DNA from: Candidatus Nanopelagicus abundans | GTDB taxonomy: Bacteria; Actinomycetota; Actinomycetes; Nanopelagicales; Nanopelagicaceae | Assembly (NCBI RefSeq): GCF_002288305.1 | Contig: NZ_CP016779.1 | Location: 744,001-808,000, forward strand | Length of the DNA: 64,000 nucleotides | Reading direction: 5' to 3' | In this document: piece by piece, positions 1 to 64,000 of the stretch | Numbering within the stretch: position 1 is the first letter of the stretch | Layout of the letters: the number at the start of each line of letters is the position of its first letter | Position numbers and translations under genes: made by a program | Notes under the pieces: model-generated | The model's database searches: none | What the model was told of the DNA's origin: nothing | The model's input: only the letters and a program-made list of their open reading frames with translations

Positions 1-70
1 GGGGTACCAGGACTCGAACCTAGACAAGCTGAACCAGAATCAGCTGGGCTGCCAATTACCCCATACCCCA
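1..70 (-). tRNA. tRNA-Gln (anticodon CTG), cut by window edge
   Basis: Read on the minus strand this folds as a cloverleaf. The acceptor arm begins TGGGGTA and pairs with TACCCC at the window edge. The anticodon stem GCTGA/TCAGC encloses the loop TTCTGGT, giving anticodon CTG, and the T arm contains GGTTCGAGTCC. The U1-A72 type acceptor end is characteristic of tRNA-Gln. The last acceptor base and the 3' end lie just outside the window. It sits directly downstream of gltX, a common arrangement in Actinobacteria. Confidence 0.92.
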
Positions 71-114
71 TTATTTATTTTTAATGCAGGGATAAGAATA
101 CCCTGCACCACAAT

Positions 115-1578
115 TTATTTGGAAATCCCCGCCCTAATTCGTGCGATCGAGCGCTCCTTGCCTAACAACTCTAATGATTCAAATAATGGTGGTGAAATAT
201 GAGAACCAGTTACAGCAATTCGAAGTGCGCTAAAGGCAATTCTTGGTTTAAGTCCTAGTTCATCAATTAATGCGCTACGTAATACCTCTTCAATACTTGT
301 GTGATTCCAGGTAGAAAGTGGCTCAATTTTCGCTAACGCAACCATTAAAACCTGTTGTGATCCTTCATCTTTTATCTTTGGTAACTCATCTGGGGCTACT
401 ACAAAATCCTTAACAAATAGAAAATTCAGCATGGCAGGGATTTCAGCTAAAGTAATAATTCGCTCTTGGATTATTGGTAGAGCTGATTTAACAATCGCAA
501 TCTCTTCCGGTGTACCAGTAATAACCTTTTCTTTAATTAAAAATGGCAAAGCCCACTCTAAAAACTTATCTAAGGTGAGGGCTCGAATTTTATCCCCATT
601 AATTGCTTCAAGTTTTTTCGGATCAAATCTAGCTGGGCTGCTGTTAACTCGTTCAATGGTAAATAACTGAACTAATTCAGTCATAGATATATTTTCTTTA
701 TCATCTCCAGGTGACCAACCAAGAAGGGCTAAATAATTACAAATGGCTTCGGGCAAATAGCCATGTTCGCGATACCAATTAATTGATACTTCACCATTTC
801 GCTTTGATAATTTTGCATTATCTTGTCCCATCACAAATGGTAGATGGGCAAATACTGGATACTGCGCTGGGGTAAGGCCCATCGCTTGATAAACTCTAAT
901 CTGCCTTGGAGTAGATGAAAGTAAATCCTCTCCCCGTAGCACATGAGTTATCTTCATTAAAACATCATCAACTGCTACCGCAAGTGTATAAAGTGGTGAA
1001 CCATCTGCTCGTGCTAAAACAAAATCTGGAACAAATTCATGTTCAAATTTAACCTCACCACGAATTAGATCAGTAAAAATTGTTTCCCCATTCGGCATGC
1101 GCATACGCACAACTGGTTTGCGGCCAGCAGATTTATATTGCTCAATTTGTGCATCTGATAAATCTCGGCATTTACCGTCATAACCAGGTGCTTTGTTATT
1201 TTTCATTTGCACCTGCCTGCGCTCCTCTAACTCTTCAGAGCTGCAATAGCAATAATAAGCATCACCTTGATCTAAAAACTTTTGTGACCACTGACTATAA
1301 ATATCTAATCTTTCTGATTGTAAATAGGGGCCATACTCACCACCCACTTCAGGTCCTTCATCCCAATCTAATCCGAGCCACTTTAAACTTTGAATTGCGG
1401 CTTGGATGTACTCATCTGTTACACGTTCTTTATCAGTATCCTCAATTCGAAAAATTAATTTTCCGCCAGTATGCCTTGCATATGCCCAATCAAATAGGGC
1501 AGTTCTTATGTTTCCGACATGCAGATCACCAGTTGGTGATGGTGCAAATCGCACACGTACTTCAGAATTATTGGCCAC
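115..1578 (-). CDS. gltX: glutamyl-tRNA synthetase
   Basis: Class I aminoacyl-tRNA synthetase that charges tRNA-Glu with glutamate in the cytoplasm. FAPSPTG is followed by the HIGH-like HVGN at about residues 20-23, and the KMSKS-like LSKR lies at about 257-260. The length of 487 aa is normal. I chose the GTG at 1578, which places the conserved VRVRFAPSPTG at the N-terminus; a longer reading from 1617 adds 13 unlikely residues. The start overlaps the end of the upstream hydrolase gene by 11 bases, so the two are probably translationally coupled. In bacteria lacking GlnRS this enzyme can also mischarge tRNA-Gln; that cannot be decided here. Confidence 0.96.
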   Translation of the reverse strand: MANNSEVRVRFAPSPTGDLHVGNIRTALFDWAYARHTGGKLIFRIEDTDKERVTDEYIQAAIQSLKWLGLDWDEGPEVGGEYGPYLQSERLDIYSQWSQKFLDQGDAYYCYCSSEELEERRQVQMKNNKAPGYDGKCRDLSDAQIEQYKSAGRKPVVRMRMPNGETIFTDLIRGEVKFEHEFVPDFVLARADGSPLYTLAVAVDDVLMKITHVLRGEDLLSSTPRQIRVYQAMGLTPAQYPVFAHLPFVMGQDNAKLSKRNGEVSINWYREHGYLPEAICNYLALLGWSPGDDKENISMTELVQLFTIERVNSSPARFDPKKLEAINGDKIRALTLDKFLEWALPFLIKEKVITGTPEEIAIVKSALPIIQERIITLAEIPAMLNFLFVKDFVVAPDELPKIKDEGSQQVLMVALAKIEPLSTWNHTSIEEVLRSALIDELGLKPRIAFSALRIAVTGSHISPPLFESLELLGKERSIARIRAGISK

Positions 1579-2359
1579 GAGAAGAGACCTTATTAGTAAG
1601 AGCGCCCAAACCATCAATTGCCACAGTAATTGATGCTCCAGATGGCATAGGACCGATACCAGCAGGTGTGCCGGTAAGAATTACATCTCCAGGAAGTAGT
1701 GTCATTACATTTGTTACAAACTCAATTATTTGTGGGACCTTAAATATCATCTCTGAAAGCATAGAGGACTGCTTTACCTCACCATTTAGTGTGGAGGTTA
1801 TTTTTTGATTTCCTGGAATAAATTCTGTTTCAATCCAAGGTCCAAGTGGGCAAAAAGTGTCAAACCCCTTAGCTCTACTCCACTGCCCATCCTTCTTTTG
1901 AAGATCTCTAGCAGTAACATCATTTGCCAGTGTGTAGCCATAAATAACATCTTTTGCTTTTGATGCTGGAACTTCCTTACAAATACGCCCAATTACTATT
2001 GCAAGTTCTGCTTCATAATCAACTCGCTCACTCATTCTTGGCCAGATTATTACCTCATTTGGTCCAATAACTGATGTATTTGGTTTAATAAAAATTATGG
2101 GCTCACTTGGAACTTCTGAATCCATTTCAGCGGCATGATCCGCGTAGTTTTTACCAATGCAAACTACTTTGCTACGGGGTATTACTGGTGCGAGCAACTT
2201 AACATCACTTAGTTTTAAACTTTTCTCTGCTGGAACAATGCCAGAATAAATTGGATCTCCACGTAAAACCAATATTGCATCTTGATCATTTAATACCCCA
2301 AATAATGGATCAGTTCCTACCCCAAGCTTTTCTGGAGCTGAGAATCTAATTATCCGCAT
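1568..2359 (-). CDS. fumarylacetoacetate hydrolase family protein
   Basis: 263-aa member of the FAH superfamily (acylpyruvases, hydroxyheptadienedioate isomerases, oxaloacetate decarboxylases). Visible family signatures are FIKPNTSVIGP, the metal-binding DYEAELAIVIG, YTLANDVTARDLQ, GFDTFCPLGPW and the C-terminal ILTGTPAGIGPM. These proteins bind Mg or Mn and cleave or decarboxylate small beta-diketo acids; the exact substrate cannot be read from sequence. In many Actinobacteria this gene sits directly before gltX, as here. The ATG at 2359 is preceded at 6 nt by TAAGAT, a candidate leaderless -10 box, although its TAA is also the stop of the gene before it. Confidence 0.88.
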   Translation of the reverse strand: MRIIRFSAPEKLGVGTDPLFGVLNDQDAILVLRGDPIYSGIVPAEKSLKLSDVKLLAPVIPRSKVVCIGKNYADHAAEMDSEVPSEPIIFIKPNTSVIGPNEVIIWPRMSERVDYEAELAIVIGRICKEVPASKAKDVIYGYTLANDVTARDLQKKDGQWSRAKGFDTFCPLGPWIETEFIPGNQKITSTLNGEVKQSSMLSEMIFKVPQIIEFVTNVMTLLPGDVILTGTPAGIGPMPSGASITVAIDGLGALTNKVSSRGQ

Positions 2360-2365
2360 TAGAGC

Positions 2366-2371
2366 ATCTTA
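2366..2371 (-). promoter_or_regulatory. candidate leaderless -10 box (FAH-family gene)
   Basis: TAAGAT lies exactly 6 nt before the ATG at 2359, the spacing expected for a transcript that begins at the start codon. No convincing -35. Three of its bases are the stop codon of the upstream CBS gene, so chance is a real alternative. Confidence 0.35.
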
Positions 2372-3664
2372 CAACTGATCTGTTGCCTGACTCGTTTCCG
2401 CAATTTTTTCAACTAATACTGTTGCGATTCTATGGCGCCTACCAACTGGTCGCTCTGCTGTTAGTTTCCAGCCGGGAACAGTTATTGTGCTACCAGGAAT
2501 TGGTACGCGACCAAGGTGTTTCGCAATTAAACCACCAATAGTGTCAACATCTTCAATTTCTTCCACTGTGAAACTTGTTTCAAATTTTTCGGCAAAATCT
2601 TCCACATGTAATCTTGCTGAGATACGAGCTTTTTCTTTATCTATCCATTCAACTTCCTCAGCTTCATCATCATCATATTCATCAGCAATTTCACCAACGA
2701 TCTCTTCTAAAATATCTTCAATTGTTATTAAGCCAGCAGTTCCGCCGTATTCATCAACCACAATAGCCATATGTATTTGATCGCGCTGCATCTGTTTTAA
2801 CAGCTCATCTGCAGTTTTAGTCTCTGGTACATATGTTGCTTTACGCAAATGTTCTTCAACATTTTCACTCTGTTCTGCGTCATGATTTTCATGAACTCGC
2901 CTTGCTAAATCCTTAACATAAGCAATTCCCACAACATTATCTAAATTCTCTGAAATGACTGGAATTCTGGTAAAGCCAGAGCGCAGCGCAAGGGATAGTC
3001 CTTGTCTTAAATTCTTTCCAGATTCAATCCAAACCATCTCAGTTCTTGGAACCATTAACTCCCTGACCATTGTCTCCCCAAGATCAAAAACAGAATGAAT
3101 CATCTCCCTCTCAGATTCTTCGACAAAGCCACTTTCGCTCGCTTGGTCTACTAAGTCACGAAACTCAGCTTCGGTTGAAAATGGCCCAGATTTAAAACCC
3201 TTACCTGGTGTGATTGCATTTCCTACTGTAATTAATAAATTAGTAAGCGGGCTAAGTAATTTTGAAAGCAAATCTGCAGTGATGATTGCTGGCTTTGACC
3301 AAGAGAGTGCATTTTGTTTACCAAGAGTTCTTGGACCAACTCCAACAATTACATAAGATATCGCCACCATTAAAACAATTGTTTGCGTTAAAGCCACTGC
3401 TTTATTATCAGTTATCTCAATAAATGCAGCCGCAACTAAAACAGTTGCAGTTAATTCACAACACTTTCTTACTAGTAATAAAACATTTAGATATCTAGCA
3501 GGATTTTCAGTGAATCTGGAAAACTTACTTGCATACTTGGGTTTTGCATCAATAACTTGTTCAATTAGCAATCTTGATAAAGATGTAAGCGCTGATTCAC
3601 TACCAGCTAAAAACCCAGCAAAAACTAATAAAATAATGACGGAAAATAAAGTAGCAAGACTCAT
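2369..3664 (-). CDS. CNNM/CBS-pair transporter-associated membrane protein (CorC/HlyC type)
   Basis: Integral membrane protein with an N-terminal DUF21 (CNNM) domain of about four hydrophobic segments. The signature motif VRELMVPRTEM leads into a tandem CBS domain (including GFTRIPVI and DEYGGTAGLITIEDILEEIVGEI), and a C-terminal CorC_HlyC domain follows. Family members are linked to Mg or Co export; the old label hemolysin is misleading. I prefer the ATG at 3664, which forms an ATGA overlap with the ybeY stop; a GTG at 3679 is possible. The pairing ybeY-CBS protein is conserved in Actinobacteria. Confidence 0.9.
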   Translation of the reverse strand: MSLATLFSVIILLVFAGFLAGSESALTSLSRLLIEQVIDAKPKYASKFSRFTENPARYLNVLLLVRKCCELTATVLVAAAFIEITDNKAVALTQTIVLMVAISYVIVGVGPRTLGKQNALSWSKPAIITADLLSKLLSPLTNLLITVGNAITPGKGFKSGPFSTEAEFRDLVDQASESGFVEESEREMIHSVFDLGETMVRELMVPRTEMVWIESGKNLRQGLSLALRSGFTRIPVISENLDNVVGIAYVKDLARRVHENHDAEQSENVEEHLRKATYVPETKTADELLKQMQRDQIHMAIVVDEYGGTAGLITIEDILEEIVGEIADEYDDDEAEEVEWIDKEKARISARLHVEDFAEKFETSFTVEEIEDVDTIGGLIAKHLGRVPIPGSTITVPGWKLTAERPVGRRHRIATVLVEKIAETSQATDQL

Positions 3665-4098
3665 ACTTTCATCCGCCACTGATTAAGAAAGTCTTCTTGA
3701 AGTTTAAACATTATTTCTTCATCTAATATTTCTTGATGGTCATATCCAAGCAGGTGTAGAACTCCATGAACGGTAAGTAGTTCAAGTTCTTTTTCTAAAG
3801 ACTGTTTACCATTTTTTTCTGCAAATGCTGGGCAAAGAACAATATCTCCAATAATGCCTGGGCCATTAGATGCTGAATTTGGTTTCATCTCATCCATTGG
3901 AAAAGATAAGACATCAGTTGGACCAGGTAGATTCATCCATTTCACATGTAACTCAGATATTTCTTCTTCAGTTACTAATCTAATTGCTAACTCAGAGTCT
4001 GGGTGGATACCTAATTTATTTAATGCAAACTCAGCGACAGACTGAATGCCTTTTTCATTGCACTTAACATGTGAATTATTTTCTAATTCTATTTTCAT
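3661..4098 (-). CDS. ybeY: endoribonuclease YbeY (16S rRNA maturation)
   Basis: Zinc-dependent endoribonuclease for 16S rRNA 3'-end maturation and 70S quality control. The metal site motif H-x3-H-x5-H is visible as HGVLHLLGYDH, with His at residues 111, 115 and 121. TDVLSFPMDE is the other conserved family block. 145 aa is a normal length. It lies between phoH and the CBS protein gene, the usual phoH-ybeY order, and its stop codon overlaps the next start. Confidence 0.95.
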   Translation of the reverse strand: MKIELENNSHVKCNEKGIQSVAEFALNKLGIHPDSELAIRLVTEEEISELHVKWMNLPGPTDVLSFPMDEMKPNSASNGPGIIGDIVLCPAFAEKNGKQSLEKELELLTVHGVLHLLGYDHQEILDEEIMFKLQEDFLNQWRMKV

Positions 4099-4124
4099 AA
4101 GTATTTGCTCAAAGTTCTGAGCTA

Positions 4125-5123
4125 TTAACGATCACCTTTTCCGCTTCGAATAGGAAAGGTTGATTTTGAAATATTCTCATCCCAATTTCCATATGCGGTC
4201 ACAATATCTCCAACTAAACGATTTCGGACAACATCTTCAGCATTTAAGTGCATGAAAGCTATATCGTCGACATCTTTTAGAATATCTTGAACAATTTTTA
4301 AACCGGATTGTGAATTATTAGGTAGATCAATCTGAGTTACATCTCCAGTAACAACCATTCTTGAACCAAAACCAAGTCTAGTTAAAAACATTTTCATCTG
4401 TTCAGCAGTTGTATTTTGCGCTTCATCTAAAATGATAAAAGCATCATTAAGGGTACGGCCTCGCATATATGCAAGAGGTGCTACCTCAATTACCCCAGAA
4501 TTCATCAATCTAGGAATAGCATCTTGATCAATCATGTCGTGTAGAGCATCAAATAGCGGGCGAAGATACGGATCAATTTTTTCATGAAGTGTTCCTGGAA
4601 GAAATCCTAATCTCTCCCCTGCCTCAACAGCTGGCCTAGTTAAAATTATTCTATTTACCTGCTTTGACTGCAGAGATTGTATTGCTTTTGCCATCGCTAG
4701 ATAAGTTTTACCAGAACCTGCTGGACCAATTCCAAAAGTAATTGTATTGGTATCAATTGCATCAACATATTTCTTTTGATTAGCAGTTTTTGGACGAATA
4801 GTTTTCCCACGGTTACTCAAAATATTAAGTGAGAGTACCTCAGCTGGATGTTCTGCAGGATCTTGTTTAATCATTCCAATTGATCTACGGACCATGTCAG
4901 TATTTAAGTTTTGACCACTACGCAAAATCGCAATTAGTTCTTCAACTAAGCCCTCAAATTGCTTAGCAACTTCAATCTCACCTTTTACATAGATTTCATT
5001 ACCGCGAACTGTGATTGAGAGTTGAGAAAATTCACTTTCTAAAATTCTAAGATATGAGTCACTTGGACCAATAAGTGCGACCATAGCAAATGCGGTCGGA
5101 ACTTTAATTACGATTGGATCCAT
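4125..5123 (-). CDS. phoH: PhoH-like ATPase
   Basis: P-loop ATPase of the PhoH (PhoL/YbeZ) family, thought to act with YbeY in RNA metabolism. Walker A GPAGSGKT is at about residues 133-140 from the chosen start, and Walker B IILDEAQN with TGDVTQIDLP lies downstream. I chose the ATG at 5123 (332 aa) rather than the GTG at 5171. The residues after it (MDPIVIKVP) match the usual family start, and TACAAT sits 7 nt upstream as a possible leaderless -10. The longer reading would overlap the HIT gene by 32 bases. Confidence 0.93.
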   Translation of the reverse strand: MDPIVIKVPTAFAMVALIGPSDSYLRILESEFSQLSITVRGNEIYVKGEIEVAKQFEGLVEELIAILRSGQNLNTDMVRRSIGMIKQDPAEHPAEVLSLNILSNRGKTIRPKTANQKKYVDAIDTNTITFGIGPAGSGKTYLAMAKAIQSLQSKQVNRIILTRPAVEAGERLGFLPGTLHEKIDPYLRPLFDALHDMIDQDAIPRLMNSGVIEVAPLAYMRGRTLNDAFIILDEAQNTTAEQMKMFLTRLGFGSRMVVTGDVTQIDLPNNSQSGLKIVQDILKDVDDIAFMHLNAEDVVRNRLVGDIVTAYGNWDENISKSTFPIRSGKGDR

Positions 5124-5139
5124 TAATCTAATTGTATAT

Positions 5140-5475
5140 TTAACCTGGTGGCCAAGCGAATGATCTGCCACCTAAGAGATGTAAGTGAGCGTGGAAAACT
5201 GATTGCCCAGCCTCCAAACCCGTGTTTGCATTGGTCCGATAGCTTTTTAAACCTAATTCATGAGCAATCTCACCTGCAACTTTAAATATCTGGCCAGCTA
5301 AATCAGCATCAGCATTAGCAACTTCTGCCATATTCTCAAAGTGCTTGTTTGGAATTATCAATACGTGTGTTGGGGCTTGAGGAGTAATATCTTTAAAGGC
5401 AGTAATCGAATCTGTTTTTTTAACAACGGTAGCTGGAATATCTCCACTAACAATCTTACAAAATAAGCAATCCAT
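5140..5475 (-). CDS. HIT family protein (histidine triad hydrolase)
   Basis: Small HINT-like nucleotide-binding hydrolase of 111 aa. The N-terminal CLFCKIVSGDIPA and the catalytic triad HAHLHLLGG (His 95, 97 and 99) are diagnostic. HINT proteins hydrolyse adenosine phosphoramidates; the physiological substrate is unknown. The ATG at 5475 fits the family start MDCLFC, and three more upstream codons from a GTG are possible. It follows rsmE with a few bases between, an order common in Actinobacteria. Confidence 0.92.
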   Translation of the reverse strand: MDCLFCKIVSGDIPATVVKKTDSITAFKDITPQAPTHVLIIPNKHFENMAEVANADADLAGQIFKVAGEIAHELGLKSYRTNANTGLEAGQSVFHAHLHLLGGRSFAWPPG

Positions 5476-5477
5476 TA

Positions 5478-6194
5478 TTACCACCGCCCTAACTTAGTTT
5501 GAATTGACGCAAGAGCAGCAAATCCAGCATGTGCTGAGCGCAATACTGGCTCACCTAACCGGACTAGATTTCCGCCTTTCGCTTTAAAAATTTCAAGCTC
5601 GCCCTCCGCAATTCCACCCTCAGGTCCAATTATTAGGTAAATAGCAGATGCGCTCTGTGAAATAGTTAGGTCTGAGAATTTTTGATCAGCACTCTCATGA
5701 AAAACAATAATGCAATCACTTACTGCCATCTGCTCAATAATTTGTTTTGTGCTCATCACTTTCTCTAATTTAGGTAGGTTAACTCTTCGAGATTGCTTAC
5801 TTGCTTCTTTAATTGAAGTACTCCACTTATCGTAAGAGTTAGATTGCCATTTACTAATACAGCGATCTGCTTGCCAAGGGATTATTCGATCCATACCAGC
5901 TACAGTAATTAGCTCTAACATTTCTTTATTACGATCAGATTTAGTTATAGCCTGCACAAGGATTAATTCAGGTTTTTTAATTTTCTCAACACCATTTGAG
6001 GTGACTGTTATTTTAAGACTTTTCTTAGCAATTTCAGAGATTGGTCCAGATACCCAACTGCCTTTCCCATCTGAAATTTTAATCTCTTCACCAATTTTAA
6101 GACGCATAACTTTGATTGCATGATGAGCCTCATCACTATCAAGTATCTGTGTTTTACTACCACTTAATTCATCAACGAAAAATAAGGAAAGCAC
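5478..6194 (-). CDS. rsmE: 16S rRNA m3U1498 methyltransferase RsmE
   Basis: SPOUT-class methyltransferase that modifies U1498 of 16S rRNA. The SAM-binding knot motifs are visible as IIGPEGG (about 189-194) and LGEPVLRSAHA (about 213-223), the latter a diverged form of the usual LGxRILRTETA. 238 aa is normal. Starts with GTG whose G overlaps the dnaJ stop (TAGTG), so it is probably coupled to dnaJ. The order hrcA-dnaJ-rsmE is widely conserved. Confidence 0.93.
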   Translation of the reverse strand: MLSLFFVDELSGSKTQILDSDEAHHAIKVMRLKIGEEIKISDGKGSWVSGPISEIAKKSLKITVTSNGVEKIKKPELILVQAITKSDRNKEMLELITVAGMDRIIPWQADRCISKWQSNSYDKWSTSIKEASKQSRRVNLPKLEKVMSTKQIIEQMAVSDCIIVFHESADQKFSDLTISQSASAIYLIIGPEGGIAEGELEIFKAKGGNLVRLGEPVLRSAHAGFAALASIQTKLGRW

Positions 6195-7300
6195 TAGCGG
6201 AAAGCATTTCTTACTTTACTGAAGAAACCCTCGTCTTGGCTTTTGTGAATTGATACCTTCCCTGGCTCATCATTTCTGGATTGTGCAAATTTTCTTAGCA
6301 AATCACTCTGCTCTTTATTTAATTTACTTGGGATTGTTACCTCAATATGAACCATTAAATCCCCTCTTCCGGAGCCGCGTAGTTTAGTTACACCAAGTCC
6401 ACGCAGTGATACGGTAGACCCGCTTTGAGTTCCTTCATGTATTTCAACACTTTGTTTACCATCTAATGTATCAATCTCCACCGTAGTCCCAAGTGCTGCA
6501 GATGCCATTGGTATCGCAACTGATATATGTAAATTATTATTTTCTCGAACTAAAAATTCATGGGCTAATTCAACTATTTCAACATACAAATCACCCGCTG
6601 GACCACCACCTGGACCAACTTCACCCTGCCCACTTAGTTGAATACGATTACCGGTTTCAACTCCTGCTGGAATTTTTACAGGAATACTCTTGCGGGAGCG
6701 AACTCGACCATCACCAGCACATTCACTACATGGATCAGAAATAATTGAGCCAAATCCTTGGCAGCTATTGCATGGTCTACTTGTCATGACCTGGCCTAAA
6801 ATTGATCTAGCAACTTGCTGAGTCTCCCCTCTACCTTTGCAAATATCACATGTACGTGGTCTTGAATTATTAGCGCAACCTGTACCTGCGCATTTGGTAC
6901 ATGAAATAGCAGTCTCAACGTTTAATTCTCGCTCACAGCCAAATGTTGCATCTTTAAGATCAACTTCAACTCTTATTAAAGCATCTTGTCCTGCCCTTGT
7001 TCTTGGCCTAGGACCGCGTTGCTGGCCACCACCAAAAAATGCATCCATAATGTCGCCAAAACCAAAGCCAGCATTGCCAAAGCCAGAACCGAAACCGTTT
7101 CCGCCAACATCATAATTTTGTCGTTTATCAGGATCACTTAAGACTTCATATGCTGCCGTAATTTCCTTGAATTTCTCAGACATTTTTGGGTCTGGATTAA
7201 CATCTGGATGATAACTACGAGCTAATTTACGATAAGCCTTTTTAATATCATCAAAACTTGCATCTCTTCCAACGCCGAGAGTTTCGTATAAATCAGCCAT
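6194..7300 (-). CDS. dnaJ: chaperone DnaJ
   Basis: Hsp40 co-chaperone of DnaK. The J domain has HPD at residues 31-33. A Gly/Phe-rich linker follows at about 68-95, then a zinc-binding region with four CxxCxGxG-type repeats ([32 protein letters not shown]) and the two C-terminal substrate-binding domains. 368 aa. It lies next to hrcA without dnaK or grpE, so this is the second, HrcA-linked DnaJ (DnaJ2 type) of Actinobacteria. Three bases separate it from hrcA, indicating co-transcription. Confidence 0.96.
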
Positions 7301-7303
7301 CTT

Positions 7304-8317
7304 TTATTTATTCTCCGTTAGAAATCTTCCAACATAATTGGCTACCGCATTTACTGCTGTAATTGATGCTGCGTAATCCATACGAGTTGGTCCTAGAATT
7401 CCTAGGGCGCCAATATCTGCATATCCAACCGATACCAAACTAGTTTTACGCAAACTTTTCTCACTCTGCTCATCTCCAATTTGAACTCTGACTGAAGAAT
7501 CTGTGCCAGATAATAATCTAAGCAATACCACCTGCTCCTCTAATGCCTCCAAAATTGGATGGATACTGCTTGATAAATCTTGGTTGGCACGAGCTAAATT
7601 TGAAGTTCCAGCTAAGACTACTCTCTCCTCTGGATGCTCTATTGCCATCTCAATTAAAGTGGCAATTACTACCAAAACATTTGATTTATCGCTACCTCTA
7701 TAAGTACTCGCAAGTGAATCTAATTTATCTGCGACATTCGCTAATGATTGTGTCGCGATAGCCATATTTAATTTTTTGTGTAGATCAGAAAGAGCACTCT
7801 CACTAATATCAAATGGAATCTCAACCATTCTTTGTTCAACTCTGCCAGTATCTGTAATTAAAACAACCATAACTCGAGCTGGGTTAAGCAAAACTAATTC
7901 AATATGCCTTACTTTTGCTTTACTAAGTGATGGATACTGAACAACAGCTACTTGTTTTGTGACTTGCGCTAGGAGGCGAACTGTCCGACTAATTACATCA
8001 TCTAAATCAGAGGCACCATCTAAGAAATTCTCAATCGCTTTGCGCTCAGCATTAGAAAGAGGTTTAACTTGATCAAGTTGGTCTACAAATACTCGATACC
8101 CTTTATTTGTAGGGATTCGTCCAGCGCTAGTGTGTGGTTGAGTAATTAATCCAGCATCTTCTAGTACTGCCATCTCATTTCGAATAGTTGCAGGAGAAAT
8201 TCCAAGTCCGGCACGGGATGCGATTGTTTTAGAACCAACAGGTTCCTCTGTTGCCACATACTCATCAACTATCGCTTTTAATATCTCAAGTTGCCTACTG
8301 GCCATTGTGCTACTCAT
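7304..8317 (-). CDS. hrcA: heat-inducible transcription repressor HrcA
   Basis: Winged-helix repressor that binds CIRCE elements upstream of groE and dnaK operons. The N-terminal region RQLEILKAIVDEYV and the winged helix with PATIRNEMAVLEDAGLI are diagnostic; the rest is the GAF-like regulatory domain. 337 aa. An alternative ATG lies four codons inside. I find no CIRCE element (TTAGCACTC-N9-GAGTGCTAA) upstream of this gene or elsewhere in the window, so its targets must lie outside and this copy does not look autoregulated by CIRCE. Confidence 0.95.
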   Translation of the reverse strand: MSSTMASRQLEILKAIVDEYVATEEPVGSKTIASRAGLGISPATIRNEMAVLEDAGLITQPHTSAGRIPTNKGYRVFVDQLDQVKPLSNAERKAIENFLDGASDLDDVISRTVRLLAQVTKQVAVVQYPSLSKAKVRHIELVLLNPARVMVVLITDTGRVEQRMVEIPFDISESALSDLHKKLNMAIATQSLANVADKLDSLASTYRGSDKSNVLVVIATLIEMAIEHPEERVVLAGTSNLARANQDLSSSIHPILEALEEQVVLLRLLSGTDSSVRVQIGDEQSEKSLRKTSLVSVGYADIGALGILGPTRMDYAASITAVNAVANYVGRFLTENK

Positions 8318-8329
8318 AAGCCAACGCTA

Positions 8330-9475
8330 CTACAACAGTATTTCGCGGACGATACGATCGGCGATGAGACGCCCATCTAGGGTCAAAGTTGCTCGTCCCA
8401 GATTCCAATTTTCTTGATCAAGGTGGCCACTATTTACATAATCTGTTAATTCCAAAATCTGCTGATTATTTAATGTATTTTTTTCTAATCCCTGGGGCAA
8501 TCTAATTGAAAGCATTAATCTTTCACTTTCTATCTGTGAACCTTTTAATACTTCAGAGTCTAAAATTACTGTTTCATTAGCCTGAATTTTTTGTTTATAT
8601 AAATTTGGATGCTTAACATTCCAAAACCTTTTTCCATTTATATGAGAATGAGCACCTGGGCCTGCTCCCCACCAATTATGACCTAGCCAATAAGCTAAAT
8701 TGTGTTTACTTTGTGAATTCGGTTTAGCCCAATTACTTAACTCATACCAATTAAACCCAGCTGTTGTAAAAGCTTTATCTGCCATTATGTACTTCTCAGC
8801 AGTTAAATCATCATCTGGTTTTGTAATCTCACCACGCTTAATTTGTGCTGCTAGTTTTGTACCTTCTTCAACAATTAGAGCATAAGCAGAAATGTGAGAT
8901 ATAGGTAGCGCTAGTGCTGAATTAATTGATTGTTGCCAATCTTGCTTGCTCTCACCCGGTGTGCCATAAATTAAATCAACGGAAATTTCTTTAAAGCCAA
9001 CCTCAGTAGCCCACTTAGTTACCTGCGGTAAATTCTCTGGATTATGGGTTCTATCGAGTGTTTTTAAAACATGTGGAACTGAGGACTGCATGCCAAATGA
9101 AATTCGATTTACTCCAGCATCATAAAATTGCTTTAGTTTTTCTTTTGTAACAGTGTCAGGATTAGTCTCAAGTGTTACTTCAGCAATTGGGTCTAATTTA
9201 AATTGCTCACTAATGGCAGTAATTACCCGCTTAATATCAGATGCTTCCATAAGAGAAGGGGTACCGCCACCAAAAAATATTGATGGAACTATGGCACTTT
9301 CGCCAACTTGATTTCTTGCAAATTCTATCTCTTTAACTAATAGATCAATATAAGAGTTAGATATTTGCGTTAACCCTTCAGTTAACTGCAGCTCAGCAGG
9401 TGTGTATGTATTAAAATCACAGTAACCACACCGTTTAACGCAATATGGGATATGAATATAAAAGGCTAGGTTCAC
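8330..9475 (-). CDS. hemW: radical SAM heme chaperone HemW
   Basis: Radical SAM protein formerly annotated as oxygen-independent coproporphyrinogen oxidase-like; HemW traffics heme to membrane targets. The cluster motif CVKRCGYC has Cys at 12, 16 and 19 (C-x3-C-x2-C). FGGGTPSL is the SAM-binding glycine motif, and the C-terminal HemN-type domain includes GAGPGAHS. Lack of the HemN-specific N-terminal extension favours HemW over HemN. Starts with GTG directly after the lepA stop, in the conserved order lepA-hemW-hrcA-dnaJ. Confidence 0.93.
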   Translation of the reverse strand: MNLAFYIHIPYCVKRCGYCDFNTYTPAELQLTEGLTQISNSYIDLLVKEIEFARNQVGESAIVPSIFFGGGTPSLMEASDIKRVITAISEQFKLDPIAEVTLETNPDTVTKEKLKQFYDAGVNRISFGMQSSVPHVLKTLDRTHNPENLPQVTKWATEVGFKEISVDLIYGTPGESKQDWQQSINSALALPISHISAYALIVEEGTKLAAQIKRGEITKPDDDLTAEKYIMADKAFTTAGFNWYELSNWAKPNSQSKHNLAYWLGHNWWGAGPGAHSHINGKRFWNVKHPNLYKQKIQANETVILDSEVLKGSQIESERLMLSIRLPQGLEKNTLNNQQILELTDYVNSGHLDQENWNLGRATLTLDGRLIADRIVREILL

Positions 9476-11341
9476 TTACTTCTTCTTTTCACTCGCTTTA
9501 TCCGAATCAGTTGTCAGTGCAGCAATAAATGCTTCTTGTGGCACTTCAACTCGTCCGACCATCTTCATTCGCTTCTTACCCTCTTTTTGCTTCTCAAGTA
9601 ACTTACGTTTTCGAGTTATATCTCCACCGTAACATTTGGCTAAAACATCTTTACGAATAGCTCTAATGTTTTCACGTGCAATAATTTTTGCACCAATTGC
9701 TGCCTGAATAGGTACTTCAAACTGCTGACGGGGAATTAATTCATGCAACTTGCCGGTCATTGATACTCCGTAGGCATAAGCCTTATCGCGGTGAACAATT
9801 TGGCTAAATGCATCAACTTTTTCACCCTGTAATAAAATATCTACTTTTACTAAATCACCAGATTCTTCACCAATTGGCTCATAATCTAAAGATGCATAAC
9901 CGCGAGTACGGGATTTAAGTTGATCAAAAAAATCAAAAACTATCTCAGCAAGTGGCAGGGTATAGCGAATTTCAATTCGATCTTCAGATAAATAATCCAT
10001 TCCTTTTTGCACACCCCGGCGCTGTTGGCATAATTCCATAATCGTGCCAATGAATTCACTAGGGGCCAGGATGGTTGCCTTAACAATTGGTTCTTGTACT
10101 TCAGCAATTTTTCCATCTGGATACTCAGATGGGTTTGTTACAACTAATTTTTTACCATCATCGAGTGTGACGTTATAGACCACGCTAGGTGCAGTTGAAA
10201 TTAAGGTTAAACCAGCTTCACGTTCTAATCTTTCTCTAACAATCTCCATATGAAGTAGGCCTAAGAAGCCACACCTAAATCCAAAACCTAATGCTGCTGA
10301 AGATTCTGGCTCAAATACTAGAGCTGCATCATTTAACTGCAACTTGTCTAGAGCCTCACGCAACATCGGATACTCAGCACCATCTAATGGGAAAAGACCA
10401 GAAAACACCATTGGCTTAGGATCTTTATAACCAGCAAGTGGCACAGTGGCAGGATTGTTGTATGTAGTAACTGTGTCACCAACTCGTGACTGTCGCACAT
10501 CTTTTACACCAGTAATTAAATAACCAACTTCACCAACTCCTAAGCCTTTACTAGCTAAAGGCTCTGGCGAGATAACTCCAACCTCTAACATCTCATGTCT
10601 AACACCAGTTGAATACATCTGAATTTGATCACGTGGTGATAAATGTCCATCAATTACTCTCACGTAAGTAACAACGCCACGATAGGAGTCATAAACTGAG
10701 TCAAAAATTAATGCCCTAGTAGGTGCTTTAGGATCACCTACTGGTGCTGGAATTTGCTTCGTAATTTGATCAAGTAAAACCTCAACGCCTTGACCAGTTT
10801 TACCTGAGACGCGCAAACAATCCTCTGGCTTGCAACCAATTAGATTAGCTAATTCCTCAGCAAACTTTTCTGGCTGAGCTGCTGGTAAATCAATCTTATT
10901 TAAGACAGGAATAATTGTTAGGTTATTTTCCATAGCTAAATAAAGATTTGCTAGGGTTTGTGCTTCAATTCCTTGAGCGCAATCAACTAGTAATACGGCG
11001 CCTTCACATGCAGCAAGTGAACGTGAAACCTCATACGTAAAATCAACATGGCCCGGTGTATCAATCATATTTAATATGTATTCTTGATTATCAAGTCCAG
11101 ATCGCCATGGCAATCTAACTGCTTGACTTTTGATTGTGATGCCTCGCTCGCGTTCAATATCCATTCGATCTAGATACTGTGCACGCATATTTCTATCTTC
11201 AACTACGCCAGTAATACCAAGCATTCGATCTGCCAGTGTTGATTTACCATGATCGATGTGGGCGATGATGCAGAAATTTCTAATCTGCATTGGGTTTGTT
11301 GCAGCAGGTTGCGGTGCTTTAGCAATCGAGATAGCAGGCAT
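9476..11341 (-). CDS. lepA: elongation factor 4 (LepA)
   Basis: Ribosome-associated GTPase of the EF-G family, involved in translation fidelity or 30S biogenesis. G1 AHIDHGKST (about 27-35), G2 region with RGITIKSQ, G3 DTPGH, G4 NKID, and the LepA-specific C-terminal domain ending in lysine-rich residues ([21 protein letters not shown] region). 621 aa. The ATG at 11341 is preceded by AAGG; an N-terminal extension of about 20 residues before the G domain is normal in Actinobacteria. Confidence 0.97.
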
Positions 11342-11366
11342 TTATGCCTTAGAGGTGTCTAAAAAA

Positions 11367-11636
11367 TTAACGAATGCCAGCTTTGTTGGCCAACTTGGCC
11401 ATCGCTGACTTTTTGTTTGCTGCGTTGTTTGCATGAATTACACCTTTTGATACAGCCATATCTAATGAACGAGAAGCATCGGTAAATTCACTCTTTATTT
11501 TCGCAGCATCACCAGATGTAACAGCATCACGGAATTTACGAATCGCAGTACGCAGTGCTGAGCGATATGCCTTGTTACGATCCTGCGCCTTGTTATTGGT
11601 GCGAATACGTTTGATCTGGGACTTAATATTTGCCAC
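11367..11636 (-). CDS. rpsT: 30S ribosomal protein S20
   Basis: Small basic primary 16S-binding protein of 89 aa, with the S20 pattern [12 protein letters not shown] at the start and [18 protein letters not shown] near the end. Starts with GTG at 11636 behind AAAAGG. It lies between lepA and holA, the usual actinobacterial neighbourhood. Its leader contains a perfect 7-bp inverted repeat (11663-11669 with 11676-11682) that could be a regulatory hairpin. Confidence 0.96.
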
Positions 11637-11698
11637 TTAGGATTACCTTTTCTCGTTGTTTATCTTAAAACTAACTTTAAGAAGATCCGTAGGGTATC

Positions 11699-11729
11699 AG
11701 CGTATGGCGCTTACGCTCAAACTGAGCGT
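11699..11729 (-). other. overlapping alternative hairpins between holA and rpsT
   Basis: Two inverted repeats share bases. ACGCTCA/TGAGCGT (11713-11719 with 11723-11729) lies immediately after the holA stop, and AGCGTA/TACGCT (11699-11704 with 11712-11717) overlaps it at 11713-11717. They cannot form together. No U tract follows either, so this is not a standard terminator. Confidence 0.45.
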
Positions 11730-11731
11730 GA

Positions 11732-12676
11732 TTATCTGCCACTCCTTGCAGAACAAACCGTCATTATTGCCCGCTCTAAGGCATAAATGGGATCTGAGGC
11801 TGCCCCTTTGATATCAGCATCTGCATTAGCGATTGCGATAACTGCCTTGGTTAAACCAATCTCATTCCACCCAGATAACTGGCGACGAGCTTTATCTATC
11901 TGCCATGGTGGTAGCGCAAGTATGGATGCTAATTCAAAAGACTTACTGCTACTTGATTGTCCAGAGACTTTTGCTAACGTCCTAAGTGATGAAGCTAATG
12001 CGCTAACAATTAAAACTGGATCAGTACCAGTTGCAAGGGCATTACGTAAATTAATTAGTGCTATTGCCGTCTTACCATCGAGTGCGGCATCGGCAACATC
12101 AAATCCCGTACTTTCAACTCTTCCTTGCTGATACGCCCTGACATCATCCTCATCAATGATTTTGCTAAATGTAACATCAGAGGCTAGCTGTGAGCAGGCT
12201 GCACTTAACTCTTGAAGATCACTTCCTAATGAATCTATTAATGCTGATACAGCTTCAGTGCTAACTTTTCTTTCTAATCTTTTAAATTCTGAGCGAATAA
12301 AGTCAGACTTTTCACTATCTTTTTTTATCACTTCAAAAACAATAACTTCTGCTTTTGCTTTTTTAATCTTATCTACTAGTGCTTTCCCTTTAACACCACC
12401 CTTATGCCAAAGTATTAAGGTCAAATTCTCATCCTGATTTTCTAAATAATCACCAACTTCATCACTGCAATCAGATGCTAAATCTTGTATTTCCTTAATT
12501 ACTACAACCCTCGCATCAGAAAATAATGATGGAGCCAGATTATCTGTAATAACGCCACTTTCAATTTCATCGGCCGATAAAGTTATTACTTGGGCACCAG
12601 GATTTGAAGCAATAATTTTTGAAATAGCTCTATCAGCTAACAAAGCCTCTGCGCCCTGAACTAAAACTAACCCCAC
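11732..12676 (-). CDS. holA: DNA polymerase III subunit delta
   Basis: Delta subunit of the clamp loader, which opens the beta sliding clamp. The protein has an AAA+-like fold without functional Walker motifs: the N-terminal VLVQGAEALLADRAI and the region VVIKEIQDL match HolA, and the helical C-terminus LSGWNEIGL...YALERAI is typical. 314 aa. Starts with GTG. Its position before rpsT and lepA supports the call. The competence genes comEA and comEC, which often precede holA in Actinobacteria, are absent; hflX is upstream instead, after a 77-base gap. Confidence 0.9.
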   Translation of the reverse strand: MGLVLVQGAEALLADRAISKIIASNPGAQVITLSADEIESGVITDNLAPSLFSDARVVVIKEIQDLASDCSDEVGDYLENQDENLTLILWHKGGVKGKALVDKIKKAKAEVIVFEVIKKDSEKSDFIRSEFKRLERKVSTEAVSALIDSLGSDLQELSAACSQLASDVTFSKIIDEDDVRAYQQGRVESTGFDVADAALDGKTAIALINLRNALATGTDPVLIVSALASSLRTLAKVSGQSSSSKSFELASILALPPWQIDKARRQLSGWNEIGLTKAVIAIANADADIKGAASDPIYALERAIMTVCSARSGR

Positions 12677-12753
12677 TTAATTCGCCACCATTCTTTGCCG
12701 GTAACCCTGATCTTATTAGGTGAAGCAACTGATACTCCACTTGGAGGCTAATC

Positions 12754-14196
12754 TCAAAGCATCTGAATTTTTTGAGCCAGCGCTCCACCAACCATTGCAT
12801 GAATCTTTGTTCCTTCAGGTAAATACTCCTCGGAAATAATCTCACCCTGCTCATGAACAGCACTTACTAAATCTCCTCTACTAAATGGAATCACCGCATT
12901 AATCTCTACTTTTGGCTTTGGTAGAGCTGCTTCAATTGCCTTTACTAAAGTGTCAACACCATATCCAGTTCTTGCAGAGATTGCATAAGCGTTACTTTCA
13001 TTACGTAGTAAATTCATAAGTACCTCGGGGGCAGATACATCTGCCTTGTTAATAGCGATGATCTCCATAATCTCACCACCGCCTATCTCATTAATTACCT
13101 GTCTAACTGCTCGCAGTTGCTCTTGTGGATCAGGATGGGAGCCGTCAACAACATGGACGATTAAGTCAGACTCTGAAACTTCTTCTAGTGTTGATTTAAA
13201 TGCCTCTACTAATTGATGAGGAAGATGTCTTACAAAACCTACTGTGTCAACAAATGTGTAGATACGGCCATCAGCACTCTGAGTTTTTCTAACAGTTGGA
13301 TCTAATGTGGCAAAGAGAGCATTTTCAACTAACACATCTGCGCCAGTTAATCTGTTTAAAAGCGAGGATTTTCCAGCATTTGTATAGCCAGCGATAGCAA
13401 CGGAGGGAATATTTTTTCTTCTTCGTTCATTTCGCTTAGTATCACGAGAAATTTTCATCTCTTTAATCTCACGCCTTAGCTTTGACATCTTGTCATTAAT
13501 TCTTCGTCGATCAGTTTCGATCTTTGTTTCTCCTGGTCCGCGACCACCAATTCCACCAGCCTGGCGAGAAAGTGACTCACCCCAACCACGAAGTCGTGGC
13601 AACATGTATGACATCTGAGCTAATTCAACTTGTGCCTTACCTTCTCTACTCTTCGCATGTTGGGCAAAAATATCTAATATCAAAGCTGTTCTATCAATTA
13701 CTTTAACCTTAACTTTTTGTTCAAGAGTTCTAAGTTGAGCAGGTGATAATTCACCATCACAAACAACAGTATCCGCTCCAGTTGCTACAACCGCATCTCT
13801 AACTTCTTTAACCTTGCCAGAGCCGATAAATGTTGCTGAATCTGGTTTATCCCGGCGCTGGATTAATGCTTCCATAACTTGTGAGCCAGCAGTTTCAGCA
13901 AGTGCAGCTAACTCTTTAAGTGAGTTCTCTGCATCTAATGCACTGCCTTGTGTCCACACACCAACTAGGACAACTTTTTCAAGGCGAAGTTGGCGATACT
14001 CAGAATCAGAAACATCTTGTAACTCAGTAGATAATCCACTAACCCTGCGAAGCGCCTGACGATCTTGAAGATCTTGGTTAGAACTTACTGGGCTCTCATT
14101 TAATTCATAATCTGCAACTGCTTGTGCATTTTCCCTAATTAATGTGTCGATATCAATCTCAAGTGAGTCCTCTTTATCAAACTTTGAATCACTCAC
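12754..14196 (-). CDS. hflX: GTPase HflX
   Basis: Ribosome-associated GTPase that splits stalled or heat-damaged ribosomes. An N-terminal GTP_bdg domain contains GSGKVKEVRDAV and the glycine-rich linker GGIGGRGPGETKIETDRR (about 214-231). The G domain follows, with G1 GYTNAGKSS (270-278), G3 DTVGF and G4 NKAD. 480 aa. Its ATG overlaps the dapF stop by 4 bases (ATGA), so it is coupled to dapF-miaA-miaB. An intergenic 5-bp hairpin, CTCCA/TGGAG, follows the stop. Confidence 0.96.
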   Translation of the reverse strand: MSDSKFDKEDSLEIDIDTLIRENAQAVADYELNESPVSSNQDLQDRQALRRVSGLSTELQDVSDSEYRQLRLEKVVLVGVWTQGSALDAENSLKELAALAETAGSQVMEALIQRRDKPDSATFIGSGKVKEVRDAVVATGADTVVCDGELSPAQLRTLEQKVKVKVIDRTALILDIFAQHAKSREGKAQVELAQMSYMLPRLRGWGESLSRQAGGIGGRGPGETKIETDRRRINDKMSKLRREIKEMKISRDTKRNERRRKNIPSVAIAGYTNAGKSSLLNRLTGADVLVENALFATLDPTVRKTQSADGRIYTFVDTVGFVRHLPHQLVEAFKSTLEEVSESDLIVHVVDGSHPDPQEQLRAVRQVINEIGGGEIMEIIAINKADVSAPEVLMNLLRNESNAYAISARTGYGVDTLVKAIEAALPKPKVEINAVIPFSRGDLVSAVHEQGEIISEEYLPEGTKIHAMVGGALAQKIQML

Positions 14197-14987
14197 AAAT
14201 ACTTATCCAACTCAATATCTCTTACTAATTCAGCTGGGCCAGTTAAAGTAGCGTTGCTATGGGCATCAATTTCAACAATTAATTGTCCACCCGGTGGGTT
14301 AATTATCCACTTACTTGGAAGCTTTTTATTCTTCTCAATACTTGCAGCAAAAGCAACTGCACATGTACCAGTTCCACATGATTGGGTTTCACCCACTCCT
14401 CGTTCATGGACTCTCATCATGATCTCACCATTATCTAAAAACTGAACAAATTCGACGTTCACTCCATCTAAATATTGATCAGTTGGTAAAACAATTGGTG
14501 CACTCTTTAAATCTCCTATCAAAGTTAAATCATCAGTAAATACAACAGCATGTGGGTTACCTACATTAATGTTAAATCCTCGATACTTATTTGAATTCAC
14601 CTCAACAATTATTTCACCTGGAATTTGTGAAACCTGACCCATATTTACTGAAATATCACCTTGCTCTGGCACTGCTAAAAACTTTTTTCCATCTCTAGTG
14701 TTAATTGCATAGATACCACTCATCTGGTGTTTACGATCAGTTAAATATCGAGCCATTACTCTTATGCCATTGCCACACATCTCAGCCTGAGTGCCATCAG
14801 CATTTGAATAATCCATAAACCAACTACCCTCTTTTTTTACAATTTTTATAAAGCCATCACTACCAACGCCAGTTTTGCGATCACAGATTCTTTTAATTTG
14901 TTCTTGTGAGAATTTCAGCTCATCACTTTCATCAAAGACCAATACAAAATCATTGTGTGTGCCATGACCGTAGGTAGCTTTAACCAT
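14193..14987 (-). CDS. dapF: diaminopimelate epimerase
   Basis: Converts LL- to meso-diaminopimelate for lysine and peptidoglycan synthesis. The two catalytic cysteines are visible in MCGNGIRVMARYL (Cys71) and SCGTGTCAVAF (Cys204), with the conserved NADGT and HERGVGETQSCG segments. 264 aa. Starts one base inside the miaA stop. dapA and dapB lie elsewhere in the window, so the meso-DAP pathway is spread along this region rather than gathered in one operon. Confidence 0.96.
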   Translation of the reverse strand: MVKATYGHGTHNDFVLVFDESDELKFSQEQIKRICDRKTGVGSDGFIKIVKKEGSWFMDYSNADGTQAEMCGNGIRVMARYLTDRKHQMSGIYAINTRDGKKFLAVPEQGDISVNMGQVSQIPGEIIVEVNSNKYRGFNINVGNPHAVVFTDDLTLIGDLKSAPIVLPTDQYLDGVNVEFVQFLDNGEIMMRVHERGVGETQSCGTGTCAVAFAASIEKNKKLPSKWIINPPGGQLIVEIDAHSNATLTGPAELVRDIELDKYL

Positions 14988-15889
14988 TAATTAATACTAG
15001 CCAAGAGTTTTTCTAGCCGGACCTGCATTGAATCTGGGGCTAACCATTTAATCCGATCATCTCTAGAAAACCAGGTTTCCTGCCTTCTGGCATATGCCCT
15101 AGTAACTCGTTTGGTCTCCTGTTTTGCAAACTCTTCATCACATTCACCATTTAAGTAATTCATTATCTGGCTATAGCCAAGAGCTTTTTTAGCAGTTGTT
15201 GCCTGCTCCAACCCTTGTGTCATAAGTAGTGAAACCTCTCTTGCAAAACCTTTTGTCCACATATCATCAACGCGCTGATCAATTTTTTCATCTAAATTAC
15301 TGCGATCAAGGACTAAACCAAATTGTTTAGCATTTGGATACTTACTACTTTCTTGCCTAGGTAAATTGGCTGTAAATGGCTTGCCAGTTAATTCAATCAC
15401 TTCAAGTGCTCTAATTACTCTTCGAATATTTTCCTTCGGAATAGCTAACGCAGCTGCTGGATCTAATTTTGCAAGTTTTTCATGCATTATTTCATTTCCT
15501 AATTGATCTGCCTGCTCTGTTATTTTATCTCTAACCTGTGGATCAGTATCTGGAAAATTTAGATCATCTAGAATAGCTTTAATATAAAGACCAGTACCAC
15601 CAACTACAACAACTGATTTACCTAAAGCAATTAATTCATCAATTTTATCTCTAGCTATCTGTTGATACCAAGAGACATTTGCCTCCTCAGTAATATCTAA
15701 AACATCAATTAAGTGATGTGCTACTGCATCTCGCTGCGCCATTGTTAGTTTTGCTGTGCCAATATCCATACCTTTATATACCTGCATTGAATCAGCATTT
15801 ACTACTTCAGCATTTATTTCTTTAGCAAGGGCTACTGCTAATTCACTTTTACCAGTAGCAGTTGCACCACATATAACAGTTAAACTCAT
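14987..15889 (-). CDS. miaA: tRNA dimethylallyltransferase
   Basis: Adds dimethylallyl to N6 of A37 in tRNAs reading UNN codons. P-loop GATATGKS at 8-15, then the DMAPP-site residues in NADSMQVYKGMDIGTAK and the conserved VVGGTGLYIKA and QETWFSRD blocks. 300 aa. It sits directly downstream of miaB, the enzyme that methylthiolates the product of MiaA, so the two modification steps are co-transcribed. Confidence 0.96.
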   Translation of the reverse strand: MSLTVICGATATGKSELAVALAKEINAEVVNADSMQVYKGMDIGTAKLTMAQRDAVAHHLIDVLDITEEANVSWYQQIARDKIDELIALGKSVVVVGGTGLYIKAILDDLNFPDTDPQVRDKITEQADQLGNEIMHEKLAKLDPAAALAIPKENIRRVIRALEVIELTGKPFTANLPRQESSKYPNAKQFGLVLDRSNLDEKIDQRVDDMWTKGFAREVSLLMTQGLEQATTAKKALGYSQIMNYLNGECDEEFAKQETKRVTRAYARRQETWFSRDDRIKWLAPDSMQVRLEKLLASIN

Positions 15890-15895
15890 TTAATA

Positions 15896-17332
15896 TTACA
15901 AAGATTTCAGTGAGCTAAGAGTTGGAATTCCTAACAAAATCTTTTTATCACCAATATCTTCCACCCAAGATGCGTGGACATCTCCACCTTTGGTTTTCGT
16001 AACTGATATCGGAGCACTGGCCAGAATATGATTAGCAAAGCCTTGCGTAACTTTTACTTTAACTAAATCACCAGGCCGGGCAGTATTTGCAGAATTATCA
16101 AAATGAGTAAGCCTGAAATCAGCACTTCGACCATTCATACGCTTTTGATCAACATCATGCCTGCCTTCATTACTAGATACTAATAACTCAACAGTTTTAC
16201 CGATTTGCTTCTCATTTTCACTCTTTGATATCTCTTGTTGAATATTATGTAATTGGTTATATCTATGCGCCATTACATCATCACCTATTTGATCAGCCAT
16301 TAAAGCTGCTGGTGTACCAGGCCGTTTTGAGTACTGGAATGTGTATGCTGCTGAAAATTTAGCTTGTTTAACAAGATTGATAGTGGCAGCAAAATCATCA
16401 TCACTTTCTCCTGGAAAACCAACAATTATGTCAGTTGTAATTGCAGCATCAGGCATAGCCTTTCTAACTTTTTCAATTATTCCTAGGTAACGATCGGCGC
16501 GATATGAACGGCGCATTGCTTGCAAAATTTTATCGCTACCAGATTGCAGTGGCATATGCAGATGTGGCATAACATTTTTTGTTTGTGCCATTGCATCAAT
16601 TACATCATCGGTAAAATCGCGTGGATGTGGTGACATAAATCTAACTCTTTCTAAACCTTGCACCTCACCACACTGGCGGAGTAACTTTGCAAATGCCCCG
16701 CGATCACCAAAATCAACTCCGTAAGCGTTAACATTTTGGCCAAGTAAAGTTATTTCAACTACCCCAGCATCAACTAATGCCCTCACCTCATTCATAATTT
16801 CATGAGCTGGTCGATCTTTTTCTATTCCGCGCAATTGAGGCACTATGCAAAATGTGCAGGTGTTATTACAACCTACTGAAACAGATACCCAGGCCGAAAA
16901 GGCTGAGTCTCGCTTTACTGGCAGAGTTGAGGGAAAGTGTTCAAGTGATTCTTTTATTTCAACTTGTGAAGCCTCTTCAATTCGAGCACGCTCTAACAGC
17001 ATAGGTAGTGAACCAATATTGTGTGTACCAAATACCACATCAACATATGGTGCGCGTTTAATAATTATGTCTTTATCTTTTTGAGCCATGCAGCCACCTA
17101 CTGCAATTTGAAAATTAGGATCACTTTTCTTCCGCGGTGCTAAAAAGGAGAGATTTCCATATAGTTTATTATCAGCGTTTTCTCTAACTGCGCAGGTATT
17201 AAATACAACTAAATCTGGTTGTGTATCAGCTAGTGCTTGGGTGTAGCCAGCATCTAGTAGAAGTCCGGCAATTCGCTCTGAATCATGGACATTCATCTGA
17301 CATCCATAGGTTTCAACTACAAAGGTAGGCAT
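15896..17332 (-). CDS. miaB: tRNA-2-methylthio-N6-dimethylallyladenosine synthase
   Basis: Radical SAM methylthiotransferase acting on i6A37 of tRNA. Auxiliary cluster cysteines are at about 11, 47 and 81 ([23 protein letters not shown]). The radical SAM motif GCNNTCTFC has Cys at 155, 159 and 162, and a C-terminal TRAM domain follows. 478 aa. The paralogue rimO is also in the window; the NTCAVRENA and EKDRPAHEI features favour MiaB here. TAGAAT lies exactly 6 nt before the ATG. Confidence 0.96.
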
Positions 17333-17338
17333 TGCCTA

Positions 17339-17344
17339 ATTCTA
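17339..17344 (-). promoter_or_regulatory. candidate leaderless -10 box (miaB)
   Basis: TAGAAT lies 6 nt before the miaB ATG, in the short gap after recX and not part of its stop codon. It may allow miaB-miaA-dapF-hflX to be transcribed separately from recA-recX. No clear -35. Confidence 0.4.
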
Positions 17345-17349
17345 CTTGC

Positions 17350-17838
17350 CTAATTAACGCTGGTTAACTCCCGCATAATTCTTGCGCAAATTCCATGTCC
17401 ATAACCTTTGCGGGCTAAAAGTGATGAGATCCGGCGGTAGATGACCTCGGAATCAAGATGAGCAATAGAGTTGTATTTTCGCTGCGCAAGTGTAAAAGCT
17501 TGGGCATACTCACTTTCATCATCTATTTCTTCAATAACTTCGGTAATTATGTCTTGGGAGACGCCTTTAGTGCGAAGTTCACTGGCAATAACTCGCTTAC
17601 TTAACTTCTTTGCCCTCTGCCTAGATTCTGACCATAATTTGGCAAACTCTAGATCATTTAATAAACCCTGTAGTTCAAGTGAATCTAAAACTGCATTAGC
17701 AGTATCAGATTCAACCCCACGCTTTAATAATTGTTTATATAACTCATCCCTACTCTTAGCACGAGGAGCGAGAGCATATAACGCAATCGACATCGCCTCT
17801 GAGTAGGGATCAGCTACAACAGCCTGAGATTTTTTCAA
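17350..17838 (-). CDS. recX: regulatory protein RecX
   Basis: Small helical modulator that inhibits RecA filament growth. 162 aa made of three-helix repeats: LYALAPRAKSRDELYKQLLKRG at the start, SKRVIASELRTKGV in the middle and ISSLLARKGYGHGICARIM at the end match RecX. Reads from a TTG at 17838, 23 bases after recA, so it is probably co-transcribed with recA under LexA control. Confidence 0.93.
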   Translation of the reverse strand: MKKSQAVVADPYSEAMSIALYALAPRAKSRDELYKQLLKRGVESDTANAVLDSLELQGLLNDLEFAKLWSESRQRAKKLSKRVIASELRTKGVSQDIITEVIEEIDDESEYAQAFTLAQRKYNSIAHLDSEVIYRRISSLLARKGYGHGICARIMRELTSVN

Positions 17839-17861
17839 GGTGTTATTTATTTAGTTAGTGA

Positions 17862-18956
17862 TTAAAACTCAACATCAGCGGTTGCTTCATCTACTGCTGC
17901 TACTAAGGCAGGATCTACCTCAGATGGCACATATGAAGTGCGGATCTTAGTTTCAATATCATTAGCAAGATCTGGATTATCAATTAAGAAGGCACGGGCA
18001 TTTTCTTTACCCTGACCTAGTTGATCACCCTCATAGGTGAACCAGGCGCCAGATTTCTTAACAATTCCGATCTCAACACCCATATCAATTAATGATCCCT
18101 CACGGCTAATTCCGACACCGTAAATGATGTCAAACTCTGCTTGCTTAAATGGTGGAGCAACCTTGTTCTTAACGATCTTAACGCGGGTTCTATTACCAAC
18201 CGCATCTTGACCATCTTTTAAGGTTTCAATTCTGCGTACATCTAAGCGAATTGAAGCGTAGAACTTAAGTGCTTTACCACCAGTTGTTGTCTCAGGAGAT
18301 CCAAAGAAAACACCGATCTTATCTCTTAACTGATTGATAAATATTGCAGTGGTATTTGATTGGTGCAGTGCACCAGTCATTTTACGAAGTGCTTGTGACA
18401 TCAGGCGAGCTTGTAGACCCATATGTGAGTCACCCATTTCACCTTCAATTTCAGCTCTTGGTACTAATGCTGCAACTGAGTCAACTACGACAATATCAAT
18501 CGCACCTGATCTAACTAACATATCCATAATTTCAAGTGCCTGTTCACCAGTATCTGGTTGTGAAACTAATAGCGCATCAATATCAACGCCAAGTTTCTTT
18601 GCATACTCAGGATCTAATGCATGTTCAGCATCAATAAATGCTGCAATGCCACCAGCTTTTTGGGCATTTGCAATTGCATGTAATGCAACTGTGGTTTTAC
18701 CTGATGATTCTGGGCCATAGATTTCAACTACTCGACCACGTGGCAGGCCGCCAACGCCGAGTGCGATATCTAATGCAACTGAGCCAGTTGGAATGACCTG
18801 CATAGCAACAGCTTTGCGGTCTCCCATTTTCATTACCGATCCTTTACCGAACTGACGCTCGATTTGGGCAAGGGCGGTATCTAGGGATTTAGCACGATCA
18901 CTAGATCGTTTATCTTCTTTTTTCTCATCTTGTGGTTCTCTATTTGTAGAGGCCAT
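17862..18956 (-). CDS. recA: recombinase RecA
   Basis: DNA strand exchange protein and SOS coprotease. Walker [10 protein letters not shown] at 81-89, the [21 protein letters not shown] block, loop L2 with [17 protein letters not shown], and the C-terminal domain. 364 aa including an N-terminal tail of about 25 charged residues. No intein interrupts it. A Shine-Dalgarno AAAGGA lies about 10 nt before the ATG. Upstream are an unusually structured 150-nt leader and a perfect LexA box, both annotated separately. Confidence 0.98.
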
Positions 18957-19106
18957 AGTGATTTTTTCCTTTCATCTCCTTGACCAGCTCTAGGGCTTTC
19001 ATCCCCTAATGCGAGGTCATATGTTCAGTCCAGAAGGTACGGAACATCACTGACGGCTGGCTGAGAGGCCAGCGGAACTGTGGAACCGCTCTGGTTGGGC
19101 AAGATA
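18957..19106 (-). ncRNA. structured recA mRNA leader (candidate cis-regulatory RNA)
   Basis: Almost the whole 150-nt leader can pair. In mRNA order: hairpin A (GCGG/CCGC with CCA/TGG, 19069-19094); hairpin B (6 bp, 19056-19061 with 19068-19073), which overlaps A at 19069-19073 and so excludes it; hairpin D (ATGTTC/GAACAT, 19021-19026 with 19042-19047); and hairpin C, an inner TAGGG/CCCTA (18991-18995 with 19004-19008) closed by TGACC/GGTCA (18981-18985 with 19015-19019). The AGGAG at 18976-18980 abuts hairpin C. No known riboswitch class is recognised; function is inference. Confidence 0.5.
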
Positions 19107-19112
19107 ATTGTA
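19107..19112 (-). promoter_or_regulatory. recA promoter -10 box
   Basis: TACAAT on the minus strand, immediately next to the LexA box. A weak -35 (TTACCC, 18-bp spacing) can be proposed. The LexA box fills the spacer, so bound LexA would block RNA polymerase. Confidence 0.5.
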
Positions 19113-19128
19113 TCGAACAACTGTTCGA
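19113..19128. promoter_or_regulatory. LexA (SOS) box of recA
   Basis: TCGAAC-AACT-GTTCGA is a perfect palindrome matching the Gram-positive/actinobacterial LexA consensus CGAAC-N4-GTTCG. It is the only such site seen in the window and lies about 157 bases upstream of recA, so recA and recX should be SOS-inducible. lexA itself is not in the window. Confidence 0.92.
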
Positions 19129-19156
19129 AAGGGTAAAACAGGGCTAGGACACGCCG

Positions 19157-19348
19157 TTATCTGTATTTTTCAGCCATCGAAGGGTTATGCCGAACTACTG
19201 CTTTCCATATCTCATCCGGCTCCATCCCCAATTCAATTGCCGCGTTCACACTTATCCCACCTAATTCGCTATGGATGATATCTCTGGCATAGGTGTCAGC
19301 ATCTGGAAAGTAATCACTTAATTTACCTCGAAGTTGAGAAATCCTCAT
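19157..19348 (-). CDS. DUF3046 domain protein
   Basis: 63-aa protein of the actinobacterial DUF3046 family, regularly found beside recA. Visible pattern: a Met-Arg start, then FPDADTYARDIIHSELGG, ELGMEPDEIWKAV and a C-terminal hydrophilic helix. No catalytic motif; the function is unknown. The ATG is preceded at 6 nt by TAAATT. Its stop lies just upstream of the recA promoter, so it is probably not in the recA transcript from the LexA-controlled promoter. Confidence 0.88.
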   Translation of the reverse strand: MRISQLRGKLSDYFPDADTYARDIIHSELGGISVNAAIELGMEPDEIWKAVVRHNPSMAEKYR

Positions 19349-19354
19349 TAACTT

Positions 19355-19360
19355 AATTTA
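19355..19360 (-). promoter_or_regulatory. candidate leaderless -10 box (DUF3046 gene)
   Basis: TAAATT lies exactly 6 nt before the ATG at 19348 in the 31-base gap after the TetR gene. No clear -35; the sequence is AT-rich, so chance is possible. Confidence 0.35.
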
Positions 19361-19379
19361 ACGCAAATTAGATTAATCT

Positions 19380-19919
19380 CTAGTTAAATAAAGAAGCGGC
19401 AAGTCGCCTAGCTTGAGCAACTGATTCTTCTTCGGTAATTGGGGAGGCAATCTGCCCAATTAACCACCTAAGAATCACACCACATGCGGCTGAATCTGCG
19501 CCAAAAACTTTAGCAATTCCTTGATGGACTAATACCCAGGTTGGATGATTTGTAATTGTTACCAGTCTTGCAATATCACTAGGGTCTGATTCAACTAATT
19601 TACGAAGCGCCAAATCTTGGGAAATAGCATTTGAGAGTAGCGCTAACCCTTCCTGCCTTGAACTAGCTGCGAGCGCTAATTCAGTAAGCCTTATTACTTC
19701 AGATTCAACCAAAGATTCCATCATCTCTGCTTTATCCGCAAATTGATTATAGATAGTCGCCTTAGCTACCTGCGCGCTTACTGCGATATCTGCAATATTT
19801 GATTGATAATTTCCGACTTTAGCAATAACTAATTTAGCACCAGCTAAAATTGCGACTCTTGATTTATTACTAGTATCTCGTTGGCGGGCGTAGGTAACAA
19901 GCGCCGACTCGGCAGACAA
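19380..19919 (-). CDS. TetR/AcrR family transcriptional regulator
   Basis: 179 aa. The N-terminal TetR helix-turn-helix is visible: ILAGAKLVIAKVG then IADIAVSAQVAKATIYNQFADKAEM (about 25-68). The C-terminal half is a diverged ligand-binding helical domain with no recognisable inducer. Reads from a TTG two bases after the clgR stop, so it is co-transcribed with cinA-clgR. Target genes cannot be inferred. TetR proteins usually repress neighbours, but its neighbours here are housekeeping genes. Confidence 0.8.
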   Translation of the reverse strand: MSAESALVTYARQRDTSNKSRVAILAGAKLVIAKVGNYQSNIADIAVSAQVAKATIYNQFADKAEMMESLVESEVIRLTELALAASSRQEGLALLSNAISQDLALRKLVESDPSDIARLVTITNHPTWVLVHQGIAKVFGADSAACGVILRWLIGQIASPITEEESVAQARRLAASLFN

Positions 19920-19920
19920 C

Positions 19921-20205
19921 TTAAGCTGCGGTCTCTACCACTTGCAAAGTCGAAATTGTTAATACTGGGGATTCGTGGGTTTTAACCACAGTGGCAACAT
20001 CAACTAAGATTGTGGAAAGTGATAGATCAAGGGCTGTACAAATTGCATTTAACAATTCGCTAGAGGCCTCTTTGTGTCCGCGCTCTACCTCAGATAGATA
20101 ACCGAGAGAGACTCGAGCACTCTTTGCAACATCTCGCAGGGTGCGTTCTTGCTCAATGCGGGCAGCACGAAGGGTGCTACCTATGTGGGTGCGTAGAAGT
20201 ATCAC
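19921..20205 (-). CDS. clgR: ClgR-like XRE family regulator
   Basis: 94-aa HTH_3 protein with the recognition region [31 protein letters not shown], very close to actinobacterial ClgR (Clp gene regulator), which activates clp protease genes and is itself a Clp substrate. ClgR proteins end in a hydrophobic degron such as AA, and this one ends in ...VETAA, consistent with proteolytic control. It overlaps the cinA stop by 4 bases. The order pgsA-cinA-clgR is characteristic of Actinobacteria. Confidence 0.88.
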
Positions 20206-20678
20206 GGCTTAAGAATACGCTCTAAAGCTGATAATGCGCTGGCAATTGTGGCGTGGCGGATAACTTCCCGCGTGCCAGGTAGAGAAAGAGCGACTGTGAA
20301 ACTCTCTTTTTTACTTGCTACTGCGATCCAGACCGTTCCCGCTTTTTTTCCATAGGCCATACCTGGACCTGCCACACCAGTTGTAGCCAGAGCGTAATCT
20401 GTTTTAAATTTCTTAAGGCAAGACTGGGCCATTTCCAATACAACCTCTTCAGAGACTGGGCCATATTTTTTAAGATTAGATTTACTAACTAATAACTGAT
20501 TAATTTTTACATCATCACTATAGGCAATTACCCCACCAACAAACACCTTTGAAGAACCTGCGATATCAGTTAGGGCGGTAGCCAGGCCTCCACCAGTAAT
20601 TGATTCGGCCACACTTAAGTTCTTATTTAACTTACTTAACTTCTTAATAACTGATTTAGCAATCAATTCATTACTCAC
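20202..20678 (-). CDS. cinA: nicotinamide-nucleotide amidase, CinA C-terminal domain
   Basis: 158-aa stand-alone CinA C-terminal (PncC-type) domain that deamidates NMN to nicotinate mononucleotide. Visible motifs: [28 protein letters not shown], then AYSDDVK and ATTGVAGPG. The N-terminal MoCF-like domain of full CinA is absent, as in many Actinobacteria. Starts with GTG inside the end of pgsA (4-base overlap). Confidence 0.9.
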
Positions 20679-21208
20679 TTTCTAAGCACCTTTCTAAAGT
20701 AATCAACTCCAGTAGTAATGGTTAGATAAATGGCAACTGCTGTAAATAAGTCTCGCGGTAGATTTAAATATGATGGCAGCGGCAGGATATAGAAGCCGAC
20801 TGAAAAGTTTTGGAAAAAAGTCTTTAACTTTGCGCCTTTACTAGCTGGGATTACGCCTTTTTTAATTACGGCAAATCTTAAAATAGTTACGGCTATCTCA
20901 CGGGTTAAAAAGATTGCAGTTACCCACCAAGATAACATGCCAAGGAGTGAGGCTGAAATACTTGCGGTAGCAAGCATTGCTTTATCAGCGATTGGATCAA
21001 GCAATTTACCAAACTCAGTTATCTGATTTCTAGATCTTGCAATTTTTCCATCTAAAATATCACTTAGGCCAACAATAAAGAAAAGTATAAAAGCAATAAT
21101 TCGCCAGCTATCATCTTCGCCGCCATTTTTAAATAATGCGTAGGCGCAAAATGGCAGAGCCAGGATTCGAAAAATTGTTAGGGTATTAGGAAGATTTAAT
21201 TCCTTCAC
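20675..21208 (-). CDS. pgsA: CDP-diacylglycerol--glycerol-3-phosphate 3-phosphatidyltransferase
   Basis: Membrane enzyme making phosphatidylglycerophosphate, the precursor of phosphatidylglycerol and cardiolipin. The CDP-alcohol phosphotransferase motif D-G-x2-A-R-x8-G-x3-D-x3-D is seen as DGKIARSRNQITEFGKLLDPIAD, following a typical N-terminus (LPNTLTIFRILALPF). About five hydrophobic segments in 177 aa. Starts with GTG two bases after the rimO stop. Other CDP-alcohol transferases share the motif, but the context (rimO-pgsA-cinA) supports PgsA. cdsA, which makes its substrate, is at 59,248. Confidence 0.92.
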   Translation of the reverse strand: MKELNLPNTLTIFRILALPFCAYALFKNGGEDDSWRIIAFILFFIVGLSDILDGKIARSRNQITEFGKLLDPIADKAMLATASISASLLGMLSWWVTAIFLTREIAVTILRFAVIKKGVIPASKGAKLKTFFQNFSVGFYILPLPSYLNLPRDLFTAVAIYLTITTGVDYFRKVLRK

Positions 21209-21210
21209 TT

Positions 21211-22623
21211 TTATAAAACCTGCGCAATCAAATCAACACCTAGGACATCACTAACTATTGCATCAACATACTCGCCCACGCGATACTTATTGCGGGACTT
21301 TATAAAAGTTGAGCCATCCACATCTGGTCCTTGATGCTCAGCTCTGCCCTCTTGCTCTAATTCATCCTCAATTAGGACGCAAACTTTCTCACCAATTCTC
21401 ATCTCAGCTCGTTGCGTAATTAGTTCATCAACTAATGTGGAGAGTTCATTTACCCGCTCAGTTATTACTTCAGGTGCTACTTTATTTCCTAACGTAGCTC
21501 CCTCTGTTTTATCCTCATCAGAGTATGCAAATACGCCAATTGCATCTAATTGTGCCTGAGTTAAGAATTCAATTAACTCCATAAACTGGGCATCACTCTC
21601 ACCTGGAAATCCCACAATAAAATTAGAGCGTATTCCAGCTGCTGGATTAAGCGCCCTAATTTGGGTAATTAGATGAAGAAACTTTTCACCATCTCCAAAG
21701 CGGCGCATGCTCCTTAATAGATCTCCATTGGCATGTTGAAATGAAAGATCAAAGTATGGAACTACTTTGTCCACGCTAACAATTGCTTGCAAAAGTGATG
21801 GCCTTACCTCTGCAGGTTGCAGGTAGGAAAGCCTGATTCTTTTAATGCCATCTATCTTTGCTAGATCTGGCAACATCTTCTCCATAAGCTTTAAATCACC
21901 AAAATCTTTTCCGTATGAGGTGGTGTTCTCACTAACTAAATAAAGCTCAGATACTCCATTATCTGCCAGCCATTTAGCCTCTTGGATAATCTCAGCAGGC
22001 TGGCGTGAGACAAAGGAACCCCTGAAATATGGAATCGCACAAAATGAGCATCTTCGATCGCAACCACTTGCAATTTTAAGAGGGGCAATTGGGGCGTCAT
22101 TTAATCGCACTCGAAGAACTGAGCCAAGGGGTGAAATCTCAGCAGCCTTGTCTTGGGCACGTTGTTGCGCTCGCGCAACTGGCGCGATTGGTAGTAGAGC
22201 TCTGCGATCTTTAGGTACATGAGTATTAATTTTTCCACCATCAATAATGGTAGAAAGTCTGGCTGAAATATCTTTGTAATCATCAAAACTTAGAATTGCA
22301 TCCGCCTCTGGCATTGCTGTAGCTAATTCATTTCCATACCTTTCAGCCATACAGCCAACTGCAACTACTGCTTTTGTGACACCATTTTCCTTAAGTGAAT
22401 GAGCCTGAATTAGGGCATCAACTGAATCTTTTTTAGCACTTTCAATAAATCCACAGGTATTAATAACTGCAATCTCTGCCTTTGCCGGATCTGAAACTAA
22501 CTTCCATCCATCAGCAGCTAGCCTTCCAGCTAACTCTTCAGAATCTGTCTCATTTCGGGCACAACCTAAAGTCACCAAGGCAACTGTTCGAGGTGATTTA
22601 TTATTTATGGTTTTAGCGCTCAC
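21211..22623 (-). CDS. rimO: ribosomal protein S12 methylthiotransferase RimO
   Basis: Radical SAM enzyme that methylthiolates an aspartate of ribosomal protein S12. An N-terminal UPF0004 domain ([38 protein letters not shown]) supplies three cluster cysteines. The radical SAM motif is GCDRRCSFC, and a TRAM domain lies at the C-terminus. [11 protein letters not shown] and [15 protein letters not shown] are RimO-type, unlike the MiaB-type motifs at 15,896. 470 aa, GTG start. Confidence 0.95.
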
Positions 22624-22666
22624 TATGCGCTAAGGATAGCGCGAAAAATTACTACTCTTTTTTCTA

Positions 22667-23407
22667 CTACAACTGCCCGTTTTCATCAAAATCTAACCGA
22701 ACTACCTCACCATCAGCGCCAGCAACTCCCAAATCTGTGCCATTTAAATTCAGCTTAACCGCCCCAGCATTACCAATAACCACTTTTAGAATCCTTGAAT
22801 CATTAAATGCTGCAATCTGTCCTTCAGTAATATGACCATTAAATATTACTTGATCATCTGCGTTAGTTAACCCAACCCAGCTCTTGCCATATACACCGGT
22901 AAGAACAAGATTAACTCCCGCTGGTAGGACAATTTTAGAGGTACTCTCTTGCACACTTGGCTTCTTAACTGAGATTGTAGTTACGCCATCACTAATTGAT
23001 GCAACATTATTAATTGCAACCTGAGCGATAAAGCCAACACTTAATGCAGTAGCTGAAATAGTCGCAAGGGTGCCAAATTTCATTCTCTTCTTCTCTTTAG
23101 GCCTATCCGCAACACTATTTTCAGCTAACTGATCAATTATTTTCTTACTCTCAATACTCTGAGCTGCCTCAAGTTCGGCTACTAAAATATCTGCATCAAT
23201 ATTAATTGCTTTGCCAGTTTTTAAATTTATTGCTTTTGCAATAGTTCTAACATGTCCACGGGCATATGCAATACCACCGCAAACCTCAACTGAATTATTT
23301 TCTAAATCTCTTATAACCCCTGCGCGAATATTTGTAATTGCTGAAATTTGCTCAACGCTTAAACCAGCAGCTTCTCGCGCTTGCTGTAAGGATGATTTTT
23401 CTGCCAT
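22667..23407 (-). CDS. RodZ-like helix-turn-helix membrane protein
   Basis: 246 aa. An N-terminal HTH_25 domain (SLQQAREAAGLSVEQISAITNIRAGVIRDLE) is followed by a basic stretch KEKKRMK, one transmembrane segment at about 115-135 and an extracellular domain of the DUF4115/RodZ C-terminal type (SWVGLTNADDQVIFNGHITEGQ). RodZ links MreB to the wall machinery; in Actinobacteria such proteins lie between ftsK and rimO/pgsA, as here. No MreB gene is in the window, so an exact RodZ role is inference. Confidence 0.85.
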   Translation of the reverse strand: MAEKSSLQQAREAAGLSVEQISAITNIRAGVIRDLENNSVEVCGGIAYARGHVRTIAKAINLKTGKAINIDADILVAELEAAQSIESKKIIDQLAENSVADRPKEKKRMKFGTLATISATALSVGFIAQVAINNVASISDGVTTISVKKPSVQESTSKIVLPAGVNLVLTGVYGKSWVGLTNADDQVIFNGHITEGQIAAFNDSRILKVVIGNAGAVKLNLNGTDLGVAGADGEVVRLDFDENGQL

Positions 23408-23558
23408 CGCTTTACCTGTCTTACTTGGGGAGTCTAAGGGTAATGCCGTTTAGGAATTTTAGACAGTTTTTTTCTTAGATCTTTTGGGGGTCAGCGCGCC
23501 CAGTTTCTATCAATCCTAAAGTTCACCCAGTCATTCACCCCCCCCGAAGATTGGTGAA
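23408..23558 (-). other. ftsK-rodZ gap with an eight-cytosine run and hairpin
   Basis: 151 bases without a gene. Just after the ftsK stop the minus strand has TTCACC and GGTGAA arms around a loop ending in a G run, read as C8 on the plus strand at 23538-23545. Such a run is striking in AT-rich DNA. A T-rich stretch on the plus strand (23467-23475) lies further on. I see no clear terminator or promoter. Confidence 0.4.
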
Positions 23559-25895
23559 TTATTGATTACCGCGAAGTGACTCCAGTACATCTGGCATTTG
23601 CTCGGCGTTAATTAAAACAGTTCTGGCCTTTGAACCTTCAGTTGGTCCAACTATTCCGCGACTTTCCATTAAATCCATTAACCGACCAGCTTTAGCAAAT
23701 CCAACTCTTAATTTACGTTGCAACATTGAAGTTGATCCAAATTGTGTAGAGACAACTAGTTGAACTGCTTGTAATAATAAATCAAGATCATCTCCGACAT
23801 CATCAGTTACTAAATTTGATTTTATCGGTGCATTTAAATCAATTCTATAAACCGGCTGTAGTTGCCCCTTAACATGATTAACAACTGCTTCAATCTCACG
23901 CTCTGAAACATAAGCACCTTGAATACGAACTGCCTTACTTGCTCCCATTGGTAGGAATAAACCATCACCTTGTCCAACTAATTTTTCAGCCCCTGGTGTA
24001 TCTAAAATAACTCTTGAATCAGCCAAGCTACTAGTTGCAAAAGATAATCTAGATGGCACATTTGCTTTAATTAAACCAGTAACAATATCAACGCTAGGCC
24101 GCTGAGTTGCAAGAACTAAGTGAATACCGGCAGCTCTTGCTAATTGAGTAATCCTTACTATTGATTCCTCGACCTCTCGTGCTGCCACCATCATAAGATC
24201 TGCTAGCTCATCAACAATTACTAACAAATAAGGATATGGCTCAAGAGTTCTTTCACTACCCGCAACTGCAGTTATTTTTCCAGATTTAACTGCTTTATTA
24301 AAATCATCAATATGTCTAAAACCAAAGACTGATAGATCGTCATAACGCATCTCCATCTCACGAACTACCCAAGCTAGAACATCTGCAGCTTTTTTAGGGT
24401 TGGTAATAATTGGCGCAATTAGATGGGGCACGCCCTCATAATTTGTTAGCTCAACACGTTTTGGATCAATCATTACTAGGCGAACTTCATCAGGTGTTGC
24501 CCGCATAAGAATTGAAACAACTAAAGAGTTAATCATGGAAGATTTACCAGCACCCGTAGCACCAGCAACTAATAGGTGGGGCATCTTGGCTAAATTTGCA
24601 CACAAGAAAGATCCTTCAACATCTTTACCTAACGCAATTAACATTGGGTGCGGATCACTACCTGAAACTGAGGAACGCAGCACATCTCCTAGTGCCACAA
24701 TTTCTCGGTCTGAGTTTGGTATCTCAATTCCAACTGCTGATTTGCCAGGAATTGGCGAAAGTATTCTTATCTCACCACTTGCCACTGCATATGCAATATT
24801 TTTTGAGAGCGCCGAAATAGCCTCCACTTTAACGCCATTACCAAGTTCAACTTCATAACGAGTAACTGTTGGCCCGCGCATAAAACCAGTAACTTGGGCA
24901 TCAACTTCAAATTGATCAAATACCTGCTTAAGAGCTGCAACTACAGTTTCATTTACCTTTGATTTACCTTTTGCAGTTGGCCCCGCTCGAAGCAAATCAG
25001 CTGGTGGCAATTCATACTTAATATCTGAGGATAAGAGCAGTTGCTGTGGTCTTATGTTTTCATTTTTTACTGGTTTACTAATCTTTGGAATTGCCTGAGT
25101 TACCTCATCAAAATCTTCAAGTTCTACTTCATAATCTAATTCAGATGGCTCATACTCTTCAACTAAATCTTTAACCAGTGGAGTTTCAAAAGGAGGAGAT
25201 TCACTTACCTCAAAATCTTCATCAACTAAACGCTGTGCCCGCCTTGCTCTAACACTTCCTATACCAGCTGTCCCTATCTTAAATACTTTCATGAACTGCC
25301 TGATTAGTTTTGAAAATGAGGTCTTAGTTATTACAAGTAAACCAAAAATAAGGAAGATAATTAAAATTGGAATAGCTAAAATCTCGGTGACTAAAGTAAT
25401 AAGTGGAGTTGAAATACCATAGCCAACCCAGCCACCACCTTCACGAATAGCTGTTGCACCACTACCAACTGAGCCATTAATAATGTGAGCAAGGGAGGTG
25501 GTACTAAATAGAATTAAAATAGTTCCGATTGTTATTCGCCCAACTGCGGCAGGGTCATCCGGTGATTTAAACAGTCGATATGCAAAATAGATAAATATTA
25601 ATGGCGTTAAGTATGCAAGAACTCCAACTGCTCCAAATAAAAATGCATAAATACCTCTACCTAATACATTATCTAATTCAAACCAAGTCCCAGATCCTGC
25701 AAGTAGAGCCAAAATAAAAAGAAAGAATGCAATGCCATCTCGCTGGTGCTCAGGATCTAAATCTTTTGATGACCGGAAAACAAACCTAACTGCGCTTCCT
25801 ATAATTTTAGAAATTAAACGCCAAACAGAGCTAATTGCTCTTATGAGAGCCGGTAATATTCCGGATTTCTTTGACGAATTTTTCTTCTTTGCCAT
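23559..25895 (-). CDS. ftsK: DNA translocase FtsK/SpoIIIE
   Basis: Septal DNA pump that segregates chromosome ends and activates XerCD. A basic N-terminus (KKKNSSKKSG) is followed by about four membrane segments (residues 55-190), an acidic linker, and the alpha and motor domains. Walker A VAGATGAGKSSMIN and Walker B VIVDELADLMM are present, as is the C-terminal gamma winged helix (LLLQAVQLVVSTQFGSTSMLQRKLRVGF), which reads KOPS/SRS. 778 aa. The gamma domain implies polar FtsK-guiding sequences in this genome. Confidence 0.96.
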   Translation of the reverse strand: MAKKKNSSKKSGILPALIRAISSVWRLISKIIGSAVRFVFRSSKDLDPEHQRDGIAFFLFILALLAGSGTWFELDNVLGRGIYAFLFGAVGVLAYLTPLIFIYFAYRLFKSPDDPAAVGRITIGTILILFSTTSLAHIINGSVGSGATAIREGGGWVGYGISTPLITLVTEILAIPILIIFLIFGLLVITKTSFSKLIRQFMKVFKIGTAGIGSVRARRAQRLVDEDFEVSESPPFETPLVKDLVEEYEPSELDYEVELEDFDEVTQAIPKISKPVKNENIRPQQLLLSSDIKYELPPADLLRAGPTAKGKSKVNETVVAALKQVFDQFEVDAQVTGFMRGPTVTRYEVELGNGVKVEAISALSKNIAYAVASGEIRILSPIPGKSAVGIEIPNSDREIVALGDVLRSSVSGSDPHPMLIALGKDVEGSFLCANLAKMPHLLVAGATGAGKSSMINSLVVSILMRATPDEVRLVMIDPKRVELTNYEGVPHLIAPIITNPKKAADVLAWVVREMEMRYDDLSVFGFRHIDDFNKAVKSGKITAVAGSERTLEPYPYLLVIVDELADLMMVAAREVEESIVRITQLARAAGIHLVLATQRPSVDIVTGLIKANVPSRLSFATSSLADSRVILDTPGAEKLVGQGDGLFLPMGASKAVRIQGAYVSEREIEAVVNHVKGQLQPVYRIDLNAPIKSNLVTDDVGDDLDLLLQAVQLVVSTQFGSTSMLQRKLRVGFAKAGRLMDLMESRGIVGPTEGSKARTVLINAEQMPDVLESLRGNQ

Positions 25896-25977
25896 AGAAG
25901 ATAAGCCTAAAGAATAAGTTAATTACTTGGTGTAATCGGCGCGCACTTTATCCTAAAACTTAACTAAATTTGGATTA

Positions 25978-27660
25978 CTAAACCTCAACTACTAATGGAA
26001 TGATCATCGGTTTTCGACGATGTTCCTCCCCTACCCAGCTTCCGATTGTTTTGCGAACAACTTGAGATAGTTGGTGTGTGCCATTAAATCCGCCGGCCAC
26101 CGCCTTACTTAATGCCTTTTCAATATCACCTTTAACATCATCAAATAATGTTTTATCCTCTGTAAATCCCCTGGCATGAATATCTGGGCCGGCCACAATC
26201 TTTCCGCTTTGAGAATCAATTACTACTACTACTGAAATAAACCCTTCATCTCCTAAAATTCTTCTATCTTTTAATGAACTCTCAGTTATTTCTCCAACAC
26301 TTTGACCATCAACATAAACATAACCACATGGGATTGATCCTGAGATATCAGCATGGCCATCTGCAACATCAATAGTGATTCCATTTTCAGCAATTACAAC
26401 ATTATGTTCAGATAAACCTGATTGCATAGCAAGATCTGCATTTGCTCGCATATGCCGCCACTCACCGTGAACTGGTAATACATTTTTTGGCTTAACTACT
26501 TCATAACAATGCAGAAGTTCTCCAGCTGAAGCGTGACCAGATACGTGCACCATTGCATTTCCTTTATGCACAACATGGGCACCAAATCTAGTTAATTCAT
26601 TAATTACTCGGTAAACAGATTTTTCATTTCCTGGGATCAAGGAAGAAGCCAGTACAACTGTGTCACCTTTTCCAACCATAATCTCATGATCACCATTTGC
26701 GATCCTAGAGAGTGCGGCAAGTGGTTCACCTTGAGAGCCGGTGCAAATTAATACAATTTTGTCACCAAAACTATCAATATCCTTGTAATCAACAACTAAT
26801 CCAGTGGGTACTTTTAAATATCCTAAATCTTCAGCCAACTTCATGTTACGAATCATTGACCTACCTACATAGGCAACTTTTCGGTTTGCTTCTTGGGCTG
26901 CATTTAATACCTGCTGAATTCTGTGTACATGAGATGCAAATGAGGTGATAACAACCCGGCGAGGTGTCTTAGCTATCGCCTCCTTAAGCGCTGGATAGAT
27001 ATCTTTCTCGGCAACTGTTAGGCCAGGTACATCAGCATTTGTTGAATCTACTAAAAATAGATCAACTCCTTCTTTGCCTAATCTTGCAAAAGTTTCTAAA
27101 TCAGTAACCTTTCCATCTAGTGGCATCTTGTCCATTTTAAAGTCACCAGTATGTAAAATAACTCCAGCTGGTGTTTTAATTGCAACAGCAAGTGAATCTG
27201 GAATCGAATGATTTACAGTTACAAATTCAAGTGTGAACGGACCAACTTTTTCTATTTGACCAGCTTTAACCTGCGTCATAGGCGCACTCATTCGTCGTTC
27301 TTTAAGTTTTGGTGCCACAAATGCAAGAGTTAACTGAGAACCAATTATTCGAATATCACTACGTTCTCTTAATAAATATGGCACCGCTCCTATGTGATCC
27401 TCGTGCCCATGAGTTAAAAAGATTGCTTCAATATCATTCATTCGATCTTTAAGATATGAAAAATCTGGCAAAATTAAATCAATTCCAGGTTGATCATCGC
27501 CTGGAAATAAAACACCGCAGTCAACAATTAACAATCTTCCTTCATACTCAAATACGGTCATATTTCGACCGATCTCACCTAAGCCACCTAGGGCCACAAT
27601 GCGCAGAGTTTTTTTAGCTAATTTTGCAGGGTAAGGCAAACCAGGATGGGGATGATTCAT
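25978..27660 (-). CDS. rnj: ribonuclease J
   Basis: Metallo-beta-lactamase/beta-CASP nuclease with 5'-exo and endo activity in mRNA decay and rRNA maturation. The zinc motif THGHEDHIGAVPYL and later HTGDFKMD, the beta-CASP segment with FASHVHRIQQ, and VHVSGHASAGE are visible. 560 aa. The order dapA-rnj-ftsK is typical of Actinobacteria. TAAAAT sits 6 nt before the ATG. Together with PNPase at 32,576 it gives two major RNA decay enzymes in this region. Confidence 0.95.
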   Translation of the reverse strand: MNHPHPGLPYPAKLAKKTLRIVALGGLGEIGRNMTVFEYEGRLLIVDCGVLFPGDDQPGIDLILPDFSYLKDRMNDIEAIFLTHGHEDHIGAVPYLLRERSDIRIIGSQLTLAFVAPKLKERRMSAPMTQVKAGQIEKVGPFTLEFVTVNHSIPDSLAVAIKTPAGVILHTGDFKMDKMPLDGKVTDLETFARLGKEGVDLFLVDSTNADVPGLTVAEKDIYPALKEAIAKTPRRVVITSFASHVHRIQQVLNAAQEANRKVAYVGRSMIRNMKLAEDLGYLKVPTGLVVDYKDIDSFGDKIVLICTGSQGEPLAALSRIANGDHEIMVGKGDTVVLASSLIPGNEKSVYRVINELTRFGAHVVHKGNAMVHVSGHASAGELLHCYEVVKPKNVLPVHGEWRHMRANADLAMQSGLSEHNVVIAENGITIDVADGHADISGSIPCGYVYVDGQSVGEITESSLKDRRILGDEGFISVVVVIDSQSGKIVAGPDIHARGFTEDKTLFDDVKGDIEKALSKAVAGGFNGTHQLSQVVRKTIGSWVGEEHRRKPMIIPLVVEV

Positions 27661-27664
27661 TTAT

Positions 27665-28555
27665 TTATTTTAATTTAACGCCGCCGGCTTGCAGATCAAC
27701 CTTTAATTGGGCAACTTGCGCCTCGGTTGCATCGACAAGTGGCAATCTAGTAAATCCACCAGGAAGACCCATTAAATTTAATGCAGCCTTTGTAAGTATC
27801 GCACCTTGTGTACGAAATGTTCCAGTAAATACTGGAAGTAATTGTTGATGTATTTCAAGTGCTTTATTTGAATCTCCTTTAAACCATGCATCTAACATCG
27901 CTCGTAATTGTGAGCCAACGGTATGGCCACAAACTGAAACAAACCCAACTGCTCCGACTGAAAGTAGCGGAAGATTTAAAATATCATCACCAGAATAAAC
28001 TGGAATTGCGCATCTTTTAATTACCCAAGAGGTAGCAGCTGGGTTTCCTTTTGCATCTTTAAGTGCTGCAATATTTTTATGCTCAGATAACTTAACAATT
28101 GTGTCCGACTCAATTTCAACACCGGTACGGCCAGGAATGTCATAAATCATTACTGGTACATCAGTGGCATCGGCCATCGCTTTAAAGTGAGCTTCAATTC
28201 CAGATTGTGGTGGCTTGTTGTAATAAGGAGTTACAACCAATAAGCCATCTGCTCCAGCTTTAGCGGCGCGCTTTGCTTGCTCAATTGAATGTGAGGTTTC
28301 ATTATTTCCAGCTCCAGCAATAATTTTAATTTTATCACCGACTACTTTTCTTACTGTCTTAACTATCTGATCTTTTTCATCATCAGATGTAGTTGGTGCC
28401 TCACCAGTTGTGCCATTAACTGCAATTCCATCATGCCCTATTGAGACAAGATGATTGGCAATTTTTTCTACCCCAGCCCAATCAATCTCACCTGATTTTG
28501 TAAATGGTGTAACCATTGCGGTAATTAACCGTCCAAATGGTGGCGTAATTTGCAT
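27665..28555 (-). CDS. dapA: 4-hydroxy-tetrahydrodipicolinate synthase
   Basis: Condenses pyruvate with aspartate semialdehyde, the first step of the DAP/lysine branch. (beta/alpha)8 aldolase with NGTTGEAPTTSDDE, the YNKPPQSG segment, PVMIYDIPGRTG and the Schiff-base lysine in IAALKDAKGN (about residue 167). 296 aa. It lies 20 bases after thyX. TAGCCT lies 6 nt before its ATG. In Actinobacteria dapA commonly follows dapB and thyX; here dapB is about 2 kb away, separated by the azlCD-redoxin insertion. Confidence 0.95.
   Translation of the reverse strand: MQITPPFGRLITAMVTPFTKSGEIDWAGVEKIANHLVSIGHDGIAVNGTTGEAPTTSDDEKDQIVKTVRKVVGDKIKIIAGAGNNETSHSIEQAKRAAKAGADGLLVVTPYYNKPPQSGIEAHFKAMADATDVPVMIYDIPGRTGVEIESDTIVKLSEHKNIAALKDAKGNPAATSWVIKRCAIPVYSGDDILNLPLLSVGAVGFVSVCGHTVGSQLRAMLDAWFKGDSNKALEIHQQLLPVFTGTFRTQGAILTKAALNLMGLPGGFTRLPLVDATEAQVAQLKVDLQAGGVKLK
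27667..27672 (-). promoter_or_regulatory. candidate leaderless -10 box (rnj)
   Basis: TAAAAT lies exactly 6 nt before the rnj ATG, overlapping the end of dapA by one base. No clear -35, and the sequence is A-rich, so confidence is low. Confidence 0.3.
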
Positions 28556-28561
28556 GGCTTA

Positions 28562-28567
28562 AGGCTA
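28562..28567 (-). promoter_or_regulatory. candidate leaderless -10 box (dapA)
   Basis: TAGCCT lies exactly 6 nt before the dapA ATG in the short gap after thyX. It is not part of the thyX stop codon. No clear -35. Confidence 0.4.
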
Positions 28568-28575
28568 CCGCTTAT

Positions 28576-29295
28576 TTATGGCGCTATGCGGCCAGATTTT
28601 TCAAATGCTCCATAGGTGATCGGCATTAGCTTGGCGAATTCGGCTTCCATCTTCTCTGCAACCATCTCAATCTCACGTTGCGGGTATGACGGAAAGTGTG
28701 AACCTTCACGCGCTGTTCGCAGTGATAGAAAATTCATTAACGCCCGAGCATTCATAGTTACGTACATAGATGAGTAAAGTGTTACTGGTAATACTGCTCT
28801 TGCCACCTCACGTGCTACGCCTGCATCAAGCATCTTTTGATAATTTGCATATGCTAATTTGCATGTCTCTTTAATTGCTTCAACAGTTATTTCATATTGT
28901 TCAGCATTGCCATCAATAAATGTGTAGGAACCAGCTTTGCCAATCTGAACTAATTTACGCTCCTTACTTGGAACATAAAATACTGGCTTTAGTTCACGAT
29001 AGCGACCACTTTCTTCATTATATGAAGCGATCCGATGTCGCATAAATTCTCTAAAAACAAAAATAGGAGCTGAAATAAAAAACGTCATTGAGGTATGTTC
29101 AAATGGTGAACCATGTCGCTCTCTTGCTAAATAATTTATCAAACCTTCAGACTTAGAAGCATCGGAACCAACATCTTCTAATGATTTATCCCCTGCAGTT
29201 GAAACACGTGCAGCCCAAACAACATCAGCATCACTCGCACTAGATTTAACTAGCTCAACTGACATATCCTCACGAAAAATGATCTCATCACTCAT
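28576..29295 (-). CDS. thyX: FAD-dependent thymidylate synthase
   Basis: Makes dTMP from dUMP using FAD and methylene-THF. The ThyX signature RHRxxSxNExSxRY is present as RHRIASYNEESGRY (about residues 87-100), and the region ARAVLPVTLYSSMYVTMNARALMNFLSLR matches the family. 239 aa. Its start region diverges from azlC over a 52-base gap. TAGGGT lies 7 nt before the ATG. Confidence 0.96.
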   Translation of the reverse strand: MSDEIIFREDMSVELVKSSASDADVVWAARVSTAGDKSLEDVGSDASKSEGLINYLARERHGSPFEHTSMTFFISAPIFVFREFMRHRIASYNEESGRYRELKPVFYVPSKERKLVQIGKAGSYTFIDGNAEQYEITVEAIKETCKLAYANYQKMLDAGVAREVARAVLPVTLYSSMYVTMNARALMNFLSLRTAREGSHFPSYPQREIEMVAEKMEAEFAKLMPITYGAFEKSGRIAP

Positions 29296-29302
29296 GACGG
29301 TG

Positions 29303-29308
29303 ACCCTA
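29303..29308 (-). promoter_or_regulatory. candidate leaderless -10 box (thyX)
   Basis: TAGGGT lies 7 nt before the thyX ATG within the divergent thyX/azlC gap. No obvious Shine-Dalgarno sequence is seen, which agrees with a leaderless transcript. Confidence 0.4.
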
Positions 29309-29311
29309 TCT

Positions 29312-29341
29312 TTGGTGATTGATGATTACTTGGATTAAGGT
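29312..29341 (+). promoter_or_regulatory. candidate azlC promoter
   Basis: TTGGTG (29312-29317), an 18-bp spacer, then TAAGGT (29336-29341) lie exactly 6 nt before the azlC GTG. AAGG inside the -10 could alternatively act as a ribosome binding site. Confidence 0.45.
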
Positions 29342-29347
29342 ATCGGC

Positions 29348-30010
29348 GTGTTCATTAATCCAAAGACAAATCCGGTAGATCGAACCTCTTTAAGCGTTGC
29401 TTTTACCGTTGGTCTTTATGGGGCAGCCTTTGGCGCAGCCGGAGTAACTGCAGGATTTTCGATCTTACAAACCTGCCTGCTTTCACTTTTACTCTTCTCT
29501 GGTGCATCACAATTCGCAGTTGTTGGAATTATGGGCGCAGGTGGATCTGCAATTAGCGCCATAGCAACTGCTACCTTGCTCGGTTTTCGTAACGCACTTT
29601 ATGGAATTCAGATGGCTCCTATCCTAAAAGTTATTGGGATAAAAAGAATTCTTTCTGCTCAGATAACAATTGATGAATCAACTGCAGTTGCTACTCTGCA
29701 AGAAAATGACTCTGACAGGCGCCGTGGTTTTTATGTCACAGGTATTGGAGTTTATGTATTTTGGAATTTATTCACTTATTTAGGCGCCCTAGGTGCAAGT
29801 GCAATAGGTGATCCAGCAGCATGGGGATTAGATGCGGCAGTTCCAGCAGCATTTTGTGGATTAGTTTGGCCACGAATTAAAAAGAAGCGAGAATTTTTAA
29901 TCACAGCAGCAGCAATTGCATTGGCATTGCTATTAACACCAATCGCTCCTGCTGGAGTGCCAATAATTACTACGGTGATACTTGCTGTGATTTTTGGGTG
30001 GAAAAAATGA
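29348..30010 (+). CDS. azlC: AzlC family branched-chain amino acid exporter subunit
   Basis: 220-aa membrane protein, large subunit of the AzlCD (BrnFE-like) two-component exporter of leucine, isoleucine and valine. The AzlC pattern GAAFGAAGVTAGFSILQTCLLSLLLFSGASQFAVVG is clear, followed by further hydrophobic helices with GFRNALYG. GTG start. It overlaps azlD by 13 bases. It forms, with azlD, a two-gene plus-strand unit inside an otherwise minus-strand block, separating thyX-dapA from dapB. Confidence 0.92.
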   Translation: MFINPKTNPVDRTSLSVAFTVGLYGAAFGAAGVTAGFSILQTCLLSLLLFSGASQFAVVGIMGAGGSAISAIATATLLGFRNALYGIQMAPILKVIGIKRILSAQITIDESTAVATLQENDSDRRRGFYVTGIGVYVFWNLFTYLGALGASAIGDPAAWGLDAAVPAAFCGLVWPRIKKKREFLITAAAIALALLLTPIAPAGVPIITTVILAVIFGWKK

Positions 30011-30315
30011 CCGCAATTTGGATAGCAGTAATTGGATCGAGCTTGACCGCATTCTTAAACAAATACATTGGTCACAGCGTTCCAGAAAAATGGCTAGATA
30101 GGCCAAGATTTAAAAGAATTAATACCCTTGTTCCAATTGTTTTACTCAGCGCTTTAGTTGGTATTCAAACATTTGCGCAAGGTAATGAGCTAGTAATTGA
30201 TCAAAGAGTAGCTGGAGTAGCCGTTGCGCTGATAGCTTTAAAGTTTAAAGCGCCATTTCCAGTAGTTGTAATCTCAGCAGCAATAACCTCTGCTGGAATA
30301 TATAACTTGTTTTAA
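29998..30315 (+). CDS. azlD: AzlD family small subunit of branched-chain amino acid exporter
   Basis: 105-aa protein with about three to four hydrophobic segments, the usual size and place of AzlD. TAIWIAVIGSSLTAFLNKYIGH at the start and AGVAVALIALKFKAPFPVVV in the second half match the family. Starts within azlC, so translation is coupled. Its stop overlaps the stop of the convergent redoxin gene by four bases (TTAA). Confidence 0.88.
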   Translation: MEKMTAIWIAVIGSSLTAFLNKYIGHSVPEKWLDRPRFKRINTLVPIVLLSALVGIQTFAQGNELVIDQRVAGVAVALIALKFKAPFPVVVISAAITSAGIYNLF

Positions 30316-30563
30316 AGAACCTTTAAAGACTCAAGTTTTTCTTTTAGCGCAGAATCAGATGGCTCAGTTAAATGGGTTCCATCTGAGAAAATAATTACTG
30401 GAATTGAGCGCATACCTCCATTAATTTCAATTACTTTATCTGAGGCCGAGGCATCAGCTTCAACATCGATGTAGTTGTATTTAACATTATTTGAATCTAA
30501 AAACTTCTTTGAACGGCGGCAATCTCCACACCATTCTGCTCCATACATTGTTATTTCACTCAT
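30312..30563 (-). CDS. glutaredoxin/mycoredoxin-like protein
   Basis: 83-aa thioredoxin-fold redox protein. The active site WCGDC (Cys 12 and 15) is followed by the cis-Pro segment RSIPVIIF (about 52-59). Actinobacteria with mycothiol use such mycoredoxins to reduce mixed disulfides; the CGDC variant differs from the CPYC/CGYC of Mrx1, so the exact partner is uncertain. Good Shine-Dalgarno AGGA. Its ATG overlaps the dapB end by four bases. Confidence 0.88.
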   Translation of the reverse strand: MSEITMYGAEWCGDCRRSKKFLDSNNVKYNYIDVEADASASDKVIEINGGMRSIPVIIFSDGTHLTEPSDSALKEKLESLKVL

Positions 30564-31306
30564 TTCATATCCTCCATGTAATTTTCAAGACCAACTGTTA
30601 GTCCTGGGTATTTTTTCACATTTCTAATTCCAATTAAAAGGCCAGGCATAAACCCTGCTCGATTAATTGAGTCATGGCGAATAGTTAATGTCTCGCCCAT
30701 ATCGCCAAAAATTACCTCTTGATGGGCAACATAACCATGGGAGCGAACTGAGTGAATTGGAACATCACCAACTTTAGATCCGCGTGATCCTGGTAATGCT
30801 GATTTAGTTGAATCCGGCATCGCAGGTTTTTTGGTTAGTTTTCTAGAATCCGTAATCATTTCAGCAGTTCGAATTGCTGTACCAGATGGTGCATCTACTT
30901 TATTGGCATGGTGTAATTCAATAATTTCAGCACTTTCAAAGTATTTTGCTGCTGTTTGTGAGAATTGCATCATCAGTACAGCGCCTAACCCAAAGTTAGG
31001 AGCAATTAGTGCGCCAACTTTTGGATTCTTACTTAGTAGCTCTTTTAATTGCGCTAGTCTTTTTTGATCAAATCCAGTTGTTCCTACCACAACATGAATA
31101 CCATTATTTATCGCAAACTCTAAGTTTTTCATAACTGAATCAGGATTAGTAAAATCAACAACAACTTCAGTGTTTGTTTTGATTAATTCTTCAAGTGAAT
31201 CTCCAAGGTCAAGGGATGCACTTAGTGTTAAGTCAGTTGCTGCGCTAATTGCAGAAACTGCTTCTGTACCCATTTTTCCTTTAGCACCAAGAACTGCGAC
31301 CTTCAT
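30560..31306 (-). CDS. dapB: 4-hydroxy-tetrahydrodipicolinate reductase
   Basis: NAD(P)H-dependent reductase of the DAP pathway. Rossmann GAKGKMG at 7-13, VDFTNPDS, VVGTTGFD, the catalytic ELHHANKVDAPSGTA (His pair and Lys) and the tetramer-forming C-terminal region. 248 aa. Overlaps the M16 protease stop by four bases (ATGA). Substrate comes from DapA, encoded 2 kb away. Confidence 0.95.
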   Translation of the reverse strand: MKVAVLGAKGKMGTEAVSAISAATDLTLSASLDLGDSLEELIKTNTEVVVDFTNPDSVMKNLEFAINNGIHVVVGTTGFDQKRLAQLKELLSKNPKVGALIAPNFGLGAVLMMQFSQTAAKYFESAEIIELHHANKVDAPSGTAIRTAEMITDSRKLTKKPAMPDSTKSALPGSRGSKVGDVPIHSVRSHGYVAHQEVIFGDMGETLTIRHDSINRAGFMPGLLIGIRNVKKYPGLTVGLENYMEDMK

Positions 31307-32574
31307 GAAATTAACCTTTCAAACTCAGAAGTAGATCTAAATGGTCCCACTACCGCAAGGGTAGGAGATATTGGCAAGCTTTCGCTGGCAATTTCCTTAA
31401 TTTGCTCAGGTGTTACTGAAGAAATCTCGCGCAATATTTCATCAAAGCTAAGGACTTGCCCATAAACCAACTCACTTTTACCAATTCGAGTCATTCTGGA
31501 GCCAGTGTCCTCTTGGCTTAATACTAAAGAGCCAGAAACTGCCCCTTTTGCCCTACTGATCTCATCACTAGTTAATCCATTCTCGGCAACATCGTAGAGA
31601 ATACTTTGAATTATTTTTATTGCTTCCTTTGCCTTATTTGGTTTACATCCAACATAAAAAGATAAAACTCCACTACCTGCAAATTGCTGACTATAAGCAT
31701 ATGTTGAATAAGCAAGCCCGCGTTTTTCTCTAATCTCTTGAAATAATCTAGATGACATACCACCACCAAGAGCTGAAGATAAGATGCCGAGTGCAAATCT
31801 GCGTTTATCATCTCTAGCAACTCCAGGAACGCCGTAAACAATATGTGCTTGCTCAGTTTTACGTTCTAACAGAGTTACTTCACCTTTTCTTGCGACCTTA
31901 ATCTGGGGTGAGATTCTTACCTTAAAATCCTTTTTAGGCTGATCAAGAAAATTATCCTTTGAAAGTGCCTCTTCAACCATTGCTACTACATTTTTATGCT
32001 TAACATTTCCAGCTACTGAAACAACTAAATCCTCTGGTTTATATCGATTTCTATAGTAATTAAAAACAGTATTACGACTCATACTTTTAATTGATTTAAC
32101 TGTTCCCAAAATTGGGCGACCAAGTGGGGTGTCACCATAGTATTTTTCAAGAAATAAATCATGGATTAAATCACTTGGATCATCATCACGCATTGCTATT
32201 TCTTCAAGTACAACCTTGCGCTCAGCATCAACATCAGCTGCTTTAACTACAGATGATGTAATCAGATCACTTATTACATCAATAGCTAGTGGTAGATCTT
32301 TATCAATCACCCGTGCATAAAAACAGGTGTACTCCTTTGAGGTAAATGCATTTGTCTCACCACCAACTGCTTCAATAGCGGATGAAATTTCTAAAGAAGA
32401 TCTCTTTTTTGTTCCCTTAAATAATAGGTGCTCTAAAAAATGTGAGGCTCCCGCAGTTGAAACTGTTTCATCGCGGGAGCCAACATTGACCCAAATACCA
32501 AAAGCTGCAGAGCGAACAGATCTTTCCTCTTCAGTGACTATACGTAGGCCACTTGATAAGACCGTTCTTGCCAA
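31303..32574 (-). CDS. M16 family zinc peptidase (pitrilysin/MPP-like)
   Basis: 423-aa insulinase-family protease. The inverted zinc motif HxxEH appears as HFLEH (about 45-49), with the distal glutamate in the region following EEIAMRDDDPSDL. The second M16 domain carries the R/Y substrate-binding pair within GGMSSRLFQEIREKRGLAYS. Such proteins follow pnp in many Actinobacteria and Firmicutes (YmxG-like); the physiological substrate is unknown. TTG start right after the pnp stop. No signal peptide is seen, so it is cytoplasmic. Confidence 0.9.
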   Translation of the reverse strand: MARTVLSSGLRIVTEEERSVRSAAFGIWVNVGSRDETVSTAGASHFLEHLLFKGTKKRSSLEISSAIEAVGGETNAFTSKEYTCFYARVIDKDLPLAIDVISDLITSSVVKAADVDAERKVVLEEIAMRDDDPSDLIHDLFLEKYYGDTPLGRPILGTVKSIKSMSRNTVFNYYRNRYKPEDLVVSVAGNVKHKNVVAMVEEALSKDNFLDQPKKDFKVRISPQIKVARKGEVTLLERKTEQAHIVYGVPGVARDDKRRFALGILSSALGGGMSSRLFQEIREKRGLAYSTYAYSQQFAGSGVLSFYVGCKPNKAKEAIKIIQSILYDVAENGLTSDEISRAKGAVSGSLVLSQEDTGSRMTRIGKSELVYGQVLSFDEILREISSVTPEQIKEIASESLPISPTLAVVGPFRSTSEFERLIS

Positions 32575-32575
32575 A

Positions 32576-34774
32576 TTACTCGCTCTTTGCTTCTTCAGAA
32601 AGATTTGCTAGAACTAATGAGTATTTACCCTTTGGATCAATCTCATTAATAACCACTTCAATCTTCTCTCCTACCTTCATTACCTCTTCAAGGTTTTCAA
32701 TGCGCTTTCCACCATGCATCTTGCGAATCTGGGAGATGTGTAGCAAGCCATCTTTACCTGGAGCTAGGTTTATAAATGCACCAAATGTTGCAAGTTTTAC
32801 AACTGCGCCATTGAATTTATCACCAACAGATAGTTGAACTGGATTTGCGATCGCATTAATTTGTGCCTTCGCAGCCTCAGCAGCTGATCCTTCAGTTGCC
32901 CCAATATAAATAGTTCCATCATCTTCGATGGTGATATCAGCGCCAGTTTCATCTTGAATCTGATTAATCATCTTGCCCTTAGGCCCGATAACTGCACCAA
33001 TCATGTCTACTGGCACCTTAATTGAAATAATTCGAGGAGCAAGTAATGACATCTCATCAGGTGATGAAATTGCTTGGTTCATAACATCAAGAATTGCAAG
33101 ACGTGCTTCCTTTGCTTGCAGCAGTGCTGCTGAAAGAACTGAAGCTGGAATTCCATCTAGTTTTGTATCTAATTGCAATGCAGTAACAAACTCTTTGGTA
33201 CCAGCAACTTTGAAGTCCATGTCACCAAAAGCATCTTCGGCTCCTAAGATATCGGTAAGTGCTACGTACTCAGTTTTACCATCTACTACATCTGAAATAA
33301 GACCCATGGCAATACCGGCAACAGAGGCCTTAAGTGGCACACCTGCATTTAGTAATGACATTGTTGAAGCACAAACAGATCCCATAGATGTTGATCCGTT
33401 AGAACCAAGAGCTTCTGAAACCTGACGAATTGCATAAGGAAACTCTTCGCGAGTTGGTAGAACTGGCAGCAATGCGCGTTCAGCAAGTGCACCATGTCCA
33501 ATTTCACGACGCTTAGGAGAACCAACTCGACCAGTCTCACCAACTGAGTAAGGCGGGAAGTTGTAGTTATGCATATAGCGTTTGTGATCTTCTGGTGAAA
33601 GTGTGTCTAGTTGTTGCTCCATCTTGAGCATATTTAAAGTAGTAATACCCAGAATCTGAGTCTCGCCACGTTCAAATATTGCAGAACCATGAACACGAGG
33701 AATTACCTCAACTTCAGCAGTTAACGCACGAATATCACGAAGTCCACGACCATCGATGCGAATCTTCTCGCGCAATACTCGCTGGCGTACTAATTTCTTA
33801 GTAACAGAGCGAAGTGCTGCTGATATCTCTTTAGTTCTTTCTGAGAAATCAACGCTTACTTTCTCTACAACAGACTTATTAATCTCATCAAGTTTTGTTT
33901 CACGATCTTGCTTACCTGCAATAGTTAACGCCTTTGCTAGATCATCTTTTGCAGCTTTTTCTACTACTGCATAAATATCATCTTGGTACTCAAGAAATAC
34001 TGGAAACTCACCCGTTGGCTTTGCGGCCTTCTTAGCAAGTGCTAATTGAGCCTCACATAGGATCTTAATAAATGGCTTAGCAGCCTCAAGACCTTGTCCG
34101 ACAATTTCCTCAGTTGGCACAGTTGCGCCATCTTTGATTAATCCAATTGTCTTAACGGTGGCCTCTGCTTCAACCATCATAATTGCAACATCATTATCTG
34201 AAATACGACCTGCAACTACCATATCAAAGACTGCTTTTTCTAAATCAGAATGATTTGGGAAAGCAACCCATTGACCCTCGATTAATGCAACACGCACACC
34301 ACCGATTGGACCAGAAAATGGTAAGCCAGCTAATTGTGTTGACATAGATGCAGCATTAATCGCAATTACGTCATACATATGATCTGGGTTTAAAGCCATA
34401 ACCGTTACAACGATTTGAACCTCATTACGTAATCCTTTAATAAAGGATGGGCGCAGTGGGCGATCGATTAAGCGGCAGGTAAGGATTGCATCCTCAGAAG
34501 GACGGCCTTCTCTACGAAAAAATGATCCAGGAATTTTGCCAGCGGCATACATTCGCTCTTCCACATCAACTGTAAGTGGAAAGAAATCAAATTGATCTTT
34601 CGGGTTTTTTGATGCAGTAGTTGCAGATAGCAACATGCTGTCATCATCTAAGTACACAACAGCGGTTCCCGCTGCTTGCCGAGCTAGTCGGCCAGTTTCA
34701 AAGCGGATCTCCCGCTTTCCAAATTTACCGTTGTCTATTTTGGCAACGGCTGATTGCACATCTTGACCCTCCAT
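32576..34774 (-). CDS. pnp: polyribonucleotide nucleotidyltransferase (PNPase)
   Basis: 3'-5' phosphorolytic exoribonuclease, and in Actinobacteria also a poly(A)/RNA tailing enzyme. Two RNase PH domains flank a helical domain; the second contains the catalytic [14 protein letters not shown] segment. A KH domain ([23 protein letters not shown]) and an S1 domain ([28 protein letters not shown]) are at the C-terminus. 732 aa. Shine-Dalgarno GGAG 7 nt before the ATG. rpsO lies upstream, the nearly universal pnp partner. Confidence 0.97.
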
Positions 34775-34817
34775 GGGTCATCTCCATTTCTCAACACTTT
34801 AAATAAGGAGAATGGAT

Positions 34818-34853
34818 CTTCGATCGAAGTTCACGGGAAACGTTTTCCGGAAA
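34818..34853 (-). other. palindromes in the rpsO-pnp gap (pnp leader)
   Basis: The 130-base gap holds the perfect 12-bp palindrome CTTCGATCGAAG (34818-34829). It also holds TTTCC at 34844-34848, which can pair with GGAAA on either side (34836-34840 as a hairpin; 34849-34853 as a perfect 10-bp palindrome). A weak AT-rich hairpin follows the rpsO stop (about 34870-34895). PNPase commonly controls its own leader in bacteria; whether that happens here is inference. Confidence 0.45.
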
Positions 34854-34904
34854 CCACTACCGAGGACCAAAACTCTTTTAAATAAAGTTTTTGCTGATTT
34901 TTTC

Positions 34905-35174
34905 TTAGCGGCGAAGATCGAGCTTTTCGATAATCGCTCTATAGCGCTCAATATCTGTCTTGGCGAGGTACTGCAAAATCCGACGACGCTTACCGACCAT
35001 CAATAACAAACCGCGACGGTTGTGATGATCTTTTTTATTTGTCTGCAAATGTTGTGTTATCTCATCAATACGCTTTGAAAGAAGTGCTACCTGTGCCTCT
35101 GGGCTTCCTGTGTCAGTTGCAGATGAGCCGTACTTGCTAATTATTTCCTTTTTAACCTCTGGCGTTAATGCCAT
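34905..35174 (-). CDS. rpsO: 30S ribosomal protein S15
   Basis: 89-aa 16S rRNA binding protein. S15 motifs include [20 protein letters not shown] and [19 protein letters not shown]. Shine-Dalgarno AAGGAG 8 nt before the ATG. The 125-base region upstream includes two copies of CGTGA and a CGAG/CTCG hairpin, a possible S15 or promoter-leader element. Its position between ribF and pnp is conserved. Confidence 0.96.
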
Positions 35175-35299
35175 GTGTATTGCTCCTTCTGTCTGTCACG
35201 AGGGCCTCGGTGTTGTTCACGAAGGCGCACTTTCTCGCTTTAGTGGCGCAAGATTACCAGCGCAGTCCTTGATAATTAAAATCGAGTAGAAATTGAGCG

Positions 35300-36175
35300 T
35301 TATTTAACGGTTAATTTGCGGGCTTGATCACAATCTTTTTTCATTTGCTCAAGCAGCTCAGGAACGGCATCAAACTTCAAAGTATCTCGAAGCCTAAATC
35401 CAAAATCAATCTTTGCCTCTTGATCATATAAATCCAAACCCACTTGATCAATTGCGTAGGCTTCAACCTGCCTGCCTCGCGCACCAGCAAAGGTTGGATT
35501 AGTTCCAATTGAAATCGCTGCACCCCATTTATTTTCACCAACAGTTAACCAGCCAGCATAAACACCATCAGCTGGAATTGTGGCTAAAGGTGTTAATTCA
35601 ATATTTGCAGTTGGATAACCGATCTCACGTCCACGTTTCTCACCATGAATAACAGGGCCTTTTAAATAATAATTACGAGTTAGTAAATCATTAGCACGTT
35701 CAATCTGACCATCGATAATTAAAGTCCTGATTCTAGAAGATGAAATTGTTGAACCATGATCCTCTTTTAACTTAATAACAGAAAGACCAAAACCATATTT
35801 CGGTCCAACCTCACCTAAGTATTTAGGAGTTCCTTGCGCTTTATAACCGAAATTGAAGTTTTCACCTACTACGACATGTTCGGCTGCAAGTCTGCCAATT
35901 AATATATCCTCAATAAATTGATCTGGTGAAAGTAGTGAAAAATCCCTATTGAAGTTGATTACTTCAACACCTGATGCTCCAGCTGCCTTAAGTAATTTGA
36001 TCCGGTCTTTAACATTTGCTAATTGAGTTGGTGCTCGCTCAGGAGCAATTACAGAGGTTGGGTGTGGATCAAAGGTTAGAACTGTTACATCACCAATTAG
36101 TTTTGCAGCACTAATCATCTGTTGATGCCCAGCATGAACACCATCGAAGATACCAATTGCTACAACCTTTTTCAT
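35300..36175 (-). CDS. ribF: bifunctional riboflavin kinase/FAD synthetase
   Basis: Phosphorylates riboflavin to FMN and adenylylates it to FAD. N-terminal nucleotidyltransferase with GIFDGVHAGHQQMI (HxGH) and SSSRIRTLI (about 7-190). The C-terminal kinase domain has GREIGYPTANIEL and GVYAGWLTVG. 291 aa, slightly short but complete. It lies in the infB-rbfA-truB-ribF-rpsO-pnp series found throughout bacteria. No FMN riboswitch is visible upstream. Confidence 0.95.
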   Translation of the reverse strand: MKKVVAIGIFDGVHAGHQQMISAAKLIGDVTVLTFDPHPTSVIAPERAPTQLANVKDRIKLLKAAGASGVEVINFNRDFSLLSPDQFIEDILIGRLAAEHVVVGENFNFGYKAQGTPKYLGEVGPKYGFGLSVIKLKEDHGSTISSSRIRTLIIDGQIERANDLLTRNYYLKGPVIHGEKRGREIGYPTANIELTPLATIPADGVYAGWLTVGENKWGAAISIGTNPTFAGARGRQVEAYAIDQVGLDLYDQEAKIDFGFRLRDTLKFDAVPELLEQMKKDCDQARKLTVK

Positions 36176-36197
36176 ATGCCTATTCTTTCACATTCAT

Positions 36198-37076
36198 CTA
36201 TTGCCCAGATCCCTTAACTAGAATTGGGGCTGCCACCATTTGACTGGCCTGTAATTTATTTTCAAGCAAGGCTACAAAGTTATCCTGGTTATCAATTGCC
36301 GCAAATACCCCTGGTTGCGGATTTTGTTCGATAACTCGCCCAAAAGATATTTCTCGGCTTTGGGATAAATCCAGTTTTCGAATTGGAAATATCTTTTCAA
36401 TTACCTCACCTATTGGAATTAGCGCAGATTCTTCAATGGATTTACATTGATCAAGTGTGAAAGGTGAAACTAGGTTTCGCCTTAACTTAATCAAATGACC
36501 TCCTACTTTTAGACGATCACCTAAATCTCTGGCAATGGCCCGGATATATGTACCAGCTGAGCAAGTAACAGATATTTCTACTTGGATTTGATCATTCGGG
36601 CGTTGAATATTAATTATTTTAATCTCATCAATTACTATATCACGTTCAGCAATTTCAACATTCTCACCAGCTCTTACTCTAGCGTGCGCAGTTTTTCCAT
36701 CAATTTTAATTGCCGATACTGAGCTAGGTCTTTGTTTAGTTTTTCCAACAAATTTGCCTAACTCATTGGTTATCTCTTTATCAGAAATATTAGCTAGGGC
36801 AGATTTATCTGCAGTAAAAGTAATATCCCCTTCTTTATCATCAGTATGTGTTGATACTCCTAATAAAATTGTGGCTAGATAAGCTTTTTTACCATCTGTA
36901 ATATATGGAAGTAATCGTGTAGCGATTCCAACACCAAGTACTAATACCCCAGTTGCCATTGGATCTAATGTGCCAGCATGACCAACTTTTTTTGTATCTA
37001 ATTTCTTTCTAACTTTTGCCACAACATCATGGCTAGTCATTGCACCGGCTTTATCAATTAGCAGGAAGCCATCCAT
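36198..37076 (-). CDS. truB: tRNA pseudouridine synthase B
   Basis: Makes pseudouridine 55 in the T loop of tRNAs. FLLIDKAGAMTSHDVV at the start and the catalytic aspartate in GHAGTLDPMATGVL (about residue 38), then KAYLATILLG and SVTCSAGTYIRAIARDLG. 292 aa with a C-terminal RNA-binding extension. Shine-Dalgarno AAAGGTG. Between rbfA and ribF as usual. Confidence 0.96.
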   Translation of the reverse strand: MDGFLLIDKAGAMTSHDVVAKVRKKLDTKKVGHAGTLDPMATGVLVLGVGIATRLLPYITDGKKAYLATILLGVSTHTDDKEGDITFTADKSALANISDKEITNELGKFVGKTKQRPSSVSAIKIDGKTAHARVRAGENVEIAERDIVIDEIKIINIQRPNDQIQVEISVTCSAGTYIRAIARDLGDRLKVGGHLIKLRRNLVSPFTLDQCKSIEESALIPIGEVIEKIFPIRKLDLSQSREISFGRVIEQNPQPGVFAAIDNQDNFVALLENKLQASQMVAAPILVKGSGQ

Positions 37077-37087
37077 TAATTCACCTT

Positions 37088-37501
37088 TTAGTCGTGCTTT
37101 TTATATGGATCTTCAGCAATTGGTTTTGCACCCGCACGTAATTTAGCTAACTCCGCATCAGCCTTATGCATTTGCTCAATTAAATCATTCATTGCAGAAG
37201 CAGATTCACCCATACCATCTAAGAAGAATTCAAGTGATGGCGTAATTCTAAGTCCGAGTGCTCTACCAACTTCAGATCTAAGCATCCCCTTAGCACTACT
37301 TAATGCTGCCGCAGTTGCTTCATGTGCTGCGTTATCTCCAAGTACTGTGTAAAAAATAGATGCTTGCTGCAAGTCACCAGTTACACGAACATCTGTAATT
37401 GTTACAAAACCTAGGCGTGGATCTTTTACTCTAGATTCAAGAGCGTTAGCAACAATTTCCTTTATACGGTCTGCAACTTGTAATGGACGTTTACTTGGCA
37501 T
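37088..37501 (-). CDS. rbfA: ribosome-binding factor A
   Basis: 30S maturation factor with a KH-like fold, 137 aa. LQVADRIKEIVANALESRVKDPRLGFVTITDVRVTGDLQ near the start and the Arg-Ile-Thr-Pro-x-Leu-x-Phe pattern around RITPSLEFFLDG are diagnostic. The ATG lies two bases after the infB stop, indicating coupling. A charged C-terminal tail ends in KKHD. Confidence 0.95.
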   Translation of the reverse strand: MPSKRPLQVADRIKEIVANALESRVKDPRLGFVTITDVRVTGDLQQASIFYTVLGDNAAHEATAAALSSAKGMLRSEVGRALGLRITPSLEFFLDGMGESASAMNDLIEQMHKADAELAKLRAGAKPIAEDPYKKHD

Positions 37502-37503
37502 AG

Positions 37504-40128
37504 TTAGGCCCGCTTTTTCTCACGGTTCTCATAAACCTGAATTACATCGCCAACTTGTAGCTCTTTAAATGATCCAAGACCGATACCGCACTCAAAGCCC
37601 TCTCGAACCTCGGTAGCATCATCTTTAAATCTACGAAGAGATTCAATGCTTAAATTCTCACCAATTACTACACCAGCACGCATTGTGCGCACCTTTGCAT
37701 TTCGGCGAATATTTCCGTCAGAGACTATGCAACCAGCAATATTTCCAAACTTACTTGATTTGAAGATATCGCGAACTTCAGCATTACCAAGAACTACCTC
37801 TTCAAACTCAGGCTTTAGTAATCCCTTAAGTGATGCTTCGATCTCTTCAATCGCCTTATAAATAACGGTGTAGAACTTGACCTCAACACCTTCATGTTCA
37901 GCAAATACTGCAGTTTGTGGTTCTGGCTTAACATTAAAGCCAATAATTACAGCAGTTGAAGCTGATGCCAAAGTAACATCGTTCTTAGTGATAGCGCCAA
38001 CACCACGGTGAATAACTCTTAAGTCAACTTCAGTACCAACATCTAGTTGAAGTAACGCATCTTCTAACGCTTCAACAGATCCAGAAACGTCACCTTTAAG
38101 AATTAAGTTCAAAGTACTTACCTTTGATTGCTCAAGGAAGTCTTCTAATGAAACCTTCTTACGAGCCTTAGCCAGGGATGCATTACGAGAAGCTAACTGA
38201 CGCTTCTCGGCAATCTGGCGAGCAGTTCGATCATCTTCAGCAACAATAAATGAATCACCAGCTCCTGGAACAGAGGTAAAGCCAAGAACTTGAACAGGCC
38301 GAGATGGTCCAGCAAATTCAACTGCTTCACCATGCTCATCTAGCATCGCACGTACGCGACCATATGCTCCACCGGCAACAATTGCATCACCAACATGAAG
38401 AGTTCCACGTTGTACTAACACAGTAGCAACTGGACCACGTCCCTTATCTAGATTTGCTTCAATTGCAACACCTCTTGCTATGTCATCTGCAATTGCGCGT
38501 AGATCAATGGCAGCATCTGCTGTTAGTAAAATTGCATCAATTAAATTATCAATTCCATTTCCAGAAAGAGCTGAAACGTTAACAAACATTGTTTGTCCGC
38601 CATACTCTTCGGCAATTAGGTTGTACTCAGTTAATTGTTGACGTATCTTGTCTGGATTAGCACCTTCTTTATCCATTTTATTAACTGCAACCACAATTGG
38701 AACATCAGCTGCTTGAGCGTGGTTTAAGGCTTCAATTGTTTGCGGCATAACACCATCATCAGCTGCCACTACAAGAACTGCGATATCAGTTACCTTCGCA
38801 CCTCGTGCACGCATTGCGGTAAAGGCTTCATGTCCTGGGGTATCAATAAATGTAATTGCTCTATTTGTTCCATTGTGATCATGATGAATTTGATAGGCAC
38901 CAATATGCTGAGTAATGCCACCAGCCTCTGACTTAACAACCTCAGTAGATCTAATTGCATCTAACAACCTGGTCTTACCATGATCAACATGTCCCATTAC
39001 TGTGACAATTGGCGAGCGCACTACTAGATCCTCTGGATCAATCTGAGCTAACTCTTGCTCTAAATTAATATCAAACTCTTCCAGTAACTCACGGTCTTCA
39101 TCCTCAGGACTTACGATTTGAATGATGAAACCTAGCTCTGCGCCAAGTACTGTGAAGGTATCTTCATCAACTGATTGAGTTGCGGTAACCATCTCACCTA
39201 AATGAAATAAGGCTGAAACTAATGCGGCCGGATCTGCGCTAATTTTTTCAGCAAAATCCATCAATGTTGCACCGCGCCTCATGCGAACTACAGTTTTACC
39301 GTCGCCCCTCGGAACAACTGCGCCACCTAATTGTGGTGCTGGTAAATTCTCAAAATCTTCGCGTCTTTCTTTTTTACTCTTTTGTCCTCTATTTTTTCCT
39401 TTACCTTTTCCGCCTTTACCAAAAGCACCTGCAGCCCCACCTCTTTGTGGTGGCCGACCTCCACCTTTACCGCCAAATGGTGAACCAGTTGGTGATGCAG
39501 ATGGTGAGCGATAAGGAGATGAACCAGTTGTTGGACGTGAACTACCAGCAGCATTTGCTGGACGTGGATTACTTTGTGGCGGACGTGCAGCAAAACCTGG
39601 GCGTACTGAACCAGGACGTGCACCTGACATTGGCGGACGTTGTCCTGGTTGTATTTTTCCTGGTGTGCGTCCTGCTTCACCTGGACGAATTGGTCTTGCA
39701 GGTGGACGGCTTGCACCGCTACCTGAACTAAATGGATTATTTCCAGCACGTGGCGGCCTTGGCATAGAACTGCCAGCAGATGCTGCGTTAGGTGTTGTTG
39801 AAAAAGGATTATTAGCTGCGCGAGGAGGTACTACTGGTTTTGAGATTGGTGTGGCATCTTCAATCATTTGTTGTAGCTCAGGAGGTAGATCTTCAACTTT
39901 TACAGTTATTTTTGCAGCTGCTTTTTTCGCAGGTGATTTCTTTGCTTTCGGCGCAGCTTCAGCCGGCATTAAATCAGGAAATTTATCCATCAACTTTCGC
40001 ACAACTGGTGCTTCAACTGTTGATGATGCAGATCGAACGAATTCGCCGACCTCTACTAACTTTGCTAGTAGCTCTTTACTTTCAAGCCCTAACTCTTTAG
40101 CTAATTCATAAACGCGGACCTTGGCCAC
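37504..40128 (-). CDS. infB: translation initiation factor IF-2
   Basis: GTPase that brings fMet-tRNA to the 30S subunit. An N-terminal IF2_N domain ([21 protein letters not shown]) is followed by a Lys/Ala stretch and a long Pro/Gly/Arg/Ser-rich disordered linker (about residues 95-255). The G domain has [16 protein letters not shown] and NKMD, then domains II-IV. 874 aa. GTG start with AAGGAG 4 nt upstream. The linker creates long overlapping open frames on both strands that are not genes. Confidence 0.97.
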
Positions 40129-40237
40129 ACTTCTCCTTCTCCTGGCCCGACGTTAGTTACGTGCGAACCTAAATAGACCTACTCATAATCTTGCAGTGCT
40201 CATTAGAGTGTCATTCTCGCTCGCTCCATACTTTGAA
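40129..40237 (-). other. ylxR-infB gap
   Basis: 109 bases without a gene. The sequence next to infB is purine-rich and includes its strong ribosome binding site (AAGGAG). I see no clear terminator or promoter in the rest. Confidence 0.3.
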
Positions 40238-40498
40238 TTAATTACTTAAGTTTTTTAAGTAATCTTCTAACTCTTTCACTTTAATCTGCCCCTCATAATT
40301 GAAGGAACGATTAAAAGCTTTTCGTTCAACTGCTACCAGAAAACATTTGCTGTGAAGCCATGCTCCCCGACCAGGCATTCGATGATTTAAATCGACCTTT
40401 ATTTCATTGCCGACTAGAACCGTGCGAATCAAATCTGTTCGGTTATCTAAGCCTCGACAAGCGATACAACTGCGTTGCCGTAGCTTTTTACTGAACAT
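40238..40498 (-). CDS. ylxR: YlxR family RNA-binding protein
   Basis: 86-aa protein of the YlxR (DUF448) family found between nusA and infB. The signature RSCIACR near residues 9-15 and GRGAWLH (about 43-49) are present. It is thought to bind RNA and, in some bacteria, to modulate transcription or RNase P; the role here is unproven. ATG at 40498, 12 bases after nusA. Confidence 0.9.
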   Translation of the reverse strand: MFSKKLRQRSCIACRGLDNRTDLIRTVLVGNEIKVDLNHRMPGRGAWLHSKCFLVAVERKAFNRSFNYEGQIKVKELEDYLKNLSN

Positions 40499-40510
40499 GA
40501 CAACTCTACC

Positions 40511-41539
40511 CTAAGCCCCTTCAACAGGAGAAATATCTACCGCACCCTCTACGTTTTCCGCCTTAATTGAAGTCACTGGATTATCTGGGTGGATATCAAT
40601 TCGCCACTGGGTAAGGCGAGCAGCCAGCCTGGCATTTTGGCCATCTTTGCCAATTGCAAGTGATAATTGAAAGTCTGGAACTATTACCTTGGCTGACTTA
40701 CTTTCTAAATCAACAATTTCAACTGATGTAACTCGAGCTGGCGCTAACGCATTAGCAACATAAGTTGCTGGATCATCAGAGAAATCAATAATGTCAATTT
40801 TTTCTCCATTTAATTCATTCATTACATTTTGCGCTCTAGATCCTTGCGGTCCTATTAATGCTCCTTTTGCGCTAACTCCTGCTCGGTGTGTTCTAACTGA
40901 TAACTTAGTTCTTGCTCCAGGTTCTCTAGCAATTCCAACAATATCTACAACTCGCTCTTTAACTTCAGGAGCCTCTAATGCAAATAGCATTTTTACAAAT
41001 GCAGGGTGGGTTCTAGAAAGTGTTACCTCCGGACCTTTCTCACCTTGCTTAACATCTACAACAAAACATTTAATTCGATCGCCATGTTTATATACCTCAC
41101 CTTTTACTTGCTCAGCAGGTGGAATTTTTCCTTCAACTCTTCCTAAACTTACATAAATAACTTCAGCATCCCTACCTTGCTGCACAATCCCACCAATTAC
41201 ATCGCCAACGGAGCCAGAAAATTCTGTAACTACCTCAAGGTCTTTAGCTTCGCGCATTTTTTCTTTAATAACCTTACGCGCAGTTTTATCAGCTAGTTTT
41301 GCAAAACCATCTGGATTATCGGTAACGGTATCGATGCGATCACCATCTGGTCCAAGTAATGGAATATAAATAAGGATTTCACCAGTTTGGCGATTTAAAA
41401 CTGCTCGCCCATGCGGCTTAGCAACTGGTAGCTCGGCATAAACTTTAGCTACCTCATTTTCAATTGCATTTATTAATCGCTCAAGTGGTAATTTTTTTTC
41501 TTCAGCAAGTATTTTAAGTGCTGCTACATCAACACTCAC
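40511..41539 (-). CDS. nusA: transcription termination/antitermination factor NusA
   Basis: Binds RNA polymerase and nascent RNA in pausing, termination and rRNA antitermination. N-terminal RNAP-binding domain (residues 1-125), an S1 domain with VGDVIGGIVQQG, and two KH domains with RAGVSAKGALIGPQGSRAQNVM and SLAIGKDGQNARLAARLT. 342 aa, without the acidic C-terminal repeats of proteobacteria, as in other Actinobacteria. Starts within the rimP stop (4-base overlap). Confidence 0.96.
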   Translation of the reverse strand: MSVDVAALKILAEEKKLPLERLINAIENEVAKVYAELPVAKPHGRAVLNRQTGEILIYIPLLGPDGDRIDTVTDNPDGFAKLADKTARKVIKEKMREAKDLEVVTEFSGSVGDVIGGIVQQGRDAEVIYVSLGRVEGKIPPAEQVKGEVYKHGDRIKCFVVDVKQGEKGPEVTLSRTHPAFVKMLFALEAPEVKERVVDIVGIAREPGARTKLSVRTHRAGVSAKGALIGPQGSRAQNVMNELNGEKIDIIDFSDDPATYVANALAPARVTSVEIVDLESKSAKVIVPDFQLSLAIGKDGQNARLAARLTQWRIDIHPDNPVTSIKAENVEGAVDISPVEGA

Positions 41540-41982
41540 TTAGTCACCGGCTTAAACTCAATTTCAAGAGTTACCCGCTTAATATCAGAATAATTAATAT
41601 TTTTTTTATCAACTGTGGCACTTACTTCATTAACATCTTTTATTCTTCCTTTAATTTCTGATCCATCTAATAAAACAACTTTTACCAGCCTGTTAATATT
41701 TTTTTGCCAATGACGAACCTTAGTTAGTGGGCGATCTAGTCCAGGTGAGGTGACCTCTAATGTAAATGGGGTTTCACCCAAACTTTGAACACTTTCTACT
41801 ATCTCACCAATTGCTTTAGTTGCAGAGGTAACTTGATCAAGAGATAAATGAGTATCACCATCAACAATAACTGTGAGCATGCTTCGCCGCCCTGCAGAAA
41901 TAATTGTTACATCCTCAAGGTAAAAACCGAGGGCTTCTAGTGCGGGAGTAATCGCCGCAGATATATCTTCTTTCTTTCCCAT
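41536..41982 (-). CDS. rimP: ribosome maturation factor RimP
   Basis: Needed for 30S assembly. 148 aa with ITPALEALGFYLEDVTI at the start, the central VTSPGLDRPLTK motif typical of RimP and the C-terminal SH3-like domain. Shine-Dalgarno AAGGAAAAT before the ATG. It is the first gene of the rimP-nusA-ylxR-infB-rbfA-truB-ribF translation cluster. Confidence 0.95.
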   Translation of the reverse strand: MGKKEDISAAITPALEALGFYLEDVTIISAGRRSMLTVIVDGDTHLSLDQVTSATKAIGEIVESVQSLGETPFTLEVTSPGLDRPLTKVRHWQKNINRLVKVVLLDGSEIKGRIKDVNEVSATVDKKNINYSDIKRVTLEIEFKPVTK

Positions 41983-42017
41983 ATTTTCCTTCTTCGATAT
42001 TAAGTTGTGTTAGTAGT

Positions 42018-42785
42018 TTAACTTATAAATGTATCCCAAGCAACGCGAGCGATGAGTAAGAAGATTACAGCTAGAAAAACTTTACGAACCAATGGCGATC
42101 CACCTTTAATTGCAAGGCGTGAGCCAATTACTGCGCCCGCCACATTTGCAAAAGCTAGCAGTAAGCCTAATTGCCACCAGATATGTCCGGTTAGTTGAAA
42201 ACTTAATATGGCGCCCGCATTCGTTGCTATGTTAACTAATTTTGCAGTTGCAGATGCTTTTAAGAATGCATAACCGATACCTGAGACTAGAAAAAAGACT
42301 AAAAAGGTTCCGGTACCAGGTCCAAAAATGCCATCATAGAAACCAATTAATAATCCGATTAATGCAACAAAGAGCAATCTTTTTTTATGAGTAAATTTAA
42401 GATTTTCATTCATGCCAAGTGCTGGCTTTCGCCAGGTATAAATGGCGACAGTAATTAATAAAAATACAATAAATGGCTTAAAAAAATCTTTTGGAATAGT
42501 AGCGGCAAAAGCAGCACCTGTAATAGAGCCAATAAATGCTGGTCCCATCATCGAAATTGTTAATGGAATATCGGGTTTAATATTTTTAAAGTAATTACGA
42601 GCTGCCGCTGTTGTACCAAAAATTGAAGGAACTTTATTTGTTCCTAAAATTAGTGGGAGCTCCTTATTTGGTAACCCAATTAGTAAGGCTGGTAACTGAA
42701 TAAGTCCCCCGCCACCAGCCATTGCATCTACGAAGCCAGCAAAGCCTGAGGCAAGAGCTAGAAAAATTAAAACTTCAAAACTCAT
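42018..42785 (-). CDS. TSUP (TauE/SafE) family membrane permease
   Basis: 255-aa protein with about seven to eight hydrophobic segments. TSUP features: FAGFVDAMAGGGGLIQLPALL at the N-terminus and the repeated version GFYDGIFGPGTGTFLVF in the second half. TSUP proteins export or import sulfur compounds and organic anions such as sulfite, taurine-derived sulfoacetate or thiosulfate; the substrate is unknown here. It lies between rimP and proS, separate from the usual neighbours of either, and four bases from proS. Confidence 0.85.
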   Translation of the reverse strand: MSFEVLIFLALASGFAGFVDAMAGGGGLIQLPALLIGLPNKELPLILGTNKVPSIFGTTAAARNYFKNIKPDIPLTISMMGPAFIGSITGAAFAATIPKDFFKPFIVFLLITVAIYTWRKPALGMNENLKFTHKKRLLFVALIGLLIGFYDGIFGPGTGTFLVFFLVSGIGYAFLKASATAKLVNIATNAGAILSFQLTGHIWWQLGLLLAFANVAGAVIGSRLAIKGGSPLVRKVFLAVIFLLIARVAWDTFIS

Positions 42786-42788
42786 AAA

Positions 42789-44504
42789 TTACTTAACTAG
42801 TGTTTTAACCACATCAGCTAAAGCGACCTCAACTTTATCTGATGACTTACGGTCTCTTATCTCCACTTTTCCATCTGCTAATGATTTGCCAACAATAATT
42901 ATCTTTGGAACACCAATTAGCTCTGCATCTTTAAATTTGACTCCCGCACTTGCCTCCCGGCGATCATCTAGTAAAACCTCTAACCCTTTTGCCTCTAGAT
43001 CCAAAGCAATCTGCTCAGCAACTTCAAATGGTTGATCCTCTTTCCCGGTTGCAACAATGTGAACATCAACTGGTGCAATTTCAGCTGGCCAACATAATCC
43101 AAGTTCATCATAAGTTTGTTCAGCTATAGCTGCTACTGCTCTTGATACACCAATTCCATATGAGCCCATAGTTACTACACGTGGTTTACCCTCTTTGTCT
43201 AAAACAGTTAAGCCAAGTGCCTCGGCATATTTTTTTCCTAATTGAAATATATGACCAATCTCAATTGCCCGATCAATAATTACTGGCTTATCACAGCTTG
43301 GACAATTATCTCCTGCTTTAACTTCAGCTGCCTCGACATAATGTTCGACTTTAAAATCACGCCCACAAGTAACATTTCTAGCATGAACATCTTTCTTATT
43401 GCCACCAGTAACCCAAACAGAATCTTGACTAACTCTTGGATCTGCATAAACGCTCACACCAAGGGCTTTAGCATCCTGTGGGCCGACATATCCTTTTACT
43501 AATTTTGGATACTTAGCAAAATCTGCATCCTCAAATAACCTTAAATCTTTAACCTCTGGCAAGTTAGCGCCAAGGCGCTTTAAATCAACTTCGCGATCTC
43601 CTGGTACTAATACTGCAATTGGTTTTTCATCAGCCATAAGTAATACATTTTTTAAGGTATTAGCAGCAGTAATTGAAGCTGAATACTTCTTATTTAAAAT
43701 TTCAACTAAAGAATCAATTGTCGGAGTATTAGGTGTATCAAGTAGTTCAATAGCGCCGACTTTTTCGCCTTGGTAAGGCGTAACTTTACAAATCATCGCC
43801 TCAACATTTGCAGCGTAACCACAAGCCTTACAAAGCACATAAGTATCTTCACCAGTTGGGCATGGTGCTAAAAACTCTTCAGATTTTGACCCGCCCATCG
43901 CTCCACTCATTGCCGAAACAATGTTGTACTTAAGTCCTAATCGGTCAAAGGTTTTTATATAAGCCTGTCGGTGTTTGTTATAAGAAGCCTCAAGACCAGC
44001 ATCATCTAAATCAAAGCTATATGAGTCTTTCATTACAAACTCTCGTCCTCTAATAATTCCACTACGAGGACGTGGTTCATCGCGATACTTTGTTTGAATC
44101 TGATAAATAGATAGTGGCAGATCTTTATAGGAAGAGAACTCACCTTTAACCATTAGCGTAAACATCTCTTCATGAGTTGGACCTAATAAATAATCATTAC
44201 CTTTTCGATCTTTTAATCTAAATAAATCTGGACCGTACTCTGTCCAACGATTTGTTGATTCATAAGGCTCTTTTGGAAGTAGAGCGGGAAAGTGCACCTC
44301 TTGAAATCCGGCGCTATCCATCTCCTCTCGTACTACCTGCTCAATTTTTCTAAATGTGCGATAGCCAAGTGGTAACCAAGAATAAACACCAGCTGAAATT
44401 CTTCTAACAAAACCTGCTCTAACTAGTAATCGATGGGATGCAACCTCAGCATCTGCTGGATCATCTCGCAGGGTGCGCAGCAATAATGTGGACATCCTAA
44501 GCAT
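42789..44504 (-). CDS. proS: prolyl-tRNA synthetase
   Basis: Class II bacterial-type ProRS with the YbaK-like editing insertion. Motif 1 region HFPALLPKEPY, motif 2 KYRDEPRPRSGIIRGREFVMKD, motif 3 GSYGIGVSR, and an insertion domain between about residues 225 and 385. 571 aa. The ATG at 44504 is supported by TAGGCT exactly 6 nt upstream; a second ATG three codons inside gives the more conserved MSTLLLRTLRDDPADAE. Four bases from the TSUP gene. Confidence 0.96.
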   Translation of the reverse strand: MLRMSTLLLRTLRDDPADAEVASHRLLVRAGFVRRISAGVYSWLPLGYRTFRKIEQVVREEMDSAGFQEVHFPALLPKEPYESTNRWTEYGPDLFRLKDRKGNDYLLGPTHEEMFTLMVKGEFSSYKDLPLSIYQIQTKYRDEPRPRSGIIRGREFVMKDSYSFDLDDAGLEASYNKHRQAYIKTFDRLGLKYNIVSAMSGAMGGSKSEEFLAPCPTGEDTYVLCKACGYAANVEAMICKVTPYQGEKVGAIELLDTPNTPTIDSLVEILNKKYSASITAANTLKNVLLMADEKPIAVLVPGDREVDLKRLGANLPEVKDLRLFEDADFAKYPKLVKGYVGPQDAKALGVSVYADPRVSQDSVWVTGGNKKDVHARNVTCGRDFKVEHYVEAAEVKAGDNCPSCDKPVIIDRAIEIGHIFQLGKKYAEALGLTVLDKEGKPRVVTMGSYGIGVSRAVAAIAEQTYDELGLCWPAEIAPVDVHIVATGKEDQPFEVAEQIALDLEAKGLEVLLDDRREASAGVKFKDAELIGVPKIIIVGKSLADGKVEIRDRKSSDKVEVALADVVKTLVK

Positions 44505-44510
44505 AGGTAA

Positions 44511-44516
44511 AGCCTA
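44511..44516 (-). promoter_or_regulatory. candidate leaderless -10 box (proS)
   Basis: TAGGCT lies exactly 6 nt before the proS ATG and is separate from the ispG stop codon. No clear -35 and no Shine-Dalgarno sequence is visible. Confidence 0.4.
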
Positions 44517-44517
44517 T

Positions 44518-45669
44518 CTATTTAACTGCAACAGTTGGCTCACCTGATGCAACTCCAGCGGCTTCCATTTCTTCCGCAAGGCGCATCGCTTCTTCAATTA
44601 GCGTCTCAACTATCTGCGCCTCTGGCACAGTTTTAATTACCTCACCCTTTACAAATATTTGACCCTTACCATTACCAGAAGCCACACCAAGATCTGCCTC
44701 TCTTGCCTCACCCGGTCCATTAACTACACAACCCATTACTGCAACTCGAAGTGGCACAGTCATTCCTTGCAATCCTGCTTGAACTTTTTCAGCTAATGAG
44801 TAAACATCAACTTGCGCGCGACCACATGAAGGACAAGAGACAATCTCTAATTTACGTTGGCGTAAATTAAGTGATTCTAAAATAGATATTCCAACCTTTA
44901 CTTCTTCAACGGGTGGGGCAGATAGTGAAACACGAATCGTGTCACCAATTCCTTCAGCAAGTAATATGGCAAATGCTGTTGAGGATTTAATTGTTCCTTG
45001 AAATAGCGGGCCTGCCTCAGTAACACCAAGATGTAATGGATAATCACATTTAGCTGCCAAAATACGATAAGCCTTCACCATTGTTACTGGATCATGATGT
45101 TTAACTGAAATTTTAATATCACTAAAGCCATGCTCTTCAAATAAGGATGCTTCCCATAAAGCTGACTCAGCTAATGCCTCAGGTGTTGCCTTGCCATACT
45201 TTGCAAGTAATCGCGGATCAAGTGAACCAGCATTAACACCAATTCTAATTGGAATCTTTGCATCACCGGCTGCTTTTGCAACCTCTTTAACTTTGTCATC
45301 AAATTGTTTAATGTTTCCTGGATTTACTCGAACCGCAGCACATCCTGCATCAATTGCTGCAAATATATATTTAGGCTGAAAGTGAATATCAGCAATTACT
45401 GGAATCTGTGATTTTTTAGCAATCTGAGCTAATGCATCTGCATCATCTTGTGAAGGAACAGCAACTCTAACTATTTGACAACCAGAAGCAGTTAATTCAG
45501 CAATCTGTTGCAAAGTTGAATCAACATCTGCTGTGAGAGTTGTACACATCGATTGAACTGAGACAGGGGCGTCTCCGCCAACTAATACCGAACCAACCTT
45601 TAATTGCCTACTTTTTCGACGTGGCGCCAAAGTTGGCGCTGGTGCTGATGGAATACCTAAATCAACCAT
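44518..45669 (-). CDS. ispG: (E)-4-hydroxy-3-methylbut-2-enyl-diphosphate synthase
   Basis: 4Fe-4S enzyme converting MEcPP to HMBPP in the MEP isoprenoid pathway. [20 protein letters not shown], the TIM-barrel segment [10 protein letters not shown], and the cluster cysteines in [10 protein letters not shown] and [14 protein letters not shown] are visible. 383 aa. The neighbouring dxr catalyses the second MEP step, so dxr-rseP-ispG is the classic actinobacterial set. TAAGAT lies 6 nt before the ATG. Confidence 0.96.
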
Positions 45670-45675
45670 GGCTAA

Positions 45676-45681
45676 ATCTTA
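45676..45681 (-). promoter_or_regulatory. candidate leaderless -10 box (ispG)
   Basis: TAAGAT lies exactly 6 nt before the ispG ATG, inside the 13-base gap after rseP. No clear -35. Confidence 0.4.
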
Positions 45682-45682
45682 T

Positions 45683-46873
45683 CTAGAAATTAAGTCTGAT
45701 TGGATTAAATATGTCTGCCGTGAGCAGAAGAAGTGATAAAGAAGCCATAAAAATAAAGACGACCATAGTTATTGGCGCTAATCGCTCAACATCAAATGGT
45801 GCAGGCTTACTAAATCCACGCCGCCTAGCTAGGAAGTTTCTAACACCATCTGCGATTGCAACTGCCATATGTCCACCATCTAGTGGCAGAAGTGGAAGTA
45901 AATTAAACATTCCAACAAACAAATTAAGCGAGGCAATAATTAAAATAAAAGTAGCTACCTTCTCTCGCACTGTTAAAACATCAGTACTAGCTGTTTCACC
46001 ACTTACTCTTGCTACACCTACAACACCAACTAATCCTTGTTCATCTCGCTTTTCTCCACCAAAGGTTTGTCTTACCAAATCTGGAATCTTTGCAGGGAGT
46101 GTAAATAATGATGTCAAACTATTTTTTAATATTTCACCAGTGTATTTAGTTGCCTTAGCAGTTGCTGTAAATGGTGCATAGGTAATTGTGCCAACTGTAT
46201 TTATTACACCTAGAACACCAACTTTTTCACCATTTAAATCTCTGCTTGCTGGCGTCACTAAGAAGTTCATTGGCATACCATTTCTTTCAACAGTAATCTC
46301 AATTTGCTTTCCTGATGATGCACGAATAATTCCTATTACATCTACCCACTCCTCATAGATTTGCCCATTTATTTTTATGACTTTATCGCCAGGTAAAATT
46401 CCAACTTTTTTAGCAGGTGATGGCACAGATTTTTCAGAGCAAACCTCATTAGCTTTTTGTGGAATACACTCACTCACATTTTCAATAGTGCTGGTAACAG
46501 ATGTAACACCAACTGATAAAAACAGAGTTAGTAGTAAAACAAAGCCAATTACGAAGTGCAGAAAAGAGCCTGCACCTAAAACGATTAGTCTTTGGCCAAC
46601 TCCAGCTTTAACAAATGCGCGATCACTATCAGCCTCAGATAGTTCCTCCCTCGGTGACATTCCAACAATTCGGCAGTAACCACCAGCTGGAATCGCCTTA
46701 ACACCAAACTCAGTCTCACCTCGCTGAGTAGACCAAATCTTTTTTCCGAAACCAATAAAAAATTCAGTAACTTTCATACCAAACTTTTTAGCTGTTAAAT
46801 AATGTCCGGCCTCATGAATCATTACTGAAATTAAAAGAGCAGCAATAAAAGCTACTATACCGATAAATGCCAT
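45683..46873 (-). CDS. rseP: site-2 protease RseP (M50)
   Basis: Intramembrane zinc metalloprotease that cuts anti-sigma factors and other membrane proteins. Active-site HEAGH in the first membrane helix (about 20-24), a PDZ domain (PAKKVGILPGDKVIKINGQ region, about 150-210) and the second zinc ligand motif NLLPLLPLDGGH. Four hydrophobic segments in 396 aa. It is placed between dxr and ispG, as in mycobacteria, where Rip1 has this neighbourhood. No cognate sigma/anti-sigma pair is in the window. Confidence 0.94.
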   Translation of the reverse strand: MAFIGIVAFIAALLISVMIHEAGHYLTAKKFGMKVTEFFIGFGKKIWSTQRGETEFGVKAIPAGGYCRIVGMSPREELSEADSDRAFVKAGVGQRLIVLGAGSFLHFVIGFVLLLTLFLSVGVTSVTSTIENVSECIPQKANEVCSEKSVPSPAKKVGILPGDKVIKINGQIYEEWVDVIGIIRASSGKQIEITVERNGMPMNFLVTPASRDLNGEKVGVLGVINTVGTITYAPFTATAKATKYTGEILKNSLTSLFTLPAKIPDLVRQTFGGEKRDEQGLVGVVGVARVSGETASTDVLTVREKVATFILIIASLNLFVGMFNLLPLLPLDGGHMAVAIADGVRNFLARRRGFSKPAPFDVERLAPITMVVFIFMASLSLLLLTADIFNPIRLNF

Positions 46874-48001
46874 TTAAGAGATCTCCTTTATAAACTCACC
46901 AGCTTTAATTCGCGCACTCTGCTCTATGCCACTGACATCGGATATGTCTCTAATTGTAGTTGCAGTGTTACTAATAAATGCGTTAACTACTCGCTCAACC
47001 ACCTCAATAATCGCTGTGAATTTAATTTGTGATGCTAAAAATGCGGCAACCGCCACCTCATTTGCTGCATTATAAATTGCTGGTAATCCCCCACCTGATC
47101 TGCCGCAATTTTTTGCTAACTCAACTGCAGGATACTTTTTATTATCAATTGGTGAAAAATTCCAAGTATGTGACTTACTCCAATCAATAGCTTCGCATGC
47201 TTTATTTATTCGCTCTGGATAAGAAAGTGCGTAAGCAATCGGCCCTTTCATATTTGGTGGTGATGCTTGAGCAATAGTTGAACCATCAATAAATTCAACA
47301 AGTGAATGCACAACAGATTGCGGATGAATTACTGCTTCGATCGCATCGTATGAAAGTCCGAACAAATAATGAGCTTCAATAATCTCAAGTCCTTTATTAA
47401 GTAAGGTGGCAGAGTTAATTGTTACTACCTCACCCATTGACCATGTTGGATGATTTAAAGCATCAGCAACGCTGACATCAGATAGATCTGCTCTATCTCT
47501 AAATGGACCACCACTTGCAGTTAAAACAAGTTTCTTAACATCACTTACTTTTCCAGCCAATAATGCTTGATAAATAGCAGAGTGTTCAGAGTCGACTGGA
47601 ATCAATTTATCGCTGCCATATTTCATGACTAATTCTCCGCCAGCAACTAAAGACTCTTTATTTGCTAAAGCAACCTTATTTCCAACTGCTAGCGCAGAAA
47701 GTGTTGGGCCTAACCCAATTGATCCAGTAATGCCATTTAAAACAATGTCGCAAGGCAATGCTGCAATCTCAATTGATGAATTATCACCATCAATTACCTT
47801 AACTCCATCTGTTTTAGGAGCAGCTGCCATACTGCCAACAATTGGCACATTAAATTTTTTAGCCTGTTGCATTAGTAATGCTGGATTTTTTCGCCCCGCA
47901 CTTAGCCCGATAACTCGAAACTTATCTGGATAGGCAGCAACAATCTCTAGGGCTTGAACACCTATTGATCCAGTTGAGCCCAAAATGACTATCTCGCGCA
48001 T
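46874..48001 (-). CDS. dxr: 1-deoxy-D-xylulose 5-phosphate reductoisomerase
   Basis: Second step of the MEP isoprenoid pathway, forming MEP from DXP with NADPH. NADPH-binding GSTGSIGVQAL (about 8-18), ALANKESLVAGGELV, VDSEHSAIYQAL, and the flexible-loop region ASGGPFRDR. 375 aa. The start faces gabT across a 51-base gap. TAAGAT lies exactly 6 nt before the ATG, so a leaderless mRNA is likely. Confidence 0.96.
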   Translation of the reverse strand: MREIVILGSTGSIGVQALEIVAAYPDKFRVIGLSAGRKNPALLMQQAKKFNVPIVGSMAAAPKTDGVKVIDGDNSSIEIAALPCDIVLNGITGSIGLGPTLSALAVGNKVALANKESLVAGGELVMKYGSDKLIPVDSEHSAIYQALLAGKVSDVKKLVLTASGGPFRDRADLSDVSVADALNHPTWSMGEVVTINSATLLNKGLEIIEAHYLFGLSYDAIEAVIHPQSVVHSLVEFIDGSTIAQASPPNMKGPIAYALSYPERINKACEAIDWSKSHTWNFSPIDNKKYPAVELAKNCGRSGGGLPAIYNAANEVAVAAFLASQIKFTAIIEVVERVVNAFISNTATTIRDISDVSGIEQSARIKAGEFIKEIS

Positions 48002-48007
48002 GTGAGT

Positions 48008-48013
48008 ATCTTA
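48008..48013 (-). promoter_or_regulatory. candidate leaderless -10 box (dxr)
   Basis: TAAGAT lies exactly 6 nt before the dxr ATG in the divergent dxr/gabT gap. No Shine-Dalgarno sequence is visible. Confidence 0.5.
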
Positions 48014-48040
48014 ACTGCGCCAGTGATTGACCCTATCCGC

Positions 48041-48046
48041 TAGCAT
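48041..48046 (+). promoter_or_regulatory. candidate leaderless -10 box (gabT)
   Basis: TAGCAT lies exactly 6 nt before the gabT ATG. An alternative promoter is TTAACT (48011-48016), a 17-bp spacer and TATCCG (48034-48039), which would give a leader of only a few bases. No Shine-Dalgarno sequence is visible. Confidence 0.45.
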
Positions 48047-48052
48047 TTACGC

Positions 48053-49405
48053 ATGTACTCAGAGGCAAAAAACCCAATTGCGCAAAAGCGTAATTTAGTT
48101 ACTGCTATTCCTGGACCAAAATCAGAGCAATTAATTAAACGAAGAGCAGAGGCGGTATCAGCCTCACTTGGAACAGCTTTCCCAGTATTTATTGAAAGAG
48201 CTGAAGGTTCAATAATTATGGATGTTGATGGCAATTCAATTTTAGATTTGGGCGCAGGAATTGCGGTGTTAAATGTTGGCCATTCATCTGCAAAAGTAAT
48301 TGAGAATGTTAAAACTCAAATAGATGCATTTACTCATACTTGTTTTATGGTTGTGCCATACACCGGATATGTCGAAGTCTGTGAAGCACTTAATCGCTTA
48401 ACACCAGGTACTCATAAGAAGAAATCGGCTCTCTTTAACTCAGGTGCTGAAGCAGTTGAAAATGCCGTAAAGATTGCTCGTAAATTTACTAAGCGATCTG
48501 CAGTTGTGGTTTTTGAGCATGGTTACCACGGACGAACTAATTTAACTATGGCAATGACAGCGAAGAACATGCCATACAAGGATGGATTTGGGCCCTTTGC
48601 TCCAGAGGTTTACCGAATGCCGATGGCATATCCATATCGATGCGATGCATGCATTAAACCTTGTGAGAGTTCTGTTTTATCCATGGTGATCCATAAAATT
48701 GAAAAAGAGATTGGCGCCAGTAATGTCGCTTGTATCGTTATAGAACCTATTCTTGGTGAAGGTGGATTTATCGTTCCGTGTAAGGGCTTTCTACCTGGGC
48801 TTGCCAAATTTTGTAAAGAAAACGGAATTATTTTTATTGCAGATGAAGTACAAACTGGGTTTGGTAGAACTGGGCATATGTTTGCCTGTGAAGATGAATC
48901 TGTCGTTCCAGATTTAATTGTCACCGCTAAAGGAATCGCTGCCGGTCTGCCACTTGCCGGAGTAACTGGTAGAGCTGACGTTATGGATTCAATTCATCTT
49001 TCCGGACTAGGTGGCACATATGGTGGAAATCCCGTTGCATGCGCTGCCGCTCTTGGCGCTATTGAAACCATCGAAAAAGATAATTTAGTAGAGCGTGCTA
49101 ATAAAATTGGCAAAATTATGAATGACGCCCTCCTTCAGATGGCAAAGAAATACTCCATTATTGGTGAGGTTAGAGGCCGGGGCGCTATGCAAGCGATTGA
49201 GTTAATTAAACCTGGCAGTAATGAGCCAAACTCAGATGCTCAATTAGCAATTATTAAGTATTGCATTAGTAAGGGAGTATTAATTCTCTCAGCTGGAACA
49301 TACGCAAATGTAATTAGATTACTGCCGCCACTAATTATTGATGAAGATCTGCTAAAAGATGGTCTTTCAGTATTAGATGAAGCAATAGCTTCTGTTAAAA
49401 ATTAA
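48053..49405 (+). CDS. gabT: 4-aminobutyrate aminotransferase (class III, PLP)
   Basis: 450-aa class III aminotransferase that most resembles GabT, moving the amino group of GABA (or a related omega-amine) to 2-oxoglutarate and giving succinate semialdehyde. FNSGAEAVENAVKIAR, FEHGYHGRT, the DEVQTGFGRTG motif and the PLP lysine in TAKGIAAGLP (Lys293) are visible. A cysteine cluster CDACIKPC (197, 200, 204) is an extra. It lies divergent from dxr and convergent with the agmatinase (four-base stop overlap), within a polyamine/GABA block. Putrescine or ornithine transamination cannot be excluded. Confidence 0.88.
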   Translation: MYSEAKNPIAQKRNLVTAIPGPKSEQLIKRRAEAVSASLGTAFPVFIERAEGSIIMDVDGNSILDLGAGIAVLNVGHSSAKVIENVKTQIDAFTHTCFMVVPYTGYVEVCEALNRLTPGTHKKKSALFNSGAEAVENAVKIARKFTKRSAVVVFEHGYHGRTNLTMAMTAKNMPYKDGFGPFAPEVYRMPMAYPYRCDACIKPCESSVLSMVIHKIEKEIGASNVACIVIEPILGEGGFIVPCKGFLPGLAKFCKENGIIFIADEVQTGFGRTGHMFACEDESVVPDLIVTAKGIAAGLPLAGVTGRADVMDSIHLSGLGGTYGGNPVACAAALGAIETIEKDNLVERANKIGKIMNDALLQMAKKYSIIGEVRGRGAMQAIELIKPGSNEPNSDAQLAIIKYCISKGVLILSAGTYANVIRLLPPLIIDEDLLKDGLSVLDEAIASVKN

Positions 49406-50403
49406 TCTCTATCTAATAAATTTCGGGTTGCAGAGTATTTACCGCCCACTTTCTTAAGCGCTATCGCACTTAACGCCTCTAGCACTACTCGATTAGCCAA
49501 GATCGCAGTGATATCACTGCTGTCATATGCAGGTGCCACTTCAACTACATCAATTCCAACAATTGGTAGTTCTAAACAAATTCTTCTAACAGCTTCAAGT
49601 AACTCTCGACTTGTCATGCCTCCTGGCTCTGGTGTGCCAGTACCTGGCGCCATTCCAGGATCAACCACATCAATATCAACAGATAAAAACACGCCATCAC
49701 AACCATCTGTAAGAATTGAAAATGATTCATCTAATACAGCTTTCATGCCGCGGTGATGAATCTCTGTCATTTCATAAGATTTCATTCCTTTAGAAACCAT
49801 CCACTTTAAAGTGGCATCATCTGGCCAATAACCACGAAGACCTAATTGTAAAAAGCGATCACCTCGAACTGATCCTGATTCAATTAATCTTCGCATTGGT
49901 GTGCCGTGGCCAATTAGTGCGCCAAATTGATCCTCACCAGTATCAGCATGAGCATCAAAATGAATCATTGAAACTTTGCCTTTACCTAAATGATTAGCAA
50001 TACCAGTTACATCAGCGGAAGCAATTGAGTGATCCCCGCCTAATACAACCGCAATAGCACCAGCTTTTGAAATCTTTTCAGTTGCTACCTCTAATACTTT
50101 TAATGAGTTGATTAAATCTCCACCTGGCATTAAAAGATCACCAGCATCAAATATTTTTAGCTTTTGCAGCGGATCAATCCGCATTGCAAGATGCGGACGA
50201 GATGCATCATGAGGAAGATAATCACCCATACGAATAGCTTGTGGCCCCATTTTTGCACCTGATCGGTGAGAAGTTCCGCTATCTATTGGCGCACCAACAA
50301 TTACAACATCTGCTCCCTTATAACTATCTGGCTTATCTAAATCACATCTTGGAATACCAAGGAATGTGAAATCAGGGCCATACATATTGCCGATATTGGT
50401 CAT
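49402..50403 (-). CDS. speB: agmatinase / guanidinobutyrase family ureohydrolase
   Basis: 333-aa binuclear manganese ureohydrolase. Metal ligands are visible in LGGDHS (His125), HFDAHADT (Asp150, His152, Asp154) and SVDIDVVDP (Asp243, Asp245). It would release urea from agmatine, giving putrescine, or from 4-guanidinobutyrate, giving GABA; both fit the neighbours. Its first 25 codons are duplicated 1,812 bases upstream. The intact copy has no TANNNT box at -12 (GAGAAA instead) and lies 20 bases after the metalloprotease gene, so it now probably depends on transcription from that gene. Confidence 0.88.
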   Translation of the reverse strand: MTNIGNMYGPDFTFLGIPRCDLDKPDSYKGADVVIVGAPIDSGTSHRSGAKMGPQAIRMGDYLPHDASRPHLAMRIDPLQKLKIFDAGDLLMPGGDLINSLKVLEVATEKISKAGAIAVVLGGDHSIASADVTGIANHLGKGKVSMIHFDAHADTGEDQFGALIGHGTPMRRLIESGSVRGDRFLQLGLRGYWPDDATLKWMVSKGMKSYEMTEIHHRGMKAVLDESFSILTDGCDGVFLSVDIDVVDPGMAPGTGTPEPGGMTSRELLEAVRRICLELPIVGIDVVEVAPAYDSSDITAILANRVVLEALSAIALKKVGGKYSATRNLLDRD

Positions 50404-50407
50404 AAGT
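50330..50407. repeat. 78-bp direct repeat, copy 1 (start of intact agmatinase)
   Basis: Spans the first 25 codons of the agmatinase gene plus ACTT before its ATG. Identical to 52142-52219 except at 50400 (t) versus 52212 (c), which changes codon 2 from Thr to Ala. Identity stops sharply at both ends. Confidence 0.97.
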
Positions 50408-50423
50408 TTTTTCTCATATTCTA

Positions 50424-51968
50424 TTAAGCAACTTTCTCAACCTTAATTACATCACCAAAATTACCAGATTCAACAATCGAGATTTTCACTCCTTCATAAG
50501 TAACACTTTCACCTATACGTAACGGGGCTTCTGCTAACTTGTAAGGAAGAGTACCTGCAGACCTATTTTGTGGCAAAATCAATGTCATTCCATAACCATG
50601 TATCTCTTTAGTAACATCTACTACATAAGTTAGTGCGCCCCATGTATTTTTTGGCCATTTGTAATACATTCCCGCAGCTCTAATTGACTCGATTACAATC
50701 ACTTTGGTTTGACTTAAAGGAATTATCAAAGCTTTGTCCTCGGTAGTCTTAACACTAGAAGGTGCAAGCCAATGTAAAGATGTATTTGATTTGTCTGCAC
50801 ATCTAACTTGGGAATCTGCAATGTAACCCAATATCCATTTCTCCCAGATTGACAAATCTCCTCCACCTGGAGTCATTAGTGTCCACCAACCCATTCCATA
50901 CTCTGAGTTAACATCAAATCTTTGATCACCGTAGTGATCATCAAGTGGAATACCAAGGTGGAAGAACTCATGAATCCACCAATATGGGTGTGCTAATCCG
51001 GCATATTGAAGTCGAAGTGGGTTTGCATAAGTATCAGGATAAACAGAAGAACCAGCTCCAATAGTTCCTTCTTGGGTAATGAAATCACCAAGTGGTCCTT
51101 GTTGAATCACATCAAGTGGAGTTCCACCCGGCACCACAACCACCACCATTTGTGCGCCAGAGAAATTAATTTGCGAGTCAACCTCAGCTAAAAGATCGTT
51201 AGCAAAAGTTGGGTGGGGTCTTTCTAATTTATGTGAGATTTCATATGGCTTTATCTTTTTTGAAAATGATAAGTACTTATCTGGATATCGAATTAAGACT
51301 TCACTAGGTACATCGCTGGAATATTCAATCCAGTTCTTTATAAAGTTAAAATACTTTCCGTACTCTTCTTCAGGAGTCCTTGTTGGCTTAGCGGTATCTT
51401 CTGCAAAAATTGGTACTACCTGAATAGTTACCTTCGGTTTAGGGTAAGCACCTCTTCCCACTACAAATTGTTCATTTCCTGATGAAGGAAAAGCTCTTAG
51501 GAAATAATCCCCTGATCTATCTGGCATTTTGCATGCGTCCGCACTGAGTAAATCAGATTTACTTGTTACTAAAGATTTTGGGCGCTGTTGACCAAGTTGG
51601 TATTTCTTAATTCTAAAACCTAATTTTTGCACTGAAGATTGGCTTTCCATCGCTTTCCATTCAGTAGGAGTTCCTGGATCAATGGCGTTTGGACGATCAA
51701 ACTGGTGCTCATAGCCAATATCGGTTGAGTAAGTTGTATTAGTTTCAAATCCTCCTGGTAGGCCAGGTGCTGATTGTTTGTTCTTAGATTCTAGCCATGT
51801 GAGTTTTTTTCCAGATTTAGTGCATATATAAGATTTATCGTTAACCACACTCTTGACACCAACTTTTGTGCATTTAGCTCCTGCTTTAGCCGCAGCATTT
51901 ACTGGAAATGTGGGCAGAGTTAGGAAAAGTGAAAGTATTGATAAAAGGGCAATCAGTCTCTTATTCAC
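50424..51968 (-). CDS. secreted M6-like zinc metalloprotease with Cys/Trp surface motif
   Basis: 514 aa. Signal peptide with hydrophobic core and VNAAAKA cleavage region (about 1-29). A short domain follows with Cys33 and Cys49 and the ending GKKLTW, a pattern I associate with secreted proteins of freshwater Actinobacteria. The C-terminal half has a zincin motif HEFFH (333-337), then HLGIPLDDHYGD, GMGWWTLMTPGGG and SIWEKWILGYI. This succession resembles M6 (immune inhibitor A-like) peptidases. GTG start, no Shine-Dalgarno, but a well-placed promoter. Lies between two 78-bp direct repeats. Substrate unknown; M6 assignment is by motif only. Confidence 0.75.
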   Translation of the reverse strand: MNKRLIALLSILSLFLTLPTFPVNAAAKAGAKCTKVGVKSVVNDKSYICTKSGKKLTWLESKNKQSAPGLPGGFETNTTYSTDIGYEHQFDRPNAIDPGTPTEWKAMESQSSVQKLGFRIKKYQLGQQRPKSLVTSKSDLLSADACKMPDRSGDYFLRAFPSSGNEQFVVGRGAYPKPKVTIQVVPIFAEDTAKPTRTPEEEYGKYFNFIKNWIEYSSDVPSEVLIRYPDKYLSFSKKIKPYEISHKLERPHPTFANDLLAEVDSQINFSGAQMVVVVVPGGTPLDVIQQGPLGDFITQEGTIGAGSSVYPDTYANPLRLQYAGLAHPYWWIHEFFHLGIPLDDHYGDQRFDVNSEYGMGWWTLMTPGGGDLSIWEKWILGYIADSQVRCADKSNTSLHWLAPSSVKTTEDKALIIPLSQTKVIVIESIRAAGMYYKWPKNTWGALTYVVDVTKEIHGYGMTLILPQNRSAGTLPYKLAEAPLRIGESVTYEGVKISIVESGNFGDVIKVEKVA

Positions 51969-51974
51969 CTATAG

Positions 51975-52003
51975 AGAGTAAATTGTGGATTCAGTTATTA
52001 CAA
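51975..52003 (-). promoter_or_regulatory. leaderless promoter of the metalloprotease gene
   Basis: TTGTAA (51998-52003), a 17-bp spacer and TACTCT (51975-51980) precede the GTG at 51968 by exactly 6 nt. This is the best complete promoter match in the cassette and probably also serves the downstream agmatinase gene. Confidence 0.55.
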
Positions 52004-52079
52004 GGGATGGTTGCCCATATCCATCCTAATTTGTTCAAAATCTAGTGAATGTCAGACCTTGGCTGTAGATTATTGCTAA

Positions 52080-52122
52080 TTCTAGAAATCTAGAAGGTTC
52101 ATACATAGCCCGAATATGTATG
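52080..52122. other. two palindromes upstream of the metalloprotease promoter
   Basis: TTCTAGA-AA-TCTAGAA (52080-52095) and CATACATA-N7-TATGTATG (52100-52122) are both perfect inverted repeats. AATATGTATGG (52113-52123) is also an 11-base inverted copy of CCATACATATT inside each 78-bp repeat (52190-52200 and 50378-50388). They could be operators or parts of a recombination site. Confidence 0.6.
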
Positions 52123-52131
52123 GATTTAAAA

Positions 52132-52215
52132 CTAAATAAACGGCTTATCTAAATCACATCTTGGAATACCAAGGAATGTGAAATCAGGGCCATACATATT
52201 GCCGATATTGGCCAT
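52132..52215 (-). pseudogene. truncated agmatinase 5' fragment (27 codons)
   Basis: Reads ATG-GCC (Met-Ala), continues as the agmatinase N-terminus for 25 codons, then leaves homology and stops after Phe-Ile. It keeps a TATACT box 6 nt before its ATG, probably the original agmatinase promoter. The fragment cannot encode an active enzyme; it is either a dead remnant or a short leader peptide ORF. Confidence 0.85.
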
Positions 52216-52219
52216 AAGT
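52142..52219. repeat. 78-bp direct repeat, copy 2 (upstream agmatinase remnant)
   Basis: 77 of 78 bases match 50330-50407. The distance between copies is 1,812 bases, and the segment between them holds the metalloprotease gene and its promoter. Homologous recombination between the copies would excise the cassette and restore one complete agmatinase gene behind its TATACT box. Confidence 0.97.
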
Positions 52220-52221
52220 GA

Positions 52222-52227
52222 AGTATA
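52222..52227 (-). promoter_or_regulatory. probable ancestral agmatinase -10 box
   Basis: TATACT lies exactly 6 nt before the ATG of the truncated agmatinase copy and just outside the repeat. It is the closest match to TATAAT among the candidate leaderless boxes here. The intact gene lacks it. Confidence 0.5.
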
Positions 52228-52254
52228 TATCTCCTTTTTTCATCACAAGAAAGC

Positions 52255-52260
52255 TATAAG
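52255..52260 (+). promoter_or_regulatory. candidate -10 box for the 47-codon ORF
   Basis: TATAAG on the plus strand would start RNA at about 52267, just before the hairpin at 52274. No good -35 is visible. Confidence 0.3.
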
Positions 52261-52273
52261 AAAAAGATGAAAA

Positions 52274-52333
52274 AACCCCTATGAGTAGTAATATTACAAA
52301 CTTGGTAGTTCCTATTTCGTAAGCCTAGGGGTT
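52274..52333 (+). promoter_or_regulatory. hairpin sequestering the ribosome binding site of the 47-codon ORF
   Basis: AACCCCTA (52274-52281) pairs perfectly with TAGGGGTT (52326-52333) around a 44-nt loop. The 3' arm contains AGGGG, the only ribosome binding site candidate for the ATG at 52336. The loop holds the palindrome GTAATATTAC (52288-52297). Confidence 0.5.
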
Positions 52334-52335
52334 AA

Positions 52336-52479
52336 ATGAAAATACTTGATTGGCTAGCTAATCTGATTTTCGGTAAAAGAATCGAACTTTATGATGCTGA
52401 AACTAATAGGCCTGTTCATAAAATAAGAATTAGAAGACGAAATATGAATGAAAATGATCCATACGGATTAGATGGCTAA
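52336..52479 (+). CDS. small hypothetical protein, 47 aa
   Basis: Unrecognised. The product starts MKILDWLANLIFGKRIELYD and ends in DPYGLDG. It has an amphipathic N-terminal segment, a central basic run (KIRIRRR) and an acidic, flexible tail. Codon use looks like the neighbours and an AGGGG lies 4 nt upstream. It is convergent with potC (13 bases between stops). It is supported only by its ribosome binding site, composition and lack of competing genes in a 524-base gap (51969-52492). The rest of that gap holds the repeat copy, palindromes and promoters listed separately. Confidence 0.45.
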   Translation: MKILDWLANLIFGKRIELYDAETNRPVHKIRIRRRNMNENDPYGLDG

Positions 52480-52492
52480 ATAAGTAATCCTT

Positions 52493-53320
52493 TTATACCT
52501 TCTTGCGTTGCCGGCTAACTACTTGACCAACTATTACAATTATTAAAGCGATGAAAAACATCGCACTACCAATCACATTCGCTTGGGCCGGAATTCCTCT
52601 AGCAGCTGAGACATAAACAAACTTTGGAAAGGTTGAAACCACACCAGAGTTAAAGTTAGTAATAATAAAATCATCAAAAGATAAAGAGAATGCCAATAGC
52701 GCAGCTCCAGCAATTCCAGGCATAACTAATGGCAAAGTCACATACCTAAAGGTTTCTCGCTCATTTGCGTATAAATCCATTGCAGCTTGCTCAAGTTTTG
52801 GATCAAGGGATGCAATACGCGCTTTAACGGTAACAACAACAAATGAGATACAAAACATCACATGGGCAATCACAATTGTCCAAAATCCTGGGTTAATTCT
52901 TAAATTCAAAAACATAGCAAGAAGTGATGCTCCAAGTACTACCTCGGGGGTAGCCATAGGCAGGAATATTAAAAGATTAGTTGTAGTTCGCCCTTTAAAT
53001 TTATGCCGTCCTATTGCAAAGGCAATCATCGTTCCTAAAATAGTTGCTACTACCGTTGACAGCACACCAATCTTTAATGAATTAGCTACTGACTCACAAA
53101 CTTGCGGGGCGCCACAAGGATTTTTCCAATTATCTAAGGTAAATCCCTGCCAAACTAAATTACTTTTTCCAGTATTATTAAATGAAAATGCAAAGGTATA
53201 GGCAACTGGAATAAACAAGTAAATAAATGCAAGGCCTGCATAAATTCTAATTAAATTCCTTGAAAACCACCTTGAAGTGCGATGGCGAAGTGATGGCATT
53301 GGCGCAGATGTCATTGTCAT
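52493..53320 (-). CDS. potC: spermidine/putrescine ABC transporter permease PotC
   Basis: 275-aa inner-membrane permease with six hydrophobic segments. The EAA loop typical of binding-protein-dependent permeases is seen around LEQAAMDLYANERETFRYVTLPLVMPGIAGAAL (about 170-205). PotC-like features include the YTFAFSFNNTGKSNLVWQGFTLDNW periplasmic region and SFDDFIITNFNSG. It is the last gene of potD-potA-potB-potC; its start overlaps potB by four bases. Confidence 0.9.
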   Translation of the reverse strand: MTMTSAPMPSLRHRTSRWFSRNLIRIYAGLAFIYLFIPVAYTFAFSFNNTGKSNLVWQGFTLDNWKNPCGAPQVCESVANSLKIGVLSTVVATILGTMIAFAIGRHKFKGRTTTNLLIFLPMATPEVVLGASLLAMFLNLRINPGFWTIVIAHVMFCISFVVVTVKARIASLDPKLEQAAMDLYANERETFRYVTLPLVMPGIAGAALLAFSLSFDDFIITNFNSGVVSTFPKFVYVSAARGIPAQANVIGSAMFFIALIIVIVGQVVSRQRKKV

Positions 53321-54219
53321 ACCAATTCATCCGTTCCAGATTTTCGTATATAAAGTGTTACTAAAATTAAAATAGTCGCCATTAATGTGAAAGAAAGAGC
53401 AGCTGCAGTTGGGTAATCTACGACTGCAAAAAAACGAGATTCAATCACATTTCCAATCATCTTTGTGCTTGGGTTACCAAGAATTGCTGCGTTTACATAA
53501 TCACCAGCTGCTGGAATAAATGTTAGAAGCGTGCCAGCAACGACGCCTGGCATTGATAATGGCAGGGTAACTTTTCTAAATGTAGTAAATCCATCTGAAT
53601 ATAGATCCCCAGCTGCTTCAAGTGTGCGCGGATCAATCCTCTCAAGGCTTGCATATAAAGGTAATGTCATGAATGGTAGAAAGTTATAGGCAAGACCAAT
53701 CACAACCGCTGCTGAGGTGTTATTTATTCGAAATAGTTCATCGACAAATGGCAAAATTTTAATTGCTGAAACTACTGGACCTGAGTCAGATAAAATTTGA
53801 GTCCAAGCAATAGTCCTTAGTAAAAATGAAGTGAAGAAAGGTGCAATCACAAGCACTAATAAAATATTGCGGTATTTGCCAGATTTAAAGGCAATTGTGT
53901 ATGCAAGTGGATAAGCAATTGCTAACGCCAATATTGTGGCAAAAGCTGCATAGACAAAGGATCTTAAATACTGATCCTTATTTGTCATAAATGCATCTAT
54001 ATAGTTTGCAAAACGAAGCTCTTGAACATAGGTACCGATCTGAGCACCCTCAGGGCGAACCATGGTGGAAGTACTTGCTAAAGAAAATATCGGAATTATA
54101 AAAAAGGTAACTAACCAAATTAATCCGGGAGCTAAAAGTAAGTATGGAGTAAGAGAGCGTGATTTAAGGTTGGCCTTAGCTTGTGATCCCTTACTTCCTA
54201 CTGCATGCAGAAATGCCAT
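53317..54219 (-). CDS. potB: spermidine/putrescine ABC transporter permease PotB
   Basis: 300-aa permease with six hydrophobic segments and the EAA motif around LEAAGDLYSDGFTTFRKVTLPLSMPGVVAGTLL. Partner of PotC in the membrane channel. PYLLLAPGLIWLVTFFIIPIF at the N-terminus and FIPAAGDYVNAAILG are PotB/H-like. It starts 3 bases after potA. The substrate may be spermidine, putrescine or both. Confidence 0.9.
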   Translation of the reverse strand: MAFLHAVGSKGSQAKANLKSRSLTPYLLLAPGLIWLVTFFIIPIFSLASTSTMVRPEGAQIGTYVQELRFANYIDAFMTNKDQYLRSFVYAAFATILALAIAYPLAYTIAFKSGKYRNILLVLVIAPFFTSFLLRTIAWTQILSDSGPVVSAIKILPFVDELFRINNTSAAVVIGLAYNFLPFMTLPLYASLERIDPRTLEAAGDLYSDGFTTFRKVTLPLSMPGVVAGTLLTFIPAAGDYVNAAILGNPSTKMIGNVIESRFFAVVDYPTAAALSFTLMATILILVTLYIRKSGTDELV

Positions 54220-54222
54220 CTA

Positions 54223-55350
54223 CTACTCGTCATCATCAAGGTCAGCGCCAGCATTTATATCACCAGCACCATCTAATGCAAATGTATGTTCTGGATCCCA
54301 CTCAAGTGAGACCGTATCGCCAACTCTAAGATCATGCAATCCTTCATCATTTTGCTCAAAAACTACAAGATCTAAATCCCATGGTGATTTAACTAAATAC
54401 TGAGTTGAAGTTCCAACAAATGAACGATCAATTACAACACAATTTTTAATTGAATTAACTCCAGTATCGTCAAGCCTTAATTTTTCAGGTCGCACGCCAA
54501 GAAAGACTGAATCATTTGTGGTGGCAACTCTGGAAAGTGGTACCTCAAAAGTTAATCCCTTTGCCGTAACTGTTGCCTTATCTGCAGATCTTGAAGTGAT
54601 CTTTCCTTTAATTAAATTACATTGGCCTAAAAAGTTGGCAACGAACGCAGTCTTTGGCGCCTCATAAAGATCAGTCGCACTACCCATCTGCTCAATCTTT
54701 CCTTGATTCATTACCGCAATAGTGTCAGCCATCGTCATTGCTTCTTCTTGATCATGAGTAACATGAATAAATGTAATTCCAACCTCAGTTTGGATACGTT
54801 TTAACTCTATTTGCATCTGCCTACGCAGCTTTAAATCAAGTGCGCCCAACGGCTCATCAAGAAGTAAAACTTCAGGCCGATTAACAATTGCTCTAGCGAC
54901 GGCAATTCTTTGTTGCTGTCCACCTGATAATTGATTTGGCTTGCGCTCAGATAAGTGGCCCATCTCAACTAGATTTAAAGCATTTTCTACCTCAGTTTTA
55001 ATATCTTTAACGCCCCGCCTGCGCAAACCAAAGGCAATATTTTCAAAGATTGTTAAGTGAGGAAAGAGTGCATAATTTTGGAAAACTGTATTTACATTTC
55101 GTCGATAAGGTTTTTGGGTAGTTATGTCAGTATTACCAATTGAAATTGTTCCTGCTGATGGCTCTTCTAAGCCTGCAATCATTCTAAGTGTTGTAGTTTT
55201 TCCGCAACCAGATGGTCCAAGGAGAGCGAAAAATGAACCATCTGGAACAACTAATGAGAGATCATCAACAGCACAAAAATCTCCATAGTGTTTGGAAATA
55301 CGATCTAATTTTAAATCACCAGTATCTTGCGAAACTTTACTGTTCGCCAT
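54223..55350 (-). CDS. potA: spermidine/putrescine ABC transporter ATP-binding protein PotA
   Basis: 375-aa ATPase. Walker A GPSGCGKTT (about 42-50), Q-loop in NTVFQNYALFPHLT, ABC signature LSGGQQQR, Walker B LLLDEPLGALD, H-loop VTHDQEEAMTMAD, and a C-terminal TOBE domain (about 280-360). The high similarity of this block to PotA/PotG, together with the neighbouring polyamine genes, supports the call over other CUT1-type ATPases. Confidence 0.92.
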   Translation of the reverse strand: MANSKVSQDTGDLKLDRISKHYGDFCAVDDLSLVVPDGSFFALLGPSGCGKTTTLRMIAGLEEPSAGTISIGNTDITTQKPYRRNVNTVFQNYALFPHLTIFENIAFGLRRRGVKDIKTEVENALNLVEMGHLSERKPNQLSGGQQQRIAVARAIVNRPEVLLLDEPLGALDLKLRRQMQIELKRIQTEVGITFIHVTHDQEEAMTMADTIAVMNQGKIEQMGSATDLYEAPKTAFVANFLGQCNLIKGKITSRSADKATVTAKGLTFEVPLSRVATTNDSVFLGVRPEKLRLDDTGVNSIKNCVVIDRSFVGTSTQYLVKSPWDLDLVVFEQNDEGLHDLRVGDTVSLEWDPEHTFALDGAGDINAGADLDDDE

Positions 55351-55370
55351 AACTAGATACTTATCGTTCC

Positions 55371-56570
55371 TTAATTTCCGATAGCTTCGTCAAAAGCTGT
55401 CTGGAATTTAGTGCTCTCATCGGATGAGAGTGATCTAAAGACTTTAACCTTTGCCAGAGTTGCCGCATCTGGGAATATAAATGGGCTCTCTGCAAGTTTA
55501 GGATCGATTTTTTCCAACTCAGGTTGCGCTGCCTCTACTGGGCAGATGTAATTTACATAAGCTGCAACCTCAGCGGCTACTGCAGGCTCGTAGTAATAGT
55601 TCATTAATTTTTCAGCATTTTTCTTATGGGTTGAAGTTGATGGAATCAACATGTTATCGCTCCATAATGTGCCACCGGACTCAGGAATAGCAAAATCAAA
55701 CTTGCCATCTGATTCAGATTTAAGAATAAATATGTCACCAGACCAGCCAATTACTGCGTTAGCATCTCCGCGCTTTAGATCCTCAGAGTATGAGTTACCT
55801 TTTACTTGGCGAATAAATCCATCAGCAATCTTTCCCTTAAAGAAATCAATTGCATTCATAAATTGATCCTCGGTGAAGTTAGAGGATGGGTCCACGCCTT
55901 GGTAGAGCATGATCACACCAATTGTGTCGCGAAGCTCAGAGAGCACAACAACTTTTCCTTTATTTGCTGGTGCAAATAAATCTTCCATTGTTCGAACACC
56001 CTTAGGAAGTTTTTGGGTATTCCATCCAAAACCTGCAAAACCTGACTGCCAGGTGAGTGAATATTGGCGACCTTTGTCATAACCAACATCAGCTAGAACT
56101 GCTCGGATATTTGATTTGTTTGGCACATTAGCAGGATCAAGTTTTTGTGCATAACCTTGTTCGATAAATCTTGCTGCCATCCAATCAGTTGGTGAAACTA
56201 TGTCATATCCAATATCTGAACCGATTGATAATTGTCCCTGCACCTTGCCATAAAAAGTATTGTTATCATCAATTGCTTCTTCATAAGTAACCTTTAATCC
56301 ACTTTGCTTTTCAAATGCAGCAAGAGTTGGATAAATCTTTGTATCATCATCAAAATCTAAATAAAGTGGCCAATTTGCCCAGCGAACAATTTTTTCACTA
56401 TCACTAACATCAACAATTGCTTTCGCTCCAGTCGATGAACCAGTTCCACAAGCAGCTAATATTCCGGCTGCAGATACTGCTCCAACACCAGCAAATAAAG
56501 AACGGCGTGATAGCTGGGCGCGAATTATTGCGCGAGCTTCAGGAGATATTGAGTTTATGTCTTTCTTCAT
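55371..56570 (-). CDS. potD: polyamine-binding lipoprotein PotD (Tat-type signal)
   Basis: 399-aa extracellular solute-binding protein. The N-terminus has a twin-arginine motif SRRSLFAG (Arg22-Arg23) and a lipobox ending LAAC (Cys41), so it is probably exported folded by Tat and lipid-anchored. The body matches family 1 polyamine-binding proteins: IVRWANWPLYLDFDD, YDIVSPTDWMAARFIEQGY, VVLSELRDTIGVIML and AVIGWSGDIF. It gives the transporter its specificity. Confidence 0.9.
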   Translation of the reverse strand: MKKDINSISPEARAIIRAQLSRRSLFAGVGAVSAAGILAACGTGSSTGAKAIVDVSDSEKIVRWANWPLYLDFDDDTKIYPTLAAFEKQSGLKVTYEEAIDDNNTFYGKVQGQLSIGSDIGYDIVSPTDWMAARFIEQGYAQKLDPANVPNKSNIRAVLADVGYDKGRQYSLTWQSGFAGFGWNTQKLPKGVRTMEDLFAPANKGKVVVLSELRDTIGVIMLYQGVDPSSNFTEDQFMNAIDFFKGKIADGFIRQVKGNSYSEDLKRGDANAVIGWSGDIFILKSESDGKFDFAIPESGGTLWSDNMLIPSTSTHKKNAEKLMNYYYEPAVAAEVAAYVNYICPVEAAQPELEKIDPKLAESPFIFPDAATLAKVKVFRSLSSDESTKFQTAFDEAIGN

Positions 56571-56625
56571 TTTCTCTCTTTTCTTCTTTATCGAGGTGGT
56601 GGCAGGAAAGGTTGGGGAAAATCTA

Positions 56626-58053
56626 TCAGGCGTTTAGGTTAGTCATGACGTGTTTGATTCGGGTGTACTCCTCAAATCCATAGGAAGATAAATCTTTTCC
56701 TGTGCCTGAGTGCTTAAATCCACCGTGTGGCATCTCAGCCACCATAGGAATATGGGTGTTAATCCAGACGCAACCAAAGTCAAAGGCTTTGGCCATTCTC
56801 ATAGCCCGGCCATGATCCTTAGTCCAAACACTTGAAGCTAGCCCATACTTAACGCCATTTGCATACTTAACAGCTTGAGCCTCATCGCTAAATTTTTGTA
56901 CCGTAATAACTGGCGCAAATATTTCACTTTGAATCATCTCATCATCTTGTTTTAGATCTGCAACCACAGTTGGGTTCCAGAAGTAACCAGGGCGCTTAAT
57001 GGCAGTACCACCAGCTGTGACTCTGGCATGAGCCGGCACTCGATCTAAAAAGCCTTGCACTCTAGCTAGTTGATTAGCATTATTTACTGGCCCAACTAAT
57101 ACATCCTCATTTGGCATGCCAACTTTAATTACGTTTTTTGCCTGCTCAGAAAGTAGTGCTACTACATCATCATAAGCACTTGCTTCCACAATTACTCGAG
57201 TAGCTGCGGTGCAATCTTGACCCGCATTAAAGTAGCCGGCAACTGCAATCCATTCACAAGCTGCTTCTAAATTGGCATCATCAAATATTACAACTGGTGC
57301 TTTACCGCCTAGTTCTAAATGTAGTTTCTTTAAATCTTTTGCAGCACTTCCTGCTACTTCCATACCAGCACGAACTGAACCAGTAATTGAAACCATTTGC
57401 GGAATTTCATGCTCAACTAATGCCCGACCAGTATCTCGATCTCCTATTACAACATTTATTACACCCTCAGGAAGAAACTCCTGCATTAACTCTGCCATCC
57501 AAAGTGTTGAAACTGGAGTTGTATCACTTGGCTTTAGAACTACTGTGTTACCTGCAGCAATCGCTGGTGCCCACTTCCATACCGCCATCATCATTGGGTA
57601 ATTCCATGGTGTTACCTGCGCACAAACTCCAATTGGTTCGCGGCGAATAAATGATGTGTGTCCCTTAAAGTATTCCGCAGCAGATTTTCCTTCTAAATTT
57701 CTAGCCGCACCTGCAAAAAATCTAATTTGATCAAGCATTGGGCCAATCTCTTCTGCCCTAGTTACTGCAATTGGTTTACCAGTATTTTCTGATTCAATCC
57801 CAATTAACTCTTCACTTCTGGCTTCAATTGCATCTGCAATTTTATTAATCGCTTTTTGACGCTCACCTGGTGTTGACTCTTTCCAAACTTCAAAAGCATT
57901 AGCTGCTGACTTCATCGCCTTATCAACATCAGATGCGTTTGAGACTGGAGCTTTAGCAAATACCTCACCAGTTGATGGATTAATTAAATCTTGAACCTTA
58001 TCTGAGGTAGCACTTACCTTCTTGCCATTAATAAAATTTTGCAGAGTCTTCAA
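56626..58053 (-). CDS. gamma-aminobutyraldehyde dehydrogenase
   Basis: 475-aa NAD-dependent aldehyde dehydrogenase. Catalytic Cys281 in FNAGQDCTA, general-base Glu247 in LELGGK, and the N-terminal FINGKKV plus TPWNYPMMMAVWK are visible. The active-site neighbourhood NAGQDCTAATR is like E. coli YdcW/PatD, which oxidises 4-aminobutyraldehyde to GABA. Betaine aldehyde dehydrogenase is the main alternative. TTG start behind AGGAG. It stands upstream of potDABC in the same direction, joining polyamine uptake to oxidation; GABA would then enter the GabT step. Confidence 0.85.
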   Translation of the reverse strand: MKTLQNFINGKKVSATSDKVQDLINPSTGEVFAKAPVSNASDVDKAMKSAANAFEVWKESTPGERQKAINKIADAIEARSEELIGIESENTGKPIAVTRAEEIGPMLDQIRFFAGAARNLEGKSAAEYFKGHTSFIRREPIGVCAQVTPWNYPMMMAVWKWAPAIAAGNTVVLKPSDTTPVSTLWMAELMQEFLPEGVINVVIGDRDTGRALVEHEIPQMVSITGSVRAGMEVAGSAAKDLKKLHLELGGKAPVVIFDDANLEAACEWIAVAGYFNAGQDCTAATRVIVEASAYDDVVALLSEQAKNVIKVGMPNEDVLVGPVNNANQLARVQGFLDRVPAHARVTAGGTAIKRPGYFWNPTVVADLKQDDEMIQSEIFAPVITVQKFSDEAQAVKYANGVKYGLASSVWTKDHGRAMRMAKAFDFGCVWINTHIPMVAEMPHGGFKHSGTGKDLSSYGFEEYTRIKHVMTNLNA

Positions 58054-58137
58054 TTATTTACTCCTAAGATGTGGAAACTGAAATGTAGTGGAAGTCTAGT
58101 TAGCACCGCAGCGGTTATCAATACTTTAATCACTAAT

Positions 58138-59247
58138 CTAGGAGTTGTTATCAATCTGTGATGCAGCAAGTTGTCCACATGCACCATCTATCTCTCGACC
58201 CCTGGTATCTCGCACCGTCACCGGCACGCCATAGCCTTCTAAAATCTCAACAAAGGCTGCCTCATCCTCAGCTCTAGATGCTGTCCACTTAGAACCTGGG
58301 GTTGGATTTAATGGAATTAAGTTAACATGCGCATTTTTATTCTTAAGCATTCTGCCCAGTAAATCTGCTCGCCATGCTTGATCATTAATATCTCTAATTA
58401 ATGCATACTCAATTGAGTAGCGCCTGCCGGTCTTGGCTTCATACTTATCAGCAGCAGCTAATACCTCTTTCACTTTCCACCTTGAGTTAACAGGAACTAG
58501 GCTGTCACGTAACTCATCATCTGGTGTGTGAAGTGAAATAGCTAGTGTCACTGGAAGATCTTCTGCAATTAACTTTTCAATTCCGCTAACTAAACCAACA
58601 GTTGAAAGTGTTACAGATCTAGCGCCAATTCCTAAACCATCTGGTTGTGGATTGGTAATATTTCTAATACTTTGCATTACTGATTTGTAATTAGCCATCG
58701 GCTCACCCATACCCATAAAAACAACATTAGATAATCGAGTTGGCCCACCTGGCATCTCACCTAAATCACAAGCCTTTGCTGCCATTACAACTTGAGCAGT
58801 AATTTCAGCAGCAGTTAAATTTCTAGTAAGTCCTGCCTGCCCAGTGGCGCAAAATGGACACTGCATTCCACATCCTGCTTGTGATGATATGCAAACAGTT
58901 GTGCGATCGGTATAACGCATTAAAACTGATTCAACTAAAACTCCATCGTGCAGGCGCCAAAGATCTTTTCTAGTCTTGCCACCATCGCAAGTAACTGAGC
59001 GAACTAATGTTAATAATTTTGGTAAAAATGCATCAGTAAGGGGTGCTCTAAGCTCTTTAGGAATATCGGTAAATGATTCCATATCATCACTGTGATGAGT
59101 AAAGAAATGCACTGCTAATTGATTAGCTCTAAATGCTGGTAATCCCAACTCTTCAGCGCGGGCTTTGCGCTCTGCCACAGTTAAGTCAGCTAGATGTATT
59201 GGACTCTTCTTTTTAACAGCTGGTGCGTCAAATATTAATTCAGCCAT
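58138..59247 (-). CDS. rlmN: 23S rRNA/tRNA adenine-C2 methyltransferase RlmN
   Basis: Radical SAM enzyme that methylates A2503 of 23S rRNA and A37 of some tRNAs. Cluster motif [12 protein letters not shown] (C-x3-C-x2-C). GMGEPMANY and [10 protein letters not shown] follow, with the catalytic C-terminal cysteine in [14 protein letters not shown]. 369 aa. It follows cdsA by one base. The order rpsB-tsf-pyrH-frr-cdsA-rlmN is conserved in Actinobacteria. The 84-base gap after it holds a small ACCGC/GCGGT hairpin. Confidence 0.96.
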
Positions 59248-60096
59248 CTATAAATACCGAGCAATGAGTTCTAATGCAAACCAAACAGCCGGGGCGGTAA
59301 AAAGTGCTGAATCTAATCGGTCCATAATGCCGCCATGGCCTGGTAATAAATTAGACATATCTTTAATAGCTAAATCCCGCTTAATGGCTGATTCAATTAA
59401 ATCACCACAGGTAGCAGTAACTACAGTCATTAAACCAATAGCCGCTCCAACCACCCAGGTAGTTTCAAAGAGTGAGTGGAAAATGAATGCTCCCCCAATT
59501 ATGGCAGCAATAGCCCCACCAATTAATCCTTCCCAACTTTTCTTAGGACTAATACTTGGCGCAATCTTATGCTTACCAATTAAAACTCCAACAAAATATG
59601 CAAAGGTGTCATTACAAGCAATTAATGCAACGAGAGCAAAAATTCGCTTTGCACCATCAGGGTGATTTGCTAGCAGTAAAATAAAGCCACCTAGTAGGGA
59701 CAGATAAAAGATAATAAATACTGCAGATGTTGATCTTTTGATAAAATCTTTTTGGCTAATTAAAAGCAATGTAATCATTAAAACTGGAATAGTAAGGCCA
59801 GCAGATACGGCAAGGCCTTCGGTATTTCCATTCCATGTGGCAACAAGTAGAACAGTGGCTGCAGTCATTAAAACATAATCTGGTAATTCAATGCCGCCAG
59901 TTCGATAGGCATGAGCGATCTCACGCACGCCAAGCATTATTACTGCCCAGATTAAAGCAAAAAATAAAAGTGGTTCAGTGTTTATTGAACCAAAGATAAG
60001 TGCTAATAAAAATAGTGAAACTAAAATAGATGGAAGTAACTTGCGACCTGCGCGTTTGTTAATCGCATCATTTATCGCGTGCAGGTCAGCCATCAT
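59248..60096 (-). CDS. cdsA: phosphatidate cytidylyltransferase (CDP-DAG synthase)
   Basis: 282-aa membrane enzyme making CDP-diacylglycerol from phosphatidate and CTP. About eight hydrophobic segments. The C-terminal signature includes SPKKSWEGLIGG and GDLIESAIKRDLAIKDMSNLLPGHGGIMDRLDS, close to the CDS consensus. It overlaps the frr stop by one base. PgsA at 20,675 uses its product. Confidence 0.95.
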   Translation of the reverse strand: MMADLHAINDAINKRAGRKLLPSILVSLFLLALIFGSINTEPLLFFALIWAVIMLGVREIAHAYRTGGIELPDYVLMTAATVLLVATWNGNTEGLAVSAGLTIPVLMITLLLISQKDFIKRSTSAVFIIFYLSLLGGFILLLANHPDGAKRIFALVALIACNDTFAYFVGVLIGKHKIAPSISPKKSWEGLIGGAIAAIIGGAFIFHSLFETTWVVGAAIGLMTVVTATCGDLIESAIKRDLAIKDMSNLLPGHGGIMDRLDSALFTAPAVWFALELIARYL

Positions 60097-60659
60097 TAAA
60101 CCTCTAGTAACTCGGCTTCTTTGTGTTTAAGTAAGTCATCAATCTTTGCAGTGTGCTCACCAGTAGTTTTTTCAAGCTCTTTTTCAGCTCTAGCTAAATC
60201 ATCCTTACCAACTTTGCCATCTTTTTCTAGTTTTTCCATCGCCTCTTTAGCTGCCCGGCGAATAGCCCGGATCGCAACCTTAGAATCTTCAGCTTTACTC
60301 TTTGCAATCTTAATAAACTCCTTGCGTCGCTCCTCAGTTAATTGTGGAAAGTTAACTCGAATTACTGTGCCATCTGAGCCAGGATTTACACCAAGATCTG
60401 AATCTCTAATTGCTTTTTCAATCGCTGCCATAGCGCCTTTGTCATATGGAGTAACTAACGCAAGACGTGCTTCTGGAACCTGAACAGTTGCAAGTTGTGA
60501 AAGCGGGGTACCAGTTCCGTAGTAGTCCACCATTAATTTGGCGAACATTGATGGTTGCGCCCGGCCTGTTCTAATTGCAGCAAAATCCTCTTTGGCAACA
60601 TCAATTGCCTTATTCATCTTTACATTGCACTCAGAAAGTGAAGTAGTTAGATCTGCCAT
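60096..60659 (-). CDS. frr: ribosome recycling factor
   Basis: 187-aa two-domain protein that, with EF-G, splits post-termination ribosomes. RTGRAQPSMFAKLMVDYYGTGTPLSQLATV and the helical C-terminal LTEERRKEFIKIAKSKAEDSKVAIRAIRR are diagnostic. Shine-Dalgarno AAGGAG 6 nt before the ATG. Sits in the rpsB-tsf-pyrH-frr series. Confidence 0.97.
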   Translation of the reverse strand: MADLTTSLSECNVKMNKAIDVAKEDFAAIRTGRAQPSMFAKLMVDYYGTGTPLSQLATVQVPEARLALVTPYDKGAMAAIEKAIRDSDLGVNPGSDGTVIRVNFPQLTEERRKEFIKIAKSKAEDSKVAIRAIRRAAKEAMEKLEKDGKVGKDDLARAEKELEKTTGEHTAKIDDLLKHKEAELLEV

Positions 60660-60704
60660 CGCCTGCTCCTTCTATTAATACAACTCTACTGTTGATTTAC
60701 TATC

Positions 60705-61421
60705 TTATGAAACCAGCGTGCCAACACTCTCGCCCGTTACCGCCCGCTTAATGTTACCTTTATTTTTTAGGTCAAAGATAACAATTGGCAATTTATTCTC
60801 ACGGCACAGGGAGAAAGCTGCTGCATCTGCAACTGCTAAGGATTTACTTAAAACCTCATCATAGGAAACAGTCTCATATTTTTTAGCAGATTTATCTTTA
60901 CGTGGATCAGCATCATAAACTCCATCAACACCACTTTTTGCAAGTAGTAGTGCCTGCACCCCAATCTCAAGTGCGCGTTGGGCAGCAACTGTGTCGGTAG
61001 TAAAAAATGGCATACCAGCGCCAGCTCCAAAAATTACAACTCTTCCTTTTTCTAAATGTCTAATGGCTCGACGTGGCACATATGGTTCTGCCACCTGGCC
61101 CATTGTGATTGCAGTTTGTACTCTAGTTTCAATTCCTTCTTTTTCTAAAAAATCTTGAAGTGCTAAGCAATTCATTACCGTGCCAAGCATTCCCATGTAA
61201 TCAGCTCTTGCCCGATCCATGCCACGTTGTTGTAGCTCTGCGCCTCTAAAGTAATTTCCACCACCAACGACAACTGCAATTTCTGTTCCGCCTCTAACCA
61301 CATCTGCAATTTGATTAGCTATATCGTGGACTACATCAGGATCAACACCGATGCCTTTTTCGCCACCAAAGACTTCACCAGATAATTTAAGGAGCACTCT
61401 CTTATAACCTTTACGTGGCAT
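60705..61421 (-). CDS. pyrH: uridylate kinase
   Basis: Hexameric bacterial UMP kinase making UDP, of the amino acid kinase fold. [13 protein letters not shown] at the start, [28 protein letters not shown], and the [16 protein letters not shown] block are typical. 238 aa. AAAGGAG 5 nt before the ATG. In the conserved translation cluster between tsf and frr. Confidence 0.97.
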
Positions 61422-61453
61422 GAGCGCTCCTTTAATTAATTTGTATGGAAAGT

Positions 61454-62281
61454 TTACTGACCTACGCGGAATCTATTAAAGGCAGACACGGCTGTCTTTG
61501 CCTCATCAAGGATTTGTTGAACAGTTTTCTTTGCATCCTTAGCAAAAGCCTGCTCAAGAAGTGATACCTCTTTCACAAACCCAGTTACGCGACCCTCAAC
61601 AATCTTTGCAATTGAGGCTTCAGGCTTTCCTTCGCTGCGAGCACTCTCCTCTGCCAATCTTCTCTCCTTGGCAATCTCATCAGCTGGAACCTGATCACGG
61701 CTAACAAATAGTGGCGCAAAAGCAGCAATGTGTTGAGCGATATCTTTGCCAACAATTTCAGCTGCATTTTTTAACTGAACTAAAACACCAACCTGTGGTG
61801 GAAGGTCCGGAGATGTTTTGTGTAGATAAAGCGAAACTGGTGAACCAGTTAGAACTGAGATTCGCTTAACCTCAATCTTCTCACCCAACATAGCATTTCC
61901 CTCATCAACTACTTCCTGCACAGTTTTACCTGATGCAAGTTTTGAAGGTAGAAACTTATCTAGCTCACCGATTTTAGATGTGGCAAGGTGATTTAAAAGT
62001 TCATCAGCTAAAGCTTGAAACTTCTCACCCTTTGCCACGAAATCAGTTTCACAATTTAGTTCAAGCATTACTCCAAGATCACCTTCAGCTTTTGCAGTAA
62101 CTAAACCGTTTGAGGTTGCCCGTCCTTCGCGCTTGGTAACACCTTTTTGTCCCTTAACGCGAATGATCTCAACCGCTTTTTGATAATCACCGCCGGCTTC
62201 ATCAAGTGCTTTTTTGCAATCAAGCATTCCGGCAGCGGTCTGCTCTCTTAGTTTTTTAACATCCTCTGCTGTGTATGCCAA
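61454..62281 (-). CDS. tsf: elongation factor Ts
   Basis: Nucleotide exchange factor of EF-Tu. The N-terminal UBA-like region [20 protein letters not shown] and the core with [19 protein letters not shown] are diagnostic. 275 aa. TTG start directly after the rpsB stop, so translation is coupled to S2. Confidence 0.97.
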
Positions 62282-63097
62282 TTAAGCACCAGCAGTCTCT
62301 GTTGGCTCTTTAATTAAATCTTTTTCCCAATCAGCAAGTGGTTGTTCAGCAGTTTTTTCTGCTGCAGCAGCTGCTTCAGCAGCAGCCTTATCAGCAATCT
62401 TTGCTGCTTGTGCTGATCTAACCTGTAGTCCGGCAACAATTGCATCTGTCATTACTCTTGTTAAAAGAGCAATTGAGCGAATCGCATCATCGTTACCAGG
62501 AATCTTGTAATCAACCTCATCTGGATCGCAGTTGGTATCTAAGATTGCAATAACTGGAATGCCAAGCTTTTTAGCTTCAGCAACAGCTAGGTGCTCTTTC
62601 TTAGTATCAATAACCCAAATAGCTGCAGGCAACTTTGTCATATTACGAATTCCATCAAGGTTCTTGTTTAACTTCTCTCGCTCACGGCGGAGAACAAGTA
62701 ATTCTTTCTTTGTTAAAAGTTGATCGTTAGCGGTCTCAAGAGCCTCAAGCTCTTTAAGCCGTAGTACGCGCTTATAAACTGTTGGGAAATTAGTAAGCAT
62801 TCCACCTAACCATCTCTCTGTTACATAAGGCATACCAACTCGGGCAGATTGCTCTTTAATTGGCTCATGTGCTTGCTTTTTAGTACCAACGAAAAGTACA
62901 TGTCCACCTTTTGCAACTGCATCTTTAATAAACTCATAAGCGCTATCAATAAGGGCTAATGATTGTTGGATATCGATGATGTAGATGCCATTGCGCTCAG
63001 TAAAGATATAGCGCTTCATCTTTGGATTCCATCGACGAGTTTGGTGACCAAAATGCACACCACTGTCGAGAAGTTCTCGCATTGTTACAACTGCCAT
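62282..63097 (-). CDS. rpsB: 30S ribosomal protein S2
   Basis: 271 aa from the chosen ATG at 63097, which follows a strong AAGGAG at the right distance and gives the usual start [19 protein letters not shown]. An in-frame reading from 63121 adds eight codons that contain the ribosome binding site and is unlikely. [18 protein letters not shown] and [10 protein letters not shown] are S2 signatures. An Ala/Glu-rich C-terminal tail is typical of Actinobacteria. A strongly paired leader lies upstream. Confidence 0.97.
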
Positions 63098-63121
63098 AAC
63101 GGCACACTCCTTTTCGCTCAT

Positions 63122-63519
63122 TTTTTACTAATTACTTTTAGTAAGAATGAGCACTCGGTTTGTGATCTAGCAACTTGCTAGATCCCTAGCATCTAGAACC
63201 GAGTAGTTATTTCTAACTACACCGAACAGGTCCATAAGTTATTAATTAGTAATTAATTAATCACTTTAAGATGCGTGAAGTCACAGAACTTTCATTCCGT
63301 GCTGAGGCAAATCCTACCTGAACTTTTATGACCGAATTTCCACACCCTTATCGGGTTTATATGCGGGGAATTGAATAAATCAACCAATATTGGCCAGTGA
63401 AATACACCTATCTTCTTACCAGCCTAGTTATTGGGGTAATGGTTGGTATTTCAATTGGAAATTATCAAAGTATAAATTGTGAAAATACTAGTAACTCATA
63501 CTGCTCACCACTTGATACC
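63122..63519. other. 398-base region between rpsB and the methyltransferase
   Basis: Holds the rpsB leader hairpins (63153-63220), an AT-rich stretch with repeated TTAATTA (63241-63262), and most of a 48-codon plus-strand ORF (from 63397). The rpsB promoter must lie here, but I cannot place it with confidence. No terminator is clear. Confidence 0.5.
63153..63220 (-). ncRNA. structured rpsB leader (candidate S2 or translational regulator)
   Basis: In mRNA order: a perfect 7-bp hairpin with 4-nt loop (63203-63209 with 63214-63220), then a long hairpin made of an outer ACTCGGTT/AACCGAGT stem (63153-63160 with 63197-63204) and an inner 9-bp stem with 3-nt loop (63164-63172 with 63176-63184). The two overlap by two bases. 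The element lies about 55 nt upstream of the rpsB start. Autoregulation by S2 is known in other bacteria; no match to a named leader is claimed. Confidence 0.6.
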
Positions 63520-63543
63520 TCAAACACCCGCCGAAGCTTTTAG
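63397..63543 (+). CDS. possible small membrane-anchored peptide, 48 aa
   Basis: Reads from a GTG: VKYTYLLTSLVIGVMVGISI is one hydrophobic segment, followed by a short Asn/Ser-rich tail with two cysteines (about residues 28 and 36). No ribosome binding site is visible and no family is recognised. The last 24 bases overlap the end of the opposing methyltransferase gene. It could be a single-pass envelope peptide or a chance reading frame. Confidence 0.25.
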   Translation: MKYTYLLTSLVIGVMVGISIGNYQSINCENTSNSYCSPLDTSNTRRSF

Positions 63544-64000
63544 CTCTGAGGCAAGTAACTTTGCCAGGTATGGCTTTATCTGCCACTGACTTAGCATCTG
63601 CTGATATCTATCTTTATCAATATCAGAGGAGATTTGATTAGTTTTAACCGCTCTAATTAAAATATTACGAGCGGTGTGCTCTCCCCCAATGAATTCAACA
63701 ATATCCACCCGATAGCCAAGTAATTTTAAGATTTGCGCTCTGAGTGAATCAGTTATTAAATCCACTAACCGCTCTTTAACTAGTCCATTTTTTGTTAACA
63801 AGGCCCATGGCTCAGGTGCTTCCTTAATCTGAGTTTGCAGCTCATGCATACAACACGGCGCTGCCATAATAACTTGAGCATTATTTTTAACTGCCCAATA
63901 AATCGCATCATCCGTTGCAGTATCACATGCGTGGAGCGCGATAGCGATATCAACTACTTGATTAGGGGTATCAGAAATTTTGGCGGCAATAAACTTGGCC
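63520..64000 (-). CDS. class I SAM methyltransferase, partial (runs off the window)
   Basis: The open frame continues to the window edge; only the C-terminal 160 or so residues are seen. VVDIAIALHACDTATDDAIYW and VIMAAPCCMHEL, then GLVKERLVDLITDSLRAQILKLLGYRVDIVEFIGGEHTARN, resemble the Methyltransf_32 type (RNA or protein methyltransferases with an LHAC-type motif). The ATG at 63867 is internal and not the start. The target is unknown. It is transcribed toward rpsB and convergent with the possible 48-codon ORF. Confidence 0.75.
   Translation of the reverse strand, partial: AKFIAAKISDTPNQVVDIAIALHACDTATDDAIYWAVKNNAQVIMAAPCCMHELQTQIKEAPEPWALLTKNGLVKERLVDLITDSLRAQILKLLGYRVDIVEFIGGEHTARNILIRAVKTNQISSDIDKDRYQQMLSQWQIKPYLAKLLASELKASAGV

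Follow-up and report, generated by a model that had tools for sequence, protein, structure and literature searches.

The recA gene of Candidatus Nanopelagicus abundans lies on the reverse strand of the window analysed here (64,000 nt of contig NZ_CP016779.1, positions 744,001 to 808,000; coordinates below count from its first letter), behind a long leader that is rich in possible pairings. What does this leader do, and which of its parts serve as DNA and which as RNA? We approach the question through the promoters in front of recA, the RNA structure between them, its occurrence among relatives and the roles that it may have.

Promoters in front of recA

The original prediction placed a perfect LexA box and a weak -35 at the recA promoter and about 150 nt of pairable leader behind it, and these points are borne out. 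The palindromic box TCGAACAGTTGTTCGA stands directly beside TACAAT, overlapping the promoter (Table 1), and is the sole exact match to TCGAACNNNNGTTCGA in a scan of the 1.16-Mb one-contig genome. A consensus scan of 18900-19250 gave no standard sigma-70 promoter, in agreement with a weak -35. Compared with its shuffles, the 154-nt leader has the better fold (z -2.26); 4 of 200 shuffles were as good. Across the Nanopelagicales family, LexA-like boxes precede the conserved block of the leader, hereafter the core. SOS control of recA by LexA from this distal promoter, P2, fits the sequence. Elsewhere in the genome, two LexA-like boxes with 1 and 2 mismatches stand 58 nt apart (G000:C1:404247-404320; L002, L007), perhaps at another SOS gene.

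Table 1. Features of the recA locus in the window
Feature	Position	Strand	Remark
recA coding sequence	17862..18956	-	ORF of 364 aa, ATG at 18956
AAAGGA, probable Shine-Dalgarno sequence of recA	18967..18972	-	10 nt before ATG; from sequence
Hairpin C (GACC...GGUC)	18982..19018	-	four outer pairs in MFE of 20/20 distinct sequences of the genus; loop varies
H1 3' strand UCUGG (core 72-76)	19030..19034	-	pair counts, covariation
-10 TACCTT (TANNNT) of P1	19034..19039	-	8 nt after -26; start predicted near 19027
ACCU bulge between H1 and H2	19035..19038	-	in DNA, the four middle bases of -10 TACCTT
H2 3' strand CCGU (core 64-67)	19039..19042	-	pair counts
H3 3' strand (core 56-59)	19047..19050	-	GUGA here, GUGG in most
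-26 element CCGTCAGTG of P1	19048..19056	-	consensus tTGTCRgtg; 7/9 letters match
H4 3' strand GCCAGC	19056..19061	-	hairpin of variable sequence in relatives
H4 5' strand GCTGGC	19068..19073	-	part of hairpin B of the original prediction; sequence variable in relatives
H3 5' strand CCAC (core 23-26)	19080..19083	-	pair counts
H2 5' strand GCGG (core 17-20)	19086..19089	-	nearly invariant; alternatively 5' strand of hairpin A
H1 5' strand CCAGA (core 12-16)	19090..19094	-	pair counts, covariation
-10 TACAAT of P2	19107..19112	-	from sequence; start predicted near 19100
LexA box TCGAACAGTTGTTCGA of distal SOS promoter P2	19113..19128	-	perfect, palindromic

A PafBC-type promoter, missed by the original prediction, appears to lie inside this leader. 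The stretch CCGTCAGTG-ATGTTCCG-TACCTT (19056-19034) resembles the mycobacterial RecA-NDp motif tTGTCRgtg-8 nt-TannnT, which marks P1 of mycobacterial recA as quoted in the available text of PMC5656591; the spacing is exact and the -10 fits TANNNT. In M. smegmatis, recA is transcribed from a PafBC-dependent P1 and a LexA-dependent P2, according to the available parts of PMC5656591 and PMC11804915. Because the motif falls within the P2 leader, part of this "leader" is promoter DNA. The 3' part of the conserved block aligns with TGTCRG(T/A)G-N8-TANNNT at recA of other actinobacterial families. By script, a LexA box followed by TGTCR..TANNNT was found at 20 of 23 recA loci of those families, and a LexA box followed by the motif at 9 of the 11 hairpin-free loci of the family itself; the remaining two, L239 and L240, show the motif by eye, directly behind the LexA box. 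Against the P1 reading stand the 7/9 match of the -26 element and the disappearance of the -26 core in some Planktophila species. The predicted P1 transcript would begin about 71 nt before the recA ATG. A start close to the ATG, which the original prediction took as an argument against a long leader, is therefore predicted for this shorter transcript, and P2 still predicts the long one.

The genome also encodes PafB and PafC. Two adjacent genes of 307 and 310 aa with WYL matches, pafB and pafC, are followed by tatA- and tatC-like genes, and a PafC match was obtained in 29 of 30 relatives searched. The pair (L284 2681-5922) neighbours tRNA-methyltransferase-like and FKBP-like genes. By eye, no pafA or proteasome gene was recognised in the 11 kb around pafB-pafC, and PafBC may have outlived the Pup system in this genome. 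The strict motif GTCRGTG-N8-TANNNT has five matches in the genome, against three for the reversed pattern; they stand before the start codons of recA, radA and two other genes, and once within a reading frame. At radA the -10 lies 6 nt before the ATG, and the motif is retained in relatives. The sites at radA and the two others (L414-L416; G000:C1:52489, 378440, 444509) all have their -10 6-7 nt before the ATG. This suggests that radA and the two other motif-bearing genes may be leaderless damage-response genes, recA being exceptional in having a leader.

Taken from sequence, recA very probably has tandem DNA-damage promoters, a distal one under LexA and a proximal one of the PafBC type; both transcription starts and the PafBC dependence of P1 are predictions of the same kind. 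In other actinobacterial families, 15 of 20 scored recA loci carry TCCACA behind the LexA box and ahead of the PafBC-type promoter (L250, L260-L263, L265, L267, L268, L270-L274, L276, L280). TCCACA resembles a DnaA box and may be an additional control element.

The hairpin between the promoters

The leaders of relatives share a bulged hairpin with helices H1 to H4, whose 3' strand is the PafBC-type promoter P1. Conserved rows read CCCAACCAGAGCGGTTCCAC, then the hairpin, then CCGTCAGTGG and CCGTACCTTCTGGACC, with small changes. All four helices were recovered by RNAalifold on 45 leaders with no structure supplied. In one divergent genus the 5' strand of H2 reads ACGA, and three of the four pairs are retained. 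In the ACCU bulge, A, C and C are invariant and T is found in 133 of 134 distinct cores. The length of H4 differs by more than 20 nt among relatives, and in the window sequence the outer H3 pair (C23-A59) is mismatched. In several genera, an extra hairpin separates the core from the P2 start (L046, L047, L058, L068, L096, L099, L103 and others); by eye, these inserted 5' hairpins differ in sequence and retain their pairing.

Pair counts were based on 238 recA loci, 7 of which failed owing to contig ends or absence of the pattern. The 231 leaders obtained comprise 172 distinct ones; 161 carry the core, in 134 distinct blocks, and 11 (from g5, g6 and g14) are without core and stand outside the pair counts. 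To bring the columns into register, cores reading GCGGTTTCCAC were shortened by one U, and some Planktophila rows by one loop base. Over the 134 distinct cores, 98.1% of H1-H3 cells are paired, against at most 75% in the null; the cores are mutually related, and these pair counts, like the strand counts below, are not independent. The middle pair of H1 (14-74) is A-U in 117 cores, U-A in 14 and C-G in 3. In H3, pair 24-58 is C-G (119) or U-A (15), and pair 25-57 is A-U (117), C-G (13), G-C (2), G-U (1) or U-A (1).

Compensatory changes in relatives, on which the original prediction had staked a conserved leader structure, are present. On a sequence tree, nine branches carry a double change in an H1-H3 pair that leaves it paired. 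A tree-aware null, in which the same substitutions were redistributed in 300 runs, gave a mean of 0.13 and a maximum of 3, and none of the 300 runs reached 9. Pairing registers slid by 1-4 positions gave 0-1 compensatory branches. Of the 2346 pairs scored in an all-against-all test, 14-74 came first (E 0.085); taken by themselves, the H3 pairs fell short of significance (E 3-10).

The strand on which pairing is selected was judged by folding. For 128 of the 134 cores folded in isolation, the MFE structure contains H1 and H2 in full, and the antisense MFE contains H1 and H2 (at least 7 of 9 pairs) in 23 of 134. Raw MFE favours the antisense strand in 103 of 134 cores; correction by strand-matched shuffles reverses this to the sense strand (z -2.13 for sense, -1.16 for antisense; sense lower in 103 of 134). 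Wobble counts in H3, 12 G-U and 19 A-C, the latter mostly at the terminal pair, do not settle the strand alone. In four genomes of the Planktophila group (G143, G256, G198, G254), the recA -26 core is broken, with GTAG or GATG for GTCR, and H3 remains largely paired; the radA promoters of the same genomes keep GTCAG, and PafC was matched in all four. From the compensatory changes, the sense-strand bias and the pairing kept where the recA -26 is broken, we conclude that pairing is selected as RNA, beyond the constraint of the promoter. H1-H4 is very likely a real RNA structure.

In the full leader of the window, however, this hairpin is not the preferred fold. The MFE is -54.5 kcal/mol, against -49.9 kcal/mol with H1 and H2 forced, a cost of 4.6, and the hairpin probability is 0.00; the mean over 49 full leaders is 0.48. 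The leader has no gathering-level match among Rfam covariance models, the best sub-threshold matches being unrelated, so that the search in Rfam proposed earlier brought nothing. Elsewhere in the window, the same models report an Actino-pnp RNA (RF01688) at 34812-34871 (-) with 65.3 bits and a tRNA (RF00005) at 1-70 (-), cut by the window edge.

Of the hairpins named in the original prediction, A (AGCGG/CCGCU) and B (GCUGGC/GCCAGC) do share bases, and B is H4. The sequence permits hairpin A in 119 of the 134 cores; the GCGG of A hardly varies, and no covariation supports it. Only 3 of the 134 distinct cores allow hairpin D (AUGUUC/GAACAU), which is nearly strain-specific. As a conserved fold, A, B and D give way to the longer H1-H4, which that prediction did not contain and which covariation supports. 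Hairpin C (GACC/GGUC) ends right before AAGGAG as described, but is confined to the genus Nanopelagicus. It lies behind the P1 start and would be part of both predicted transcripts.

Occurrence among relatives

At the DNA level, the recA leader has matches in 212 of the 296 genomes of the order and in 12 of 17 genera; the hairpin is found in 12 genera, all of a single family (Nanopelagicales, "acI"). RecA homologues were obtained in 240 of the 296 family genomes, and many genomes without a leader match thus lack recA in the assembly. In genera g7 and g9, no recA was found in the single genome of each. A covariance model, R1, made from the RNAalifold-folded leaders, matches only recA in this genome. 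The named genome collection gave at least 120 stretches; together with 8 viral stretches, 99 carry the core among the matches listed, 91 directly before recA, 8 at a locus end and none elsewhere, and 29 stretches show the loose pattern only. Model R1, applied to 80 of the at least 120 stretches and the 8 viral ones, gave 66 strong and 3 weak matches. The viral contigs gave 8 pattern matches, none of which matches R1. Five loci titled as Bifidobacterium breve or Streptomyces griseus MAG (L110, L113, L155, L166, L175) carry the acI recA leader, and these names look wrong.

A wider spread found no support. Searched with stricter filters, by which weak homologues may be lost, R1 matched 44 of 394 genomes of the class, 39 of its own family and 5 weakly (23-31.5 bits). 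None of the five has recA nearby, and those inspected read coding-like; they are treated as chance. The recA leaders of other families gave no match to R1.

The genera that carry the core fall into a single group of a RecA tree (local support 0.93), in which g17 and g16 split off earliest. The genera g6 and g14, which have the promoter without the hairpin, are sister to this group, a join with weak support (0.15), followed by g5. Among the labels of this tree, L244 is marked as core-bearing by the loose pattern although its leader is without core, and L241 and L310 are marked "none", no leader having been found in those loci. The simplest reading of these sequences is a single gain of the hairpin.

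Possible roles and known systems

How might such a hairpin act? According to our model, P2 would be blocked by LexA, and the PafBC-type P1 would lie inside its leader. RNA started at P2 would carry a copy of P1, which would fold on the complementary segment just behind the P2 start to give the bulged hairpin H1-H4. RNA started at P1 would begin just after the hairpin and be without it; hence, the hairpin could act only on the LexA-driven transcript. There it would close the stretch copied from the promoter into a domain of its own near the 5' end, keep this stretch off the rest of the leader and shield the 5' end from decay. Folding gives 10.0 expected pairs between the 5' part and the rest, against 14.5 with the 5' part shuffled, and lower values in 32 of 48 cases; the effect is clear outside Nanopelagicus (8.6 against 16.2) and weak within it (11.5 against 12.8). 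The smaller number of pairs favours a self-contained, insulating 5' domain. Against a mere insulator, the near-invariant unpaired bases, ACCU in the bulge and AACC before and in H1, exceed what insulation needs. We therefore put forward only tentatively, as the likeliest of the roles considered, that the hairpin is a self-folding insulator or stabiliser of the LexA-driven transcript. The explanation as a whole, tandem promoters with an insulating or stabilising RNA hairpin on the P2 transcript, has in our view an even chance of being right.

The original prediction suggested RNA-level control by attenuation, translation or stability. An RNA structure is there, supported by covariation, sense-strand bias and its family-wide occurrence; the first two routes fared less well. 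No terminator-like site was found, and with it no expression platform of a riboswitch or attenuator. Accessibility of the Shine-Dalgarno sequence shows no clear difference between real (0.592) and shuffled (0.566) 5' segments, and translational control by the hairpin is thus unsupported by folding. Sequestration of this sequence in the long transcripts was considered, as its accessibility is 0.59 there and 0.73 in the short ones (in 49 rows, one without a short value, 28 are lower by >0.1 and 1 is higher), but a shuffled 5' part behaves alike. Small upstream ORFs, for example one with its ATG at core 59-61, were set aside, the start codon being missing in most relatives.

The main rival of the insulating domain is a sequence-specific partner, since the unpaired bases are so strictly kept and the hairpin is not the MFE fold in the window leader. 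A protein or small ligand would recognise the bulged helix CCAGA-GCGG / CCGU-ACCU-UCUGG and tune the LexA-driven transcript, for example in shut-off after repair. All but one of the 134 cores retain the ACCU bulge though TANNNT leaves three of its bases free, and other families read, for example, TAGCGT or TACCGT; together with the nearly invariant H2, this is conservation beyond pairing and promoter consensus. However, there is neither a terminator-like site nor a special occlusion of the Shine-Dalgarno sequence nor an Rfam match, the hairpin occurs on one gene in one family, and partner and ligand are purely hypothetical. We consider such recognition unlikely, though it deserves to be kept in mind.

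It is improbable that the block matters as DNA only, as a PafBC promoter with an upstream DNA element whose pairing is a by-product or a cruciform. Its 3' half is indeed the P1 promoter, the inverted repeats could extrude, and PafBC is activated by single-stranded DNA, as stated in the available text of PMC11804915. Yet g5, g6, g14 and other families have the promoter without the 5' half, compensatory changes affect both halves, and folding favours the sense strand over the antisense. Moreover, a DNA dyad would not be expected to change in length as H4 does, by over 20 nt, and pairing stays in species whose recA -26 is lost.

A switch between alternative folds, in which hairpin A (GCGG/CCGC) competes with the rest to control attenuation or translation, is very unlikely. 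Hairpin A excludes H2 and the base of H4 where it is formable, in 119 of 134 cores, and would form first during transcription. But it is impossible in many cores of the genus reading GCGGTTTCCAC, which retain H1-H3, and shows no covariation; terminator-like sites are absent, and when the window leader was folded at growing lengths, A appeared at no tested length from 70 nt up. Also a long shot is the idea that PafBC, RNA polymerase or some other protein recognises the RNA image of P1 in the P2 transcript, with its evolved antisense copy and bulged -10, and that the recA leader thereby links the two damage pathways. The reading of the hairpin as a decoy, a double-stranded RNA image of P1 that binds PafBC or sigma-A polymerase in a 6S-like way and lets the SOS branch restrain the PafBC branch, draws on the -26, spacer and -10 lying on one strand with their complement on the other, on the unpaired -10 bases -11 to -8, and on the Sm/Hfq-like fold of the PafBC WYL domain, first thought to bind RNA (PMC6789036, in its available part), but is highly improbable, because the bulge is far smaller than a transcription bubble, the likeness to 6S is geometric only, later work names single-stranded DNA as the PafBC ligand (PMC11804915, likewise in part), and some species lose the -26 sequence and keep the pairing.

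In the available parts of accounts of PafBC and recA control (PMC6789036, PMC8223512, PMC11804915, PMC5656591), no such hairpin is mentioned. Likewise, the open-licence literature searched, including the available text of PMC8632094, PMC2864571 and PMC11077062, yielded neither this hairpin nor any other structured recA leader. The promoter pair is of a known kind, and as far as the literature searched goes, the covarying, promoter-based hairpin of the recA SOS transcript appears to be new. By sequence, LexA/PafBC double control of recA extends from mycobacteria to the streamlined freshwater acI actinobacteria, and in one acI clade the stretch between the two promoters has turned into an RNA structure with covariation. 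It is unusual for a sequence to be under constraint in two capacities, as promoter DNA and as one strand of an RNA hairpin, and this double constraint can be tested directly; model R1 offers a ready-made RNA family for annotation.

Several known systems invite comparison. The ompA mRNA of E. coli has a protective 5' stem-loop. Like stem-loops of this type, the recA hairpin stands near the 5' end, and several genera have extra 5' hairpins inserted; unlike them, its sequence is far more conserved than a stabiliser needs. 6S RNA is a helix with a bulge at the place of a promoter -10 and binds sigma-A RNA polymerase as a promoter mimic. The recA hairpin, by contrast, lies within an mRNA leader, has a small bulge and no Rfam match, and the resemblance goes no further. 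Structured cis-regulatory leaders such as Actino-pnp (RF01688) likewise place a covarying structure before one gene in one group; the recA hairpin differs in its lack of an Rfam match and of any sign of an expression platform, and in that one strand doubles as promoter. The closest relative in kind is recA of M. smegmatis and M. tuberculosis, which also has a distal LexA promoter and a proximal tTGTCRgtg-8 nt-TannnT, in genomes that encode PafB and PafC. Unlike in mycobacteria, a segment complementary to P1 here joins the two promoters, so that the predicted P2 transcript can fold into a conserved hairpin.
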